Origin: an uncultured Flavobacteriaceae bacterium
GTDB taxonomy: Bacteria; Bacteroidota; Bacteroidia; Flavobacteriales; Flavobacteriaceae
Length of the DNA: 64,000 nt
Assembly (NCBI GenBank): GCA_943842625.1
Contig: CALTCK010000001.1
Span: 62,001 to 126,000, forward strand
Reading direction: 5' to 3'
The notes beneath the pieces are model-generated. The model searched no databases, was not told the DNA's origin, and saw only the letters and a list, made by a program, of their open reading frames with translations. Both the position numbers and the translations under genes were made by a program. Positions 1-64,000 of the stretch are shown one piece after another (the first letter of the stretch is position 1; each line of letters starts with the position of its first letter).

Positions 1-358
1 AATCTGGTTTGTCTTGTACCTCGTAATTATCTTGCTGATCAGGTTTAACCGTTTTCATCATACCGGTTTTAATCTCTTCAATATAATTATCCAACGTATT
101 TGATAAGGTATTTATTTGCTTAGCTTTTTCGTTTAATTCCGCGTAAGTTTGAGGTTCGTCACTCGCTTTAATAGCTAAATTAGCCATAAAAGCATCGTTT
201 CGTACATCTGTTGATTCGTTTGACTGGGTAATCTTTTCTTCTAATAAACCAAAAGCGGATAATACCTCTTTGGACATATTAAGAGCTAACATTGCGATGA
301 ATACCAGATACATTAGGTTAATCATCTTTTGTCTTGGGGATAGTTTTCCTCCTGCCAT
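1..358 (-). CDS. gldM: Gliding motility / type IX secretion protein GldM, N-terminal part
   Basis: This is the N-terminal 119 residues of GldM; the gene runs off the left edge. The start is the ATG at 358-356 and the protein opens MAGGKLSPRQKMINLMYLVF. A single hydrophobic helix at about residues 12-33 anchors it in the inner membrane, and a periplasmic part begins after it. In the family, GldM forms the periplasm-spanning shaft that couples the GldL motor to the outer-membrane GldK/GldN ring of the type IX secretion system. It follows gldL after a 49-base gap on the same strand, the usual gldK-L-M-N order, so gldN is expected just outside the window. Confidence 0.93.
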   Translation of the reverse strand, partial: MAGGKLSPRQKMINLMYLVFIAMLALNMSKEVLSAFGLLEEKITQSNESTDVRNDAFMANLAIKASDEPQTYAELNEKAKQINTLSNTLDNYIEEIKTGMMKTVKPDQQDNYEVQDKPD

Positions 359-407
359 TTTACTTTTCTTTTTTAAGAATTAATAATTTAATTACAGTGT
401 AACTATC

Positions 408-1052
408 TTAGTTTTTACCTTCCATAGCAGATAACATACCTCCATATACCCCATTCAAAGAAGAGAGATTGGTTGCTAAGTTTTCCATTTGGTTTTTCAT
501 TTGCTCTGCATTTTCTAAAACTTGGTTATTCACCTCATTTTGACGGTTGGCTGATTCCGCTTGTAACTTGTATAAGTTATTTAAAGACTCCATTTGAGAT
601 GCAGCTGTCGCCATTTCTTCGCTATATTTTTTTGTTGAATTCAACGCTTCTTCGGTTGGAGACATCACTTTTGCAACATCTTCAAAAGAACGAATACTTT
701 CCGATAGACTTCCCATTAATTCAGCATCAATTTGAGCATCTTTAAGCATTTCGTCTAATTTTTTTGATAAGATACCTTCGGCATCATCAGAGCCTTTATC
801 CCTATTTTTACCCATACCCCCTGCTAATTCAGGATATACTAAAGACCAATCCAAATCATCGTCAACTGGCTCAAAAGCGGATATAGCAAAAATTAATGCT
901 TCTGTTATTAGACCAATTGCTAATAAAATTCCACCATTTAAAGGTCCTATTTCCCAATGAAGAATTTTAAATAAGGCTCCTACAATTACAATAGATGCCC
1001 CAAGGCCGTATGCCATATTAAATAATTTCTTTGTTTGTTTAGATTGTGCCAT
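408..1052 (-). CDS. gldL: Gliding motility / type IX secretion motor protein GldL
   Basis: This 214-residue inner-membrane protein is the proton-driven motor partner of GldM. Two transmembrane helices are visible at about residues 14-33 and 38-58. The second carries a membrane-embedded glutamate (E51 in TEALIF), which matches the conserved acidic residue implicated in proton flow in this family. E61 follows at the helix end. The cytoplasmic C-terminal part is hydrophilic and coiled-coil-like, rich in Glu, Gln, Asn and Ser. It sits between gldK and gldM, as in other Flavobacteriaceae. Length and start fit the family. Confidence 0.95.
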   Translation of the reverse strand: MAQSKQTKKLFNMAYGLGASIVIVGALFKILHWEIGPLNGGILLAIGLITEALIFAISAFEPVDDDLDWSLVYPELAGGMGKNRDKGSDDAEGILSKKLDEMLKDAQIDAELMGSLSESIRSFEDVAKVMSPTEEALNSTKKYSEEMATAASQMESLNNLYKLQAESANRQNEVNNQVLENAEQMKNQMENLATNLSSLNGVYGGMLSAMEGKN

Positions 1053-1097
1053 AATAGTAGTATTTATTAATTTAATTAGTTTAGTTTGTTTTTTATA

Positions 1098-2471
1098 TTA
1101 ACGAGCATCGCCAAATTTTTCATTTAAAATGACATCGGTACCCATATAATCTTGAACCGTCCTGAAGCCAATATAGCTTCTCGCGGAATCTCGATACTCA
1201 TAATCTCTTGAACTTACCTGTAAGAAATAAGCAATATCTTTCCAAGATCCCCCTCGAACTACTTTTCGATAGTTATCGGTGTCATTTACGTTCGGGTTCA
1301 TGTTAGAGGAGAAATCATACGATGAAGGATCGTATGAAGAATCTACCCATTCAGCAACATTACCTGCCATATTGTAAAGATTGTAATCATTTGGCTCGTA
1401 GGATGCAGCTTCAACAGTGTAAAGAGCTTGGTCGGCAGCGTAATCACCGCGTAAGGGTTTAAAATTAGCTCTGAAACATCCACGATCGTTTTTTGTGTAG
1501 GGTCCACCCCAAGGGTAAGAAGCTGATTCTAATCCTCCACGAGCTGCATATTCCCATTCTGCTTCACTAGGCAATCTAAAAGAATTTACATGTTGTCGCC
1601 TTCTGGATTTTTGATACGAATTTTTATACAAAGTCCTCCAAGCTGTAAAAGCTTTTGCTTGTCTCCAATTTACACCAACGACAGGATAATCACCATAGGC
1701 TTGATGCCAAAAGTAATCGTTGTGCATAGGCTCATTATAAGAGTAATTGTAATCTTTAATCCAAACGGTAGTATCTGGATAGACATTAACTTCTTCTTTT
1801 ATAATATAATCTTTTCTACGCTTACTAGCGTCTCTTGCAGCTGCCTGAATATCCATCCAAGTGTACTGAAAATTTAATTTTGTAATATCAATAGTTCGTT
1901 GGCCATTGTAGGCTTCCTCAGAAGGAATGTACATAGTATCCATTACTTCAGTGTAATATTCGTCTGGATAATTGGCAGTATCCCAAATAATTTCAGTTCG
2001 ACTATTTATTTTTCTACCTTCATAAAAATCGTCACCCATTCCAAAATAGTTGTCATACATATATTGTTCGTAAGGGGTCATTTCTTCACCTTCTTCATCA
2101 ATAAATGCATAGGCTCCAACTCCCTCGTCTTCTGATGTGATACCAAATTCATCGGCTATGATTGCAAGTTTTAACCGCACTGTAGAATCTCTAACCCAAT
2201 TTACAAACTGACGGTACTCTGCGTTTGTAATTTCGGTTTCATCCATGTAAAAAGAACGAACAGTAACTGTTTTAGTTGGGGCATCATTAACAGCAACAAA
2301 ATCATCATCTGATTTACCCATGATAAAAGATCCACCGGGAACTAAAGTCATTCCAAATGGTTTTTCTGGATGCCATTTTTTACCTTGAGTTCCAACTAGT
2401 TCTCCACGATCACCTGAATTACAACTATGTAATGTGAATATGATCGCAGCTAATGCAACAAGCTTTTTCAT
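1098..2471 (-). CDS. gldK: Gliding motility / type IX secretion lipoprotein GldK
   Basis: This is a 457-residue outer-membrane lipoprotein. The signal peptide ends in a lipobox (LHSC, Cys17). The rest is a formylglycine-generating-enzyme/sulfatase-modifying fold: an early GGSFIMG segment, then RLPSEAEWEYAARGG, NVAEWVDSSY and VVRGGSW near the C terminus. In GldK this fold is structural, not enzymatic. With GldN it forms the ring of the type IX secretion translocon under the outer membrane. It is the first gene of the gldK-L-M operon, with a putative promoter 35-65 bases upstream of the ATG. The secreted CotH protein at 60602-63568 carries a matching sorting domain. Confidence 0.95.
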   Translation of the reverse strand: MKKLVALAAIIFTLHSCNSGDRGELVGTQGKKWHPEKPFGMTLVPGGSFIMGKSDDDFVAVNDAPTKTVTVRSFYMDETEITNAEYRQFVNWVRDSTVRLKLAIIADEFGITSEDEGVGAYAFIDEEGEEMTPYEQYMYDNYFGMGDDFYEGRKINSRTEIIWDTANYPDEYYTEVMDTMYIPSEEAYNGQRTIDITKLNFQYTWMDIQAAARDASKRRKDYIIKEEVNVYPDTTVWIKDYNYSYNEPMHNDYFWHQAYGDYPVVGVNWRQAKAFTAWRTLYKNSYQKSRRRQHVNSFRLPSEAEWEYAARGGLESASYPWGGPYTKNDRGCFRANFKPLRGDYAADQALYTVEAASYEPNDYNLYNMAGNVAEWVDSSYDPSSYDFSSNMNPNVNDTDNYRKVVRGGSWKDIAYFLQVSSRDYEYRDSARSYIGFRTVQDYMGTDVILNEKFGDAR

Positions 2472-2505
2472 ATATATTTAGGTTAATTTATCGAAATATA
2501 GAGCG

Positions 2506-2536
2506 TAAACCTATTTATAAAAATTTTAAAAAACAA
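2506..2536 (-). promoter_or_regulatory. Putative Bacteroidota promoter of gldK
   Basis: On the minus strand a TTG (2536-2534) is followed after 20 bases by TAGGTTTA (2513-2506). This is one base off the Bacteroidota -33/-7 pattern TTG-N19-TAnnTTTG. It lies about 35 bases before the gldK ATG. A second possible -7 (TATATTTC) is nearer the gene. Confidence 0.45.
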
Positions 2537-2590
2537 CATATTTTTTAAAAAACACTCTACTTTTACGATATAATATTAGTTTGTTTGTTA

Positions 2591-3754
2591 TTAAAATTCA
2601 TTTTTTCGGCGGGCTTTCATCCACCTTTCAGGAATTTCCTGATCACATGCACACAAATAATCGCCATAGGTGCAAGGTAATAACGTTTCTCTTTTCAATT
2701 TATTATTGCCTCCAGTAAAAAAAGGTAATATTATCCACCACCTACCGGTTTTATTACTCTTTTTAAAAATTAACACCTCTTCTTCTACAGGTACTTTATA
2801 GGTTGTAAACTGAGAATCGTTACTAAAATCATCATCTGCGACTCTAAAATTAAATCCTTCGATAAAATACCAAAATACTTGAGCAATCAACATTGCCGAG
2901 CTTTTAAAATCTTTAAATTCTTTAAGTTCGTAGATTCCAAATGAAGAAACTCTATTGCTAATCCCTGCATATCTTGCAATGGCGCAAATTTCTCTGCTAT
3001 CAAAGCCATTTGGGCTCTTACTGTTCCTATAACTCAAATCTGCGCTTTTTATTGCTTCGATATCTAGAAAAACCATATCGGAATCTCTTAATATTGGTTC
3101 AACTATTTTTGTATCCGCTATGACTTCTCCAAGCCGATAACCTTCAAAAAATAATTTCTCCATCAATTTTATCTCTTCAGATGCGTTGTAATAGGACTGA
3201 TAGCCTAAATTGCTATAATTAAATAAGCCATATGGCTTATTTACAATAATTTTTCCCACAAAAGATTTGTTGGTCATTGGCTGATCAGCGTCTCCCAAAT
3301 CAAACTTACTGTCAATGTTGGTTATATTTACCATATTCCCAAGAACATCATAGGATCGGTATTGGGAATAAGCTAAATCTTGACTTCCACAAAGCAGTAA
3401 AGGAATTATTTTTTTTAAAAGCAGTTGCTCTAAAACCGCTTTCATTGCAAAATGAGTGTCATTTAATGTTGCTCCTTTTTCAATATCGCCAAGGTCAACG
3501 ATTTTATGAGACCAATTTCCAGGATATAACGAATAAAATGATTTCCGAATCTCATCAAAACATAATTCTTCTCCAATGAAATTGATATCACCTCTATTTT
3601 CTTTAACTCCCAGTATTGCAAAATTAACATGATCAAGATCCGGTAAAACACCGGTACTACTGAGCACAGAAATGTGTTTACCAAGAACACCTGAAGGTAA
3701 AATCTCTCTGTGTGCTAAAACTGTTTTTGAAACAGGAGTTAAAAAATCAATCAT
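2591..3754 (-). CDS. Ureohydrolase-fold (formimidoylglutamase-like) protein with altered metal sites
   Basis: This 387-residue protein has the arginase/agmatinase/formimidoylglutamase fold. Recognisable segments are the early NFAILGVKENRG strand, LLLCGSQDLAYSQY, NITNIDSKFDLGD and DMVFLDIEAIKSAD. In active members these positions hold GG(D/S)H, DxHxD and SxDxDxxDP, which bind two manganese ions. Here the first His is replaced by Gln (GSQD), the central His of DxHxD is missing (DSKFD), and the last motif is also changed. The database-style name formimidoylglutamase may therefore be wrong in function, and it could be a non-catalytic relative. Its start overlaps the topA stop by one base (TAATG), so the two are co-translated. 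No histidine-degradation genes are nearby. Confidence 0.7.
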   Translation of the reverse strand: MIDFLTPVSKTVLAHREILPSGVLGKHISVLSSTGVLPDLDHVNFAILGVKENRGDINFIGEELCFDEIRKSFYSLYPGNWSHKIVDLGDIEKGATLNDTHFAMKAVLEQLLLKKIIPLLLCGSQDLAYSQYRSYDVLGNMVNITNIDSKFDLGDADQPMTNKSFVGKIIVNKPYGLFNYSNLGYQSYYNASEEIKLMEKLFFEGYRLGEVIADTKIVEPILRDSDMVFLDIEAIKSADLSYRNSKSPNGFDSREICAIARYAGISNRVSSFGIYELKEFKDFKSSAMLIAQVFWYFIEGFNFRVADDDFSNDSQFTTYKVPVEEEVLIFKKSNKTGRWWIILPFFTGGNNKLKRETLLPCTYGDYLCACDQEIPERWMKARRKNEF

Positions 3755-6261
3755 TATTTTTTCTTAGCGGTCGCCTTTTTTTTTGCAGCAGGCTTTTTCT
3801 TTGCTGCTGATTTTCTTTTTGGCTTCTTTTTTTCATAAATAGCTAAAGCATCCTCCAAAGTCATTTTAGCTGCTTTGGTAGTTTTAGGCAACTCAATTTT
3901 GGTTTTTCCCTTGATTAAGTTAAAACGACCCCAACGGGCTTTTTCCAATCGAATCCCTTCGTCTTCCCAGTTATGAATTAATTTATCGATTTCTTTTTGT
4001 TTTTTCGCTTCGATTAATTCGATAATATCAGAATCAGCTAGATGATCAAAATCATATTTCTTATTGACATTGATAAACATATCGTTCCACTTTATAAAAG
4101 GACCAAAACGCCCAGCACCTTTTTGAACTGGCAATCCTTCGTATACATATATAGGTGCGTCTGCTTTTCTTTTTTCTTCTATCAATTGTTTTGCCGTACT
4201 TAAATCGACTTCTAGAGGATCCATTCCTTTTGGCAAGGATATAAACTTTGAATCAAATTTAATATACGGGCCAAATCGACCATTATTAATTTGGACATCC
4301 AGTCCTTCAAACAATCCAAGATCTTTAGGCAATTTAAATAAATCCATCACATCTTCAAAAGTAACCTGATGTAACTGCTGATCAGGGCGAAGACTTACAA
4401 ATTTTTTCTCTTCGTCATCTGGTGCACCTATTTGAGCCATTGGACCAAATTTTCCCAAACGAACCAATACGGTTTTACCGGTTACTGGATCTTTTCCTAA
4501 GATTCTCTCACCACTTTCTCTCCCAGCATTTTCGGTCACATCTTGAATTTGCGGATGAAATTTCTTATAAAAATTTTTCATCATTTTTGACCACTCCTCT
4601 TTACCGTCAGCAATGTTATCAAAATCCTCTTCTACTTTTGCAGTAAAATTATAATCTAAAATATATTCAAAATGTTCTACTAAGAAATCGACGACGATCA
4701 TACCAATATCGGTTGGGACTAACTTTCCTTTATCAGAACCAACTGCTTCGTTTAATGTAGTTTCTGTTAGCTTATCTGTTAAAGTAATTTGCAAGTAGTT
4801 ACGATCAACACCTTCTACAGAACCTTTTTCAACATAGTTTCGATTGATAATTGTTGAGATTGTTGGCGCATAAGTAGAGGGTCTTCCAATACCTAATTCT
4901 TCCATTTGTTTAACTAAGGAAGCTTCGGTATATCGGTAGGGAGGTCTAGAAAACCTTTGCGTAGCTGTAATGTAGTTTTTTAATAACTCATCTCCAATAT
5001 TTAACGTGGGTAACATTCCGTCTTGTTCTTCATGTTCTTGATCAGTTCCTTCTAAATAAACCTTTAAAAAACCATCGAACTTTATCATTTCTCCGTTAGC
5101 AACAAAATGTTCTGCAACATCAGCACTACTTTTAATTTTTACATTTGTTCTTTCTAATTGAGCTTCACTCATTTGTGAAGCAATGGTACGTTTCCAAATT
5201 AAACTATATAAGCGCTCTTGATCATAATCTCCACTTATAGTGTGTCGAGACATATCGGTTGGACGAATTGCCTCATGGGCTTCTTGTGCCCCCTTTGCTT
5301 TGCTTTTAAAATTTCTTGGCGAACTGTATTTTACTCCATAAGAATTAGTAATTTCGTCTTCAGCAGCTTTTTTAGCATCATTAGAAAGATTTACACTATC
5401 AGTTCTCATATAGGTAATAAGACCCGCCTCATATAGTCTCTGAGCAATTGTCATCGTTTTACCAACTGAAAAATAGAGCTTCCTAGAGGCTTCTTGTTGT
5501 AATGTAGATGTTGTAAAAGGTGGAGCTGGCGATTTTTTAGCAGGTTTTTTAACTAAATCTAAAACTTTGAAACTTGCTCCCAAATTTTTTGTCAAAAAAT
5601 TTCGTGCATCATTTTCTGTTTTAAAGTTCTTTGGAAGTTTTGCTTTAAACTTATTTCCATTTTTATTAGTAAACTCAGCGACTAACCTGAAAGAGGCTAC
5701 TGGTTTAAAAGCTTCAATTTGGCGTTCCCTTTCAACTATTAAACGAACTGCTACAGACTGAACTCTACCTGCAGACAAGCCACCTTTTACTTTTCTCCAC
5801 AAAACTGGAGACAATTCATAACCTACAAGTCGATCAAGAACTCTTCTGGCCTGTTGAGCGTTTACCAAATCATAATTAATTTTTCTTGGATTTTTAATTG
5901 CCTTCAAGATGGCAGTCTTTGTTATTTCGTGAAAAACAATTCGTTTTGTGTTATTTTCTGTCAAATTTAAGTTTTCTGCTAAGTGCCATGCTATAGCTTC
6001 TCCCTCACGATCCTCATCACTTGCAAGCCAAACCATCTCAGCTTTTTTAGCAGCAGATTTTAAATCTTTAACTAAACTTTTTTTGTCGTTAGGCACCATA
6101 TATTTGGGTGTGAAGTCTCCATCCACATCGACTCCAAGTTCCTTGGAAGGAAGATCAGCAATATGTCCAAAACTTGAGGTAACCTTAAAATCTTTACCTA
6201 GAAATTTTTCTATCGTTTTTGCTTTCGCGGGGGACTCAACAATTACTAAATTCTTTGCCAT
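3754..6261 (-). CDS. topA: DNA topoisomerase I (type IA)
   Basis: This 835-residue type IA topoisomerase relaxes negative supercoils. The TOPRIM domain starts at residue 4 (IVESPAKAKT, catalytic Glu9) and contains SDEDREGEA at 81-89. The region NAQQARRVLDRLVGYELSP follows at about 134-152. The active-site tyrosine is Y284 in LITYMRTDS. The C-terminal third has several GRFGP(F/Y)IK repeats and ends in a lysine/alanine-rich basic tail. There are no cysteine zinc fingers, unlike E. coli TopA. It is transcribed divergently from miaB, with a -7 element about 20 bases upstream of the ATG, and is translationally linked to the downstream ureohydrolase-like gene. Confidence 0.97.
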   Translation of the reverse strand: MAKNLVIVESPAKAKTIEKFLGKDFKVTSSFGHIADLPSKELGVDVDGDFTPKYMVPNDKKSLVKDLKSAAKKAEMVWLASDEDREGEAIAWHLAENLNLTENNTKRIVFHEITKTAILKAIKNPRKINYDLVNAQQARRVLDRLVGYELSPVLWRKVKGGLSAGRVQSVAVRLIVERERQIEAFKPVASFRLVAEFTNKNGNKFKAKLPKNFKTENDARNFLTKNLGASFKVLDLVKKPAKKSPAPPFTTSTLQQEASRKLYFSVGKTMTIAQRLYEAGLITYMRTDSVNLSNDAKKAAEDEITNSYGVKYSSPRNFKSKAKGAQEAHEAIRPTDMSRHTISGDYDQERLYSLIWKRTIASQMSEAQLERTNVKIKSSADVAEHFVANGEMIKFDGFLKVYLEGTDQEHEEQDGMLPTLNIGDELLKNYITATQRFSRPPYRYTEASLVKQMEELGIGRPSTYAPTISTIINRNYVEKGSVEGVDRNYLQITLTDKLTETTLNEAVGSDKGKLVPTDIGMIVVDFLVEHFEYILDYNFTAKVEEDFDNIADGKEEWSKMMKNFYKKFHPQIQDVTENAGRESGERILGKDPVTGKTVLVRLGKFGPMAQIGAPDDEEKKFVSLRPDQQLHQVTFEDVMDLFKLPKDLGLFEGLDVQINNGRFGPYIKFDSKFISLPKGMDPLEVDLSTAKQLIEEKRKADAPIYVYEGLPVQKGAGRFGPFIKWNDMFINVNKKYDFDHLADSDIIELIEAKKQKEIDKLIHNWEDEGIRLEKARWGRFNLIKGKTKIELPKTTKAAKMTLEDALAIYEKKKPKRKSAAKKKPAAKKKATAKKK

Positions 6262-6281
6262 ATAATGTTATATTTGGGAAA

Positions 6282-6289
6282 CAAAAGTA
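6282..6289 (-). promoter_or_regulatory. Putative -7 element for topA
   Basis: On the minus strand TACTTTTG matches the Bacteroidota -7 consensus TAnnTTTG exactly, about 20 bases upstream of the topA ATG. No clear TTG is seen at the -33 distance. Confidence 0.45.
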
Positions 6290-6571
6290 TGTGAATTTTT
6301 TAAAACTTAATTTTAAAGTTTAAAAAAAGATGAAAATTCAGATAAAATTTATTCAAAAAACAAAGAAAATGAACCCATCTTAATTCCTTTTATTTAGTAC
6401 TCAAAATTCAATAATTTTATCTTAAAAATATAATTTAAAGGACCTTAATAATCTTGTTTTTACAATCAAAAAGTAGTTTGAATAACTTTTGCAAATAAAA
6501 CACAAGCCTATTGAGATGACCAAATTACGAAAAGAAACCTGCCATAATGTCATAAAATATTAATTAAATTG

Positions 6572-6579
6572 TATCTTTG
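6572..6579 (+). promoter_or_regulatory. Putative -7 element for the miaB operon
   Basis: TATCTTTG matches TAnnTTTG. It lies about 80 bases before the miaB start, leaving a leader of roughly 75 bases. No good TTG is present 19-20 bases upstream, so this is only a partial promoter match. Confidence 0.4.
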
Positions 6580-6660
6580 CTAATCCCAAATAAAACCAGG
6601 CACGCTAATTGGGCATTTAAAAATTAAAAATAAATATTATAAATAAGTCATCTTCAATCA

Positions 6661-8118
6661 ATGAAGAATAGTATGAAAAAAATTATTGACGAAAAAAAAC
6701 AAGGCGAAACACTAGTACTTGATTCAAAAAAAGAAAACACTCGTAACTTATTCATAGAAAGTTACGGTTGTGCTATGAATTTTAGTGATAGTGAAATTGT
6801 TGCATCAATTTTAGACAAAGAAGGATTTAATACAACTCAAAATCTTGAAGATGCTGATTTAGTTTTAGTAAATACCTGTTCCATAAGAGATAAAGCTGAA
6901 CAAACAGTCAGAAAACGACTGCAAAAATACAATGCAGTAAAAAAAATTAACCCAGGAATGAAAGTTGGTGTTCTTGGGTGTATGGCTGAACGTTTAAAAG
7001 AAAAATTTTTAGAAGAAGAAAAAATAGTCGATTTAGTTGTAGGACCGGATGCATACAAAGATCTTCCAAATTTAATAAAAGAAGTAGACGATGGTAGAGA
7101 TGCTGTCAACGTAATATTATCAAAAGACGAAACCTATGGTGATATAGCCCCGGTTCGCCTAGGGGGAAACGGCGTGACTGCTTTTGTGAGTATTACCCGC
7201 GGATGCGATAATATGTGCACTTTTTGTGTGGTTCCATTTACAAGGGGAAGAGAGCGTAGCAGAGATCCTGTGAGTATTTTAGAAGAGGTGAACGATCTTG
7301 CTAATAAAGGATATAAAGAAATTACGTTATTAGGTCAAAATGTAGATAGTTATTTATGGTATGGAGGAGGCTTAAAAAAAGACTTTAAAAAAGCCTCTGA
7401 AATTCAAAAAGCAACAGCCACCGATTTTTCACAATTATTAGATTTAGTTGCAACGGCACAACCAAAAATGCGTTTACGTTTTTCTACTTCCAATCCACAA
7501 GACATGGCAATTAACGTATTACACACGATGGCCAAGCACAAAAATATTTGTGACTACATTCACTTACCTGTTCAAAGTGGAAGTACTCGAATATTAAGAG
7601 AAATGAATCGTCAACATACTCGAGAAGAGTATATGGAATTGATAGATAATATTCGTAAAATTTTACCAAATTGTTCTATATCACAAGACTTAATTACTGG
7701 ATTCCCAACTGAAACTGAAGAAGATCATCAAGACACTCTAAGTTTAATGGAATACGTAAAATACGATTATGGCTATATGTTTGCCTATTCTGAAAGACCA
7801 GGTACCTTAGCTGCCAGAAAAATTGAAGATGATGTTCCTGAAAATATCAAAAAGAGAAGATTGGCTGAAATAGTAGCACTTCAGAGAAAACATTGTGCCT
7901 ATCGAACGGAAGCATTCGTTGGGAATACTTTCGAGGTATTAATAGAAAAAGAATCTAAAAAAAGTAATCAACACTGGGCTGGAAGAACCTCGCAAAATAC
8001 GATGGCTGTTTTTCCTAAAGAAGATTATAAAGTAGGAGAATTTGTAATGGTAAAAATAACCGACTGTACAAGCGCAACACTGATTGGAGAGGGTGTTGGT
8101 TATTCTGATAATAATTAA
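6661..8118 (+). CDS. miaB: tRNA-2-methylthio-N6-dimethylallyladenosine synthase MiaB
   Basis: This 485-residue radical-SAM methylthiotransferase adds the 2-methylthio group to i6A37 of tRNAs reading UNN codons. The N-terminal UPF0004 domain starts at [15 protein letters not shown], with further cluster cysteines in [10 protein letters not shown] and GVLGCMAER. The radical-SAM CxxxCxxC is in [22 protein letters not shown]-terminal TRAM region ends at GVGYSD. Length is normal for Bacteroidota. A second in-frame ATG lies four codons downstream (MKK), so the exact start is not certain. It leads an operon whose next gene follows after 21 bases. Confidence 0.95.
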
Positions 8119-8139
8119 AATTTTCATAAGAAGAAAACT

Positions 8140-9435
8140 ATGGAGTCAATACAAGCAACCAAACAACGTTTCGGAATAATAGGTAATGATCCTAATTTAA
8201 ATAGAATTATAGAGAAAGCAATACGAGTTGCTCCAACCGATATATCGGTATTGGTTACAGGAGAGAGTGGCGTGGGTAAAGAAAGTATTCCTAAAATCAT
8301 ACACTCATTATCGCACCGAAAACACGGTAAGTATATTGCCGTAAATTGCGGAGCTATCCCAGAGGGAACTATAGACAGCGAATTATTTGGCCATGAAAAA
8401 GGAGCTTTTACGGGAGCTACTTCAACAAGAAGTGGCTATTTTGAAGTTGCTGATGGTGGGACTATTTTTTTAGACGAGGTGGGCGAATTACCCCTTCCTA
8501 CTCAGGTTAGATTACTACGAGTTCTTGAAAATGGGGAGTTTCTAAAAGTTGGTTCCTCAAAAACTCAAAAAACAGATGTTCGTATCGTAGCAGCTACGAA
8601 TATAAATATGGTAGAAAATATTAGTAAAGGGAAATTTCGAGAAGATCTTTATTACAGATTAAGCACTATAGAGATTAATTTACCTCCCTTAAGAGAACGC
8701 TCTGGAGATATCCATTTAATTTTTAGAAAATTTGCTTCTGATTTTGCGCAAAAATATAAAATGCCGACTATTCGTTTGGATGAACAGGCAACTGACTTGT
8801 TATTAAAATACCATTGGGGGGGAAATATTCGTCAGTTAAGAAATGTTGCAGAACAAATTTCTGTGCTCGAAAAAGACAGAAATATATCGTTTCAGACATT
8901 AAAAAATTACTTAAAAGATGTTGGCAGTAATCTTCCTGCTATTATTGGAACTAAAAAGAAGGAAAGTGATTTTAGTAATGAAAGAGAATTACTTTATAAA
9001 GTCTTATTCGATATGCAACGAGATTTAAATGATGTTAAAAAACTTACATTAGAATTAATAAAATCTGACAACACTAAAGACCTTCAAAAGGAGCATTCCA
9101 CTATTATTAGTAAGATGCACAGCGATACACAAAGTTCAGAAAAAACACTGGAAAACTTGTCTGATTCAAACTATGCAGCTCCTGTAAAAAATGTTGAAGT
9201 ACTAAATATATCCGAGAGTTCATTGGATAATTATCCGCATAAAACAGAAGAAAATGATAACTATACCTATGCTGAGGATATTGAAGAAGAAGAAAACTTA
9301 TCTATCCAAGAAAAAGAATTAGAATTAATAAAAAAATCTCTTGATAAATACCAAGGAAAAAGAAAAGATGCTGCAGAAGAATTAGGAATTTCAGAGAGAA
9401 CTCTTTACCGAAAAATTAAGCAATATAATTTATAA
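8140..9435 (+). CDS. Sigma-54 interaction-domain transcriptional activator (AAA+/Fis type)
   Basis: This 431-residue regulator begins almost at once with the AAA+ domain and has no receiver or sensory domain. Walker A is GESGVGKE (41-48), the sigma-54 contact loop is GAFTGA (88-93), and Walker B is GGTIFLDEVGE (106-116). A hydrophilic, acidic and low-conservation linker (about 270-395) leads to a Fis-type helix-turn-helix at the end (AAEELGISERTLYRKIKQY). The family opens promoters bound by sigma-54 RNA polymerase. Without a sensor domain, activity may be set by expression level or by a partner. It lies between miaB and lptE in a typical flavobacterial gene order; its target genes cannot be read from the window. 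Confidence 0.88.
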   Translation: MESIQATKQRFGIIGNDPNLNRIIEKAIRVAPTDISVLVTGESGVGKESIPKIIHSLSHRKHGKYIAVNCGAIPEGTIDSELFGHEKGAFTGATSTRSGYFEVADGGTIFLDEVGELPLPTQVRLLRVLENGEFLKVGSSKTQKTDVRIVAATNINMVENISKGKFREDLYYRLSTIEINLPPLRERSGDIHLIFRKFASDFAQKYKMPTIRLDEQATDLLLKYHWGGNIRQLRNVAEQISVLEKDRNISFQTLKNYLKDVGSNLPAIIGTKKKESDFSNERELLYKVLFDMQRDLNDVKKLTLELIKSDNTKDLQKEHSTIISKMHSDTQSSEKTLENLSDSNYAAPVKNVEVLNISESSLDNYPHKTEENDNYTYAEDIEEEENLSIQEKELELIKKSLDKYQGKRKDAAEELGISERTLYRKIKQYNL

Positions 9436-9454
9436 AATCATATTTGTTAAAGGC

Positions 9455-9967
9455 ATGAAAAATATTAAAAAAACAATTGCAATTCTTTTTATCATTTGTT
9501 CTCTTCAAAGTTGCGGAACCTACTCTTTTACAGGCGCAGATATTGATTACTCTACTACAAAAACCTTTCAGGTTAATTATTTTAAAAACAATGCGCCAAT
9601 TGTAGAGCCAGGAATTGAAAGAGATTTTACATTAAAATTACAAGATATTTTATTGAATCAAACAAATTTAGATTTGGTAAATAGCGGCGGTGACTTAGTT
9701 TTTGAAGGAGAAATTGTAGAATATTATATCGCTCCCATTACCGCTACCTCACAAAGTACCGCTGCTCAAAACAGGTTGACAATTAGTGTTAATGTAAGGT
9801 TTTATAATACCAAAGAGGAATTAAAGGGTTTTGATCAACGTTTTTCTTTTTACTTCGATTACGGTGGAAGTTCACAATTGATTGGATCTCAAAAAGAGGA
9901 AGCTATCAGTGTTATATTTGAAAGAATTACACAAGATATTTTTAACGTATCTTTAGCTAATTGGTAA
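9455..9967 (+). CDS. lptE: LptE-family LPS-assembly lipoprotein
   Basis: This is a 170-residue outer-membrane lipoprotein with a signal peptide and lipobox at LQSC (Cys20), followed by GTYSFTGA. The rest is a compact alpha/beta domain typical of LptE, the partner that plugs LptD and delivers lipopolysaccharide to the outer leaflet. Family identity rests on the GTYSF start, size and the conserved flavobacterial setting between the sigma-54 regulator and secG; overall sequence similarity in this family is low. lptC lies far away at 45875-46435. Confidence 0.8.
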   Translation: MKNIKKTIAILFIICSLQSCGTYSFTGADIDYSTTKTFQVNYFKNNAPIVEPGIERDFTLKLQDILLNQTNLDLVNSGGDLVFEGEIVEYYIAPITATSQSTAAQNRLTISVNVRFYNTKEELKGFDQRFSFYFDYGGSSQLIGSQKEEAISVIFERITQDIFNVSLANW

Positions 9968-9973
9968 AATTAA

Positions 9974-10834
9974 ATGAATAAAAAAACGTTCACATCACTA
10001 CTTGCTCATCCGGAAAGCATAAGTCAAAAAAATCTTTTTGGATTGTCGGAGATCGTTGAAAAATATCCCTTTTTTCAAACAGCTAGAGCGCTACACTTAA
10101 AAAGTTTAAAAAAATCAAATAGCTTATTATACAATGATGCTTTAAAATTAACTGCAGCGTATACCACAGACAGAAATATTCTTTTTGAATACATTACTTC
10201 GAATTTTTTTATACAAAACGAAATTTCTGATACCATTCAAAAACAAGAAGATTCCTATCTTAAATTAGAAGTAACATCTGAAGATATATCTAAACAAGTT
10301 AGTAAAGAAATAGATCAACAATTAAAGACTGAATTAAAAAAAGCAGATGCCATATTAAACCCAGATTTATTTCACAGAAGAGAAAAATCCGTTGAAAAAC
10401 AAATAAAAAATGAAATTACAAAGTCTGATTTAGAGAAAAACAATCCTTTAGATTTTACCAAAGAAGATTCTCATTCATTCTCGGAATGGCTAAAACTTAC
10501 AACTGCTAAACCAATAGTTAGAGAAGCAACTAAAAATTTATCCAATTCGGAAAAACCTAATTCTGATTTAATCAACAAGTTTATCCAAGAAAATCCAAAA
10601 TTAAAACCCTCTAAAAGCATCGTAAAATATGATAAGGAAGAAAATTTAGCCAACGAAATTACCTATACCTCTGAAGCTTTAATGACTGAAACTTTAGCTA
10701 AAGTTTACTTACAACAAAACAATTATCAAAAAGCGTTGCAAGCCTACAAAATATTAAGTTTGAAATATCCCGAAAAAAGTGGTTTCTTTGCAGACCAAAT
10801 TCGAGCAATAAACAAACACATAAATAAAAATTAA
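9974..10834 (+). CDS. Hypothetical protein with a C-terminal TPR-like repeat
   Basis: This is a 286-residue cytoplasmic-looking protein with no signal peptide. The N-terminal 80 residues form a helical segment (LSEIVEKYPFFQTARALHLK). The middle is charged and poorly ordered, rich in Lys, Glu and Ser. The last 50 residues resemble one tetratricopeptide repeat (ETLAKVYLQQNNYQKALQAY). It starts 6 bases after lptE and ends 2 bases before secG, so it is part of the operon. The gene is conserved in position next to secG in Flavobacteriaceae, but I know of no assigned function. Confidence 0.75.
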   Translation: MNKKTFTSLLAHPESISQKNLFGLSEIVEKYPFFQTARALHLKSLKKSNSLLYNDALKLTAAYTTDRNILFEYITSNFFIQNEISDTIQKQEDSYLKLEVTSEDISKQVSKEIDQQLKTELKKADAILNPDLFHRREKSVEKQIKNEITKSDLEKNNPLDFTKEDSHSFSEWLKLTTAKPIVREATKNLSNSEKPNSDLINKFIQENPKLKPSKSIVKYDKEENLANEITYTSEALMTETLAKVYLQQNNYQKALQAYKILSLKYPEKSGFFADQIRAINKHINKN

Positions 10835-10836
10835 AA

Positions 10837-11178
10837 ATGAGTACATTTACAATATTTATAGGATTAATAATTTTTGTAGCCTTTCTATTAGTCGTAGTAA
10901 TTATGGTACAGAATCCTAAAGGTGGTGGATTATCTTCTTCTTTTGGTGGTGGTGGAACACAGCAATTAGGTGGCGTTCAAAAAACAACAGATTTTCTAGA
11001 CAAAAGCACCTGGACTCTAGCAACTCTTTTATTAGCTTTAATCCTACTTTCAAATGTTTCTATAATGAGTGGCGTTGGAAATTCTAGTTCAAAAGCATTT
11101 GATGAAAATGCAATAGAAAATGCACTACCACCAGTAGACATAGCACCGCAAGAAACTACAGAGGAAAACAATGAATAA
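10837..11178 (+). CDS. secG: Preprotein translocase subunit SecG
   Basis: This 113-residue SecG is the small accessory subunit of the SecYEG channel. It has two transmembrane helices (about 3-24 and 55-74) separated by the cytosolic loop with MVQNPKGGGLSSSFGGGG, the family hallmark. A short acidic tail ends the protein. It is the last gene of the miaB-secG operon and is followed by a strong intrinsic terminator. Confidence 0.93.
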   Translation: MSTFTIFIGLIIFVAFLLVVVIMVQNPKGGGLSSSFGGGGTQQLGGVQKTTDFLDKSTWTLATLLLALILLSNVSIMSGVGNSSSKAFDENAIENALPPVDIAPQETTEENNE

Positions 11179-11194
11179 TACATTTTTTAAGATA

Positions 11195-11235
11195 TTAAAA
11201 AATGCCAGCTTCTGACAAGCTGGCATTTTTTTTTA
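11195..11235 (+). terminator. Rho-independent terminator after secG
   Basis: An 11-base-pair perfect stem (11201-11211 with 11217-11227, core TGCCAGCTT/AAGCTGGCA) has a 5-base loop and is followed by a T run to 11234. It closes the miaB-secG operon and separates it from groS. Confidence 0.93.
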
Positions 11236-11238
11236 GTA

Positions 11239-11271
11239 TTGTCATTAAAAACAGGAACTGGCATACTTTTA
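11239..11271 (+). promoter_or_regulatory. Putative promoter of groS-groL
   Basis: TTG at 11239-11241 and TACTTTTA at 11264-11271 resemble the Bacteroidota -33/-7 pair, with a slightly long 22-base spacer. No CIRCE inverted repeat (TTAGCACTC/GAGTGCTAA) is seen, so HrcA control is not supported here. Confidence 0.35.
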
Positions 11272-11316
11272 GATTATATTGAAAATTATAAATAACAATT
11301 AAAAATAATAGTAACA

Positions 11317-11592
11317 ATGGCATTAAAAATTCAACCTCTTTCAGACAGAGTTTTAGTAGAACCACAAGAAGCAGAAACAAAAACAGCTTCTGGTTTATAC
11401 ATCCCAGATTCTGCAAAAGAAAAACCTCAACAAGGAAAAGTGGTAGCAGTAGGTAAAGGAAAAAAAGATCACAATATGACCGTTAAAGTTGGTGATATGG
11501 TTCTTTACGGAAAATACTCAGGAAGCGAATTAAAATATGAGGGTAATGATTACCTGATCATGCGAGAAGAAGACATTCTAGCAATTATCTAA
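11317..11592 (+). CDS. groS: Co-chaperonin GroES
   Basis: This 91-residue GroES opens with [21 protein letters not shown], carries the mobile-loop region ([23 protein letters not shown]) and ends with [13 protein letters not shown]. It is a heptameric lid for GroEL that closes the folding chamber in the cytoplasm. It sits 51 bases upstream of groL, the standard arrangement. Confidence 0.97.
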
Positions 11593-11637
11593 AAAAATAA
11601 GTAAATAATTTCCCAGTCATTGGGATTAAAAATATAA

Positions 11638-13278
<1,641 letters not shown>

Positions 13279-13300
13279 GATTATCACATTCAACCATTAT

Positions 13301-13334
13301 AAAAAAAGACCTCTATTTCTAGAGGTCTTTTTTT
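13301..13334 (+). terminator. Bidirectional terminator between groL and the HMA gene
   Basis: The stem GACCTCTA/TAGAGGTC with a TTTC loop is flanked by an A run on the left and a T run on the right. It can therefore terminate groL on the plus strand and the converging metal-linked operon on the minus strand. Confidence 0.9.
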
Positions 13335-13354
13335 ATATGACGGTAAAGCTAATA

Positions 13355-13711
13355 CTAATTCTCGTTATCGTCTTTTACATCTTGATCTCGGTACTTACAA
13401 CAAGAATGAACAGAAGCATAAGCATCATCTGTTGCAATAATTTTTTGTGTGTCATGTCCAACAGCAGCTATATTTTCTTGTATAGCAGTTAAGTCGGTTT
13501 TTTGCTCATTATAAATTAAGCTTAATTCATGAGAATTCACATCCCAAACAGCTGACTTTACCCCTTTTGTTTTAATACATGCTTTTTCAATTCGATCTTT
13601 ACACATTAAACAAACACCATCCACCTCAATGGTTGCTTTTGCACTTTTGCTTTGTGCAGTAAGTGTATGTCCTACAAATAAAAGTAGGCCTAATAAAACT
13701 AATTTTTTCAT
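13355..13711 (-). CDS. Secreted heavy-metal-associated (HMA) domain protein
   Basis: This 118-residue protein has a Sec signal peptide (about residues 1-19, ending LTAQ) followed by an HMA/CopZ-like fold. The metal-binding motif is CLMC (residues 34-37), followed by KDRIEKACIKTKGV. A second cysteine pair occurs near the C terminus (HSCCKYRD). Periplasmic location plus CxxC suggests it binds Cu(I) or a similar soft metal, perhaps handing it to or from the adjacent TonB receptor. It is the third gene of an operon with the receptor (11 bases apart) and the HYC_CC_PP gene. Confidence 0.85.
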   Translation of the reverse strand: MKKLVLLGLLLFVGHTLTAQSKSAKATIEVDGVCLMCKDRIEKACIKTKGVKSAVWDVNSHELSLIYNEQKTDLTAIQENIAAVGHDTQKIIATDDAYASVHSCCKYRDQDVKDDNEN

Positions 13712-13722
13712 TTTTTATATTT

Positions 13723-15960
13723 TTAATTTAATTTATATCGCAATCCTGCATAAAAGGTAACTCCAAAAATTGGACCATAAACAAATGTTGTGTCAAATGT
13801 TGATTCAAACGGATTTTCACTATTTAAAATTGGATTGTCTTGTTTTTCGTTTGTTAAATTTTCTCCTCCCAAATACACTTCAAAAGATTTAGAAAACACT
13901 TTGGTTAGTTGAGCATTTAAAGTAGCAAATGCAGGAGTTGTTTCTGGTAATTTATATTCTATAGGATTCCCATAAGTAGATGATAAACGTTGTTCTCCTA
14001 ACCAATTAAAGGTTGAATCAAATTTCCATTGAGTTCCATTTGCTTTTCTTAAAGTTTCATAAGAAACATTTACAAAAACCCTATGTTTTGGGGTCAATGG
14101 TCTATCTAACCTTCCTGAAGTATAATCTGTTTTAACATTATAATATTTATAAGCTGTTCTAAAATCGAATCCTTCAAGAATATTGATATTAAATTCAGCT
14201 TGAAAACTAGTTGCAATGCTTTTTTCTTTTAGATTATAGAAATTAACTTCTCTAGGATTTTCCCAATCTACTATAATTTGATTTATAAAATCGGTTCTGT
14301 AATAATCTAGAGTAATTTCAGATTTTTTACCAAATACATTAAATTTTTGTGAGAAGGAAATTCCATAATTCCAAGCAATTTCAGGATCTAATCCATATAT
14401 ACTACCATTAGAATCTAAAATATTAATTCGCCTTGAAGAAGCGAACATTTTTTGGTTTTCTGTAAAAATATTGGCGCTCCTTTTTCCTCTACCTGCAGAA
14501 ATTCTAAAAGCCGAATCTTCCCAAGGAGTATATCGAGCATGTAACCTTGGCGTTAAAAATGTACCTAATAAATTAGAAGTATCGATACGTAATCCTGCTG
14601 TTAAATTTAAATCACCTAAATTATCGTAAGAATATTCAAAAAATGCTCCAAAAGAATTTTCTGACCGTTGATAAACATCCGTATTTACGAGTTCATTATA
14701 ATCATCATAAGTAGCGCTAATTCCAGATTTAAATTTATTTCTAGAATCTCCTATGATAGAATTATACATTGCAGTAGCAAAAAAACTATCATGGCTAATA
14801 TCATAAATATTTAATCCAAAATACGATTCTTGTACATGATTGCTATACGATGCTTGAACCCCAATAGTTTGGTATGGTATTTCTGGGTTTACGTAACCAA
14901 ATTTTACAGAACCTTCAATCCTTTGTGTATCTATTTCACTACCCCAATAATTGGTAGTTAATTGATCTCTATTTGGATCAAAATCGACTTGACCTGTCTG
15001 TTTTTCGTCATTTAAAAACCTAAAATTGATAAAACTCACCAACCCTTTTTCGTTATTAGTATACTGCCAGCGATTCATCAAATTTATTTGTTTTTGCATA
15101 GGCATATCTAAAAACGAATCTTCGTTTTTATCGAATTTGTGATTTCTTACATTTCCATGTACATACAATCCTGTATTCCATTTATCGGTAACTTTAGTAT
15201 TTAGATGAGTATTTAATTCCAACCGCCCATTTGCGTTTCCATAAAGATTTACAAATAGCAGATCGTCTCTTGAGGGTTTTTGTAACTCTGTGTTTATTTG
15301 CCCAGCGATACTCTCAAAACCATTTATCACACTACCAGCTCCTTTGGTAATCTGGATACTCTCCACCCAAGTCCCAGGAATAAAACTCATCCCATACGTT
15401 TGAGATGCACCTCTTATGGATGGTATATTTTCTGTAGTTATTAAAATATAAGGACTGGTTAAACCAAGCATTTTAATCTCTTTAGTTCCTGTTAGTGCAT
15501 CTACAAAATTGACATCAATTGAAGGATTGGTTTCAAAACTTTCAGATAAATTACAGCAAGCAGCTTTTAACAACTCTGAGCTACTTACGTTTATTACGTT
15601 TTGTGACGATAAATACGACCTTACGGACGCTTTTTTTCTAGTTTTAATCACAACTTCGTCTAATTGATCTTTAGTATTTAAAATATACTTTATTCTTCTC
15701 GTAGAATTAACAACAATAGTATCCGTTAGGTAACCAACATAGCTAATAACTAGTTTGGTATACACTTTTTCATAAGGTATCGAAAAAGTACCATCTAAAT
15801 CTGTCATAGTACCTATAGATGCATCTGCCCAAAAGACATTAGCACCAGGAAGGCCTATTAGTTCGTTTTTTTCATTCTTTTCTAATATAATTCCTTCAAT
15901 TTTTTCTTGAGAAAAGGAAATTACAGGTAGTACTAATAATATATATAATAAGTATTTCAT
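13723..15960 (-). CDS. TonB-dependent receptor, probably for a metal
   Basis: This 745-residue outer-membrane receptor has a signal peptide (1-18), then a carboxypeptidase-regulatory-like beta-sandwich (about 20-95, GANVFWADASIGTMTDLDG). A plug domain (about 100-225) and a 22-strand barrel ending GLRYKLN follow. The plug carries an unusual Cys-Cys pair at 135-136 in KAACCNLSES, which I recall from receptors paired with HMA proteins in Bacteroidota; the cysteines could bind a soft metal. It lies between the HYC_CC_PP gene and the HMA gene on the same strand, supporting a metal-related role. The exact substrate cannot be told from sequence. Confidence 0.88.
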   Translation of the reverse strand: MKYLLYILLVLPVISFSQEKIEGIILEKNEKNELIGLPGANVFWADASIGTMTDLDGTFSIPYEKVYTKLVISYVGYLTDTIVVNSTRRIKYILNTKDQLDEVVIKTRKKASVRSYLSSQNVINVSSSELLKAACCNLSESFETNPSIDVNFVDALTGTKEIKMLGLTSPYILITTENIPSIRGASQTYGMSFIPGTWVESIQITKGAGSVINGFESIAGQINTELQKPSRDDLLFVNLYGNANGRLELNTHLNTKVTDKWNTGLYVHGNVRNHKFDKNEDSFLDMPMQKQINLMNRWQYTNNEKGLVSFINFRFLNDEKQTGQVDFDPNRDQLTTNYWGSEIDTQRIEGSVKFGYVNPEIPYQTIGVQASYSNHVQESYFGLNIYDISHDSFFATAMYNSIIGDSRNKFKSGISATYDDYNELVNTDVYQRSENSFGAFFEYSYDNLGDLNLTAGLRIDTSNLLGTFLTPRLHARYTPWEDSAFRISAGRGKRSANIFTENQKMFASSRRINILDSNGSIYGLDPEIAWNYGISFSQKFNVFGKKSEITLDYYRTDFINQIIVDWENPREVNFYNLKEKSIATSFQAEFNINILEGFDFRTAYKYYNVKTDYTSGRLDRPLTPKHRVFVNVSYETLRKANGTQWKFDSTFNWLGEQRLSSTYGNPIEYKLPETTPAFATLNAQLTKVFSKSFEVYLGGENLTNEKQDNPILNSENPFESTFDTTFVYGPIFGVTFYAGLRYKLN

Positions 15961-16057
15961 TTATTTAAATTTTTATTTAAACCAGACATTAAAGTCCGTA
16001 AAAGTTAATTGAGGAAACCGTCTACATTTCCAATGAATCTTAATATTTAAATAAAAA

Positions 16058-16465
16058 TCAAATGATAAAAACTTCGTGAAGCACATGTATATCCTCGTAT
16101 ATAGGTGGAGGATCATAGCCATTAAATAGATGTATTTCTTTATCTGAAAAAGAAACATATTGTAAAACAAAACTAGATATAAAACATGCAATAAAATTGT
16201 TGCTGATTTGCAAATCGTACGATGAATTTACAAAGGTATCATCCGTATCAATATTTTTATAAGTGTTTTTACAACAATCAATGGGATCTTCTTCGTTTTT
16301 ATCGCAATCATCAGCTTCCATAGCCATACCACAAGAAAGACTTTTTTTACCCATGGTCAAGGTAGAAACAACTTCAATATCCCCACAAAAATGCTTGGCA
16401 TAGGTAACACCTGAGCTACTTGCCAAGATTAGTGTAGTTAATAAAACAGAAATTGCTTTTTGCAT
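16058..16465 (-). CDS. HYC_CC_PP family secreted protein
   Basis: This 135-residue protein has a signal peptide (about 1-23, ending VTYA). All three signatures of the HYC_CC_PP family are present: a HxCG start (KHFCG), a CC pair (DCCKNTY), and a PP near the end (GYDPPPIYED). The mature part is Cys-, Asp- and Met-rich near the N terminus (CGMAMEADDCDKNEED). A late hydrophobic stretch follows (FIACFISSFVLQYV). The function is unknown. The family is small and frequently encoded beside TonB receptors, as here. A role in soft-metal binding or sensing is inference. Confidence 0.8.
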   Translation of the reverse strand: MQKAISVLLTTLILASSSGVTYAKHFCGDIEVVSTLTMGKKSLSCGMAMEADDCDKNEEDPIDCCKNTYKNIDTDDTFVNSSYDLQISNNFIACFISSFVLQYVSFSDKEIHLFNGYDPPPIYEDIHVLHEVFII

Positions 16466-16592
16466 AACATAAAGTTACAAAATATGTTAAAACTAGAAGG
16501 GATTTAGCTATCTATTTAACTAAAATTTAAGTTTATTATTTTTAATTAAATTAAATTTTGTTTCATTATTTTAGTGTTTGATAAGATTTTCT

Positions 16593-17048
16593 ATGACACA
16601 AAAAGAGCTTAAAGAAAGAATACATTGGATTATTGATCAGAATGATTACTCTGTAAATAAGCGAATGACCTTAATTTGTAATTCATTAAAAGATACGATT
16701 GATTATTATGATTGGGTTGGGTTCTATTTTGCAAATCATGATGCAAAAACTTTGCATTTAGAGGCTTTTGCTGGAGCACCTACTGACCATACCACCATCC
16801 CTTTCGGAAAAGGTATTTGTGGACAGGTTGCTAATTCTGACAAAAACTTTGTGGTGGGTGATGTTAAAGCTCAAGATAATTATATATCCTGTAGTATTCA
16901 TGTGAAGGCAGAAATCGTGGTTCCCTTGTTTAAAGAAGGAATAAATATAGGGCAAATAGATGTTGACTCTAATACTTTAAATCCATTTTCAAAAAAAGAT
17001 GAGGATTTATTAGAATGGGTTAATGAAAAAGTGGCATTAATTCTATAA
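16593..17048 (+). CDS. GAF-domain protein, free methionine-(R)-sulfoxide reductase-like
   Basis: This GAF-domain protein resembles fRMsr (MsrC/YebR), which reduces free methionine-R-sulfoxide. Matching segments are YYDWVGFYF, IPFGKGICGQVA, NYISCSIHVKAEIVVPL and INIGQIDVDS. Two of the three family cysteines are present (GICG and YISC). The third, normally about ten residues before GICG, is absent. I choose the ATG at 16593 (151 residues) over an upstream TTG at 16578. It converges on the ABC permease gene with only 8 bases between the stops. Confidence 0.8.
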   Translation: MTQKELKERIHWIIDQNDYSVNKRMTLICNSLKDTIDYYDWVGFYFANHDAKTLHLEAFAGAPTDHTTIPFGKGICGQVANSDKNFVVGDVKAQDNYISCSIHVKAEIVVPLFKEGINIGQIDVDSNTLNPFSKKDEDLLEWVNEKVALIL

Positions 17049-17056
17049 TCTTTTAA

Positions 17057-18310
17057 TTACTGTCCGGTTCTAATTGCTTCAACAGGATCTAATTTTGAAG
17101 CTGATATTGCAGGAATTATTCCAGAAATCAATCCAATTATAGCTGAAATAGCGGTACCTAAAAACATATTCCATGGAGACAACACAAAATTGAAATCTCC
17201 TGAAAACGAAGAGGCCATTACTGACACTACAAAAACTAAAATCAAACCTATAAGTCCTCCGATAAGAGATAATATTACCGCTTCAAATAAAAATTGAAAT
17301 AATATAAATTTATTTTTTGCTCCCAATGATTTTTGAATTCCAATAAGATTGGTTCGTTCCTTTACACTTACAAACATAATGTTGGCAATTCCAAATCCAC
17401 CAACTAACAAGGAAAATCCACTAATAACCCAACCAATACCATTCATTGTTCCCGTAATATCGTCAATCACATCTTTAAAACCTTTTAATTGGTTGATAAA
17501 AAAATCATTAATGTCGTCAGGTTTTAATCCTCTAGCCATTCTAATTTTTTGAGTTAAATCAGCAATATATCCCTCATTATCGATTCCTTTTTCGGGCTTT
17601 ACTATAATTTGTGGGAAGGTAGATTTATTATTATCTCCAAATATTTTTCTTGCCATGTTAACGGGTAGTAAAACAGTCGTGTCTTTAGATTCTCCAAATA
17701 ATCCGGAGCCTTCTTTTTTGAGAACTCCTATCACCGTAAATTTTCGACCATACAATCGTATTTTTTTTCCTAAAGGGCTTGAAGAGGAAAACAAAGTTTT
17801 TGCAATTTCATCTCCCAAAACAATAACAGGAGTCCCACTGTTTGATTCTGCTTCGTTAAAAAAACGCCCCTCAGCGATTTGAAGAGATTCTATATCGTAA
17901 TACTCATGTGTGATTGCTCCCACATCAACATTTGAAATAGAATTTTCTTCATATTTAATAGCTGTTCTAGGAACATTTAAGGTAAACGAGACCGCTTTGG
18001 TATTTGGTACATTTCTTTTTATGTATTGGTATTCCTCGTACGAAACATCTGGAAATTGTTCACTTTTCCATCGAGGCACATCAGAGGGACCAAAATTAAA
18101 TCGCATGATAATAATAGTACTGTTATCTAAAGAACTTATACTATCATTTATCTCGTTTTTAAGTGAATCTACAGCAGCTAAGACTGCAATAATTGAGAAA
18201 ATCCCGATGGTTACCCCCAGTAATGACAAAAATGTCCTTAGCTTATTTGTTGTAAGCGCATTAATTGCAAAATTAAAACTTTCCCTTAAAACTCGTAAAT
18301 ATATTATCAT
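17057..18310 (-). CDS. MacB/FtsX-type ABC transporter permease
   Basis: This 417-residue permease has one transmembrane helix near the N terminus (RTFLSLLGVTIGIFSIIAVLAAV, about 25-47). A large periplasmic MacB-PCD domain (about 50-280) follows, then three helices near residues 290-410 with the FtsX signature region (RTNLIGIQKSLGAKNKFILFQFLFEA). Family members work as mechanotransducers with a MacB-like ATPase to move lipoproteins, peptides or drugs across the envelope. No ATPase or MacA-like adaptor is adjacent, so its partner must be encoded elsewhere. The protein is complete, ending in DPVEAIRTGQ as expected. Confidence 0.9.
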   Translation of the reverse strand: MIIYLRVLRESFNFAINALTTNKLRTFLSLLGVTIGIFSIIAVLAAVDSLKNEINDSISSLDNSTIIIMRFNFGPSDVPRWKSEQFPDVSYEEYQYIKRNVPNTKAVSFTLNVPRTAIKYEENSISNVDVGAITHEYYDIESLQIAEGRFFNEAESNSGTPVIVLGDEIAKTLFSSSSPLGKKIRLYGRKFTVIGVLKKEGSGLFGESKDTTVLLPVNMARKIFGDNNKSTFPQIIVKPEKGIDNEGYIADLTQKIRMARGLKPDDINDFFINQLKGFKDVIDDITGTMNGIGWVISGFSLLVGGFGIANIMFVSVKERTNLIGIQKSLGAKNKFILFQFLFEAVILSLIGGLIGLILVFVVSVMASSFSGDFNFVLSPWNMFLGTAISAIIGLISGIIPAISASKLDPVEAIRTGQ

Positions 18311-18443
18311 TATAAAATTTAAATCAAAGGTTTTTTTATTTACTATTTAAGTGAAAAATTAATGTTTTTTTTAACACAAAAAAGTTTCACTAATATAGGA
18401 CGTTTTCTATAAACATATGTTACAATTTTAAGAGGTAATTATG

Positions 18444-18451
18444 TACTTTTG
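18444..18451 (+). promoter_or_regulatory. Putative -7 element for purH
   Basis: TACTTTTG fits TAnnTTTG exactly and is 39 bases upstream of the purH ATG. It overlaps a possible upstream TTG start (18449), so transcription would begin downstream of that codon. This argues for the ATG at 18491. Confidence 0.5.
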
Positions 18452-18490
18452 CATAAGCCTGATTTAAAGACTAAAAAAACCAATCTCCTT

Positions 18491-20020
18491 ATGAAAAATA
18501 AAAAAATAGACTCCGCTTTAATTTCTGTATTCCATAAGGAGGGCCTTGAACCAATAGTCAAAAAGCTTGACGAGTTGGACGTTAAAATTTATTCAACAGG
18601 AGGTACTCAAAAATTTATCAACGACTTAGGAATTGATGTTATACCTGTAGAAGAAGTGACTGATTATCCGTCAATTCTCGGAGGAAGAGTAAAAACATTG
18701 CATCCAAAAGTTTTTGGAGGAATTTTAAATAGACAACACAACGAAAATGACGTTTCGGAAATGGAAACCTATAATATCCCTCAATTAGATTTAATTGTGG
18801 TCGACTTATATCCTTTTGAAAAAACAGTGGCTTCAGGAGCTGAAGAGACAGCAATCATTGAAAAAATAGATATTGGCGGAATTTCTTTAATCAGGGCAGC
18901 TGCAAAAAATTACGCTGATACTTTGTGTATTTCTTCTATGGAAGATTATGGAGAGTTATTAAGTGTATTAACTACTAATAATGGAATAGTATCGTTAGCA
19001 GATAGAAAGAGATTTGCAGCAAAGGCCTTTAATATATCTTCTCATTATGATACCGCTATTTTCAATTATTTTAATAAAAACCAAGAAATTGCTACTTTAA
19101 AAATTAGTGAACCAAAAGGGAATACATTAAGGTATGGGGAGAACCCACACCAAAAAGGATTTTTTTATGGAAATTTTGAAGCAATTTTTGATAAATTACA
19201 TGGTAAAGAATTAAGTTATAATAATTTACTAGATGTTGATGCTGCGGTAAATTTAATGGCTGAATTTACTGGAGAGGCTCCAACATTTGCAATTTTAAAA
19301 CATAACAATGCTTGTGGCATTGCACAAAGAAATACTGTTCTTGAATCATACAACGATGCTTTAGCTGGAGACCCTGTTTCAGCATTTGGAGGAATTCTTA
19401 TATGTAACACTGAAATTGATCACCCAACTGCTGAGGAAATTCATAAATTATTTTGTGAAGTTGTTATTGCTCCATCATTTTCAAAAGAAGCGTTAGAAGT
19501 TTTAAAAGGGAAAAAGAATCGAATTATTTTAATTCAAAAAAATATAGAATTGCCTAAGGCAATAGTAAGAACATGTTTGAATGGGACTTTAGTCCAAGAT
19601 AAAGATCATCTGACGGATCGAATTGAGAATTTAACCTACGTTACTAATAATAAGCCAAGTTCAAATGAACTAGAAGACTTAATGTTTGCTTCTAAGATTT
19701 GTAAGAATACTAAATCAAATACGATCGTTTTGGTAAAGGGGAACCAGTTGTGCGCTAGTGGAACTGGTCAAACTTCAAGAGTAGACGCTTTAAAACAAGC
19801 TATCAATAAAGCAACTTCATTTGGATTTGATTTAAACGGAGCTGTTATGGCAAGTGATGCCTTTTTTCCATTTCCGGACTGTGTAGAAATTGCAGATAAA
19901 GCTGGTATAACCTCTGTAATACAGCCAGGCGGGTCCATTAAAGACGAGTTGAGTATCGATTATTGCAATGATAATTCTATGACAATGGTATTTAGCGGAG
20001 TACGTCATTTTAAGCATTAA
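18491..20020 (+). CDS. purH: Bifunctional AICAR transformylase / IMP cyclohydrolase PurH
   Basis: This protein catalyses the last two steps of de novo IMP synthesis. The N-terminal MGS-like IMP cyclohydrolase domain (about 1-140) includes DSALISVFHKEGLEPI, STGGTQKFI and GGRVKTLHPKVFGGIL. The C-terminal transformylase domain contains RYGENPHQKGFF, KHNNACGIA, DPVSAFGGIL and the late SDAFFPFPDCVEIA. The ATG at 18491 gives 509 residues, the normal size. A longer frame starting with TTG at 18449 has no family counterpart and overlaps the promoter. It is followed by the mre operon, which has its own -7 match. Confidence 0.96.
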   Translation: MKNKKIDSALISVFHKEGLEPIVKKLDELDVKIYSTGGTQKFINDLGIDVIPVEEVTDYPSILGGRVKTLHPKVFGGILNRQHNENDVSEMETYNIPQLDLIVVDLYPFEKTVASGAEETAIIEKIDIGGISLIRAAAKNYADTLCISSMEDYGELLSVLTTNNGIVSLADRKRFAAKAFNISSHYDTAIFNYFNKNQEIATLKISEPKGNTLRYGENPHQKGFFYGNFEAIFDKLHGKELSYNNLLDVDAAVNLMAEFTGEAPTFAILKHNNACGIAQRNTVLESYNDALAGDPVSAFGGILICNTEIDHPTAEEIHKLFCEVVIAPSFSKEALEVLKGKKNRIILIQKNIELPKAIVRTCLNGTLVQDKDHLTDRIENLTYVTNNKPSSNELEDLMFASKICKNTKSNTIVLVKGNQLCASGTGQTSRVDALKQAINKATSFGFDLNGAVMASDAFFPFPDCVEIADKAGITSVIQPGGSIKDELSIDYCNDNSMTMVFSGVRHFKH

Positions 20021-20027
20021 TTTTTAT

Positions 20028-20035
20028 TACATTTG
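20028..20035 (+). promoter_or_regulatory. Putative -7 element for the mreB operon
   Basis: TACATTTG matches TAnnTTTG exactly, just after the purH stop and 38 bases before the mreB ATG. No TTG is visible at the -33 position. Confidence 0.45.
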
Positions 20036-20072
20036 TAATGACACGTTTAATTTTCAAAATCTAAAATAATAT

Positions 20073-21101
20073 ATGGGATTTTTTGACTTCTTAACCGAAG
20101 AGATAGCAATAGATTTAGGAACTGCCAATACACTAATTATTCACAATGACAAGGTAGTGGTTGATGCACCATCTATAGTTGCTAGAGATCGAACCACACG
20201 AAAAATAATTGCTGTAGGAACAGAAGCCAATTTAATGCAAGGTAAAACCCATAATAATATTGAGACCATAAGACCTTTAAAAGACGGGGTAATTGCAGAT
20301 TTTGACGCCAGCGAACAAATGATAAATATGTTCATCAAAGACATTCCTGCTCTTAAAAAGAAATGGATCACTCCTTCCCTACGTATGGTTATATGTATTC
20401 CAAGTGGAATTACTGCCGTAGAAATGCGTGCCGTTAAAGAAAGTGCAGAAAGAGTTAATGGAAAAGAAGTTTACCTTATACACGAACCAATGGCAGCAGC
20501 TATCGGTATTGGAGTTGATACCATGCAGCCTAAAGGAAATATGATAGTTGATATCGGTGGCGGGACTACTGAAATTGCAGTGATTGCCTTAGGAGGAATT
20601 GTCTGTGATAAATCTGTGAAAATTGCTGGCGATGTCTTTACCAACGATATAATTTACTATATGAGAACTCAACATAATCTTTATGTGGGTGAAAGAACTG
20701 CAGAAAATATTAAGATACAAATTGGCGCTGCTACTGAGGATTTGGATTTACCACCTGAAGATTTAGCAGTACAAGGACGAGATTTATTAACTGGAAAACC
20801 TAAACAGGTTCAAACTTCATACAGAGAAATTGCAAAAGCATTAGATAAATCTATTTTAAGAATCGAAGACTCTGTAATGGAAACTTTATCTAGGACACCT
20901 CCTGAGCTCGCTGCAGATATTTATAACACTGGAATCTATTTAGCAGGAGGTGGCTCTATGTTAAGAGGATTGGATAAAAGACTATCACAAAAAACAGATT
21001 TACCTGTTTATATAGCTGAAGATCCTTTAAGAGCAGTAGTTCGTGGTACTGGAATTTGTCTTAAAAACTTATCAAAATATAAAAGTGTATTAATTAAATA
21101 A
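20073..21101 (+). CDS. mreB: Rod-shape-determining actin homologue MreB
   Basis: This 342-residue bacterial actin forms membrane-associated filaments that orient cell-wall synthesis. Visible motifs are the phosphate-1 loop IDLGTANTLI near residue 11, the HEPMAAAIGIG segment, the phosphate-2 loop VDIGGGTTEIAVI, and the late adenosine motif GIYLAGGGSMLRG. The N-terminal MGFFDFLTEE provides a membrane-touching end. It is the first gene of mreB-C-D-mrdA-rodA, the elongasome operon. Confidence 0.97.
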   Translation: MGFFDFLTEEIAIDLGTANTLIIHNDKVVVDAPSIVARDRTTRKIIAVGTEANLMQGKTHNNIETIRPLKDGVIADFDASEQMINMFIKDIPALKKKWITPSLRMVICIPSGITAVEMRAVKESAERVNGKEVYLIHEPMAAAIGIGVDTMQPKGNMIVDIGGGTTEIAVIALGGIVCDKSVKIAGDVFTNDIIYYMRTQHNLYVGERTAENIKIQIGAATEDLDLPPEDLAVQGRDLLTGKPKQVQTSYREIAKALDKSILRIEDSVMETLSRTPPELAADIYNTGIYLAGGGSMLRGLDKRLSQKTDLPVYIAEDPLRAVVRGTGICLKNLSKYKSVLIK

Positions 21102-21140
21102 CTAACGGCGATTGTTATTTACCAGTGATTAGAACATCTT

Positions 21141-21968
21141 ATGCAGCAGATTCTATATTTTTTTATACGAAACAAAAATTTTCTGCTATTTACACTCTTA
21201 TTTTTATTTTCTATTTTTCTAACAATACAGACCCATTCTTATCATAAAAATAAATTTATAAACTCTTCTAATTATATAAGTGGTACTATTTATTCTATGA
21301 AAAGCTCAATAACTAGTTATTTTAGTTTAAAAAAAGAAAATATAATTTTATTAGAAGAGAATAACAGAATTAAAAGAAAATTAGAATCTTATAGAGATAA
21401 AATCACTAATTATAATATTGATACAGCTTTCATATATTCGAAATATTATTTTTCTCATGCAAAAGTGATTAATAATTCTTATTCAAAAACTAAAAATAAA
21501 CTCACTATAAATAAGGGAATAAATGATAGTTTAAAAACAGACATGGGAGTTGTTACATCAAAAGGTATCGTTGGAATAATAGATAATATCTCTAGAAAAT
21601 ATGCTACTGTTCAATCAATTTTAAATACTAACAGCCAAATAAATGCGAAACTTAAGAACTCAAAACATTTTGGTTCATTAATTTGGAATACAGTTGACCC
21701 AAGTATTGTACAATTAATAGACATTCCCAGGTTAGCTCCTGTCAAAATTGGTGACACCATAGTTACAGGAGGAAAATCAACAATTTTTCCCGAAGGAATA
21801 TTGATTGGTGAAATTAAAGACTTTACGCTGACTCAAGATAAAAATTCAAAATATTTGAATATAAAATTGTTTAACGATATGACAAATCTTGAACATATAC
21901 ACATTATTAGTAATATAGATACAAATGAGATAATCAACTTAGAAAAAGAAAACGAGGATGTTAAATAA
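21141..21968 (+). CDS. mreC: Rod-shape-determining protein MreC
   Basis: This 275-residue bitopic protein has one transmembrane helix at about residues 12-30, a coiled coil (about 60-95) and a periplasmic beta-domain pair with NNSYSKTKNKLTINKG, GVVTSKGIVGIID and GDTIVTGGKSTIFPEGI. It bridges MreB/MreD to the penicillin-binding protein and SEDS synthase. Its last codons overlap mreD by 11 bases. Confidence 0.93.
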   Translation: MQQILYFFIRNKNFLLFTLLFLFSIFLTIQTHSYHKNKFINSSNYISGTIYSMKSSITSYFSLKKENIILLEENNRIKRKLESYRDKITNYNIDTAFIYSKYYFSHAKVINNSYSKTKNKLTINKGINDSLKTDMGVVTSKGIVGIIDNISRKYATVQSILNTNSQINAKLKNSKHFGSLIWNTVDPSIVQLIDIPRLAPVKIGDTIVTGGKSTIFPEGILIGEIKDFTLTQDKNSKYLNIKLFNDMTNLEHIHIISNIDTNEIINLEKENEDVK

Positions 21969-22461
21969 TTTAATTTTTATAAATACTACTCGCTTTTTTC
22001 TGCTCATTTTAGTGCAAGTACTTATTTTAAATCAAATTAATCTTTTTGGCTACATTAATCCTTATTTATATATTCTATTTATTATTATTTATCCATTTAC
22101 AGCTAACAAAAGTTTACTCATTTTTTTAAGTTTCTTATTAGGATTATTCATCGATTTTTTTAGTGACTCTGGAGGTATTCATGCAGCCGCTTCAGTCTTT
22201 ATTGCTTTTATTCGTCCTGTAATTTTAAAATATTCATTCGGTATAAGCTATGAATACAATACCATTAAAATTAGTAGTGAAGATTATCTAAAACAGACTA
22301 TTTATGTGGGGTCTATGGTATTTCTTCATCATTTTATAATGTTTGCTCTAGAAATATTTAATATAAATCATTTTTTATTATTTTTAAATTCAATTTTATT
22401 TTCGAGTATCTTTAGCATTGTTATAATTTTGTGTACTATCACCTTATTTAGTAAAAAATAA
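21958..22461 (+). CDS. mreD: Rod-shape-determining protein MreD
   Basis: This is a 167-residue inner-membrane protein with about five transmembrane helices. Key segments are NLFGYINPYLYILFIIIYP and FLLGLFIDFFSDSGGIHAAASVFIA, the latter typical of MreD. It overlaps mreC and is followed after one base by mrdA. Confidence 0.9.
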   Translation: MLNNLIFINTTRFFLLILVQVLILNQINLFGYINPYLYILFIIIYPFTANKSLLIFLSFLLGLFIDFFSDSGGIHAAASVFIAFIRPVILKYSFGISYEYNTIKISSEDYLKQTIYVGSMVFLHHFIMFALEIFNINHFLLFLNSILFSSIFSIVIILCTITLFSKK

Positions 22462-22462
22462 A

Positions 22463-24340
22463 TTGAGAAAATATTTATTCTTCTTCCTGGTTATTATTAC
22501 CGGATTAATAATCTCCGCTAGACTTTTTTACCTTCAAGTTTTAGATACATCCTCACAAATATCATCTCAAAATAATGCTGTAAAAAAAGTATTTGACTAC
22601 CCTCAACGTGGGTTTATATTTGATCGAAATGGAGAACTATTAGTTTCTAATCAACCGTCTTATGATGTTATGGTGATTCCAAAAAATATAGACTCACTTA
22701 GTTCTGAATCAATAAATGAGTTCTGTGAATTATTGAAAATAACTGAAGAGAAATATAATAATATTCTAAAAAAAGCAAAAATTTATTCTCCGAGATTACC
22801 CTCTGTAGTAGTATCACAATTTACGAAAGACGAATACGCCTACCTTTCAGAAAAAATGTGGAAATATAAGGGTTTTTACATACAAAAAAGATCCTTGAGA
22901 GACTATCAAGTCTCAAATTCTGCAAATGTATTTGGATACATCGCAGAAGTTAATAAAACCATAATAGAAAAAAAACCGTATTATCAAATGGGAGATCTAA
23001 TTGGTAAAGCTGGTGTAGAAATGGAATATGAAGATGTCCTAAGAGGAAAAAAAGGTGTAAAGCATTTTCAAATGGATCGTTTTAATAGAGAAATTGGTTC
23101 TTATCAAGAAGGAGTTTTTGATACAATACCAGTCAATGGAAAAGATATTACACTTACCATAGACTCGAAACTTCAGGAATATGGAGAGAAGTTATTGGTC
23201 AATAAACGAGGTGGGATTGTAGCACTAGAACCTTCGACAGGTGAGATATTAGCTTTAATTTCTGCTCCTAACTATGATCCAAAATTATTAGTTGGCAGAG
23301 AGCGTTCAAAAAACTTTACAAAATTATGGTACGACACTATTTCAAGACCTTTATTTGATAGAGTATTACAGGGAGAATACCCTCCAGGATCTCCTTTTAA
23401 GGCTCTTACTGCTTTGATTGGAATGCAAGAAGGCATTGTTCATAAAGATGAAAAGTTAATTTGTCAGGGCAGCTACAATTATGGCGGAAAGAAAAAACTT
23501 GGATGTCATCTTCACAAAACACCATTAAATATGTCTGAAGGTTTAGCAAATTCTTGTAACACTTATTTCTGTAAAATCTATAAAAGAACTTTAGAGAAAT
23601 TTTCGACACCTCAGGAGGGTATTGATAATTGGAAAAGACATTTAACGAGCTTTGGATTAGATAACTATATCGGGTATGATTTACCTCCAGGAAAAAAAGG
23701 ATTAATACCATCATCAGAATTTTACAACAGGTGGTATCAATATCCTAAATACAAATGGTACGCGAGTGCTACTATTTCAAATGCTATTGGTCAAGGAGAA
23801 GTAATACTTACTCCTATGCAAATGGTAAATTTTACTGCTGCTATCGCGAATAGGGGATGGTATTACAAGCCACACATTATCAAGAATATTAACACTATCG
23901 ATTCTATTCCTTTAAAATATACCAAACGGTATAAAACGACAATTGAAAAAAAACACTTTGATGCGGTTATTGAGGGAATGTTTGAAGTTTACAATGAAGG
24001 GACCGCAAAAAACATACAAATACCGGGTATCGAAATTTGTGGAAAAACAGGAACTGCAGAAAATTATACAAAGATTGATGGAAAGCGAGTTCAGCTAACG
24101 GATCATTCTATTTTTGTTGCTTTTGCACCAAAAGAAAACCCTGAAATTGCCATAGCAGTAATTATTGAAAACGGTTACTGGGGTTCAAGATGGGCAGGAA
24201 GAATAGCTGGACTAATGATTGAAAAATATTTAAAAGGAGAAATAACTAGAACAGATATGGAAAATTTCATTCTTAATGGAAGTCTTATGGAAGAATATGA
24301 AAAACCTTATTCAGGAAAACCTTTTAAAATTAATTATTAA
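22463..24340 (+). CDS. mrdA: Penicillin-binding protein 2 (elongasome transpeptidase)
   Basis: This 625-residue class B PBP cross-links peptidoglycan during elongation. One transmembrane helix lies at about residues 4-22. The PBP-dimer domain holds YPQRGFIFDRNGE. The transpeptidase domain has all three catalytic motifs: SPFK in PPGSPFKALTA, SCN in GLANSCNTYFC, and KTG in CGKTGTAENY. The start is a TTG at 22463, one base after the mreD stop. No ATG precedes the membrane helix, so a coupled TTG start is the best choice. It pairs with the SEDS polymerase RodA encoded next. Confidence 0.95.
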   Translation: MRKYLFFFLVIITGLIISARLFYLQVLDTSSQISSQNNAVKKVFDYPQRGFIFDRNGELLVSNQPSYDVMVIPKNIDSLSSESINEFCELLKITEEKYNNILKKAKIYSPRLPSVVVSQFTKDEYAYLSEKMWKYKGFYIQKRSLRDYQVSNSANVFGYIAEVNKTIIEKKPYYQMGDLIGKAGVEMEYEDVLRGKKGVKHFQMDRFNREIGSYQEGVFDTIPVNGKDITLTIDSKLQEYGEKLLVNKRGGIVALEPSTGEILALISAPNYDPKLLVGRERSKNFTKLWYDTISRPLFDRVLQGEYPPGSPFKALTALIGMQEGIVHKDEKLICQGSYNYGGKKKLGCHLHKTPLNMSEGLANSCNTYFCKIYKRTLEKFSTPQEGIDNWKRHLTSFGLDNYIGYDLPPGKKGLIPSSEFYNRWYQYPKYKWYASATISNAIGQGEVILTPMQMVNFTAAIANRGWYYKPHIIKNINTIDSIPLKYTKRYKTTIEKKHFDAVIEGMFEVYNEGTAKNIQIPGIEICGKTGTAENYTKIDGKRVQLTDHSIFVAFAPKENPEIAIAVIIENGYWGSRWAGRIAGLMIEKYLKGEITRTDMENFILNGSLMEEYEKPYSGKPFKINY

Positions 24341-25587
24341 TGCTTAAAACTAAAGGTTCAAAATATGACTGGGTTACTATATTTATATATATAGCTTTAG
24401 TTGCTATTGGTTGGATTAACATATATTCTGCATCATTTAATGAAGCCTCTACAAGTTTTTTTGATGTAAAACAGGTGTATACAAAACAATTAATGTTTAT
24501 TTGTCTGAGTGTGCTATTAATTATTTTTATACTCGCTATTGAAGCAAAATTTTATGAAAGATTTTCAAGTATTATATATCTCATAGCACTCTTTTCACTT
24601 CTTGGATTATTTCTTTTTGGTAAAAATATTAATGGTGCTACCTCCTGGTACGCTGTTGGTGGATTTACAATTCAACCTAGTGAATTTGCTAAAGTTGCTA
24701 CTTCACTTGCATTGGCAAAATACGTGAGTGATATTCAAATTGATCTATTAACGTATGAAGATCAAATAAAATCTTTAATTATCATTATTTTACCAGCTAT
24801 TTTAATAATACCTCAACCGGATCCTGGAAGCGCACTGGTTTATTTAGCATTAATTTTTCCATTATACAGAGAAGGACTACATGTAATGTATTTATTATTT
24901 GGTTTTATTGTAGCTGCTTTATTTGTTGCTACATTATCGCTTGGGACGGTCTGGGTTTCCCTTTTAATATTATTAATTGCAGGAATTATAATTTTTAAAA
25001 CTAAAAAAAAATCCATATTTAAGTATGGAATTTTAGCAATTGCTTGTATTGGTTTTTCAATTTCTGTTAATTTTATCTTTGATAACGTTCTAGAACAAAG
25101 ACATAGAGATCGTTTTAATATTGTTTTAGGAAAACAAGTTGACACCAAAAGTATCGGATATAATACTAATCAAAGTGAAATTGCGATTGGTAGTGGTGGG
25201 TGGACCGGAAAAGGTTGGCTACAAGGAACACAAACTAAAGGTAAATTTGTGCCGGAACAGGATACAGATTATATTTTTAGTACCGTAGGAGAAGAATGGG
25301 GCTTTTTAGGAAGCATGGGAGTTGTAGTCCTTTTTTTATTCTTAATCATACGCTTACTAATTTTATCAGAGAGACAGAAATCACAATTCAGTAGAATTTA
25401 CGGGTACAGCGTAGCGTCAATATTATTTTTTCATTTTTTTATAAATATTGGAATGGTTTCAGGGTTATTACCAACCATTGGTATCCCATTACCATTTTTT
25501 AGCTATGGTGGCTCCGGACTTTGGGGCTTTACAATATTACTTTTTATATTTATCAGGCTAGACGCATCAAATTATATTAATCATTAA
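24340..25587 (+). CDS. rodA: SEDS-family peptidoglycan glycosyltransferase RodA
   Basis: This 415-residue polytopic membrane protein polymerises lipid II with PBP2. SEDS markers are INIYSASF near the start, NGATSWYAVGGFTIQPSEFAKVA, IPQPDPGSALV, EWGFLGSMGVV, and the C-terminal GIPLPFFSYGGSGLW. The ATG shares one base with the mrdA stop (TAATG), so it is translationally coupled. It ends 13 bases before the converging permease gene, with no evident terminator hairpin between them. Confidence 0.95.
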   Translation: MLKTKGSKYDWVTIFIYIALVAIGWINIYSASFNEASTSFFDVKQVYTKQLMFICLSVLLIIFILAIEAKFYERFSSIIYLIALFSLLGLFLFGKNINGATSWYAVGGFTIQPSEFAKVATSLALAKYVSDIQIDLLTYEDQIKSLIIIILPAILIIPQPDPGSALVYLALIFPLYREGLHVMYLLFGFIVAALFVATLSLGTVWVSLLILLIAGIIIFKTKKKSIFKYGILAIACIGFSISVNFIFDNVLEQRHRDRFNIVLGKQVDTKSIGYNTNQSEIAIGSGGWTGKGWLQGTQTKGKFVPEQDTDYIFSTVGEEWGFLGSMGVVVLFLFLIIRLLILSERQKSQFSRIYGYSVASILFFHFFINIGMVSGLLPTIGIPLPFFSYGGSGLWGFTILLFIFIRLDASNYINH

Positions 25588-25600
25588 AGTATCTGTTAAA

Positions 25601-26707
25601 TTAATTTTTAACATCAAGAGCATCTCTTAAAGCATTGCCTATTAACATAAAAGCAGTCACCAAACTCATTATTGCTAGACCAGGAATAATAGCTAAATAA
25701 GGTTTCCCGAGGATTATATAAGAATAATGATCCTTAATAATACCGCCCCAACTAGGCATTGGTGGTTGAGCTCCAATTCCAAGGAAACTTAGGCCGCTTT
25801 CTATTAATATGGCTGCAGCAAAGTTTGCTGCCGAAATAATGATTACAGGAGCCATACTATTTGGTAAAATATGTTTTGTTATAATTCGAAAATTATTAAA
25901 TCCTAGTGCTTTTGCGGCGTTTACATATTGCATTTGTTTTACGCTCATTACTTGACCTCTAACAACACGTGCGACCTCTACCCACATAGTCAATCCAACC
26001 GCTATAAAGACTTGCCAAAAACCTTTACCTAAAGCCAATGTAATTGCGATAACTAATAAAAGAGTAGGTATGGACCATGTAACATTTATAACCCACATAA
26101 TGACTGCATCAACTTTACCTCCAAAATAACCAGCAATAGCACCCATAGATATCCCAATAATCAGTGAAATAAAGACCGATACAAATCCAATAGCTAATGA
26201 AATACGAATTCCTATAAGCATCCGACTTAACAGGTCTCTACCATATTTGTCAGTTCCTAGTAAAAAGGATTTTTCCGTAATATATAACTCGGGAACTTTA
26301 TTAATATCATCTGCTTTAAAAAACAACGAACTAGGGTAATCTTTTATAATCCCATCTATTCCTTCGTCATTATATTCTGTAATTCGAAGTAAATCATCCT
26401 GAATTATATAATCAGAAATAGGAATTTCTAGAGCAGTATTTTTTTTTCCGGTAAAAAATTCTGAGAAAGAATTTTGTTCATCTTCAGCATAAGGTATTTT
26501 TAGCATTTTCACCTTAAATCCAGGAGATTTCGAGTGAATTGATAAATGCATTTGATTGGCATTTTTAGAATTATCAGGAGCTAAAACATAGGCAAACAAA
26601 GCAAGGCATACACAGGCACATAAAAAGATAAAACTAAAAACGCCCCATGAATTTCTTCTAAACTTTTGCAGCGTTAATTTTGTTAGTGATGTTGAGGAGT
26701 TTTTCAC
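25601..26707 (-). CDS. DppC/OppC-like ABC transporter permease
   Basis: This 368-residue inner-membrane permease of the dipeptide/oligopeptide family has an N-terminal helix (about 20-40, RRNSWGVFSFIFLCACVCLA). An unusually long periplasmic insert (about 45-155) precedes the binding-protein-dependent transport domain with the usual EAA-like loop (NAAKALGFNNFRIITKHILPNSMAP) and ESGLSFLGIGAQPPMPSWG. No partner permease, ATPase or binding protein is next to it; in Flavobacteriaceae these are often dispersed. It lies 28 bases downstream of the tail-specific protease gene. Confidence 0.9.
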   Translation of the reverse strand: MKNSSTSLTKLTLQKFRRNSWGVFSFIFLCACVCLALFAYVLAPDNSKNANQMHLSIHSKSPGFKVKMLKIPYAEDEQNSFSEFFTGKKNTALEIPISDYIIQDDLLRITEYNDEGIDGIIKDYPSSLFFKADDINKVPELYITEKSFLLGTDKYGRDLLSRMLIGIRISLAIGFVSVFISLIIGISMGAIAGYFGGKVDAVIMWVINVTWSIPTLLLVIAITLALGKGFWQVFIAVGLTMWVEVARVVRGQVMSVKQMQYVNAAKALGFNNFRIITKHILPNSMAPVIIISAANFAAAILIESGLSFLGIGAQPPMPSWGGIIKDHYSYIILGKPYLAIIPGLAIMSLVTAFMLIGNALRDALDVKN

Positions 26708-26735
26708 ATGCTAATTTAATCATAAAATTATTAAG

Positions 26736-28760
26736 TTAATCTCTAACATTAGCTAGTTTACCGTTATTATTGGTTGACTTTAGATCTTGTAATATATTAA
26801 TACCTTCTTCTATGTAAATGTCGTTACCTAGGCTTTTATGCCATCGTTTTCTTTTTTCAAAAAGAGTTGAATCTTGTTTCATGAGTTCAATTTCAAAAGG
26901 TAAAGATTCATAAATTAATTTATTATCATAATTATCTATTGAATCAAATTTTTTAGTTTCATCGATTCTGCTTTCTATATCTTTTTTATAGGATTTATAA
27001 TTTAAGTTAACGGTAGTAACATCGCGACGATTTTTTATCCATTGTGCATTCTCATCAATTAATTTTAGTTGGTGGCTTTTAGTAATTCGCTCAACACTTC
27101 TGTTAATTGTTTTCTCGTAATCTATGTTTCCATTCCAAACTTCATAATTTGCAGGCTCGATTTTATCGTAGGGCAAGGGATTGTCATAATCTTTTTCTCC
27201 AATATCTATATAACTGTAACGATCTGCCATGACTACATCACTTTTAACTCCTTCTAGTTGTGTTGAACCTCCATTAACTCTATAAAATTTTTGAGTTGTT
27301 AGTTTTAAAGAGCCCATGTCACCCATTTCATTGTTGCGAAGCCATTGATTTAAATCTAATAAATTTTGAACCGTTCCTTTACCGTAAGATTGCTTAGACC
27401 CAACAACTATAGCTCTTTTGTAATCCTGCATTGCAGCTGCTAAAATTTCTGAAGCTGAAGCTGAAAGCTCATTTACTAATATTACCAATGGACCATTCCA
27501 GACAATTTCGTTATCATTATCGTTTAACACTTCTTTTTTACTACCCGAAGAAGCTACTTGGACAATTGGACCTTCTTTGATGAAAAGCCCAGCCATATCA
27601 ACCGCTGTTCTTAGAGAACCACCGCCATTTCCACGTAAATCAATAATAAGACCTTCCATTCCTTCTTTTTTCAATCTTATAATTTCTTTTTTTACATCAC
27701 TTGCGGCATTTCGGTCTTTATAATTCTGCATATCAAAATAAAATTGCCGCAAATCAATCAATCCATAGTTTTTATCATTCTTTTTGATAAGGGTCGATTT
27801 TGCATAGGTTTCTTCTAATTCTACTACATCTCTGGTAATTATTTCTTCTTCGATACTTCCATCTACACGCTTAATAGTTAATATTACCTTAGTCCCTTTT
27901 GGCCCTTTAATTAACTTTACAGCATCGTTCAAGCGCATACCTACAACACTTACTGCTTCTTTTTCACTTTCTTGTTTCACCTTCATAATCATATCACCTA
28001 CTTCCACGTGTTCGCCACGCCACGCCGGACCACCTGATATCACTTCTACAATTTTTATATAATCATTTTTCTTTTGTAATCTTGCTCCTATCCCTTCTAA
28101 TTTACCTGACATTTGTAACTCAAAACGGTCTCTATCAGAGGGAGCAAAATAGTTAGTGTGAGGATCAAATTCTTCAACTATGGTATTTAAAAATATTCCA
28201 AAATAATCTTTACTCTCCAAATCATTTACAAAATCAAAATATTCACTCATGGAATTTTTTGTATTTTCTCTTGCTTCTATTTCAATTTCACTCAAACTTT
28301 TAGGATCTTCGTAGTCTTCGTTTTTTACTTCTGTAGATTTCTCATTGAGATTGGTTCCGTTTTCTTCAATTAGGTCGTAATAATTTGAAATAGTAGTGAA
28401 TTTGAGTTGTTTTCTCCAGCGATTTTCAAGTGCTTTTATATTTTTTGGATATGTTATGTTATCATAATCTACATTCAATTCTTCATCAATACTATAATCA
28501 AATGACAGTTCTAAAATCCGAGGATATATTTTTTCTATTTCGGCAATTCTATCAATCAAACGTGTGTAGACTAGCTTAAAAAAAGTGACGTCTTTTATTT
28601 TAATCTGATCATCAATAGCAGTTTCATACTGTTTAAATTCCTCAATATCTGAATTTAAAAAATAACGCTTTAATGGGTCTATGGCAGCTATAAAATTTTT
28701 GTAAATATTTCTTGAGAAATCGTCATCCATATCCTTGGGACTGTAATGTCCTTTTTCCAA
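26736..28760 (-). CDS. Carboxy-terminal processing protease (Tsp/Prc), leader out of frame
   Basis: This is a 674-residue frame for a periplasmic tail-specific protease of family S41. After a helical N-terminal domain comes a PDZ domain (LEGIGARLQKKNDYIKIVEV, VEVGDMIMKVKQ). The peptidase core has the Ser/Lys dyad region (VNELSASASEILA and SKQSYGKGTVQN) and a C-terminal DUF3340-like domain. The frame begins at a TTG inside LEKGHYSP and has no signal peptide. The missing start is present just upstream in another frame (28761-28887), showing a one-base shift near 28767. As written, the product would lack its export signal. The gene is otherwise intact, so either a recent mutation or a sequence error is possible. 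Confidence 0.85.
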   Translation of the reverse strand: MEKGHYSPKDMDDDFSRNIYKNFIAAIDPLKRYFLNSDIEEFKQYETAIDDQIKIKDVTFFKLVYTRLIDRIAEIEKIYPRILELSFDYSIDEELNVDYDNITYPKNIKALENRWRKQLKFTTISNYYDLIEENGTNLNEKSTEVKNEDYEDPKSLSEIEIEARENTKNSMSEYFDFVNDLESKDYFGIFLNTIVEEFDPHTNYFAPSDRDRFELQMSGKLEGIGARLQKKNDYIKIVEVISGGPAWRGEHVEVGDMIMKVKQESEKEAVSVVGMRLNDAVKLIKGPKGTKVILTIKRVDGSIEEEIITRDVVELEETYAKSTLIKKNDKNYGLIDLRQFYFDMQNYKDRNAASDVKKEIIRLKKEGMEGLIIDLRGNGGGSLRTAVDMAGLFIKEGPIVQVASSGSKKEVLNDNDNEIVWNGPLVILVNELSASASEILAAAMQDYKRAIVVGSKQSYGKGTVQNLLDLNQWLRNNEMGDMGSLKLTTQKFYRVNGGSTQLEGVKSDVVMADRYSYIDIGEKDYDNPLPYDKIEPANYEVWNGNIDYEKTINRSVERITKSHQLKLIDENAQWIKNRRDVTTVNLNYKSYKKDIESRIDETKKFDSIDNYDNKLIYESLPFEIELMKQDSTLFEKRKRWHKSLGNDIYIEEGINILQDLKSTNNNGKLANVRD

Positions 28761-28887
28761 GACGTACAGTAATTAAGTCTATGAGTAACTTATCTTTTTC
28801 TGGATTGTCAAACTTCTTGGTAGTAAAACTACAAGAAGCAATCGCCACAAAAACAGCAATAAGTAAAACTTTAAAATTCTTTTTCAT
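28761..28887 (-). pseudogene. Out-of-frame lipoprotein leader of the tail-specific protease
   Basis: From the ATG at 28887 the minus strand reads MKKNFKVLLIAVFVAIASCS, a textbook lipoprotein signal with lipobox IASC. It continues TTKKFDNPEKDKLLIDLIT, then goes out of frame and stops after about ten codons. Removing one base near 28767 would join LLIDLIT to YVLEKGHYSP of the protease frame, the expected family sequence. This is therefore the true 5' end of the gene, split off by a +1 change. Confidence 0.85.
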
Positions 28888-29055
28888 AATTTTCATAACT
28901 CATTTTTTATCAACAACTAAATTATATAAAATATACTGCCTTTAAGTCAGAAATGATACTAATTTTTTGTTAAAGCAATAGGAACAATACTTAAGGTATT
29001 AAAACAACTATTCAGAAGTAATTATTATGTATTTTAGCTAAAGTAAAATCTTATA

Positions 29056-29832
29056 ATGAATTCAAATAAACCTCTAATTCTAGTCACCAATGATGATGGG
29101 ATTAACGCTCCTGGCATTCGCTTTCTGATTGATATTATGAATATTTTTGGCGATGTGGTGGTAGTTGCTCCAGATTCTCCACAAAGCGGTATGGGACACG
29201 CAATAACTATCAACAATACACTTTATTGCGAGCCTATTGTTATCAATAAAAATGAACCGCAATCTGAATACAGTTGTAGCGGAACCCCAGCTGATTGTGT
29301 GAAAATTGCTGTCAATGAAATATTAAAAAGAAAACCGGATTTATGTGTAAGTGGGATAAATCACGGCAGCAATTCTTCCATTAATGTTATTTATAGTGGA
29401 ACTATGAGTGCAGCTGTTGAGGCTGGAACTCAAGGTATACCTGCTATTGGTTTTTCATTACTAGACTATTCATTAGATGCAGATTTCACACATTCAAGGG
29501 AATTTGTAAAAAGAATCACTTCAGAATGTTTGAACAATGGATTGCCAAAAGGAGTTGTTTTAAATGTAAATATTCCTAAAATTTCAAACACCAAACTAAA
29601 AGGAATAAAAATATGTAGACAAGCGAATGGTGTTTGGGAAGAACAATTCGACAAAAGAACTAATCCATTAGGCAGAGAATATTATTGGCTTAGTGGAAAG
29701 TTTGTGAATAACGATCCGGGAGAAGACACCGACGAATGGGCTCTTGAAAATGGTTATGTATCTATTACTCCTACCCAATATGATTTAACAGCGCATCAAG
29801 TCATTAAAAAAATTAGTAATTGGAAACTTTAA
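29056..29832 (+). CDS. surE: 5'/3'-nucleotidase SurE
   Basis: This 258-residue SurE is a metal-dependent nucleoside-monophosphate phosphatase. It has the N-terminal motif ILVTNDDGINAPGI with the metal-binding DD pair, APDSPQSGMGHAIT, and SGINHGSNSSINVIYSGTM. It is full length. The gene begins a plus-strand run that continues through a small membrane protein into lpxB; its last codons overlap the next gene's TTG start. Confidence 0.95.
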   Translation: MNSNKPLILVTNDDGINAPGIRFLIDIMNIFGDVVVVAPDSPQSGMGHAITINNTLYCEPIVINKNEPQSEYSCSGTPADCVKIAVNEILKRKPDLCVSGINHGSNSSINVIYSGTMSAAVEAGTQGIPAIGFSLLDYSLDADFTHSREFVKRITSECLNNGLPKGVVLNVNIPKISNTKLKGIKICRQANGVWEEQFDKRTNPLGREYYWLSGKFVNNDPGEDTDEWALENGYVSITPTQYDLTAHQVIKKISNWKL

Positions 29833-30107
29833 AAAAAGAAGTGCTTATTGGTTTAATCATTGGAATCATTTCTAATGTAGCAGGAAGCTATTTATATATT
29901 TATTTTTTCTCTACTTTTAGTCTAGAGGATACTATCAATAAAGCAATTGAAACAGGTGTTATTGGAAATATTATAGCATTAGGAGCCATATTAAATCTAT
30001 TTGTTTTTTTTATTTTCATAAAAAAAAATCAGATATACAGGGCCAGGGGAGTTTTATTTGCGACTGTTATAAGTGCGCTAATTATACTTTTTACTAAGTT
30101 TTATTAA
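29820..30107 (+). CDS. Small membrane protein of unknown function between surE and lpxB
   Basis: This is a 95-residue protein with three predicted hydrophobic helices (about 9-30, 45-65, 76-93). It starts METLKKEVLIGLIIG from a TTG at 29820 that overlaps the surE end by 13 bases; no ATG lies near the start. It ends 2 bases before lpxB, so the three genes are co-translated. I do not recognise a named family. The fixed position next to lpxB suggests an envelope role, but that is only inference. Confidence 0.7.
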   Translation: METLKKEVLIGLIIGIISNVAGSYLYIYFFSTFSLEDTINKAIETGVIGNIIALGAILNLFVFFIFIKKNQIYRARGVLFATVISALIILFTKFY

Positions 30108-30109
30108 TT

Positions 30110-31222
30110 ATGAAATATTATATCATTGCTGGAGAAGCGTCAGGTGATTTACACGGAGCAAATTTAATGAAGGCTCTCATTCGCGAAGATCAAGACGCCA
30201 ATATTCGCTATTGGGGAGGTGATTTAATGTCAAAAATTGGAGGTGTTTTAGTAAAACATTACAAAGACTTAGCTTTCATGGGATTTGTTGAAGTTTTATT
30301 TAATTTAAAAACCATTTTTAAGAACATTTCATTTTGTAAAAATGATATTGTTAAATTTAATCCAGATGTAGTTATTTTTATTGACTACCCAGGATTCAAT
30401 ATGCGAATTGCCAAATGGGCAAAGAAAAAAGGAATAAAAACACATTATTATATTTCTCCTCAAATATGGGCTTGGAAAGAAAGTAGAATTAAGGCAATAA
30501 AAAGAGATGTTGATCAAATGTTTGTAATACTTCCATTTGAAAAAACTTTTTATGAAGACAAACATCAGTTCCCTGTTCATTTTGTTGGACATCCATTAAT
30601 TGACGAAATTTCAAATAGAACACAAGTAGATATAGAATTGTTTAAAAAAGAAAACAACTTGGATCAACGACCCATTATTGCTATTTTACCTGGAAGTCGA
30701 AAACAAGAGATTTCAAAAATGCTGGAAGTGATGTTAAGTATTGTTGAAGACTTCTCAATGTATCAATTTGTAATTGCAGGAGCTCCAAGCCAAGACGAAA
30801 AATTTTACAAATCATTTATAAAAACTTCTAACGTTCATTTATTGTTAAATAAAACGTATGACTTATTAAGCGTATCCTATGCGGCATTGGTTACCTCTGG
30901 AACTGCTACCCTAGAAACTGCCTTATTTAAAGTTCCACAGGTAGTCTGCTACAAAGGAAATCAAATATCATACGAAATCGCCAAACGAATTATTAAACTC
31001 AACTATATTTCGTTAGTAAATTTAATATTGGATAAAGAGGCAGTTACTGAGCTGATTCAATCAGATTTTAATAAAAAAATGGTTTCTAAAGAACTCACAA
31101 AAATCTTGGACGATGATAATAGGACTGTTTTATTTTCCGATTATCATGAATTGGAGGATAAATTGGGAGGAATCGGAGCGAGCGAAAAAACAGCAAAACT
31201 AATTATTGAGGAAACAAAATAA
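30110..31222 (+). CDS. lpxB: Lipid-A-disaccharide synthase LpxB
   Basis: This 370-residue GT19 enzyme joins UDP-diacylglucosamine and lipid X to make the lipid A disaccharide at the inner membrane. Family features are the N terminus YYIIAGEASGDLHGANLM, IDYPGFNMRIAKWAKKKG, YYISPQIWAWKESRIKAIK, FVGHPL and LPGSRKQEI. It is full length and in frame. Its stop overlaps the next gene's ATG by one base. Confidence 0.96.
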   Translation: MKYYIIAGEASGDLHGANLMKALIREDQDANIRYWGGDLMSKIGGVLVKHYKDLAFMGFVEVLFNLKTIFKNISFCKNDIVKFNPDVVIFIDYPGFNMRIAKWAKKKGIKTHYYISPQIWAWKESRIKAIKRDVDQMFVILPFEKTFYEDKHQFPVHFVGHPLIDEISNRTQVDIELFKKENNLDQRPIIAILPGSRKQEISKMLEVMLSIVEDFSMYQFVIAGAPSQDEKFYKSFIKTSNVHLLLNKTYDLLSVSYAALVTSGTATLETALFKVPQVVCYKGNQISYEIAKRIIKLNYISLVNLILDKEAVTELIQSDFNKKMVSKELTKILDDDNRTVLFSDYHELEDKLGGIGASEKTAKLIIEETK

Positions 31223-31686
31223 TGAAGTTAAAACTCGTTGTCATCGTTTTGTCAATTTTTTTAGTTGCTTGTGGAAGTTCCAAAAAAACAAATTATAAGA
31301 GAACAAAAACCGATGCAATTGTCGCTTTTGCAAAAACCTATTCGGGTACAAAATATAAGTATGGAGGAACGACTAAAAAGGGAATAGATTGCTCTGGATT
31401 ACTATTTGTCTCCTTTCAAAGCGAACAAATCAATTTACCCCGGATTGCACGTGATATGTCAAAAAAAGGTACAAAAGTTTCATTGAGTAAAGTTCAAAAA
31501 GGAGATCTTCTTTTCTTTAAAACAAATAAAAAAAAGAGGACCATTAATCATGTTGGCTTGGTCGTTGAAAAAAATAAAAAAGGCTTACTTTTTATTCATT
31601 CCACAACTTCATTAGGAGTTATCATCTCATCACTTGATGAAAACTACTGGAAAAATGCCTTTGTAGAGGCTAGAAAAGTTATTTGA
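31222..31686 (+). CDS. NlpC/P60 (C40) family lipoprotein
   Basis: This is a 154-residue lipoprotein with lipobox LVAC (Cys17) followed by GSSKK, then an NlpC/P60 cysteine-peptidase domain. The catalytic Cys is in GIDCSGLLFVSF and the His in NHVGLVVEK. A third polar residue is likely in HSTTSLGV. Such enzymes cut peptidoglycan stem peptides. It is translationally coupled to lpxB through TAATG overlap and lies just upstream of the broken comEC. Confidence 0.9.
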   Translation: MKLKLVVIVLSIFLVACGSSKKTNYKRTKTDAIVAFAKTYSGTKYKYGGTTKKGIDCSGLLFVSFQSEQINLPRIARDMSKKGTKVSLSKVQKGDLLFFKTNKKKRTINHVGLVVEKNKKGLLFIHSTTSLGVIISSLDENYWKNAFVEARKVI

Positions 31687-31757
31687 GTTCATATTAAAAA
31701 ATATCATATATTTATAATTCTCCTCAATTAATTTAAGTAAACCTTAAATTGATTTGA

Positions 31758-33775
31758 ATGAGATTTATTAATTTTTCTATTGTAAAATTTTCTTTTTTTT
31801 TAACAGCTGGAATTTTAGTTGCTCGTTTTAAACCCTTTCTTGATTTTCGGTATTTATTAGTTCCTTCCTTTGTTCTTCTCCTTATTTTTTGGAGTATTTC
31901 AAGAAATATAATAAATCAAAAAATATTTTTTGGTGTCATTACCTACTCCTGTTTTTTGTTTCTTGGTGCTACAATATATCAATATCACACTCCAAGTTTT
32001 CAATACCAACACTATTCAAAAAAAATTAGCACTCATAATCTTCTTCAATTAAAAGTAAAGGAAGTATTAAAAAAAAATGCTTATCAATTTAAATATATTG
32101 TTGAAGTCATTTCCAATCATAATGAGCGTTCTAGCGGAAAATTACTATTAAATGTAAAAAGAAATTCGACTACAACCATATATGCTATTGACAACTTATT
32201 AGTTGTAAATAGTAAAATAGAAAAGATACCTTCTCCTTTAAACCCTCATCAGTTTGACTATTCTAGGTATATGAAAAATCTTGGGGTTCATCATCAAGTT
32301 AACATCACAAATGTGGAGGTTTTAAAAAAAAGTGAAGGTCGAGCTACACCTTAGAGGTCAGGCTAATAAATTAAGAAGTTTTTTAATTAGTAAACTGAAA
32401 CAAAATAATTTATCTCCAAACGAACTAGCTATTTTACAAGCTTTAGTTCTAGGAGAAAAAAGTGACATAAGTAAAATTTTATATAGCGAATATGCTGCTG
32501 CTGGAGCTATTCATATTTTAGCAGTTTCAGGACTACATGTCGGTATAATATATATGATCTTTTTGTATATTTTAGATCCAATAAAAAGACTACTTAAAAG
32601 CAAGAAAGCTGTAAATATCCTAATTGTCTTAATGCTATGGGGCTTCGCTTTTCTTACTGGACTTTCTCCATCAGTTATTCGAGCAGTCACTATGTTTTCC
32701 TTTTTTGCATTTGCAAAAATTATTAATAGAGATACCAATCGCTATTAACACTCTTTTTCTTTCTTATTTTACACTTCTTATTATTAATCCAAATTGGTTA
32801 TTTCATGTCGGATTTCAATTAAGTTATTTAGCCGTTTTGTTTATTCTTTGGTTAGTTCCAGTATGGAACAAAGTCTATTATCCTAAACATATGATTCTTA
32901 AGAAATTTTGGGGAATTATTACGGTAACATTGGCAGCACAAATTGGTATTATTCCGCTGAGTTTATATTATTTTCATCAATTCCCTGGATTATTTATACT
33001 TACAAATTTAATTGTTTTACCAATAATTGGACTTATCCTTTTTTTAGGTATTCTACTTATTTTTTTATCGTCAATTAATACCGTACCAGATTGGTTTGCT
33101 TTTAGCTATAATTATTTGATTAAACTTCTTAATTCATTTATAAGCTGGATAGCAGATCAGAATTTTTTTTTATTTCAAGATATATCATTTAACTTCAATC
33201 AAGTTATTTTCTCTTATTTGATTCTATCTATGATAGCAGTTTATTGGAAACTAAAAACACAAAAGATAGTTCTTTTAACAGTTTTAAGTCTTTCCATTTT
33301 ATATTATTCTAATTTGCTTCTAAGAAGTATCATTCAGCAAACGAACTCATTATTTTTCATAAAACACGACATAGTTTGATTGGAAATAAAAAAGGACGAA
33401 AATTAGAAATTTTTAAATATGATTCCTTAAAGGAAATAGTAAAAACGTTATCCCATAAAAGGTTATCGAATTTATTATGACATCAATAACTATTCAGAAA
33501 AAAAAATACCTACTGTATTCAGTTATAAAAATAAAATGATTTTAATTGTTGATAGTTTAGGGGTTTATCCAAAAAATCATAAGACTGATATTGCTATACT
33601 GGTAAATAATCCTAGGATAAATTTAAACAGAATGCTCGATAGTTTAAAACCAAAATTAATAGTTGTTGACGGAAATAACTATAAGTCACTTATACCGTTG
33701 TGGGAGAAAAGTTGCTTTGAAAGAAATATAAGTTTTCATTCAACATCTCAAAAAGGAGCCTATATTATTCGATAG
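31758..33775 (+). pseudogene. comEC: ComEC/Rec2 DNA-uptake channel, broken by four frameshifts
   Basis: The 2.0-kb span encodes about 670 codons, the normal size of flavobacterial ComEC, but in five consecutive frame segments. Segment 1 (31758 to about 32345) is the N-terminal membrane and DUF4131-like part. Segment 2 (to 32748) has the competence-domain core LGEKSDISKILYSEYAAAGA and ILAVSGLHVGI. Segment 3 (to 33379) continues NTLFLSYFTLLIINPNWLFH. Segment 4 (33358-33480) reads HKTRHSLIGNKKGRKLEIF. Segment 5 (33458-33775) reads KGYRIYYDINNYSEKK and on to the stop. Shifts fall at an A8 run (32324-32331 or shortly after), an extra T near 32745, a T5 run (33353-33357) and an A4 run (33457-33460). 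The joined parts match the family, so this is a decayed gene, not four small genes. Natural competence by this route would be lost. Confidence 0.9.
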
Positions 33776-34318
33776 TTATCTAAAACTTCCTTTAAAATTA
33801 TTTTGGTATTCTTGCCAAGCTTCTCCTGTTGTGAGTTTTAGATAATCATCATTGGCAATCATTTTTAAAAATATTTCAATTTGCTCAGGAGTTTTATAAC
33901 CAACGACAGGTTGAATTAAATCGCCATTTTCTTTAAAGAAAACAATGGTAGGATATCCAGTAATTTTTAAAGCGTGGGCTAATAAATGTTGAGAGTTTCT
34001 TCCTTTTCGTCCTTCTTGATAATTAGGATTGGTATAAGTGAAATCTTGATAGGTAACGGATTCTGTTCCTTCCGCATTAAACTTAACAGGATAGTAGTTT
34101 TTATTAACATACTTGATAACATCTTTGTTTCCAAAAGTATTTTTGTCCAACAATTTACAAGGGCCACACCAACTCGTATAAACATCCATCAGTATTTTTT
34201 TTGGAACTTCTTTCTGAGCAACTAAAGCTTCATTCATAGACATCCATCGAATACCATCTTGAGCGTAAATGGGTGAAATTAATAAAATGAGTATGGCTAT
34301 TAGTATATTTTTTTTCAT
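33776..34318 (-). CDS. Secreted thioredoxin-fold protein
   Basis: This 180-residue protein has a signal peptide (about 1-19, ending SPIYAQ) and a thioredoxin-like domain with active-site motif WCGPCK in YTSWCGPCKLLDKNTFG. The cis-proline region is GYPTIVFF. Such periplasmic members reduce or shuffle disulfides; the partner is unknown. Its stop codon abuts the comEC stop with no gap, so the two units converge directly. Confidence 0.88.
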   Translation of the reverse strand: MKKNILIAILILLISPIYAQDGIRWMSMNEALVAQKEVPKKILMDVYTSWCGPCKLLDKNTFGNKDVIKYVNKNYYPVKFNAEGTESVTYQDFTYTNPNYQEGRKGRNSQHLLAHALKITGYPTIVFFKENGDLIQPVVGYKTPEQIEIFLKMIANDDYLKLTTGEAWQEYQNNFKGSFR

Positions 34319-34331
34319 ATCAATATTTTAT

Positions 34332-34357
34332 TAAAAACGCCTCGAAAGAGGCGTTTC
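34332..34357 (-). terminator. Intrinsic terminator of the POT transporter gene
   Basis: The stem AAACGCCTC/GAGGCGTTT with a GAAA loop is followed on the minus strand by a T run. It lies between the POT transporter stop (34386) and the thioredoxin-like gene start (34318). Confidence 0.85.
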
Positions 34358-34385
34358 GTATTTAATTCATTTAAAAATTAAAATT

Positions 34386-35954
34386 CTATTTAACTCCGTG
34401 CATTAATTTTTTAACGATTGGTGTTAAACTAATTACAACTAGTCCCGCAATAACAGGGACGAATGTGAAAATTAAGAAAAACGTACTCATAGAGTACTCT
34501 GATGTTATGGAATCAATCATACCCCCCATAGAACCTGCTGCTTTATTTCCTAAGCCAATAGCAATATACCATAGACCGAACATCATCCCTATTTTAGTAG
34601 CCGGCACTAATTTAGAAACATATGACAATCCAACAGGAGATAAACTTAATTCTCCTAGGGTATGCAATAAGTAAGCTAAAATTAACCAAATGATACTAAC
34701 CGATGCTGTCTGGGCTCCTTGAGGAATACTGGCAGATCCGTAAGCTAAAATTCCAAAGCCTAGCCCCAATAAAATTAATCCTACTCCAAATTTAACTGTG
34801 GCTGGCGGATTAAACTTACTTTCCCATATTTTAGAAAAAAGTGGGGCAAAAGCAATTATATAAAAAGAGTTTAAAATCCCAAACCAAGAAGCTGGTATTT
34901 CTGTAGATTCTTCACTAAATTGAGTGTACAGCATCCAAATTACAATGAACCATATGATTAAAAAACTAAAACCTAAGAACGTATTAGATAAAGCATATTT
35001 TTTAAATGTGATTTTAAATAATTGTAGTAATACATAAGTAATAATCATTAGTGGTATCACTGTAAGAAGCGTGTTTGCAATTCTAAATATCAAAGCTGAA
35101 TCTCCCTCTAGTACTCTGTTGGTATAATCTGCTGCAAATATAGTCATAGAACCACCAGCTTGTTCAAATGCAGCCCAAAAAAATACGGTGAAGATGGCTA
35201 AAATACCAACTACAGTATATCGATCTCGTTGTACTTTATCAGAAACTTTTTGATCACCTTCATCCTTATTATTTTCAACTGCATCCGATAAATCAATTTC
35301 TTTGGTGGGCGCTAAACCTACATTACCAAATATACCTTGAGCAAACCAAAATTGGAGCATTCCCAAAAACATAAATATTCCAGCTAAACCAAAGCCCCAA
35401 TGCCAACCGATGGTTTCTCCTATGTAACCACACAGCATAATTCCAAGAAATGCCCCAGCATTTACTCCCATATAAAATATGGTAAATGCGCCATCTTTTT
35501 TGTCTTGTGCATTGATATAAACCCCATTAATAATCGAAGTAATATTTGGTTTAAACAAACCATTTCCTGCAACTAGACAACCAATTCCTAAATAGAGACC
35601 CCAAGGAGTATCCATAGCCATAGAGGCATGTCCTAAAGTCATAATTAAAGCCCCAAAAGCTACCGCTTTTCGATATCCAATAAATTTATCTGCGATTAAT
35701 CCTCCTAAAATTGGAGAAAAATAAACAAGCATAGTGTAGGTTCCGTAAAGACCAAGAGCTTCTTCTCGGGTCCAAGCCCAACCACCATCTAATAGGGCTG
35801 AAGTTAGAAACAATACCAGTAAAGCCCGCATTCCATAATATGAAAAACGTTCCCACATTTCAGTGAAAAATAATACAAACAATCCGCTTGGATGTCCCAT
35901 TAACAACTTTTGATTCATCTCTGAACCTTCAAATTTATATTTCGTTAAATCCAT
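34386..35954 (-). CDS. POT-family proton-dependent peptide transporter (copy 1)
   Basis: This is a 522-residue, 12-14 helix symporter for di- and tripeptides. The ExxER proton-coupling motif is in FFTEMWERFSYYGMRALLVL. The PTR2 signature lies in SPILGGLIADKFIGYRKAVAFG, and NVGLAPTKEIDL marks a cytoplasmic loop. Relative to copy 2 it has an additional loop and helix region near residues 235-330. It lies 91 bases downstream of copy 2 on the same strand, and both are downstream of a DPP-IV-like peptidase, which fits peptide scavenging. Confidence 0.92.
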   Translation of the reverse strand: MDLTKYKFEGSEMNQKLLMGHPSGLFVLFFTEMWERFSYYGMRALLVLFLTSALLDGGWAWTREEALGLYGTYTMLVYFSPILGGLIADKFIGYRKAVAFGALIMTLGHASMAMDTPWGLYLGIGCLVAGNGLFKPNITSIINGVYINAQDKKDGAFTIFYMGVNAGAFLGIMLCGYIGETIGWHWGFGLAGIFMFLGMLQFWFAQGIFGNVGLAPTKEIDLSDAVENNKDEGDQKVSDKVQRDRYTVVGILAIFTVFFWAAFEQAGGSMTIFAADYTNRVLEGDSALIFRIANTLLTVIPLMIITYVLLQLFKITFKKYALSNTFLGFSFLIIWFIVIWMLYTQFSEESTEIPASWFGILNSFYIIAFAPLFSKIWESKFNPPATVKFGVGLILLGLGFGILAYGSASIPQGAQTASVSIIWLILAYLLHTLGELSLSPVGLSYVSKLVPATKIGMMFGLWYIAIGLGNKAAGSMGGMIDSITSEYSMSTFFLIFTFVPVIAGLVVISLTPIVKKLMHGVK

Positions 35955-36045
35955 TTAATCTATTTTTAAATTATTAAATTATCAAAGCTTACAGAGTGAT
36001 TTGTAAAGCTATATTTTGTTTTTAAATATCCTCTAATTCTAAGTT

Positions 36046-37413
36046 TTAAGATTCACTATTTTGTAGTTCTCCTTCTGCATCTTCTATACCATGAGTTAAT
36101 ACTTCCAGTTTTTTTCTGATTAAAAGGACCAGGCCACCCAATACTACGCAAAAAACAGCAATACCGGTAAAAATGATGTATTCTCCAAGACTTTCGGACC
36201 ACTCTCCTAACAAACCAGCAAGTTTACTTCCAAATCCTGTCATCGCAAAATAAACACCCATCATAATAGATGCATATTTAACCGGAGAAAGCTTAGTTAT
36301 AAAAGAAAGAGCGACAGGCGACAGACATAATTCTCCAATCGTATGAAATAGATAAGCCAACACCAACCAATACATTGCAGAGGATCCTGTAGACTCAAAC
36401 TGAGCTGTTGCACCCGTCATGAAAAAGAAACCTGTTCCCATAATTATAAGACCCAATATCATTTTGTACAAAGAAGTCGATACTTTTCCTTTTAGTTTTC
36501 TATTAGCCCAAAATAAGGCAACTGAAGTTCCTAAAAAGATAATAAACATCGCATTTAAAGATTGAAACCAAGAAGCTGGAACTAGCCAACCCATCAACAT
36601 CCTATCTGTCTTTTCCATGGTATATATATTCATTAAACCACCCGCTTGTTCAAATGCTCCCCAAAAAACAATAACTAATAAGAACGATATTAATAAAACA
36701 ACGACTCTATCTTTTTCAATTTTGGTTAAAGGTTTTTTCATCATGGCTTTTTCATCTTCATTTTGAGAAGCTCCTAAAAAATTACCAACATGCTTTAAAT
36801 ATTTTTGACCTAAAACATATTGTAAGATTCCGAGCCCCATCCCAATTCCTGCTAGACCAAATCCGTAGTGCCAACCATAAACTTCTCCAACATAACCTAC
36901 AATTAAACTTGATAAAAATGCTCCTACATTAATACCAATATAAAAAATAGTAAATCCCTTATCTCTTCTAATATCTCCTTTTTTATATAATCCTCCTACC
37001 ATCGTAGAAATATTTGGTTTTAACATCCCCACACCACAAACTATCAATACCAAACCTGTATAGAACGCCCACATTTCTTCTACTGCCAGAATACTATGAC
37101 CAAAAAGTAAAAATATTCCCCCAACAAGTACTGATTTTTTTTGACCTAAAAATTTATCTGCAATAAATCCTCCAGGTATAGACATCACATAAACCATCAT
37201 CGTGTACCATCCATATAATGCTAGGGCATCTCCATTAGTCCAACCTAAACCAGCATTTTCCACATCGGTTTGTGCTACTAAATAAAGAACTAAAATAGCT
37301 CTCATTCCATAATAAGAAAAACGTTCCCACATTTCTGTAAAAAACAAAACATAGAGCCCTATTGGATGGCCAAATAATTCTTTTTGATTGGCTTGAATTG
37401 TTGTTGTTGACAT
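36046..37413 (-). CDS. POT-family proton-dependent peptide transporter (copy 2)
   Basis: This 455-residue paralogue of the preceding transporter shares PIGLYVLFFTEMWERFSYYG (ExxER motif), GGFIADKFLGQKKSVLVGG, and the central FWGAFEQAGG segment. It is shorter than copy 1 because it lacks sequence in the middle of the protein. It begins 42 bases after the stop of the upstream peptidase gene, so peptidase and transporter may be co-transcribed. Confidence 0.92.
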   Translation of the reverse strand: MSTTTIQANQKELFGHPIGLYVLFFTEMWERFSYYGMRAILVLYLVAQTDVENAGLGWTNGDALALYGWYTMMVYVMSIPGGFIADKFLGQKKSVLVGGIFLLFGHSILAVEEMWAFYTGLVLIVCGVGMLKPNISTMVGGLYKKGDIRRDKGFTIFYIGINVGAFLSSLIVGYVGEVYGWHYGFGLAGIGMGLGILQYVLGQKYLKHVGNFLGASQNEDEKAMMKKPLTKIEKDRVVVLLISFLLVIVFWGAFEQAGGLMNIYTMEKTDRMLMGWLVPASWFQSLNAMFIIFLGTSVALFWANRKLKGKVSTSLYKMILGLIIMGTGFFFMTGATAQFESTGSSAMYWLVLAYLFHTIGELCLSPVALSFITKLSPVKYASIMMGVYFAMTGFGSKLAGLLGEWSESLGEYIIFTGIAVFCVVLGGLVLLIRKKLEVLTHGIEDAEGELQNSES

Positions 37414-37455
37414 ATCATTATTTTTTTAATAGTTGTAAATTATTCGCTAATTCTT

Positions 37456-39654
37456 CTAATTTGTATTAGAACCACCTAATGACTCTTTAATAAAACTAGT
37501 CATTTTCTTGTAAAGATGACTTCTTGTTTTTCCTCCATAAATACTATGATTTTTATCGGGATAAATTGCCCATTCAAAATCTTTATCCTCTTGAATTAAA
37601 GCTTCAGAAAGACGTAAGGTATTTTGTAAATGAACATTGTCGTCTGCTGTACCGTGGATTAATAAAAAATCTCCTTTCAATTTATCTGCATAAGTTATAG
37701 GTGAATTATTATCGTATCCTGTTGGATTTTCTTGAGGTGTATGCATGTAACGCTCTGTATAAATAGTATCATAGAAGCGCCAGCTACTCACCGGAGCAAC
37801 AGCAATTGCCATGGAAAAAATATCGCTGGCTTGAAACAAACAATTAGAAGACATAAAACCTCCATAACTCCATCCCCAAATTCCAATTCTACTCGAGTCA
37901 ATATAGGGTAACTCTCCTAGCTTTTTTGCAACCGCTATTTGGTCTTCAACTTCATATTTACCCAACTCTAACTGAGTTATTTTTTTAAAGTCTCTTCCTT
38001 TAAACCCTGTTCCTCTCCCATCAACACATACCACAATCATCCCATCCTGAACTAACATTTGATGCCAATAATCATTTCCTCCTATCCACTGATTTGAAAC
38101 ACTTTGTGATCCTGGCCCTGAATATTGGTACATAAACAAAGGATACTCTTTTGTTTCGTCAAAATCTAAAGGTTTTAAAGTATACATATTTAATTGATTC
38201 CCGTTAATTGATAGGGTCGAATACTCCTTTGGAGAAACTTTATATTCTTTTAGTTTGTTAACTAAATCATCGTTATTCATGATTTCTCTAATTACTTTAC
38301 CTTTTTTAGATTCATTTAAGGTGTATGTATAGGGAACCGTTGCACTAGAATAGGTGTTTATGAAATAAGAGAAATCTGTACTAAAAGAAGCGTTATTAGA
38401 TCCTATTTTATGTGTTAATCTTTTGATTTTTTTATCTTTCAAAGACACTGAATAGACATCCCTATTTATACTTCCATTTTGAGTGCTGTTATAAAACAAT
38501 AATCCAGTATTGTTATCATATCCATAATAACTAGTTACTTCCCATAAACCAGAAGTTATTTGTTGCTCGTTTTTACCATTTTTATCATAAAGATAAATAT
38601 GATTCCACCCACTTTTTTCACTAGTCCAAATAAAATCATTGTTTTTTAAAAAGGTTAAATCATCATCTATAGCAACGTAAGCATCGTCTTTCTCTTGATG
38701 CAAAAGTAACGTTGAATTATTGTTTGAAACATCCACTAATACTAGATCTAATTCATTTTGATGACGATTTAATAATTGAACACTCAATAATGAATTATCA
38801 TTGGTCCATTTTATCCTAGGAATATAATAATTATTAAAAGCAGAAAGATCAACTTGATTAGCTTGATCAATTTCTAAATCGTAAATGTGCAACGATACCT
38901 CCGCGTTTTTCTCTCCAGCCTTTGGATACTTGAAAACTTGTTGTGTTGGATATAATTCATTTCCCATAATATCCATTGAAAATTTAGGCACTTCCGTTTC
39001 ATTAAATCTAATAAATGCAATTTTATCACCACTTATGTTCCAATCAAAAGCCCTTACTACAGAAAATTCTTCTTCATATACCCAATCTGTAATACCATTA
39101 ATAATACTATTTATTTGTCCGTCAGAAGTGAGTTGTTTGGTTTCTCCAGACATTAAATCTTTAACATATAAATTATTATTAAAACCGTAAGCCAATTTCG
39201 AGGAATCGCCGTTAAAAGTGGGCTCTTGTATTTGATTATCTGAAACTAAAGTAAGTTTCTTTGATTTTAAATCGTACACATAATAAATCCCTACCGAAGA
39301 ACGTCTATAAATTTGTTTCAATTTTGTAGCTAATAATAGTTTGGTTTCATCATCACTAAATTGGTAAGAAATAATATAATCTATTTCCTCAATATCAGCA
39401 GAATTGAGTAAAGTTCTAACTTTTTCTCCAGTTTTATAATCATAGACATCGATCGTAGAAGTCTTACTTTTTCTATCATAATTATAAATTGAATACTCTT
39501 TACCATTATTCATAGAACGCAAAGCACTCAGGTACTCTGGTCTAAAAGTACCTCCATTAATATCATCTAATGTAATTGATTTTTCTTGTGCAGATAAAGT
39601 TGATATGGTTATTAATATTGATAACCATATACCTTTAGAAAATAATCTATTCAA
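37456..39654 (-). CDS. Dipeptidyl-peptidase IV-like S9 serine peptidase
   Basis: This prolyl dipeptidyl peptidase has an N-terminal eight-bladed propeller (about 50-470) and a C-terminal alpha/beta hydrolase. The nucleophile is in GIWGWSYGGFMSS (GWSYGG). The catalytic His is in DKNHSIYG and Asp in HGTADDNVH. The double-Glu region DWVYEEEFSV, which anchors substrate N termini in DPP-IV, is present. No ATG precedes the signal peptide. I choose the TTG at 39654 (MNRLFSKGIWLS..., 732 residues, signal ending LSAQ). A TTG at 39690 would add 12 residues, but a -7-like TAAACTTG at 39685-39678 overlaps that extension. It secretes or displays a peptidase feeding the adjacent peptide transporters. Confidence 0.9.
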   Translation of the reverse strand: MNRLFSKGIWLSILITISTLSAQEKSITLDDINGGTFRPEYLSALRSMNNGKEYSIYNYDRKSKTSTIDVYDYKTGEKVRTLLNSADIEEIDYIISYQFSDDETKLLLATKLKQIYRRSSVGIYYVYDLKSKKLTLVSDNQIQEPTFNGDSSKLAYGFNNNLYVKDLMSGETKQLTSDGQINSIINGITDWVYEEEFSVVRAFDWNISGDKIAFIRFNETEVPKFSMDIMGNELYPTQQVFKYPKAGEKNAEVSLHIYDLEIDQANQVDLSAFNNYYIPRIKWTNDNSLLSVQLLNRHQNELDLVLVDVSNNNSTLLLHQEKDDAYVAIDDDLTFLKNNDFIWTSEKSGWNHIYLYDKNGKNEQQITSGLWEVTSYYGYDNNTGLLFYNSTQNGSINRDVYSVSLKDKKIKRLTHKIGSNNASFSTDFSYFINTYSSATVPYTYTLNESKKGKVIREIMNNDDLVNKLKEYKVSPKEYSTLSINGNQLNMYTLKPLDFDETKEYPLFMYQYSGPGSQSVSNQWIGGNDYWHQMLVQDGMIVVCVDGRGTGFKGRDFKKITQLELGKYEVEDQIAVAKKLGELPYIDSSRIGIWGWSYGGFMSSNCLFQASDIFSMAIAVAPVSSWRFYDTIYTERYMHTPQENPTGYDNNSPITYADKLKGDFLLIHGTADDNVHLQNTLRLSEALIQEDKDFEWAIYPDKNHSIYGGKTRSHLYKKMTSFIKESLGGSNTN

Positions 39655-39773
39655 TTTATTGTTGTTTTTTGATAGTTCAAGTTTACACAATTTTAACGAA
39701 TTTTTACTACTTTTTTGAATTAAAAAGGAAGTTTAAGAGGCTAAAAAAAGTAAAAAGACTCTGTTTTAAATAC

Positions 39774-39781
39774 TATATTTG
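39774..39781 (+). promoter_or_regulatory. Putative -7 element for the HMG-CoA reductase operon
   Basis: TATATTTG matches TAnnTTTG exactly, 21 bases before the ATG at 39803. No TTG is seen at the -33 spacing. Confidence 0.45.
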
Positions 39782-39802
39782 TGAAACATAATTATTTTAA
39801 AT

Positions 39803-41122
39803 ATGCCACAGCCTGTCTCGGGGTTTTCAAAAAAAACAAAAGAAGAAAAAATTGAATGGTTAGTTTCTAACTACCTTCAAAACGATCCTTTGGTTGATAA
39901 AGTTTTAAAACAATATTGGAATGATGATGAAAAACTCCAAAAATTGCATGATGGATTTATAGAAAATGCCATCAGTAATTATTATTTGCCTTTTGCGATT
40001 GCTCCGAATTTTTTAATTAACAATCAGCTATATTCAATTCCTATGGTTCTTGAGGAAAGCTCCGTAGTTGCTGCATCAAGTAATGCTGCAAAGTTTTGGC
40101 TAGACAAAGGGGGGTTTAAAGCCGAGGTCATCTCTACTGTAAAAAATGGCCAAATACATATTAATTTTTATGGCGCAGAATCTGTCATAAAAAAGTTTTT
40201 TTCTGAAAATAAATCGAAACTGATCAATTGTATTTCAGAAATAGAATTCAGTATGAAAAAAAGAGGTGGTGGCCTCATAGATATAAAGCTTATCAACTCT
40301 ACTAAATCTTTAGAGGGCTACTATCAGCTTCATTGTACTTTTGAGACTCATGACGCAATGGGTGCAAATTTTATAAATACTTGTTTAGAGGAAATCGCAA
40401 AAACATTTGAAAATAATGCAAAAAAATATTCGGAATTTTCAGATCTAAATGAGTATCCTGAAGTAGTTATGAGTATTCTTTCCAATTATGTGCCGGAATG
40501 TATAGTGCGGGCAGAGGTTCAGTGTCCTGTGAACAAAATGTCTACCAATGGGATAGATGGCGCTACCTTTACAACAAAATTTGTTAGAGCTGTAGAAATA
40601 GCCAAAGCTGAAACTAGAAGAGCAGTAACACATAATAAAGGAATTATGAACGGAATTGATGCAGTAATTTTAGCGACAGGCAACGACTTTAGGTCTGTCG
40701 AGGCTGGAATTCATGCGTATGCCTCAAAAAATGGAATATACACGAGCTTAACCGATGCAAAAATAGAAAATAATCTTTTTACTTTTTCAATAGAAATCCC
40801 CCTCGCAATTGGTACTGTAGGAGGACTAACTGGATTACATCCATTGGTTAAATTTGGATTGCTTTTATTACAAAACCCTTCAGCAAAAAAATTGATGCAA
40901 ATTATTGCGGTAGTGGGGTTGGCTCAAAATTTTGCAGCCCTAAGATCTTTAGTTACAACTGGCATCCAAAAAGGGCATATGAAAATGCATTTAGCTAATA
41001 TTCTAAATAATTTAGAGGCCACTTCATTAGAAGCAAAGCAGGCATTACAATATTTTAAAAATAAAGCTATTTCGTACAACGCTGTTACTACCTATTTAAA
41101 TAAACTTCGGGAAATAAATTGA
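39803..41122 (+). CDS. mvaA: Hydroxymethylglutaryl-CoA reductase, class II (degradative type)
   Basis: This 439-residue class II HMG-CoA reductase has the catalytic Glu region MVLEESSVVAAASSNAAK. A dinucleotide-binding region lies around ETHDAMGANFINTCLE. The Lys/Asn segment is NKGIMNGIDAVILATGNDFR, followed by EAGIHAYAS, and the late catalytic His is in KGHMKMHLANIL. Family length and motifs are complete. Despite the family name, in Flavobacteriaceae it is taken to make mevalonate for isoprenoids. The next gene, a GHMP kinase, overlaps its stop codon, supporting one mevalonate-pathway unit. Confidence 0.94.
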   Translation: MPQPVSGFSKKTKEEKIEWLVSNYLQNDPLVDKVLKQYWNDDEKLQKLHDGFIENAISNYYLPFAIAPNFLINNQLYSIPMVLEESSVVAASSNAAKFWLDKGGFKAEVISTVKNGQIHINFYGAESVIKKFFSENKSKLINCISEIEFSMKKRGGGLIDIKLINSTKSLEGYYQLHCTFETHDAMGANFINTCLEEIAKTFENNAKKYSEFSDLNEYPEVVMSILSNYVPECIVRAEVQCPVNKMSTNGIDGATFTTKFVRAVEIAKAETRRAVTHNKGIMNGIDAVILATGNDFRSVEAGIHAYASKNGIYTSLTDAKIENNLFTFSIEIPLAIGTVGGLTGLHPLVKFGLLLLQNPSAKKLMQIIAVVGLAQNFAALRSLVTTGIQKGHMKMHLANILNNLEATSLEAKQALQYFKNKAISYNAVTTYLNKLREIN

Positions 41123-42027
41123 AACAAGAATTTTACAGTCACGGAAAATTATTGCTAACCGCAGAATATTTGGTATTGGATGGAGCAGATGCACTATCAT
41201 TTCCTACAAAATTCGGACAATCTTTAATTGTTGATAGTGGCAAAAAAAATACCATTGAATGGAAAAGTTATGATCACAATGAGAGCCTATGGTTAGATTT
41301 CTGTTTTTCAATTGAAGAAATAAAATTATTTAACCGAAAAGTTGAAAATGACCGCGATCGTTTGTTGTCAATTTTAATGAATGCTCATAAAATAAATTCG
41401 ACATTTTTAGAAAATACCGACGGTTTTAGTGTTGTTACCAAATTAGATTTTCCTAATAACTGGGGCTTGGGAACTTCATCCACACTAATTAACAATGTTT
41501 CAAAATGGGCAAATTTAGACCCATATAAATTGCTGAATGTTACTTTTGGAGGAAGTGGTTATGATATAGCTGCCGCTAACAACGATCATCCTATTATCTT
41601 CACAAAAAAAGAAAATCAGGCGGTCTCAAAAAAACAACTTATCAATTGGAATTTTAAAGATCGCTTATTTTTTGTTCATCTAAATAAAAAACAAAATAGT
41701 CGAGACAGTATCGCTAGCTACCGAAAAGTCGTCAAGTCTAAAATTATTCAAATTCAAAAAATTAACGAATTAACAACCGCCCTATGTAATTGTAGTAGCT
41801 TAACTGAATTTAAAAATTTGATTACACGTCATGAAAAAATCGTATCGAACATGATTCAACAAAAGCCTATTAAAGAAGTCTTATTCAAAAATTATCATGG
41901 TGGTATCAAAAGTCTAGGAGCTTGGGGAGGTGATTTCATTATGGTGACTGGAAATGAAGATGATCACCCATATTTTAAAAATAAAGGCTTTAACACCATT
42001 ATTCCATTTGAAAAAATGATTCTATAA
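41119..42027 (+). CDS. GYDIA-family GHMP kinase (mevalonate pathway kinase candidate)
   Basis: This 302-residue GHMP-superfamily kinase carries the family-naming motif in TFGGSGYDIAAANNDHPI. The N terminus KLLLTAEYLVLDGADALSFP matches the GHMP start, and the Gly/Ser ATP loop is NWGLGTSSTLINN. The C-terminal motif is KSLGAWGGDFIMVTG. It starts at a TTG (41119) within the TTGA overlap with the preceding stop. Pairing with HMG-CoA reductase suggests it phosphorylates mevalonate or phosphomevalonate; which of the two cannot be told here. Confidence 0.9.
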   Translation: MKQEFYSHGKLLLTAEYLVLDGADALSFPTKFGQSLIVDSGKKNTIEWKSYDHNESLWLDFCFSIEEIKLFNRKVENDRDRLLSILMNAHKINSTFLENTDGFSVVTKLDFPNNWGLGTSSTLINNVSKWANLDPYKLLNVTFGGSGYDIAAANNDHPIIFTKKENQAVSKKQLINWNFKDRLFFVHLNKKQNSRDSIASYRKVVKSKIIQIQKINELTTALCNCSSLTEFKNLITRHEKIVSNMIQQKPIKEVLFKNYHGGIKSLGAWGGDFIMVTGNEDDHPYFKNKGFNTIIPFEKMIL

Positions 42028-42057
42028 AAAAACCATTTTATATAAAATGGTTTTTTT
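42026..42057. terminator. Bidirectional terminator
   Basis: The long palindrome ACCATTTTATATAAAATGGT is flanked by A and T runs on both sides. It can end the mevalonate unit on plus and the chaperone gene on minus. Confidence 0.88.
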
Positions 42058-42077
42058 ATTTAAAGCCTAACATACCT

Positions 42078-44165
42078 CTAGAAAAAGGTAGCTCTGTTGT
42101 CTTCGATATCTGCTTCGTTTTTTAAAGCATCGTAAACATTTGTATTGAGAGAAGATAGAGTACTGGTGTTTAGCGTGTTTGCAAAACCAGAATAGTCCTG
42201 TAATTCTGGTGCATTATTGACAGCTGTCACTTTTACCATATAGACTCCTTTATCACCATCAATAAGGCCCGATGTTTCACCAGCTTTGAGTCCAAATGCG
42301 ACACCCACAACTTTAGGTTCAGTCCCAGCACCAGCAATAGTAGGATTTGCCATTGTAACAGCGCTAGCTGCTTTTACAGAAACATTTTGATTATTTGCTA
42401 CAGTATTTATTTCTGTGTTGGAGATAGATTGTCTTATCAATAATGCTTTTTTCTGATTTCTTAAAATCGGTGTGACTGTTGCGGATGCCTCAGCCAAACT
42501 TTTCAATCCTTTTGGATTTCTTCTAGTTAATTGAGCAATAATATAGCCATTGTTAGTATTTATCCTTTTAACATCTCCAATAGTTGTTTCTTCATTAAAT
42601 GCCCACGAAACTACCGTCCTGCTATTCTCATTTATTCCAGGTAAATTTGAGTCCAATTCTCCTATTTTATTAATGGGATTTGATTTTAAATCGGAAGCTT
42701 CTGCCAATTCATTAAAATCTGTTTCACTGGCAGCAATTTCAAATTTTGTTGCTTTAGAAAACACTTCGTTAATTGTTTTCTCTGAGGCCTCTATCTTTTT
42801 AACAACCAAAGCTAATTTTATTGCTTTCTGAATATTTTTTTGATCAGATATTTGGATAACATGGAAACCAAAACTGGTCTCGGCAATTCCAATATCGCCA
42901 ATTTTATTATCGAAGACAAAATCATTGAAAGGTTTTACCATTCTTCCCGGTGAAAAATATCCTAGATCACCTCCCTTGTCTTTGTTTGATAAATCTTCTG
43001 AATATTTTGAGGCTAAATCATCAAATTTTCGTCGATTCCTTTTTACGACTCTTAAGATACTGTCTGCAAGTTTCTCAGCTTCTGCCTTAGTTCTTACCAC
43101 ATCCTGAGGAGCTGAGGATAAACCAGCAAATCTTATTAGAATATGCTTAGCCTTTGCAGAATCTGCCATCTTTTTTGTGGCATATACTCTAGCTAAATTA
43201 TAAGAATTTCCTTCTTTATAGGGACCGTAAATTTTGTTTAGCTCTTGAGACATTAAATCGGAAGCAATGGCTTCAGGAAGTTGGTTTTTTAAAAACCACC
43301 TATCCGTGTAAGTTACATCTGAATTTAAATTTACATATTCAGCTATATCAGTTGTAGTTTCAAAATCACTGCTTAGCTTAGAAATATCAGCTTTTGCATT
43401 TTCATTGTCATCTGTTGATGGATCTTCATTAAAAGTAACATATTGAATATCCACTTGAGGAGCTACTTCGTAATCTTTAGAGTTAGCCTTTACATAAGTC
43501 TCTATATCAGCATCTGTAATGACAACATCTGCATCTGCTATATTTGTGTATGGAATTTGCATAAACTGCAGGTCCATATTGTCATTTTGATAATGGTACT
43601 CTTGTTCCCCTTCAACTAAAGTGGTAATCAAGCCTCCTTTTATCATGTTGAAATAAGTGCTTTCTAGTACAGAGCTTTCTGTATCTGACTCAAAATCTAA
43701 CCAAGCATTATAAGCTTGTGGATTTCCATTATCAGCAGCATTTTTAACATTAGCGAGGTATTCTTGTAACTTTAATTCGTTAAATAAACCAAATTCGTCT
43801 TGAAAAGTTGGATTGTTTGCAAGTGAAGTCCTCAACGAATTATTAATTTGATCTTTTTCAGCTGTTAATCCTAAGGACTCGTATTGCTCAGAAAAAATTA
43901 CGCGCCTTAATTCTCTATCCCAAACAATGTTCATTGCTTGATTTGTTTGTGAATTTGGCCCTAAATTACGTTGAATTGTTTCAACTTTTTTCATGAATTC
44001 TTCACGAGAAAGATCGACTCCGTTAATTGTAGCTACCGTACTTTCTCCTTTTGGTGTTGAATTACCATTACCTATAACACCACTTAATACAAAAGAAAAT
44101 AATGCAAGCGCTATAATAATTATTAAAAATATTCCGTGTTTTCTTATGTCGTTTAAAATTGCCAT
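42078..44165 (-). CDS. Periplasmic peptidyl-prolyl isomerase/chaperone (PpiD/SurA-like)
   Basis: This 695-residue inner-membrane-anchored folding factor has a cytoplasmic start MAILNDIRKHG and one helix at about 13-30. A SurA-N-like domain (about 35-170) follows. A parvulin-type rotamase domain lies near residues 340-450 (KAKHILIRFAG, FDDLASKYSED, GGDLGYFSPGRMVKPFNDFVF, TSFGFHVIQI), with further C-terminal helical parts. It probably helps newly exported outer-membrane proteins. It closes the minus-strand envelope block; a 192-base gap separates it from the CNNM gene, so it may have its own promoter. Confidence 0.92.
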   Translation of the reverse strand: MAILNDIRKHGIFLIIIIALALFSFVLSGVIGNGNSTPKGESTVATINGVDLSREEFMKKVETIQRNLGPNSQTNQAMNIVWDRELRRVIFSEQYESLGLTAEKDQINNSLRTSLANNPTFQDEFGLFNELKLQEYLANVKNAADNGNPQAYNAWLDFESDTESSVLESTYFNMIKGGLITTLVEGEQEYHYQNDNMDLQFMQIPYTNIADADVVITDADIETYVKANSKDYEVAPQVDIQYVTFNEDPSTDDNENAKADISKLSSDFETTTDIAEYVNLNSDVTYTDRWFLKNQLPEAIASDLMSQELNKIYGPYKEGNSYNLARVYATKKMADSAKAKHILIRFAGLSSAPQDVVRTKAEAEKLADSILRVVKRNRRKFDDLASKYSEDLSNKDKGGDLGYFSPGRMVKPFNDFVFDNKIGDIGIAETSFGFHVIQISDQKNIQKAIKLALVVKKIEASEKTINEVFSKATKFEIAASETDFNELAEASDLKSNPINKIGELDSNLPGINENSRTVVSWAFNEETTIGDVKRINTNNGYIIAQLTRRNPKGLKSLAEASATVTPILRNQKKALLIRQSISNTEINTVANNQNVSVKAASAVTMANPTIAGAGTEPKVVGVAFGLKAGETSGLIDGDKGVYMVKVTAVNNAPELQDYSGFANTLNTSTLSSLNTNVYDALKNEADIEDNRATFF

Positions 44166-44357
44166 TTTTAATTATATTTTGCCTTTTCTTTATGTATTGT
44201 AAATAGAAAAGGATTAATTTATTATTGTTTATGTATTAAATCGTAAACTTAGCTTGTTATACAGCACTTTACTTTAATAATATCAGTGGGCGAAAATACT
44301 ATTTTCCTACCATTAATAAAAAAGTTAAATTGAAAAAATCGGGGAAAAAGTAAAAAA

Positions 44358-45629
44358 CTAATCTACAGGGGTCCATTTCACTTCAACTAGTTCAATTTTT
44401 GTTTCAGATACTTCCATAATATTAAAGGTATAATTCTCAAAAACAACAATTTCTCCTTGATCTGGAATGTCTTCTTTAAAACTTACAATCATTCCTCCTA
44501 AAGTTTCATAATTTTCACTTTCTGGTAACTTCAGCTTGTAAGTTTCATTAAGATAATCAACTTCTAACCTAGTTGAAAACAAATAATGATTTTTGCCTAT
44601 TATTTTTTCAGTTAGAATCAGTTGATCATGTTCATCTTCAATTTCTCCAAATAATTCCTCAATGATATCTTCTACAGTAAGTATTCCTGAAGTTCCTCCA
44701 TATTCATCTATAACCACAGCAATACTTTTGCTTTTTTTTGTCAAAATATTTAAAACGTCTTTGATTAACATTGTTTCAGGAACGAATACCACAGGAATCA
44801 GTATATTCTTTAATATTTTAGGTTTTTTGAATAGTTCAAATGAATGTACATAGCCTAATATATCATCAATATTTTCATTAAAGACTAAGATTTTAGAAAG
44901 ACCGGTTTTTGTAAAAAGTTCACTTAATTCTGTTGGCGAAGTATCTATGGGAACTGCAATAACTTCGGTTCTTGGTATTAGAACCTCTCTAGACTTTACA
45001 TCAGAAAAATCTAGGGCATTTTGAAAAATTTGAATTTCACTATCAACCTCGTCTTCTATTTTTACAGTTTCCATTTGCTCTGAAATGTAATTCCCTAATT
45101 CAATTTTACTAAAATTTAATTGAACATGATCTCCTTCTGTTTTAAAAAATAATTTTAGTAGTTGATCTGAAACCCAAATAACAAACTCTGAAACAATTGA
45201 AAATAACACATAAAAAATATAACCTGGTAATGCAAAAAATTTAACCAAACTATTCGCATAAATTTGAAAAAATACTTTAGGTAAAAATTCTGCTGTTATT
45301 AGTATAATTATGGCAGAAACAAGAGTTTGAATTAATAATGCCAAAAATCCGTTAAAAGCTAAGATTTGAAATTTATTGATGTAATTCATCAATAAATCTC
45401 CCATAAAAAACCCATAAATAACAAGAGCAATGTTATTTCCAATAAGCATCGTTGCAATGAATTTTGAAGGCCTTTTGGTGATTTTTTGTAAAATCAATGA
45501 AATAAACCCTTTTTGTTTTTTTTCTATGGCTAGGTAAACTTTATTGGAAGAAATATAAGCAATTTCCATACCCGAAAAAAAGGCAGATAAAATCAACATA
45601 CATAAAATTACTACAACACTATATTCCAT
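44358..45629 (-). CDS. CNNM/hemolysin-C family membrane protein
   Basis: This 423-residue protein has a DUF21 domain (four helices, about 1-175, starting SAFFSGMEIAYISSNKVYL). A tandem CBS pair follows (about 200-330, with REVLIPRTEVIAVP and VVIDEYGGTSGILTVEDIIEELFGEI, read in parts). A CorC/HlyC C-terminal domain ends the protein. The family handles Mg2+ or related divalent ions, or senses nucleotides through CBS. It lacks features that would mark it as GldE specifically, so I leave it unnamed. It follows a small membrane protein and lptC in a conserved flavobacterial order. Confidence 0.9.
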   Translation of the reverse strand: MEYSVVVILCMLILSAFFSGMEIAYISSNKVYLAIEKKQKGFISLILQKITKRPSKFIATMLIGNNIALVIYGFFMGDLLMNYINKFQILAFNGFLALLIQTLVSAIIILITAEFLPKVFFQIYANSLVKFFALPGYIFYVLFSIVSEFVIWVSDQLLKLFFKTEGDHVQLNFSKIELGNYISEQMETVKIEDEVDSEIQIFQNALDFSDVKSREVLIPRTEVIAVPIDTSPTELSELFTKTGLSKILVFNENIDDILGYVHSFELFKKPKILKNILIPVVFVPETMLIKDVLNILTKKSKSIAVVIDEYGGTSGILTVEDIIEELFGEIEDEHDQLILTEKIIGKNHYLFSTRLEVDYLNETYKLKLPESENYETLGGMIVSFKEDIPDQGEIVVFENYTFNIMEVSETKIELVEVKWTPVD

Positions 45630-45679
45630 AAAAATAAAAAATCTTTCTTAACAAAAATAATACAATAGAGCTGGTATTT

Positions 45680-45874
45680 CTATTTCTTGTTGTTTTCTAT
45701 TTTTTTTCTAAAATTTCTTTTGAAGAAAAACATGAAAACAGCAATAATGGTAAAAAACATAAATAAAAAAGCTCTGTTTTTATCGGTATCCCAAGACGAA
45801 ACTGAAACGTATACAGATAAGGCTGCCATCACAAGATATAAGTATTCAAATAATATATATAATTTATTTCCCAT
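45680..45874 (-). CDS. Small two-helix membrane protein of unknown function
   Basis: This is a 64-residue protein with two hydrophobic helices (about 5-24 and 34-50) and a basic C-terminal tail (KRNFRKKIENNKK). Its start directly abuts the lptC stop (lptC ends at 45875), so it is co-translated. Similar small proteins occupy this spot between lptC and the CNNM gene in related genomes as far as I recall. No function is known to me. Confidence 0.7.
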   Translation of the reverse strand: MGNKLYILFEYLYLVMAALSVYVSVSSWDTDKNRAFLFMFFTIIAVFMFFFKRNFRKKIENNKK

Positions 45875-46435
45875 TTAATTTTTGTTTTTATCTACCAATT
45901 GTATTCCTTGATTATTTCTAGATAAAAAAGTAGTGAACTCTTGATTTGAATCAAATTGAAGACCATCGTTATAAGATCCATCAGCAAAAATGATTTGATA
46001 GGGCTGATTGGTAAAAATCCATTCGTTAGCTTGATCCCAATAAAGCTGATTAGCTTTAACAATTGTACTATCTGATGTAGTAATCTTTACATTCCCAATT
46101 AAATCCACGATTCCTGTATTTTTAAACTGCACTGCATAATCTGACGATACTGTACTTTTATTTTCTTTATCCCAAAAATATAAGATTATTCCCTCTGGAA
46201 ATTCCTGATAAGGAAATTCAAAATTTGAATAATCTTTTAATAAAGGAGCTAATAAATTAACTGTTACTTTTCCTGAATCCGTATACTTTAAATTAATTGT
46301 CTTTCCAACAGCAACAGGTTCTTCGTCTTTAAGATTCATTTTTTGTATGTTATTGTAATTTCCTTCACATGAAAAAAGCGCAAAGACTGCTGTAAGCATC
46401 ATTACGCTTTTAAACATATGTTTGAATCTAATCAT
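45875..46435 (-). CDS. lptC: LPS export protein LptC
   Basis: This is a 186-residue periplasmic protein with a lipobox-like signal (FSCEG, Cys23) and the LptC/YrbK beta-jellyroll: VNLLAPLLKDYS, EFPEGIILYFWD, NVKITTSDSTIVKANQLYWD and IFTNQPYQIIFADGSYNDG. It takes LPS from the LptBFG transporter and passes it along the bridge to LptD/LptE. The lipoprotein form rather than a helix anchor is usual for Bacteroidota. lptE is at 9455-9967. Confidence 0.88.
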   Translation of the reverse strand: MIRFKHMFKSVMMLTAVFALFSCEGNYNNIQKMNLKDEEPVAVGKTINLKYTDSGKVTVNLLAPLLKDYSNFEFPYQEFPEGIILYFWDKENKSTVSSDYAVQFKNTGIVDLIGNVKITTSDSTIVKANQLYWDQANEWIFTNQPYQIIFADGSYNDGLQFDSNQEFTTFLSRNNQGIQLVDKNKN

Positions 46436-46448
46436 ATTTAATTACCTC

Positions 46449-47834
46449 TTATAAACTAGGTACTTTTACACTACCACCAATCCAGCAATTAAAACTGATT
46501 GTTTTGCCTGCCATATCATCTGAAAAAATATCACTTTTACTTGGGGCTCTTTGTCTGTAACTACTTGCTGCTCTTCTTGCCTCTGACGCAATAGATGCGT
46601 CAACCAATCCAGCTTTATCCGCCATATTTGCGGCTATCCAGTTGACCGCTCTTTTTTCAAAAACATTGGCGCCACAGTCATTTGAGCTTTTTGAATACAT
46701 TTGTGCTATTCTTAAATAACACCTCCCCTGAGAAGGGTTGTATTTTAATGATTTATTATAATAGGACCTTGCTGATCGATAACTACCTTGTTTTCTTTTC
46801 AATTCAGCTATTCTAAAATATATTCTAGCTTTTTTAAAGTTATCTACCTGCATCGATGCAGATTCTTCCAAATACTCAATTGATTTTGAAATATTCCCTT
46901 TATTTCTTTCTAATTGACTAAGATATAATTTAGATTCTGCAGTTGGTTCTAGGTTATCTAGTTGCTCAACTAATTTTAAAAACAAGGGATCTTCGGTACA
47001 TTCTTTTGCAGAAAATCTACTTGCTGCTTTTTTTACCCATTTAATATCACCTTTTTTCTCCTCAAAGTCTTTGTTGTAAAGAGGGACTAAATTTTCGCAG
47101 TCAGCTAATTTTCCCAATTTTCCCTCCAAGCTACCAGTAACTTTACTGTACGCGTTTAAGTTGGTCCCGTAGGATTTTAATCTTTTTGCATCCTTTGTTG
47201 AAAGTTTTTCGCCTGCATCTTTTCTATTGTACAGTTCTGTTGCCTTAGTAGCTAAATCAATCCTTTCATTCGCAACTTTTAGATAAACGATTTCATACAA
47301 ATCAAAAATATCTTCGATTGGCTTTTCTCCATTTTCGTACAAACTTACTGCTAAAGAGAAATACGTGTACAAACTTTTAGGACTTGTGAATGTTGCAGCA
47401 TCTTCTTTATAAGCATTTTCAAAAGCTAAAAATTGTTGCATTTTAGTTCCAACAGTATTATCATATTTTACTTGAGCAATACTCGCAAGTGTTTTTCCTT
47501 TTTTTGTTTTAGTTGGGAAATAAGCCATTCTGTCTTCATAACTCTTGATTAAATCTGTTACCTTAGACTTATCGCCTTGTTTAACAAAATATGAAAACAT
47601 TTTAGCTCCATACTGATACGTAGCTATACTAAATTTAGGACATTTAGTGATCACATTTTCATAATAAGGTAGTGCTCCTACATAATTTTTTGCCTTAGCA
47701 GGTTCCACAAATAATGATAGTGTTTCATAACAATCATTGGGCACTTGTGCGAGCATTTTACTTCCTATACTTACAAATAAAATTGCTGTAAGTAATGTAA
47801 ATTTCATTTTCATCGTTTCTAAATTTAATTTCAT
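46449..47834 (-). CDS. Secreted tetratricopeptide-repeat protein
   Basis: This 461-residue protein has a signal peptide (ending SKMLAQ) and TPR-like helical pairs, clearest near the end (RIYFRIAELKRKQGSYRSA, KSLKYNPSQGRCYLRIAQMY). The ATG at 47834 overlaps the previous stop by one base (TAATG); an in-frame ATG seven codons later (47813, MKMKFTLL) gives a tidier signal peptide. It is conserved next to lptC and an outer-membrane barrel in Flavobacteriaceae, so a periplasmic scaffold role in envelope assembly is plausible but unproven. Confidence 0.82.
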   Translation of the reverse strand: MKLNLETMKMKFTLLTAILFVSIGSKMLAQVPNDCYETLSLFVEPAKAKNYVGALPYYENVITKCPKFSIATYQYGAKMFSYFVKQGDKSKVTDLIKSYEDRMAYFPTKTKKGKTLASIAQVKYDNTVGTKMQQFLAFENAYKEDAATFTSPKSLYTYFSLAVSLYENGEKPIEDIFDLYEIVYLKVANERIDLATKATELYNRKDAGEKLSTKDAKRLKSYGTNLNAYSKVTGSLEGKLGKLADCENLVPLYNKDFEEKKGDIKWVKKAASRFSAKECTEDPLFLKLVEQLDNLEPTAESKLYLSQLERNKGNISKSIEYLEESASMQVDNFKKARIYFRIAELKRKQGSYRSARSYYNKSLKYNPSQGRCYLRIAQMYSKSSNDCGANVFEKRAVNWIAANMADKAGLVDASIASEARRAASSYRQRAPSKSDIFSDDMAGKTISFNCWIGGSVKVPSL

Positions 47835-49075
47835 TAATCAATATATCTTTTTTCAAACCACCTATCATTAAGTGACAAACTTATAAAGGTGTTAAAAAAG
47901 TTTTCTTTTACTAGGCCTTGAGAGGTAGTTCCTTTGGAACCTAACTCAAAACCTATATTTACATTAGAGAATAACCTTCCTACAGGAAGTCCTACACCAA
48001 AAGATATGCCATACTCATTTATATTCTCTCCTCGTAAATTTATTCCTGTCTCCTCATAACGAACTCCAAGTCTGTAGACTGCTCTATGCCAATAACTTGT
48101 GAGGGAATTGTATCTAGGTATAAAAAAACCACCAATTCGGTATTTATTTGAATCTATAAATTCCACCGTCCCAAAATTTAGCGTTGGATCATTGTAGTTA
48201 CTGGTCTTTGTATTGGTGTATTGTCCAGAAACAAACCATTTTTTAGGGCTTCCTAGTCCTGCGCCTATTGTAATTTGTGACGGAAAAGTAACCTCAACAT
48301 CCTCAAGTATTTGTTCCCTATCGTCAACAGGAACGACTACACCCGTAGCAGAAATTAAAACGCTTGTTATATTTCTAATTCCCTGAACTTTAAATTTGGT
48401 AGCGGGCGAATAGGTTGCCGTTGTTGTTAATTGTAAATCTTCAGAAATTAGTGTTTTGTATTCTGCACCAAAATTAAAATTAAACCCCAGTAAATCAGAT
48501 TTTATATTTTCTCTTATTCCTAACAACAGATCGTCTTCAGAAACAATAGTAGTTCTTTCTACATTTCCAAAATTATAATTAGCGTCAATTCCTAAATTAA
48601 AATTTGGAGTTACTTGATAAGCCAACACAAAAAAAACTTTATTCATCCCACCAGTACCTTTATACTGGGTAAAAGAAGAATCTCCATCAGATTCTAATTT
48701 ATAACCAACCGAGGTGAAGGGAAGGATTCCAAAACTAGCTCCAAACTTCCCCATAGGTATTCCCAATGCTAAGTAATCTAAAGTAGTTGCAGAGGCATAT
48801 TGTGATTCTGTTTCTGTTTGCTGATTGACATACTTATAACTTCCACCAGAGGTAAAACTCACTAATTTCAAGTTGGCAACAGAGGCTGGGTTTTGAAGGT
48901 TTAAATGGATGCTATCTGAAAACACATTAATTCCTCCCATGGATCTGTTTTCGGCGGTACCTTTAAACTTTATTTCGCCTATTCCAAAAAATGAATAAGG
49001 AGATGTAGTTCCATTTTGGGCAGTTGCAACACCAGTAATTATAAGCATTGCTGCAAAAATTATTTGCTTTAACAT
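47834..49075 (-). CDS. Outer-membrane beta-barrel protein, FadL/OmpP1-like size
   Basis: This 413-residue protein has a signal peptide (about 1-19, ending VATAQ) followed by NGTTSPYSFFGIGEIKFKG and NRSMGGINVFSDSIHLNLQNPAS, a start typical of OmpP1/FadL/PorV-like barrels. Alternating amphipathic strands run to a C-terminal NDRWFEKRYID. The substrate is unknown. It overlaps coaX by 7 bases upstream and the TPR gene by one base downstream, forming one operon. Confidence 0.78.
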   Translation of the reverse strand: MLKQIIFAAMLIITGVATAQNGTTSPYSFFGIGEIKFKGTAENRSMGGINVFSDSIHLNLQNPASVANLKLVSFTSGGSYKYVNQQTETESQYASATTLDYLALGIPMGKFGASFGILPFTSVGYKLESDGDSSFTQYKGTGGMNKVFFVLAYQVTPNFNLGIDANYNFGNVERTTIVSEDDLLLGIRENIKSDLLGFNFNFGAEYKTLISEDLQLTTTATYSPATKFKVQGIRNITSVLISATGVVVPVDDREQILEDVEVTFPSQITIGAGLGSPKKWFVSGQYTNTKTSNYNDPTLNFGTVEFIDSNKYRIGGFFIPRYNSLTSYWHRAVYRLGVRYEETGINLRGENINEYGISFGVGLPVGRLFSNVNIGFELGSKGTTSQGLVKENFFNTFISLSLNDRWFEKRYID

Positions 49076-49803
49076 TGATTCTTATTGTTTTGTACTAAGT
49101 AGTTTAAACCTTCTAATAAAAAATTAGAATGCGCAAAGATGTCATTTTTTATACTTTCTACCAAGTATTGAGCACCTCCTCCTGTTAAAATAACTGTTAA
49201 TTCTTGATATTTTTCTCTGTAGGCATCAATAAATCCATCCATTTCGAATGTAAGCCCCTGAATTACACCTACATGTATTGATGATTCTGTGGAAATTCCT
49301 AAATAGTTTAGCGTTTTTTGGGGTTTTAATAAAGGAAGTTTGTTCGTGTAATCATTTAAAGAACGGTACCTAAATTCAATTCCAGGAGTAATAGAACCTC
49401 CTAAATATTCATTCTTTGAATTTTTAAAATCAAAAGTAATGCAACTTCCTACATCAATTATTAAAACATCTTTGGATGGATATTTAATTGCAGCTGCACT
49501 CACAAGAGCAATACGATCGCTTCCTAAAGTCAAAGGGGTTTTGTATTTATTAGTAAAAGGAAGATGGGTTTTATGAGATAAAATAATGGTAGGGTATTTT
49601 TCTTTTATTATTAAAATTGCCTCTTCTGAAAAAAAACCTACCGAGGAAATAATTACATTTATTAAATTTTTATGTTCAATTGAAATACGTTCAAAATCTT
49701 CAAAGAATTTTTCTTTAGAAGTATTGATTTTTTTGATCAGCAAGTTGTTTTTAAAAACCGCTAATTTAATAAAGGTGTTTCCAACATCAATAATTAAATT
49801 CAT
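49069..49803 (-). CDS. coaX: Type III pantothenate kinase
   Basis: This 244-residue CoaX performs the first step of coenzyme A synthesis. ASKHA-fold motifs are NLIIDVGNTFIKLAVF at the start, LTLGSDRIALVSAA, IDVGSCITFDF, GGSITPGIEFR and VILTGGGAQYL. Enzymes of this type need a monovalent cation and are not feedback-inhibited by CoA. It is the first gene of a long minus-strand run with the barrel, TPR and lptC genes. Confidence 0.94.
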   Translation of the reverse strand: MNLIIDVGNTFIKLAVFKNNLLIKKINTSKEKFFEDFERISIEHKNLINVIISSVGFFSEEAILIIKEKYPTIILSHKTHLPFTNKYKTPLTLGSDRIALVSAAAIKYPSKDVLIIDVGSCITFDFKNSKNEYLGGSITPGIEFRYRSLNDYTNKLPLLKPQKTLNYLGISTESSIHVGVIQGLTFEMDGFIDAYREKYQELTVILTGGGAQYLVESIKNDIFAHSNFLLEGLNYLVQNNKNQC

Positions 49804-49949
49804 TAGAATGCTACTAAGTTGTAAAAATACAATATGAATTTTACTATCTTGTTATCTGAATCTTAAAACCTTAAAAAAATAGGTGTTTTTTTTTGATTTT
49901 TATTTTGTTCAAAATAAAATAGAGTTATATTTGCCCTCGCTTAATAGCA

Positions 49950-50022
<73 letters not shown>

Positions 50023-50025
50023 CAT

Positions 50026-50058
50026 AAAAATCCCTTAGTTTTTACTGAGGGATTTTTT
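50026..50058 (+). terminator. Terminator after tRNA-Phe
   Basis: The stem AATCCCTTAGT/ACTGAGGGATT (one wobble) with a short T loop is followed by a T run. It can also end the converging pseudouridine synthase transcript. Confidence 0.85.
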
Positions 50059-50087
50059 ATTTCTACTAATAAAATTTAATAATTAAT

Positions 50088-50669
50088 TTAAGAAAAGCTA
50101 GTTACTTTTAGGGTTTCTCCTTTGGAGAGTGTTAATTTGAAAGCGCCTATACGAACTCGAATTAAACGCAGGGTTGGAAAACCTACCGCCGCTGTCATTT
50201 TTCGTACTTGCCGGTACTTTCCCTCTCTTAGGGTAATGGAGATCCAACTCATAGGGCCGTGTCGCGCATCTCTGGGCTTTCTGTTTTCAATGGGTAAATC
50301 TTTGGGGGATTCAATAAGGTTGGCCTCACAAGGCATGGTTTTATAGATTGCTCCTTCCAGGCTAATCTCAATGCCTTCTTTTAATTGTTGGATGGCTTGT
50401 TCTGTAATAGCTCCATCTACTTGTACATAATATTCTTTTTCGTACTTGTGGCTGAGCATGTCATAGCTCACTTTTCCATCGGTGGTTAGAAGTAATAGCC
50501 CTTCGGAGTTTCTATCCAAACGCCCGATAGCCATCGTTCCCGCTGGAAAATTATACAATTCGCCCAATAATTTGTTTCGTTTTTTTTGTTTTCCATTTAC
50601 GATAAATTGACTCAGATAACCGTAAGGTTTGTGCAGGGCAAAATGTTGATGCTTTGTTGTATTAGACAA
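50088..50669 (-). CDS. rRNA pseudouridine synthase, RluE/RsuA family
   Basis: This 193-residue enzyme isomerises uridine in rRNA. The catalytic Asp is in GRLDRNSEGLLLLTTDG, and the KPYGYLSQF start and GKYRQVRKMTAAVGFPTLRL segment are characteristic. It lacks an N-terminal S4 domain, as RluE does, so 23S rRNA U2457 is the likely target. It faces the arsenosugar cluster across a 150-base divergent gap. Confidence 0.88.
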   Translation of the reverse strand: MSNTTKHQHFALHKPYGYLSQFIVNGKQKKRNKLLGELYNFPAGTMAIGRLDRNSEGLLLLTTDGKVSYDMLSHKYEKEYYVQVDGAITEQAIQQLKEGIEISLEGAIYKTMPCEANLIESPKDLPIENRKPRDARHGPMSWISITLREGKYRQVRKMTAAVGFPTLRLIRVRIGAFKLTLSKGETLKVTSFS

Positions 50670-50756
50670 ATTAATTGATGTAGGTGGTAGTTGATTTTAA
50701 AAAATTCAAAGTTACTCAATTTTAAGCAATGTAAATTCTTGTTAAATTGTTAGCCA

Positions 50757-50791
50757 TTGTTACATATAAAATAGAATCTTGGTTATATTTA
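50757..50791 (+). promoter_or_regulatory. Putative promoter of the arsenosugar cluster
   Basis: TTG at 50757-50759 and TATATTTA at 50784-50791 are close to the Bacteroidota -33/-7 elements, but the spacer (24 bases) is long and the last -7 base differs. The pair lies about 30 bases before the first gene. I see no ArsR-type operator palindrome that I could defend. Confidence 0.3.
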
Positions 50792-50820
50792 CATAAATTG
50801 AATCAAACTAAAAATATAAC

Positions 50821-51159
50821 ATGGCAGATAAATCATATTATGATCCTAAAGATCTAAGGAAATTTGGAAAAATTACCGAATGGAGTGAAGAACTGGGCAC
50901 AAAATTTTTTGATTATTACGGAAAAGTGTTTGAGGAAGGTGCCCTTAGTGCACGTGAAAAATCGTTAATCGCACTGGCCGTTTCGCATGTTGTTAAATGT
51001 CCTTATTGCATTGACGCTTATACTAAAGACGGGTTGCAAAGAGGGATTACAAAAGAAGAAATGATGGAAGCTGTTCATGCAGGTGCGGCTATCGAAAGCG
51101 GAGCAACACTGGTACACGGTGTGCAAATGATGAATAAATATGATAAATTAAGTATGTAA
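50821..51159 (+). CDS. Arsenosugar-associated AhpD/CMD-like protein
   Basis: This 112-residue carboxymuconolactone-decarboxylase/AhpD-fold protein has the redox CxxC in HVVKCPYCIDAYTKDGLQRG. This small type is regularly the gene before arsS and is named arsenosugar biosynthesis-associated peroxidase-like. A role in thiol-based reduction of an arsenical, or in protecting the radical enzyme, is inference. It leads an eight-gene plus-strand run. Confidence 0.88.
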   Translation: MADKSYYDPKDLRKFGKITEWSEELGTKFFDYYGKVFEEGALSAREKSLIALAVSHVVKCPYCIDAYTKDGLQRGITKEEMMEAVHAGAAIESGATLVHGVQMMNKYDKLSM

Positions 51160-51202
51160 GTTGGGTCTTATAAATTAGATCAACAAAAGCGTAGTAAAGG
51201 GT

Positions 51203-52258
51203 ATGCAAACAACATCGTTAAAAAAACAAAAAAAAGAATTAGCTGATGCTAAAAGGCAATTAGAAATTTTATCTAATGGTATTTTTAACAACAATGAACT
51301 CCCCACCTTTGCCACAAAAATTAAAGCTGTTGGTCAATTTCCGTTACGCCCTAAAAAATTAGAAATACTCCAAATTAATTTAGGCTATATGTGCAATCAA
51401 GTTTGTGAGCATTGCCATGTAGATGCGGGACCAGATCGTAAAGAAATTATGACAAAAGAGACGCTGCAACAATGTTTGGAGGTTATTAAAAATACACCGG
51501 CTACCACACTGGACCTCACCGGTGGTGCTCCCGAGATGAACCCTCATTTTAGATGGTTTGTAGAAGAAGCTTCAAAACTAGGGATTAAAGACTTCATCGT
51601 ACGTAGCAACCTAACCATTATTAGAGCTAATAAAAAATATTACGATTTACCTGATTTTTTTAAAAAATACCACATTCACGTGGTCAGTTCAATGCCTCAT
51701 TGGACTCGTGGAAAAACAGATCAGCAACGTGGCAAAGGAGTTTTTGACAAGTCGATTAAAGCCTTACAAGAATTAAATTTGGTGGGTTACGGAATGCCAG
51801 GAAGTCCACTCAAATTAGATTTAGTTTACAACCCCAGTGGCGCTTTTTTACCCGGAAACCAAGACAGCATGGAAAAAGAATTTAAAAATGCTTTAATGGA
51901 AGATTTCGGAATTCAGTTTCATCAACTATTTGCAATTACCAACCTACCCATTGCTAGGTTTTTGGATTATTTAATTGCTTCTGATAATTACGAAGAGTAT
52001 ATGTACAGTCTGGTAGAAGCATTTAATGCCTCGACCCTAGAAAATGTGATGTGTACGAACACCCTATCGGTAAGTTGGGATGGCTATTTATACGATTGTG
52101 ATTTCAACCAAATGCTAAAATTAAAAGTGGCCAGTAAGCTAAAGCATATTTCTGAGTACAATGAAGAAGTTTTACAAAACCGGAATATAATTGTTTCACA
52201 ACACTGTTATGGCTGTACGGCTGGAGCAGGAAGCAGCTGCCAAGGTACTGTTGCTTAA
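51203..52258 (+). CDS. arsS: Arsenosugar biosynthesis radical SAM protein ArsS
   Basis: This 351-residue radical-SAM enzyme has the cluster motif CNQVCEHCHVDAGPD (CxxxCxxC), LTGGAPEMNP and a DUF3641 C-terminal half. Auxiliary cysteines include VMCTNTLSVSWDGYLYDCDF and the final CYGCTAGAGSSCQG. ArsS attaches the 5'-deoxyadenosyl group of SAM to dimethylarsenite to give 5'-deoxy-5'-dimethylarsinoyl-adenosine, the core of arsenosugars. The partner ArsM is encoded four genes downstream. Confidence 0.95.
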   Translation: MQTTSLKKQKKELADAKRQLEILSNGIFNNNELPTFATKIKAVGQFPLRPKKLEILQINLGYMCNQVCEHCHVDAGPDRKEIMTKETLQQCLEVIKNTPATTLDLTGGAPEMNPHFRWFVEEASKLGIKDFIVRSNLTIIRANKKYYDLPDFFKKYHIHVVSSMPHWTRGKTDQQRGKGVFDKSIKALQELNLVGYGMPGSPLKLDLVYNPSGAFLPGNQDSMEKEFKNALMEDFGIQFHQLFAITNLPIARFLDYLIASDNYEEYMYSLVEAFNASTLENVMCTNTLSVSWDGYLYDCDFNQMLKLKVASKLKHISEYNEEVLQNRNIIVSQHCYGCTAGAGSSCQGTVA

Positions 52259-52273
52259 TCTCAGCCTATTTAA

Positions 52274-52771
52274 ATGAAAAGAATCCTTTTAATAAGCCTC
52301 TTAATTTTATGGAAAGTCTCATTGTATGGGCAAGAAACCCTCGAAGAGGTTTTAAATAAATACAATCATAAAAAGGTGCCATACATCGCTGTCGCAGAGC
52401 TTAAAAACTTACAGCAAAAAAATAAAGTAGTAATTTTAGATAGTAGAGAGCTTGTTGAATTTAAAGTGAGTCATATTGAGGGAGCAAAATTGGTGGGTTA
52501 CAATCATTTTAGGCTAAGCTCCCTTCCAGATAACGTAGACAAAAAAACTCCTATTGTTGTTTATTGTACCTTAGGAGTTCGCTCTGAAGTGATTGCCAAC
52601 CAATTAATTGAAAACGGCTATACCGATGTTAAAAATTTATATGGCGGTATTAGTGAATGGAAAAATAAGGATTATATAGTGATCGATTCGACACAAAGAA
52701 TGACCGAAAACATACATGTATACTCAAAAAAATGGGGAAAATGGTTAACTAAAGGAAATCCTATTTTTTAA
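52274..52771 (+). CDS. Secreted rhodanese-like protein in the arsenosugar cluster
   Basis: This 165-residue protein has a signal peptide (about 1-19, ending VSLYGQ) and a single rhodanese domain with active-site Cys in VVYCTLGVRSE. Other landmarks are VVILDSRELVEFKVSHIEGA and NLYGGISEWKNK. Rhodaneses transfer sulfane sulfur; in this cluster it could act on thio-arsenicals or be an arsenate-reductase-like enzyme, but neither is shown. It starts 15 bases after arsS and ends 3 bases before the next gene. Confidence 0.88.
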   Translation: MKRILLISLLILWKVSLYGQETLEEVLNKYNHKKVPYIAVAELKNLQQKNKVVILDSRELVEFKVSHIEGAKLVGYNHFRLSSLPDNVDKKTPIVVYCTLGVRSEVIANQLIENGYTDVKNLYGGISEWKNKDYIVIDSTQRMTENIHVYSKKWGKWLTKGNPIF

Positions 52772-52774
52772 GCC

Positions 52775-53395
52775 ATGAAAAAGCTAAATACCCACAAAGC
52801 ACTTATTATTTTTACTCGCAATCCCGAGATAGGAAAGGTAAAAACTAGACTGGCTAAAACAATAGGTGATTTAGCAGCATTAAAAGTATATCGTAAATTA
52901 CTGGAGCATACGGTGCACATAACTCGACCTCTAGAAGTAGATAAATTTGTTTTTTATTCGGAACAAATTCAAGAAAATGATCACTGGGATGCAGCTATCT
53001 ACTTCAAAGAGCTTCAAAACGGAGTTGGTTTAGGAGAACGAATGCACCATGCTTTTGAGTTATTGTTTAGCCGAGGATATCGCCAGATTGTGATCGTGGG
53101 GAGTGATATTTTTGAATTAACTACCGCCGGTATCCAAGAAGCTTTTACCCATTTAGATAGCACTAATTATGTAGTGGGACCTGCCTTAGATGGAGGTTAT
53201 TATTTATTGGGAATGAATACCTTAAAAAAGAAACTTTTTGAAAATAAAAAATGGGGTACTAGAACGGTTTTAAAAGAGACCCTTAAAAATTTAGAGCAAG
53301 AACAAGTAGTTTTACTTGCTGCCAAAAACGATATAGACACCTACGATGACTTAAAAAAAAGTAGTGGATTCAATCAATTTTTGATAGCACCTTAA
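52775..53395 (+). CDS. TIGR04282-family arsenosugar glycosyltransferase (DUF2064)
   Basis: This is a 206-residue GT-A-like transferase with the family start ALIIFTRNPEIGKVKTRLAKTIG, then GVGLGERMHHAFELLF, IVGSDIFEL and GPALDGGYYLLGMN. The fold is that of nucleotidyl/glycosyltransferases. TIGR04282 members are found with ArsM/ArsS and are thought to help build the sugar aglycone. Its exact reaction is unknown. Confidence 0.9.
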   Translation: MKKLNTHKALIIFTRNPEIGKVKTRLAKTIGDLAALKVYRKLLEHTVHITRPLEVDKFVFYSEQIQENDHWDAAIYFKELQNGVGLGERMHHAFELLFSRGYRQIVIVGSDIFELTTAGIQEAFTHLDSTNYVVGPALDGGYYLLGMNTLKKKLFENKKWGTRTVLKETLKNLEQEQVVLLAAKNDIDTYDDLKKSSGFNQFLIAP

Positions 53396-53406
53396 AATAA
53401 AAAAAC

Positions 53407-54219
53407 ATGAAGAAATACATACAAGAAGCGGTAGATTATTTAAAAAATAAAGGATTTGATGCTCCTGAAATAGGAATTGTATTGGGGACAGGATTGGGTA
53501 AATTAGTCGATGAAATAGAAAAAGAGAGTACCGCTAGTTACAACCACATTCCCAATTTTCCGACCGCTACCGTAGAGTTTCATAAAGGAAAATTAATATA
53601 TGGAACCTTAGCTGGTAAAAAAGTAATTGTCATGCAAGGCAGGTTTCACCTATATGAAGGATATTCGACTTACGACGTGACCTTTCCAATACGCGTGATG
53701 CACCAATTAGGAATTAAAAAATTATTGGTGAGTAATGCAGCCGGGGCAATTAATAAAAAATTTAAAAAAGGAGAACTGATGATCATTGATGATCATATTA
53801 ATTTACAAGGAGGATCTCCTCTGGCCTACAAAGGAATTGAGGCGATGGGAAACCGTTTTGTGGATATGAGTCAGCCTTACGATGCCCAAATGAATAGTAA
53901 GCTGACTGCTATTGCAACATCTAAGCATATTAATCTCCAGAAAGGAGTCTATGCGAGTGTGATGGGACCTCAACTAGAAACTAGAGCAGAATACCGATAT
54001 TTACAAATTATAGGGGCAGATGCCGTAGGAATGAGTACGGTTCCAGAAATTATTGTCGCCAATCATTTAAAAGTGCCAGTGGCTGCAGTTTCTGTTCTTA
54101 CTGATGAATGCGATCCAGATCACCTTCAGCCTGTCGATATTGATGACATTATTAAAATTGCTGGAAAGGCAGAACCCGATATGATTTTATTATTTAAAGA
54201 ACTAATTAAAGAATTATAA
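53407..54219 (+). CDS. Purine-nucleoside phosphorylase
   Basis: This 270-residue trimeric-type PNP has the phosphate loop GIVLGTGLGKL, VIVMQGRFHLYEGY, LLVSNAAGAINKKF, and a late MSTVPEIIVANHL. It splits purine nucleosides with phosphate to ribose-1-phosphate and base. Placed between a TIGR04282 transferase and ArsM, its likely substrate in this context is the ArsS product, releasing adenine and leaving a dimethylarsinoyl-ribose-1-phosphate. That substrate is inference; general purine salvage remains possible. Confidence 0.92.
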   Translation: MKKYIQEAVDYLKNKGFDAPEIGIVLGTGLGKLVDEIEKESTASYNHIPNFPTATVEFHKGKLIYGTLAGKKVIVMQGRFHLYEGYSTYDVTFPIRVMHQLGIKKLLVSNAAGAINKKFKKGELMIIDDHINLQGGSPLAYKGIEAMGNRFVDMSQPYDAQMNSKLTAIATSKHINLQKGVYASVMGPQLETRAEYRYLQIIGADAVGMSTVPEIIVANHLKVPVAAVSVLTDECDPDHLQPVDIDDIIKIAGKAEPDMILLFKELIKEL

Positions 54220-54222
54220 CCG

Positions 54223-55191
54223 ATGAGTTATTTACAAACCACCCACGATGTATATAAAGAAGCAGCATTAACACCCGATGTAGGTCTTTGCTGTACCACC
54301 AACCCTATTTGGGAACTTCCAGGCTTAAAAATTCCGAAAATAATGCAGGAAATGAATTATGGCTGTGGCAGCACTGTTAATGCCAGGGATTTAACCAATA
54401 ATCCAAAAACATTGTATGTAGGTGTTGGAGGCGGTATGGAGCTATTACAGTTTTCCTATTTTTCGAGACAAAAGGGAGGTGTTGTAGGAATCGATGTAGT
54501 CGATGAAATGCTAGAAGCTTCTCAGAAAAATTTTAAAGAAGCAGAAGCATTAAACCCTTGGTTTAAAAGTGAGTTTGTAGAATTAAAAAAAGGAGATGCC
54601 TTAAACCTCCCGGTTGCAGATAACTCCATCGATGTTGCTGCCCAGAATTGTTTATTTAACATTTTTAAAGCGGAAGATTTAAAACGAGCAATCGAAGAAA
54701 TGTATCGCGTTTTAAAACCTCATGGAAGATTGGTGATGAGTGACCCTACCTGCGAACAACCAATGAACGAAACCCTTAGAAACGATGAGCGCTTGAGGGC
54801 ATTGTGCTTAAGCGGTAGCTTACCGATTAAAGACTATGTAAAAGCGCTCACCGATGTTGGTTTTGGAACCATCGAAATTAGGGCCAGAAAACCCTATCGA
54901 ATTTTAGATCCAAAAAATTACCCAACAGAAGAATTGATCTATATCGAAAGTATCGAAATTGCCGCTATTAAAGATCCTGTTTTGCCAGATGGCCCTTGTA
55001 TTTTTACCGGTAAAGCAGCAATTTATTATGGAGACGATGATTTTTTTGACGACCACAAAGGACATGTATTGGTTAAAAATCAACCACTTGCTATTTGTGA
55101 TAAAACAGCAAAACAATTAAAGGATTTAAAAAGAAATGATATTCATATTTCTGAGTCCACCTACCATTACGATGGTGGAGGTTGTTGTTAA
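54223..55191 (+). CDS. arsM: Arsenosugar-type arsenite methyltransferase ArsM
   Basis: This 322-residue SAM methyltransferase has the arsenosugar-type N terminus GLCCTTNPIW (Cys23, Cys24) and MNYGCGSTV (Cys48). The SAM-binding motif is TLYVGVGGGMELLQFSY with GVVGIDVVDEML, then AAQNCLFNIFK, MSDPTCEQPM and a C-terminal GGGCC tail. The cysteines can hold As(III). It methylates arsenite toward dimethylarsenite for ArsS. It starts 3 bases after the PNP gene. Confidence 0.94.
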   Translation: MSYLQTTHDVYKEAALTPDVGLCCTTNPIWELPGLKIPKIMQEMNYGCGSTVNARDLTNNPKTLYVGVGGGMELLQFSYFSRQKGGVVGIDVVDEMLEASQKNFKEAEALNPWFKSEFVELKKGDALNLPVADNSIDVAAQNCLFNIFKAEDLKRAIEEMYRVLKPHGRLVMSDPTCEQPMNETLRNDERLRALCLSGSLPIKDYVKALTDVGFGTIEIRARKPYRILDPKNYPTEELIYIESIEIAAIKDPVLPDGPCIFTGKAAIYYGDDDFFDDHKGHVLVKNQPLAICDKTAKQLKDLKRNDIHISESTYHYDGGGCC

Positions 55192-55238
55192 GCCCCGAGC
55201 TGCATAAATTTGTAGCCGAATATTGAGTGTATCAACTT

Positions 55239-55961
55239 ATGAAAAAAATAGTAGTGATTATAGTAGTATTGTTCCTTAGCAAAAATAATTTTGCAACGGA
55301 GACGGCTCCTTGTAACAACACCGTAAACCACACTACCTGGAATTTATTACTAAAAAAACACGTAAGTGAACAAGGAAAGGTAGATTATCTTGGGTTTAAA
55401 AATGACCTAGCAGAGCTGAATGCTTACTTGGAATGGCTCTCCAATTCTAGACCTTCAGAGACTTGGTCAAAAGATCAAAAAATGGCTTTTTGGATCAATG
55501 CCTACAATGCATTAACGATTCAATTGATTGTGGATCGATATCCTATTTCTAGTATAAAAGATATTTACAGTCCGTGGAATATCAAAGTTATTACCATTGC
55601 AAAAAAATCGCTGTCTTTAAATAATATTGAACATGATATATTAAGAAAAATGGGCGATCCCAGAATTCATTTTGGTATTGTCTGTGCTTCCATATCTTGT
55701 CCAAAATTGCAAAATGAGGCGTTTAGTAATCAAAATATTAACCGCCTCTTAAATAAGGCAAGCAAGGAGTTTTTGGCAGATACCACTAAAAATAACATTA
55801 CTACAAATTCAGTTGAACTTTCAAAAATATTTAAATGGTTTGCAAAGGATTTTAAGCAAGAAGGAAGCCTGATTGATTTTTTAAATAGATATACTGATAT
55901 TACTATTGCTAGCGATGCAAAAATATCTTTTAAGGATTATAATTGGGGGTTAAATGATTAA
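55239..55961 (+). CDS. Secreted DUF547 protein in the arsenosugar cluster
   Basis: This protein has a signal peptide (MKKIVVIIVVLFLSKNNFAT) and a DUF547 domain. Landmarks are KMAFWINAYNALTIQLIVD, HDILRKMGDPRIHFGIVCAS and SCPKL, and HFGIVCAS is the strongest family mark. I choose the ATG at 55239 (240 residues), because the GTG four codons upstream adds nothing. DUF547 resembles a papain/transglutaminase-like fold with Cys and His, but the reaction is unknown. Its last codons overlap the next gene by 8 bases, which ties it to the cluster. Confidence 0.88.
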   Translation: MKKIVVIIVVLFLSKNNFATETAPCNNTVNHTTWNLLLKKHVSEQGKVDYLGFKNDLAELNAYLEWLSNSRPSETWSKDQKMAFWINAYNALTIQLIVDRYPISSIKDIYSPWNIKVITIAKKSLSLNNIEHDILRKMGDPRIHFGIVCASISCPKLQNEAFSNQNINRLLNKASKEFLADTTKNNITTNSVELSKIFKWFAKDFKQEGSLIDFLNRYTDITIASDAKISFKDYNWGLND

Positions 55962-56661
55962 AATATCGATTATCATCCCCATTTTAAATGAAGAGAAAAA
56001 CATTATTTCTTTACTGGAGCATCTGGAGCAACATAGCAGTAAAAATAATAGTTTCGAGTTACTTATCGTAGACGGAGGAAGTACCGATGGATCCATCAGC
56101 AAAATCGAAAACTATATTAAAAATCATCATCATATAGCATTAATATCTTCGGAGCGTGGTAGGGCCAAACAAATGAATCGAGGGAGACTTCAGGCCAATG
56201 GCGCTATTTTATATTTTTTACACGCCGATAGTTATCCTCCCAAAAATTTTGATCAATACCTTATCGACGAGGTCAAAAAGGGAAACTTGGCAGGTTGTTT
56301 TAAAATGAAATTTAACCATCCGCATTGGTGGTTAAAAATTGCCTCTTGGTTTACTCAATTTAATTGGAGCGCATGCAGAGGCGGTGATCAAAGCCAATAC
56401 ATCACTGCTACTTTATTTGACGAGATTGGTGGCTTTAACGAAGATTATATCATTTACGAAGATCAAATTTTAATTAAGGAGCTTTATAAAAGAAATCAAT
56501 TTACAGTGATTCAAAAATGGATTTATACCTCAGCAAGATTGTATGAACAAAAAGGTATTTGGACCTTACAATATCATTTTTGGGCTATCTATATAAAAAA
56601 ATGGTTAGGCGCTGATGCAACTGCACTATATCGTTATTATTCGAGGCACATCGCTTCCTAA
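55954..56661 (+). CDS. TIGR04283-family arsenosugar glycosyltransferase
   Basis: This 235-residue GT2-family enzyme has the start ISIIIPILNEEKNIISLLEHL, the nucleotide-sugar site LLIVDGGSTDGSISKI, LHADSYPP (a DxD equivalent), and GGDQSQYITATLFDEIGGFNE. TIGR04283 members are restricted to arsenosugar clusters. It probably attaches or extends the sugar aglycone. It is the last gene of the cluster, and its stop overlaps the end of the damaged barrel gene on the opposite strand. Confidence 0.92.
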   Translation: MIKISIIIPILNEEKNIISLLEHLEQHSSKNNSFELLIVDGGSTDGSISKIENYIKNHHHIALISSERGRAKQMNRGRLQANGAILYFLHADSYPPKNFDQYLIDEVKKGNLAGCFKMKFNHPHWWLKIASWFTQFNWSACRGGDQSQYITATLFDEIGGFNEDYIIYEDQILIKELYKRNQFTVIQKWIYTSARLYEQKGIWTLQYHFWAIYIKKWLGADATALYRYYSRHIAS

Positions 56662-57486
56662 AGAATATTAAAAGTTCCACCAATACTAAAGTTGTATTGA
56701 GCAAAAAAGAAAGAGTGACTGGCACTATCGGAGGTACTGGAGGTGGTTCTTACATTTGGCAGGTTGATGTACCCTCCTTTTAGTTCGGTTTGTACCCTTA
56801 GATTTTTGAAAAAAGGTAAGTCCTACTCCAAAGAGGGCATGCAAACCATATCCGGCAACATTAAATTGATCGTAGCGGTTGTTATTTAAAACGACCGCAT
56901 TGGTTCTGGGATATATGGCTCCAAGTCCAGCACCAAAAAGGGCGTGCAGCTTAATTTTTTCGTGGAGTACCAGTAAATGATCTGCTCTTCTAAGCTCCGC
57001 ATTGATATAGTTTAGTCCGTCGGTATGCTCAAATTCTAAAAATCCTTCTTCTAATAAGATGCTTTCACCATTGTAGACCCCATCGTATAAAGTTCCTGAA
57101 TTTTGGATTTCCCCATAAATAGCTACTGGCTGATTTGGTAGGGCTATGTATTTCATGTGGTCGAGGCCTATGGATATGCTGTAACGATCGTTCACAAAGT
57201 AGCCCAGCCTAAAATTGTATTGTGGTGTGGTTAAATTAGAGGGATGAAAATAGTTTTCGGCTGTAAAACGAGTGGGGCGATCGGCTGCTTTCACACTTTT
57301 TAATTCGAAATGATAATGATCGCCTTTAAATTTAATATCTGAATTGCTGTACCAGGACCAATTATAACCCCAAGTTAAAAAAAAATCGCCTTTTTTATAA
57401 GCCGAACTAGTGGCTTGTGTTTAGATCTTGAGCATAGCCATGCGCTATAAAAATCGTCAATCGCTATAGATTGAACAAAACTTCAT
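56658..57486 (-). pseudogene. Outer-membrane beta-barrel gene, frameshifted
   Basis: The longest intact stretch (about 57420 to 56814) encodes alternating barrel strands: KKGDFFLTWGYNWSWYSNSD, QYNFRLGYFVNDRYSISIGLD, HALFGAGLGAIYP and VAGYGLHALFGVGLTFF. After the A6 run at 56809-56814 the sequence continues sensibly in another frame (KNLRVQTELKGGYINLPNV ... QYNFSIGGTFNIL, stop 56658). At the 5' end a signal-like piece (LTIFIAHGYAQDLN) lies in a different frame and the main frame meets a TAA at 57423. An ATG at 57486 begins a short frame that stops after nine codons. At least two shifts are therefore needed to rebuild a roughly 275-residue porin-like protein. It may have served the adjacent arsenosugar genes, but that is only position. 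Confidence 0.8.
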
Positions 57487-57589
57487 TAATTATGAATTAC
57501 TATTTTAAAAAATCAAGAGGCAAAACTAATCAAAAATTAAGGTTTAATCTATTGAATTTTAATTAATAATATATTGAAAATTTATACGA

Positions 57590-58864
57590 TTAATTTTCTA
57601 ATGGTTCAAGGCTTGAAGAGAGGTAATTTAAGAGGGGCTCTTGAAATAATTGCTCATTTAGGGATAAGAATTCTATATAAGCTTTATAGAGTTCGTGTTC
57701 AAACTTTAGAATTTCAATATTTTTTTTATTTTGAAGAATTTTAAGTTTTAAGAGTAGTAATGGCGATACACCATCCATTTTTTGGTAGGCTTCATAGATC
57801 GATGAAACACTGCTATTTTCGTTTTGTTTTTTTAATATCGTATAATTTACAATTGAGGTGTTATACGCATTTTTAGCGGAGGATACTTTTAGTTGATAGT
57901 TTTTTAATTCATTATTTAATTTGCTTTCTTTAACGGTCTTTTCAAAATAAAATTCACTTTTATCTTGTCTGGCAGCACCAAAAAAAGGCAAGTTGATCCC
58001 CAAACCTATAGACAAATTATCTTCAAATAAATTTTCTGATTTTCCGATGTATTTTGCTTGAACAAAATCCAGCAATTGGTTCGATTTTGCAATGGATAAA
58101 TTCATTTCATTTTCCAGGGTGTTCATTTTTAGTTTTTGAAGTGATAGGAATGTATACTCATAGGATACAGAGTCCGAGATAGGAAAATCTATAATTTGTT
58201 CCGGACTGATTAAATCGGTAGTTTCAATTGGCACTGCATCCAGACCAAAAACTTTTTTCAGGTACTCCTCTTGATCTTCTCTAATATTTTTTAGCTGTAT
58301 AATTTTTAAATGGGTTGCTAATAAATCTTCTTCCGATTCTATTACCTCTTTAATTTCAAAATTTTCATCGAAAACTTGATGTCCTAACAAGGTTAGTTTG
58401 TCATTTATTTGTTGTTGTTTAGTTAATAAAAGTACTTCCATTTTATTATTGAAAATATAATCCAGCGCAAACAAATACCTACTTTTTAAGTCCTGGTTGA
58501 TCTCTATTTTATTTTCTAAATGAACTTCCTGAATTTTATTGGAGTAAATATTTTTTTGGCTCGATATTTCTCTAAAATTATTGGGTTTTATTCGTACCGA
58601 ATATTCTTGAAAGGTTTCAATAAATCGCCTAGTTTCCAATCTAAATTGGGTGCTCTTTATAAGCGGTATGTTATAATTTTTACTATGGAGTAGTGAACTG
58701 GTCGTAGAATCTTTAACGGCCAACTCAGACTTATTTATTGAGCTCAAAAAAGTGGTTAATGATTGCTTTTCTTGAGCTTGAGTTACTGCAACTCCAGCAA
58801 AGAGTAACGTGAGTAAAATACTCCTTGAGTTGATCTTTACTATTTTAAAAAGAAGACTCATCAT
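57590..58864 (-). CDS. TolC-like outer-membrane efflux protein
   Basis: This 424-residue protein has a signal peptide (about 1-30, ending AGVAVTQAQ) and long amphipathic helices typical of the TolC/OEP family. Examples are FQEYSVRIKPNNFREISS, LGHQVFDENFEIKEVIESEE and LKNYQLKVSSAKNAYNTSIV, with one barrel-strand region at LSIGLGINLPFFGAARQDK. It would form the outer-membrane exit duct for the adjacent HlyD-like adaptor, whose gene ends 12 bases upstream. It is shorter than E. coli TolC and divergent, so the family call rests on helix pattern, LGINLPFF strand and context. Confidence 0.8.
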   Translation of the reverse strand: MMSLLFKIVKINSRSILLTLLFAGVAVTQAQEKQSLTTFLSSINKSELAVKDSTTSSLLHSKNYNIPLIKSTQFRLETRRFIETFQEYSVRIKPNNFREISSQKNIYSNKIQEVHLENKIEINQDLKSRYLFALDYIFNNKMEVLLLTKQQQINDKLTLLGHQVFDENFEIKEVIESEEDLLATHLKIIQLKNIREDQEEYLKKVFGLDAVPIETTDLISPEQIIDFPISDSVSYEYTFLSLQKLKMNTLENEMNLSIAKSNQLLDFVQAKYIGKSENLFEDNLSIGLGINLPFFGAARQDKSEFYFEKTVKESKLNNELKNYQLKVSSAKNAYNTSIVNYTILKKQNENSSVSSIYEAYQKMDGVSPLLLLKLKILQNKKNIEILKFEHELYKAYIEFLSLNEQLFQEPLLNYLSSSLEPLEN

Positions 58865-58876
58865 ACAAGAAATCTA

Positions 58877-59890
58877 TTAGTAAACTAAATTTAAAATCAC
58901 TTTTTCTTTTTGCAGAAAAGGGTTGTCTGAGGGAATTTCTATGATGATTTCTCTACCAAAAGTTTTTAGCTCTTTAATTTTTCTGAGTCTTGGCGGAATT
59001 TCTACAATTCTGGAACCTAAAGTTTTTACGACTCCTTTATTTTGGATATCAGGTCTTGAACTTGAAAATATGCTTATTGAATCGTTTATATTTATTTTTA
59101 GAATAAGTTCTTCATGAATATAACCTACCACCAAGTTGGGGCTTTCTTCATAAAAAGAAATAAGCGCTCCAAACGATGCTATTTTTTCTCCTTCTTTACA
59201 ATGTACATTTCCAATTAACCCATCTGATGGGGCCAAAATAAGCTCATCTCTTTTTCTTTTTTTATAATGGTCTAATTGTGCCTCTAGTGCTCTGATTTCT
59301 GAAAGTAAGGGGTTGTTTTGAGCAAATCGCTCACTCTTTAAATTATTAATTTGAGTGCGAATTATTTCTTGTGTTTGTTTTAGTTCTAATTCTAGTGAAG
59401 CTAATTTTACTTGACTTGGATTGATAATTTCATTGGATTCACTATCCATTAAATTTATACTTTTAATTTTTTTTGATAATTCCTTATTGTTATTAAGCTT
59501 AATTTTTAATTGATCTATCTGTGATTGAATTTTACTGGTTTGCTCTTTCAATTCGATTTCGTATTGAAGGATTCTCCAGTCCAAATCAGATTTCCATAAA
59601 TTATACTTGGTTTGCAGTTCTTCAATTTTATATTCTACATCGCTCGTTTTAATAGGTAAGGTAGCTGATATCACGTTTAATAATGGCGAACCCTTTTCGA
59701 CTTTTTGACCAACTGTAACAAATATTTTTTCAACCTCAATGGCATTTTCCATGCTAATTTCAGTTTCTTTATTATCGGCAAATCCATAAAAAGTTACGGT
59801 GCTATCTGCTTTGAAAAAAAGTGAATAAAGTAATAAAACACAGATTAGTATCGCAACCAGATAAATAAGGTTAAATTTTTTCATAATCAT
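58877..59890 (-). CDS. HlyD/membrane-fusion adaptor protein
   Basis: This 337-residue periplasmic adaptor has an N-terminal transmembrane helix (about 8-26) and a split lipoyl domain, with halves at about 47-72 (VEKIFVTVGQKVEKGSPLL) and about 215-245 (LAPSDGLIGNVHCKEGEKI). A long coiled-coil hairpin lies between them. A beta-barrel part follows, ending KEKVILNLVY. Such adaptors bridge an inner-membrane partner to a TolC duct. The start overlaps the DUF4956 gene by 20 bases; an alternative ATG two codons in (MKKFNLIY) is equally likely. No ABC, RND or MFS pump gene is present nearby. Confidence 0.87.
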   Translation of the reverse strand: MIMKKFNLIYLVAILICVLLLYSLFFKADSTVTFYGFADNKETEISMENAIEVEKIFVTVGQKVEKGSPLLNVISATLPIKTSDVEYKIEELQTKYNLWKSDLDWRILQYEIELKEQTSKIQSQIDQLKIKLNNNKELSKKIKSINLMDSESNEIINPSQVKLASLELELKQTQEIIRTQINNLKSERFAQNNPLLSEIRALEAQLDHYKKRKRDELILAPSDGLIGNVHCKEGEKIASFGALISFYEESPNLVVGYIHEELILKININDSISIFSSSRPDIQNKGVVKTLGSRIVEIPPRLRKIKELKTFGREIIIEIPSDNPFLQKEKVILNLVY

Positions 59891-60584
59891 CTTTGAAATT
59901 TATCCTCACATTAAATATTCCTTCCATTACAGCTAATTCATTAACTAATACTCGTGCTTTCTCTTTACTTTCTATTTTAATTTTAAAATCGAAGGAAACC
60001 ATCTGAATTAGAGTATCTCCACTTTTTTTATTATTGATAGCATACTTTGATAAGTTTACCTTTACACAGGTATTACTTAGATGATCTTCAATGATTTTAC
60101 GCTTATTAGATGCTAATAAAATATCATTTGGGATATCAAACTGTAAACTTGCAATAACCGATGTTTTTTTACTTAAATCGGAATAATGTATTAACAATAC
60201 CACCAAACAAAAGCCCAGTGTCCCAATTACTGCAATCGTAAATCCATAAACTCCAGTAGCTATACCAACTGTAATAGAGGTAAACATAAATGCCATATTT
60301 CTTGGGTTTCGAAGCGTAGTTCTGAACCTAATAATGGCAAGTGCCCCTAACATACCAAGTCCCCTTGCTAGACTATCACCAATTGCTTGCATTACTGTTG
60401 CTACTGGAATAGATATTAGTATTAGAGCTTGTATAAAATATTTTGGACTTTCTAATTCTCTGGAAGTCTTCTGATAAATCAAAGCAATTAAAGAGGACAA
60501 AACAAATGAAACTAATGCTATTACAATTACATTGGTTAAACTAGATCCCTCTAAATTATTGGTCAAACTTGAAAAATCAAACAT
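59871..60584 (-). CDS. DUF4956 inner-membrane protein
   Basis: This 237-residue protein has four helices in its first 135 residues (about 18-38, 49-66, 94-112, 115-134). The DUF4956 signature lies around ALAIIRFRTTLRNPRNMAFM. A cytosolic alpha/beta domain of about 100 residues follows (SLQFDIPNDILL, VSFDFKIKIESKEKARVLVN), resembling a small ACT/ferredoxin-like sensor fold. The function is unknown. In other bacteria DUF4956 genes often sit with CotH and VTC-type polyphosphate-polymerase genes. Here CotH is present, VTC is absent, and an adaptor plus TolC follow. Confidence 0.87.
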   Translation of the reverse strand: MFDFSSLTNNLEGSSLTNVIVIALVSFVLSSLIALIYQKTSRELESPKYFIQALILISIPVATVMQAIGDSLARGLGMLGALAIIRFRTTLRNPRNMAFMFTSITVGIATGVYGFTIAVIGTLGFCLVVLLIHYSDLSKKTSVIASLQFDIPNDILLASNKRKIIEDHLSNTCVKVNLSKYAINNKKSGDTLIQMVSFDFKIKIESKEKARVLVNELAVMEGIFNVRINFKDDYEKI

Positions 60585-60601
60585 ACTATTTTACTATTTT
60601 T

Positions 60602-63568
60602 TTATTCAATAATAAGTTTTTGTGTCTGGACTAATGTTTGATCCATTGCAATTATTTTTAATAGATAAATACCAGCATTTAAGTTACCTCTTGAAATTAT
60701 AAATGTGTTATCGTTGGTCTCCTTGGAAAGAATTTCTCTTCCCAATATATCAAACATTTTCATCGCTAACTTAGAATTTGTATTAGAGACCGTAATTGTT
60801 GCCGTTGTTTTCATAGGATTTGGATATACAGAGATATTCATCATTGTTCCGACTTCATCGGTTCCTAAACTACAATCATTATTAGCAGTAGCCGGAGTTC
60901 CGTATTCAAATCCCGGTGCTGCACAAGCATCCCAATTTTCTCCTTCATCATTATCTAAATCTGGATCGATTAATTCAAGTGTGGGTCCGTTTCCATCGGC
61001 CTCTGTTGGCCATGGGTCTTCATCGTCATAATCAACAGAGTCGACTAAAACACTGGAGTTATCGTATAATCGAATTAACTCGCCTCCTCCACTTAAACCA
61101 AATTCAAAATCACCTAAAACTGGGCTTACATCGGGATAATAGGTTTGAAAATCTGCTAAACTTTGAGCTAATACTATATATGAATCTGCAGGCATAATTG
61201 TTCCTGAAGGAATAATAAACTCATGTAAGTCGTCACTATCTTTGAATACCCATCCAGAAATATCTACCGAAATGTCAGAATTGTTATACAATTCAATCCA
61301 ATCTTTCACTTCAAGATCTGGCGAATCTTTATAATTAATTTCGTTAATAACAATTTCAGACCCTCCTACATAAGAGAATACCGCCGTAACGTTTTCAGCT
61401 TGCTCCAAAAAGAATGAGGTGTTAATTGCATTTTCATCAACAACGGTATGATTATCCAATTCCCAGTGATCAAAGACATAATCTGCGTTGTTCTGTTCTG
61501 CTTCTAATAATATATCAATTCCTCCATTATAAGAACCTGTCCAAGGGTAATCACTATTATCAATAGTAATAGAATTCAATTGGATTTGACCAGCCCCTTC
61601 TGGAACTACATTGAGGGAAATGTCATAAGGTCCAGTCAAATTATAACAGTCATTAAGACCTCCCGGGATGTATTCTATTCGGTCACTAATAAAATCTTTT
61701 ATTTTTTGAACATTGTCCTGCCACTGGCCCATACTTCCTCCCCATCTTTCAATGTGTTGAGGCATTTCTGGAGCAATAGCATTTTCTATCCCTTCTAGAA
61801 CTCCTATCATCTCCTCTTCTTTAAATGCAGTATTCATTAAATCCATGTATCGGGTTATATAGTATTGACGAAACTCCTCATTTTCTAATAACTTATTTAG
61901 CAAAACTATATGTTGCTCAGGATCTGCAGTAATACCTTCTGGATAACAGGGATCGGCATCTGGATTTTCATTAGGAACCCCCGTATAATTTATATAATGA
62001 TTGAACGTTGCGTCCTCATCCCATAAAACATAACCCCATTTTAAATGACTACCAGAGGGATCTAAACCTCTCCACCAAGAGGTATTCCAATTGATCCAAT
62101 CGGTACATACTACAAAGGAGTTGATTAAAATATAATCGACTAAACTAGTCACATCAATTTCAGCGGCCACTTGCTGGTAATTTGCTTGGATAGATAAATC
62201 ATTTGATAAAGCAAAGGAGTGAATTTCTTCCCAATCATCAAATGCATCCTGTCCACCATATTGCGCCCAAGTACCTCCCCAATTCATTAAATATTGAACA
62301 TTATATTTGTCTTGATCGTAATAAAAATCGGTATAATCAGAATCACTTACTTTTTCTCTTATGGAATAGACACCCCAGAATACGCCATTTGCATAAACAA
62401 CACAACGATCTCCTCTTCTCAAGTCGACATTTAAATTATTTTTATTGGCTAGTTTTTGGATAAAAACATCTCTGGTATGTGCACTTGAATCAATTCCTGG
62501 ATAATTGTCATCGCCTGACGCTCTGATAATGATTCTCTGAAAACTTTCTCTTTCAGAATACTCTAAAAGTTTATCATTAATTGCATCATGGTATCCCATT
62601 TCATCTCTGGCAATATAATCAAAACTTCGCTGAGGAAATTGCCAAGAATCTTGACCATGTTTGTTGTATTCTCCATAACCCGCATCTTTCCTTATACCCT
62701 CAGCATCAAAATACTCAATAGTACCATGGGGTCTTAAACTTTGATTTCCATTTAATAGAACGGTTAGCTCGTCTGCTGATGTCGACAACACTGGTAATGA
62801 ATGATTTTCATCGATAAAATAAGTGTTAAAAGAAATAAAACTTGGTAAAATTTCTGGATTATCGGAAATCACTATTGCTTTAACTATTTTTGTTTGAGAT
62901 AACGTTAAAGCTGCAGAATATTCTGTTGAACTATCGGAGGGCAATGTTCCATTTAGCGTATAATAAATCGAAGAATTAGGTTCGTCTGATGTGATGGAAA
63001 CGTTTTGAGTCCCTTCATAAAAACCAGCTTCTAAGTTCATAACAGGAGTTTCTGCATAAGCTAGGTAGCTAGCACCTGAATTAGAATCGCCTAGAGTTGA
63101 AACTGTAAAAATTTTCCAATCTCCGGAACCATTAGGTGACTTTCCCATGGAATGTTCTAGTTGTGCTTTTTGAAGTTCTACATCTTCAAGAATAGATCCA
63201 CTAGCATCAGAAAAAACAATGTGCTCTTGGGTATTTCTTGTTTGTTTGAGTTTGAAATTTGTATGGTAATTATTTCCTGAAACCTCATCTCTTCCAGAGC
63301 ACCAAAAAACCAAATATCCGTTAGCAGGAATCACAGTCTCTTCTGGGATTTCCCATTTTGTTGGGTTGGTAGTTTTATCACTCAAGTAAAAACCCCCAAC
63401 ATTTACGGAAGAAGCGCCTGTGTTGTAAAGTTCAATCCAATCTTCTTCACCGCCATAATTATCCAAATAACTACTAAGATTAGAGACAGAATATTCATTA
63501 ATTACAACTTGACCAAAACAAGACATGGAAGCTATTACAATACTAAATAACAAAATAATTTTTTTCAT
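60602..63568 (-). CDS. CotH-kinase/lamin-tail protein with type IX sorting domain
   Basis: This is a 988-residue secreted protein. Order: signal peptide (1-20); lamin-tail domain (about 20-135, VVINEYSVSN, EDWIELYNTG); chitobiase-like beta domain (about 175-245); and a CotH-like kinase core (about 255-640, PQRSFDYIARDEMGY, RRGDRCVVYANGVFWGVYSI, YVLWDEDATFN). A bacterial repeat-type domain (about 650-735) and a second lamin-tail domain (about 735-850) follow. The last 75 residues are a type IX secretion C-terminal sorting domain (ISVYPNPMKTTATITV ... IYLLKIIAMDQTLVQ). CotH of spore formers phosphorylates coat proteins; here the target is unknown. It heads the operon with DUF4956, HlyD and TolC genes. 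Confidence 0.93.
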   Translation of the reverse strand: MKKIILLFSIVIASMSCFGQVVINEYSVSNLSSYLDNYGGEEDWIELYNTGASSVNVGGFYLSDKTTNPTKWEIPEETVIPANGYLVFWCSGRDEVSGNNYHTNFKLKQTRNTQEHIVFSDASGSILEDVELQKAQLEHSMGKSPNGSGDWKIFTVSTLGDSNSGASYLAYAETPVMNLEAGFYEGTQNVSITSDEPNSSIYYTLNGTLPSDSSTEYSAALTLSQTKIVKAIVISDNPEILPSFISFNTYFIDENHSLPVLSTSADELTVLLNGNQSLRPHGTIEYFDAEGIRKDAGYGEYNKHGQDSWQFPQRSFDYIARDEMGYHDAINDKLLEYSERESFQRIIIRASGDDNYPGIDSSAHTRDVFIQKLANKNNLNVDLRRGDRCVVYANGVFWGVYSIREKVSDSDYTDFYYDQDKYNVQYLMNWGGTWAQYGGQDAFDDWEEIHSFALSNDLSIQANYQQVAAEIDVTSLVDYILINSFVVCTDWINWNTSWWRGLDPSGSHLKWGYVLWDEDATFNHYINYTGVPNENPDADPCYPEGITADPEQHIVLLNKLLENEEFRQYYITRYMDLMNTAFKEEEMIGVLEGIENAIAPEMPQHIERWGGSMGQWQDNVQKIKDFISDRIEYIPGGLNDCYNLTGPYDISLNVVPEGAGQIQLNSITIDNSDYPWTGSYNGGIDILLEAEQNNADYVFDHWELDNHTVVDENAINTSFFLEQAENVTAVFSYVGGSEIVINEINYKDSPDLEVKDWIELYNNSDISVDISGWVFKDSDDLHEFIIPSGTIMPADSYIVLAQSLADFQTYYPDVSPVLGDFEFGLSGGGELIRLYDNSSVLVDSVDYDDEDPWPTEADGNGPTLELIDPDLDNDEGENWDACAAPGFEYGTPATANNDCSLGTDEVGTMMNISVYPNPMKTTATITVSNTNSKLAMKMFDILGREILSKETNDNTFIISRGNLNAGIYLLKIIAMDQTLVQTQKLIIE

Positions 63569-63606
63569 ATTTTTTTAACTTATTAAAGAATTTTTTTAAT
63601 AGAAAT

Positions 63607-63614
63607 CAAATATA
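63607..63614 (-). promoter_or_regulatory. Putative -7 element for the CotH operon
   Basis: On the minus strand TATATTTG matches TAnnTTTG exactly, about 40 bases before the ATG at 63568. No TTG is present at the -33 spacing. Confidence 0.4.
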
Positions 63615-63771
63615 GTCAAATTACACATCTTTACACTAGATGTCTAAAACTCAATATCTTTAAGGACTAATAGTCCATTTATTATGGAAAATAGCTCCTT
63701 TTATGCTATTTGTATTTTTTTATTTAAGGTTTATTAAAGTAAAAAGAGCTTACATCTAAAAACATATTGAC

Positions 63772-63779
63772 TATTTTTG
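63772..63779 (+). promoter_or_regulatory. Putative -7 element for the MerT-like gene
   Basis: TATTTTTG matches TAnnTTTG exactly, 22 bases before the ATG at 63802. No clear -33 TTG is seen. Confidence 0.4.
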
Positions 63780-63801
63780 AATACAATAAAACAATAAAAT
63801 T

Positions 63802-64000
63802 ATGTCTACTGAAAAAAAACCCAATTTAATTAAATGGAGCTTAAAATACTCCATAAGTGCTGCTATTGCTGGAATTTTATGCTGTGTAGCACCAGCTATT
63901 TTATTTATGTTTGGTATCATGAGTGGGGTGTATGCTATCTCCTTTGCTGATTTTTTCTATAATGACGATGGGAGTTCTGGAATAGGGGCATGGATTTTAA
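63802..64000 (+). CDS. MerT-like mercuric/heavy-metal membrane transporter, N-terminal part
   Basis: The first 66 residues are visible before the right edge. The protein opens MSTEKKPNLIKWSLKYSIS, and the first helix carries a vicinal Cys pair and proline (GILCCVAPAILFMFGIMSG). This matches the MerT/MerTP helix-1 motif that passes Hg(II) or other soft metals. A short loop (ADFFYNDDGSSGI) and the start of the next helix follow. The rest, and any MerP-like partner, lie outside. Confidence 0.65.
   Translation, partial: MSTEKKPNLIKWSLKYSISAAIAGILCCVAPAILFMFGIMSGVYAISFADFFYNDDGSSGIGAWIL

Follow-up and report, generated by a model that had tools for sequence, protein, structure and literature searches.

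A conserved DUF4956-adaptor-TolC gene trio without a pump keeps genomic company with secreted CotH-type kinases

A three-gene order encoding the inner-membrane protein DUF4956, a periplasmic adaptor and a TolC-like duct, with no recurrent pump gene nearby, occurs in 93 loci, a recurrence well beyond chance. Secreted CotH kinases accompany this trio in the genomes, and it is therefore probably a surface-building machine of a new kind. We give an even chance to the reading in which the three proteins act as a tripartite conduit that has no pump and, together with CotH, serves the biogenesis of a surface matrix.

A four-gene operon without a pump

The window, a 64,000-nucleotide stretch of DNA from an uncultured marine Flavobacteriaceae bacterium, carries a minus-strand cluster at positions 57590-63568 in which ORF calling finds four tightly packed genes (Table 1), spaced in the order CotH to TolC by 17 nt, a 20-nt overlap and 12 nt. 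ORF calls, Pfam, family profiles and fold prediction agree with the identities and spacings proposed in a preliminary description made from the sequence alone. That description had also called DUF4956 the only inner-membrane protein, and it is indeed the sole polytopic one of the operon. No pump gene lies within the operon or at either of its edges. The gene order is repeated in two further MAGs, from DUF4956 onward in one (L134) and from CotH onward in the other (L135).

Table 1 Genes of the operon and a possible companion gene in the window
Feature	Length (aa)	Positions	Strand	Basis
CotH-type atypical kinase with lamin-tail, CHB_HEX_C_1 and type IX C-terminal signal	988	60602..63568	-	Pfam, NCBIfam
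DUF4956 inner-membrane protein	237	59871..60584	-	Pfam, structure model
EmrA/HlyD-like periplasmic adaptor	337	58877..59890	-	Family profile, weak HlyD hits
TolC/OEP-type outer-membrane duct, by sequence below Pfam detection	424	57590..58864	-	Predicted fold
Possible optional companion, outer-membrane type, frame-broken in the window	~274	56661..57486	-	Homologues near trio

Homologues of the possible companion adjoin the trio in L135 and L140 and are absent in L134. A fifth gene, which the preliminary description had suggested seeking across Bacteroidota genomes, did not emerge as a constant member: neighbours vary between families, and the outer-membrane protein is patchy. A promoter scan gave no useful signal, with 26 found against 31 expected. 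Assignment to a defence system was rejected, the PADLOC matches being weak coiled-coil ones only.

Identities of the encoded proteins

The 988-aa protein combines a CotH domain (Pfam, 118 bits) with two lamin-tail domains (LTD, 110 bits), a chitobiase-like domain (CHB_HEX_C_1) and a type IX sorting domain (Por_Secre_tail, 44 bits; TIGR04183, E 1.3e-11, residues 914-987), and by inspection its N-terminus is hydrophobic and signal-peptide-like. The CotH Pfam domain of this putative kinase is intact over 322 positions.

The 237-aa protein matches Pfam DUF4956 at 57.5 bits against a cut-off of 30.6. Its predicted structure (pLDDT 80) comprises five transmembrane helices and a C-terminal ACT/ferredoxin-like domain; the transmembrane part, modelled with middling confidence (pLDDT 65-94), consists of about five short helices with conserved Asp/Arg residues and contains a motif, GDSLARGLG...GALAIIRFRT, that is invariant or nearly so. 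In a Foldseek search the C-terminal domain matched ACT domains as well as 2lqj and 7qa5, the C-terminal domains of MgtC. The ACT-like domain was the only part of the model matched in the fold search, a sequence search returned no relative of solved structure, and the protein contains no recognisable energy-coupling motif. DUF4956 looks MgtC-like, its ACT-like domain lying on the cytosolic side, and homology to MgtC is suggested by sub-threshold similarity: the MgtC Pfam match has an E of 0.017 for the window protein and reaches 8e-4 for some other members, and hhalign of the two families gives E 0.0014 at a probability of just 18%. Topology judged from the positive-inside rule places the C-terminus in the cytosol and leaves only very short periplasmic loops, so that contact with the adaptor would be made via the helix mouths.

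The identities of the adaptor and the duct, weak at first sight, hold once tested. The window adaptor has only weak HlyD matches in Pfam (HlyD_D23, E 2.7e-5) and matches NCBIfam adaptor models below their cut-offs; HlyD_D23 is found in 39 of 44 members of its family, and the family profile matches the solved structures of EmrA (E 3.7e-9) and MacA (E 9.6e-8), and LipC too. Its architecture includes one N-terminal transmembrane segment, a coiled-coil hairpin and lipoyl halves. A motif (GSRIVEIPxRLRK...GRE) and profile scores mark the trio adaptor as a subfamily of its own at the sequence level: trio adaptors score a median of 428 bits against their own profile, whereas of the window genome's three other adaptors two score about 21 bits and the third does not match. 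Pfam returned no match for the 424-aa protein of the window, and OEP is matched by 10 of its 50 relatives. For this protein the predicted structure (pLDDT 90) shows long helices plus two pairs of strands, a TolC/OprM-like fold whose best Foldseek match to TolC/OprM structures has an E of 9e-12.

Conservation of the trio

DUF4956 loci were retrieved from 296 Bacteroidota genomes and, with the DUF4956 profile as sole query, from the GTDB contig collection; their genes were called and then assigned labels by profiles that started from the window proteins. The DUF4956-adaptor-TolC order was present at 93 fetched loci, with median intergenic distances of 2 and 0 nt and gaps of at most 30 nt in 80 and 82 of the 93, respectively. 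Among the contig loci, 73 of 80 carry the trio; the other seven lie at a contig edge (L137, L154 and L175), are broken (L199 and L200) or lack it (L177 and L201). Loci of the HlyD-VTC-DUF4956 type were excluded from the count, since their 'HlyD' does not exceed 19 bits with the profile of the trio adaptor. Some loci are near-duplicates, such as L054 and L145, so that 93 is not a number of independent events. In the reverse direction, the adaptor profile was run against 246 genomes of the order and picked out three carriers, all three in trio loci; the trio is therefore rare in the order and very tight where present.

Carriers include Ulvibacter, Bizionia and Polaribacter records in the Flavobacteriaceae, Saprospiraceae with Flavilitoribacter and Neolewinella isolates among them, a further Bacteroidota family (f23), Chitinivibrionales, Gammaproteobacteria and one Deltaproteobacterium. 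The earlier proposal of a conserved and apparently undescribed envelope system is upheld by this distribution, and in the literature searched we found no description of DUF4956 with an adaptor and TolC. The four-gene set as first drawn is conserved together in part: the obligatory unit is the trio, and CotH is linked to it on the same strand in 33 of the 93 loci, those of most Flavobacteriaceae included.

Absence of a pump

Within four genes of the 93 trio loci, a hydropathy and motif screen, which is not a full annotation, found no recurrent ABC exporter, RND or MFS gene, in line with the pump-less operon described initially. Multi-transmembrane neighbours are few and differ from locus to locus. 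The window genome's other three OEP loci each have an adjacent pump (at two of them an RND protein of about 1055 aa, at the third an ABC set of the MacB type), and the missing pump is thus a property of the trio family, not of the genome.

The adaptor-TolC pair might nonetheless serve a pump encoded elsewhere in the genome, with DUF4956 as an MgtC-like regulator or accessory protein. This alternative, the main rival of the conduit reading, is unlikely, though some evidence favours it: the MgtC-like membrane part and the ACT-like domain of DUF4956 would suit a regulator, a Streptococcus homologue acts without adaptor or TolC, and EmrA, the nearest solved relative of the trio adaptor, partners an MFS pump. 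However, the shared pump would have to be unlinked in 93 of 93 loci with DUF4956 never separated from the pair, the other adaptors of the window genome all adjoin pumps, and the trio adaptor forms a distinct subfamily by the bit scores given above.

Association with CotH, VTC and PPK1

Every trio genome checked contains CotH, and some trio loci contain two or three CotH-type genes (L054, L136 and L140). In family f23, CotH is unlinked to the trio, though each genome has CotH genes; a CotH protein of about 1000 aa, with full-length identity of 28-30% to the window protein, occurs in 6 of 6 f23 loci examined. Across the 296 genomes, 67 of 74 DUF4956 carriers have CotH, against 40 of 222 other genomes (Fisher 6e-30, a P value that ignores phylogenetic dependence and is inflated by relatedness among the genomes).

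Outside the trio clade, DUF4956 usually has VTC as a neighbour; of the 93 trio loci only 4, all deep-branching (L096, L203, L209 and L210), have it linked. Genome-wide, VTC is absent from 18 of 20 trio genomes (G090, G160 and sixteen of family f23), all at least 98% complete. The preliminary description had remarked on the missing VTC; none is present in the cluster, yet its absence is no quirk of this operon, as those 18 genomes show. PPK1 is present in 19 of the 20 trio genomes and was not found in the window genome, which is 83.8% complete. Polyphosphate is thus available, yet not through a linked enzyme.

These distributions bear on a further alternative, in which the trio exports polyphosphate or another phosphate polymer made by VTC or, failing that, supplied by PPK or an unlinked VTC. 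The occasional linkage of VTC and the prevalence of PPK1 speak for this, and we regard it as quite improbable. Linkage of the trio to VTC or PPK1 was not seen in the crown group, the window genome lacks a detected PPK1 and keeps its VTC beside a DUF4956 of its own, and VTC-made polyphosphate as a general cargo is ruled out by linkage in no more than four loci and the genome-wide absences; polyphosphate made by PPK1 may still serve. A phosphate-polymer exporter is accordingly less likely in the VTC-less crown group.

Evolution of the trio DUF4956

In a maximum-likelihood tree, the trio DUF4956s form one clade (support 100/98), truncated loci included. On its deepest branches, formed by the four VTC-linked loci, both VTC and CotH adjoin the trio, and outside the clade lie VTC-DUF4956-HlyD, HlyD-VTC-DUF4956 and VTC-DUF4956 loci. 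The window genome has both types, the trio and, on contig 8, a CotH-VTC-DUF4956-CotH cluster in a polysaccharide locus, whose DUF4956 falls outside the trio clade. On a simple reading, with the root arbitrary, a VTC-associated DUF4956 gained the adaptor and TolC, and the crown group later dropped VTC.

A possible conduit for surface-matrix biogenesis

Under the conduit reading, DUF4956 would take the inner-membrane place usual for an RND, ABC or MFS pump, the EmrA-like adaptor would bridge the periplasm and the TolC-like protein would be the outer-membrane exit, while the cytosolic ACT-like domain of DUF4956, which is itself no classical pump, could act as a ligand sensor that gates the channel. 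Together with a secreted CotH-type kinase, exported here by the type IX route, the conduit would take part in building or modifying the cell-surface matrix. We infer the physical complex, the direction of flow, the gating and the matrix function alike; what the data show are the domains, the predicted TolC fold, the gene order, the lack of pumps, the single DUF4956 clade and the co-occurrence with CotH. Several observations weigh against such a conduit: CotH is unlinked in about two thirds of trio loci, no fusion or structure puts DUF4956 in contact with the adaptor, DUF4956 has no recognisable energy-coupling motif, its membrane part is modelled with middling confidence and has no solved relative, and the homologue in the Gram-positive S. 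intermedius works without adaptor or TolC.

The best functional anchor comes from deletions in this Gram-positive relative, in which, by gene order and domains, SIR_1592 would be the DUF4956. CotH-PPP-DUF4956 accessory genes accompany Gram-positive pel clusters (PMC7112168). Deletion of SIR_1592 (MgtC transmembrane part and ACT domain) raises Pel and lowers aggregation, deletion of the CotH gene SIR_1594 lowers both, and neither deletion abolishes Pel; for SIR_1593, the gene of the polyphosphate polymerase, no comparable change in Pel or aggregation is reported (PMC12345266). That Pel persists after loss of SIR_1592 suggests a modulating role for the homologue.

A more specific version of the conduit, in which it would feed the secreted CotH kinase with ATP, some other nucleotide or polyphosphate as a phosphoryl donor carried across the envelope, is speculative and, we think, very doubtful. 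If true, it would solve the lack of extracellular ATP for a surface kinase and would explain the co-occurrence with CotH, the interchangeable VTC and the want of a classical pump: VTC-bearing versions would deliver polyphosphate, and VTC-less ones a nucleotide sensed by the ACT-like domain. Finally, that the genes are coincidental neighbours, or the remnant of a decaying efflux operon whose pump has gone missing in this genome, is scarcely credible. In its favour, genes for adaptors and TolC abound, pump loss can occur, the outer-membrane gene downstream is frame-broken in the window and TolC is split in L135. Against it, the ORFs are long and intact and the pump-less order is conserved in several Bacteroidota families, Chitinivibrionales and Proteobacteria, which also answers the preliminary description's concern that a pump had simply been lost or moved here; this conservation refutes the idea unless every locus shares a pump that escaped detection.

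Tripartite envelope machines are taken to require an ABC, RND or MFS pump (PMC8277102). Should the pump-less conduit be real, the small MgtC-like DUF4956 in the pump's place would be a new class of inner-membrane partner, and a function would be assigned to a domain present in 74 of 296 sampled Bacteroidota genomes (about a quarter) and named by only three papers in the literature searched. What secreted CotH kinases do outside sporulation would also become directly testable.

Comparison with known systems

DUF4956 has a C-terminal ACT-like domain in common with the MgtC/SapB family and may resemble it in its glycine-rich transmembrane segment, while the window protein does not reach the Pfam MgtC threshold; to our knowledge, MgtC is not known to pair with adaptors. 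EmrAB-TolC, tripartite efflux and type 1 secretion systems (PMC8277102) share with the trio adjacent genes for an EmrA-like adaptor and a TolC-fold duct, and differ in their energised ABC, RND or MFS transporter, in whose place the trio has DUF4956. The VTC-DUF4956 and HlyD-VTC-DUF4956 clusters of Bacteroidota contain a related DUF4956, often close to CotH, and two of their layouts include an adaptor-like gene, although 'HlyD' in the HlyD-VTC-DUF4956 layout resembles an adaptor only weakly; unlike the trio, they have no adjacent TolC, always contain VTC and carry a DUF4956 from outside the trio clade. The Gram-positive CotH-VTC/PPP-DUF4956 cassette shares with the trio DUF4956 (MgtC-like transmembrane part and ACT domain) and a secreted CotH. 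It contains VTC, lies in a pel locus and has no adaptor or TolC, whereas the trio has both adaptor and duct, usually lacks VTC and, in the window operon, stands without pel genes; the cassette is experimentally tied to exopolysaccharide level and aggregation.

Variation around the trio operon

The outer-membrane-type gene that is broken in the window is intact (274 aa) at the same place downstream of TolC in L135, a metagenome-assembled locus of identical gene order (97% identical), and is missing from L134, a second such locus, where ~900 bases are gone. The TolC-like gene of L135 is itself divided into two ORFs, reflecting either sequencing error or decay; the DUF4956 protein of this relative is 94% identical.

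Location of features in the window and in surveyed loci
Feature	Location	Strand	Remarks
Outer-membrane-type gene	window 56661-57486	minus	directly downstream of TolC gene; frameshift-broken
TolC-like gene, split	L135:10700-12000		ORFs of 92 and 263 aa
Proteobacterial trio adaptors with added C-terminal domain	L203:9688-11568; L208:9681-11612; L210:9749-11755
L004 cluster	own genome, contig 8, 50.2-56.3 kb		CotH-like (836 aa) - VTC - DUF4956 - CotH-like (602 aa)

The domain added to the proteobacterial trio adaptors spans ~300 aa, weakly resembles SdiA-regulated (PF06977, E 0.0018 in L210), and has a similar counterpart in L199, another survey locus, as an ORF of its own. At the HlyD-VTC-DUF4956 loci (L064-L116), a ~355-aa family scarcely detected by HlyD models sits upstream of VTC; its N-terminal transmembrane segment, coiled coil and barrel-like ends give it the look of a divergent, DUF4956-associated adaptor lineage.

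Comparison with known systems

The genome that holds the trio operon also carries a classical VTC arrangement, L004, within an exopolysaccharide locus; both its CotH-like proteins were assigned by a local profile, not Pfam, and the longer ends in a C-terminal beta-helix. In Clostridium perfringens NELoc-2, the 222-226-aa ORFs of CP4_0460-0465 annotated 'tubulin/FtsZ' are flanked by VTC-domain genes and CotH (PMC2879425); they occupy precisely the expected DUF4956 site and are probably misannotated DUF4956 proteins. Whereas the Streptococcus intermedius authors saw the SIR_1592-1594 synteny (DUF4956-type, polyphosphate polymerase and CotH genes) in pel loci only (PMC12345266), VTC-DUF4956 with CotH nearby is common among our Bacteroidota survey loci, scored regardless of pel genes.
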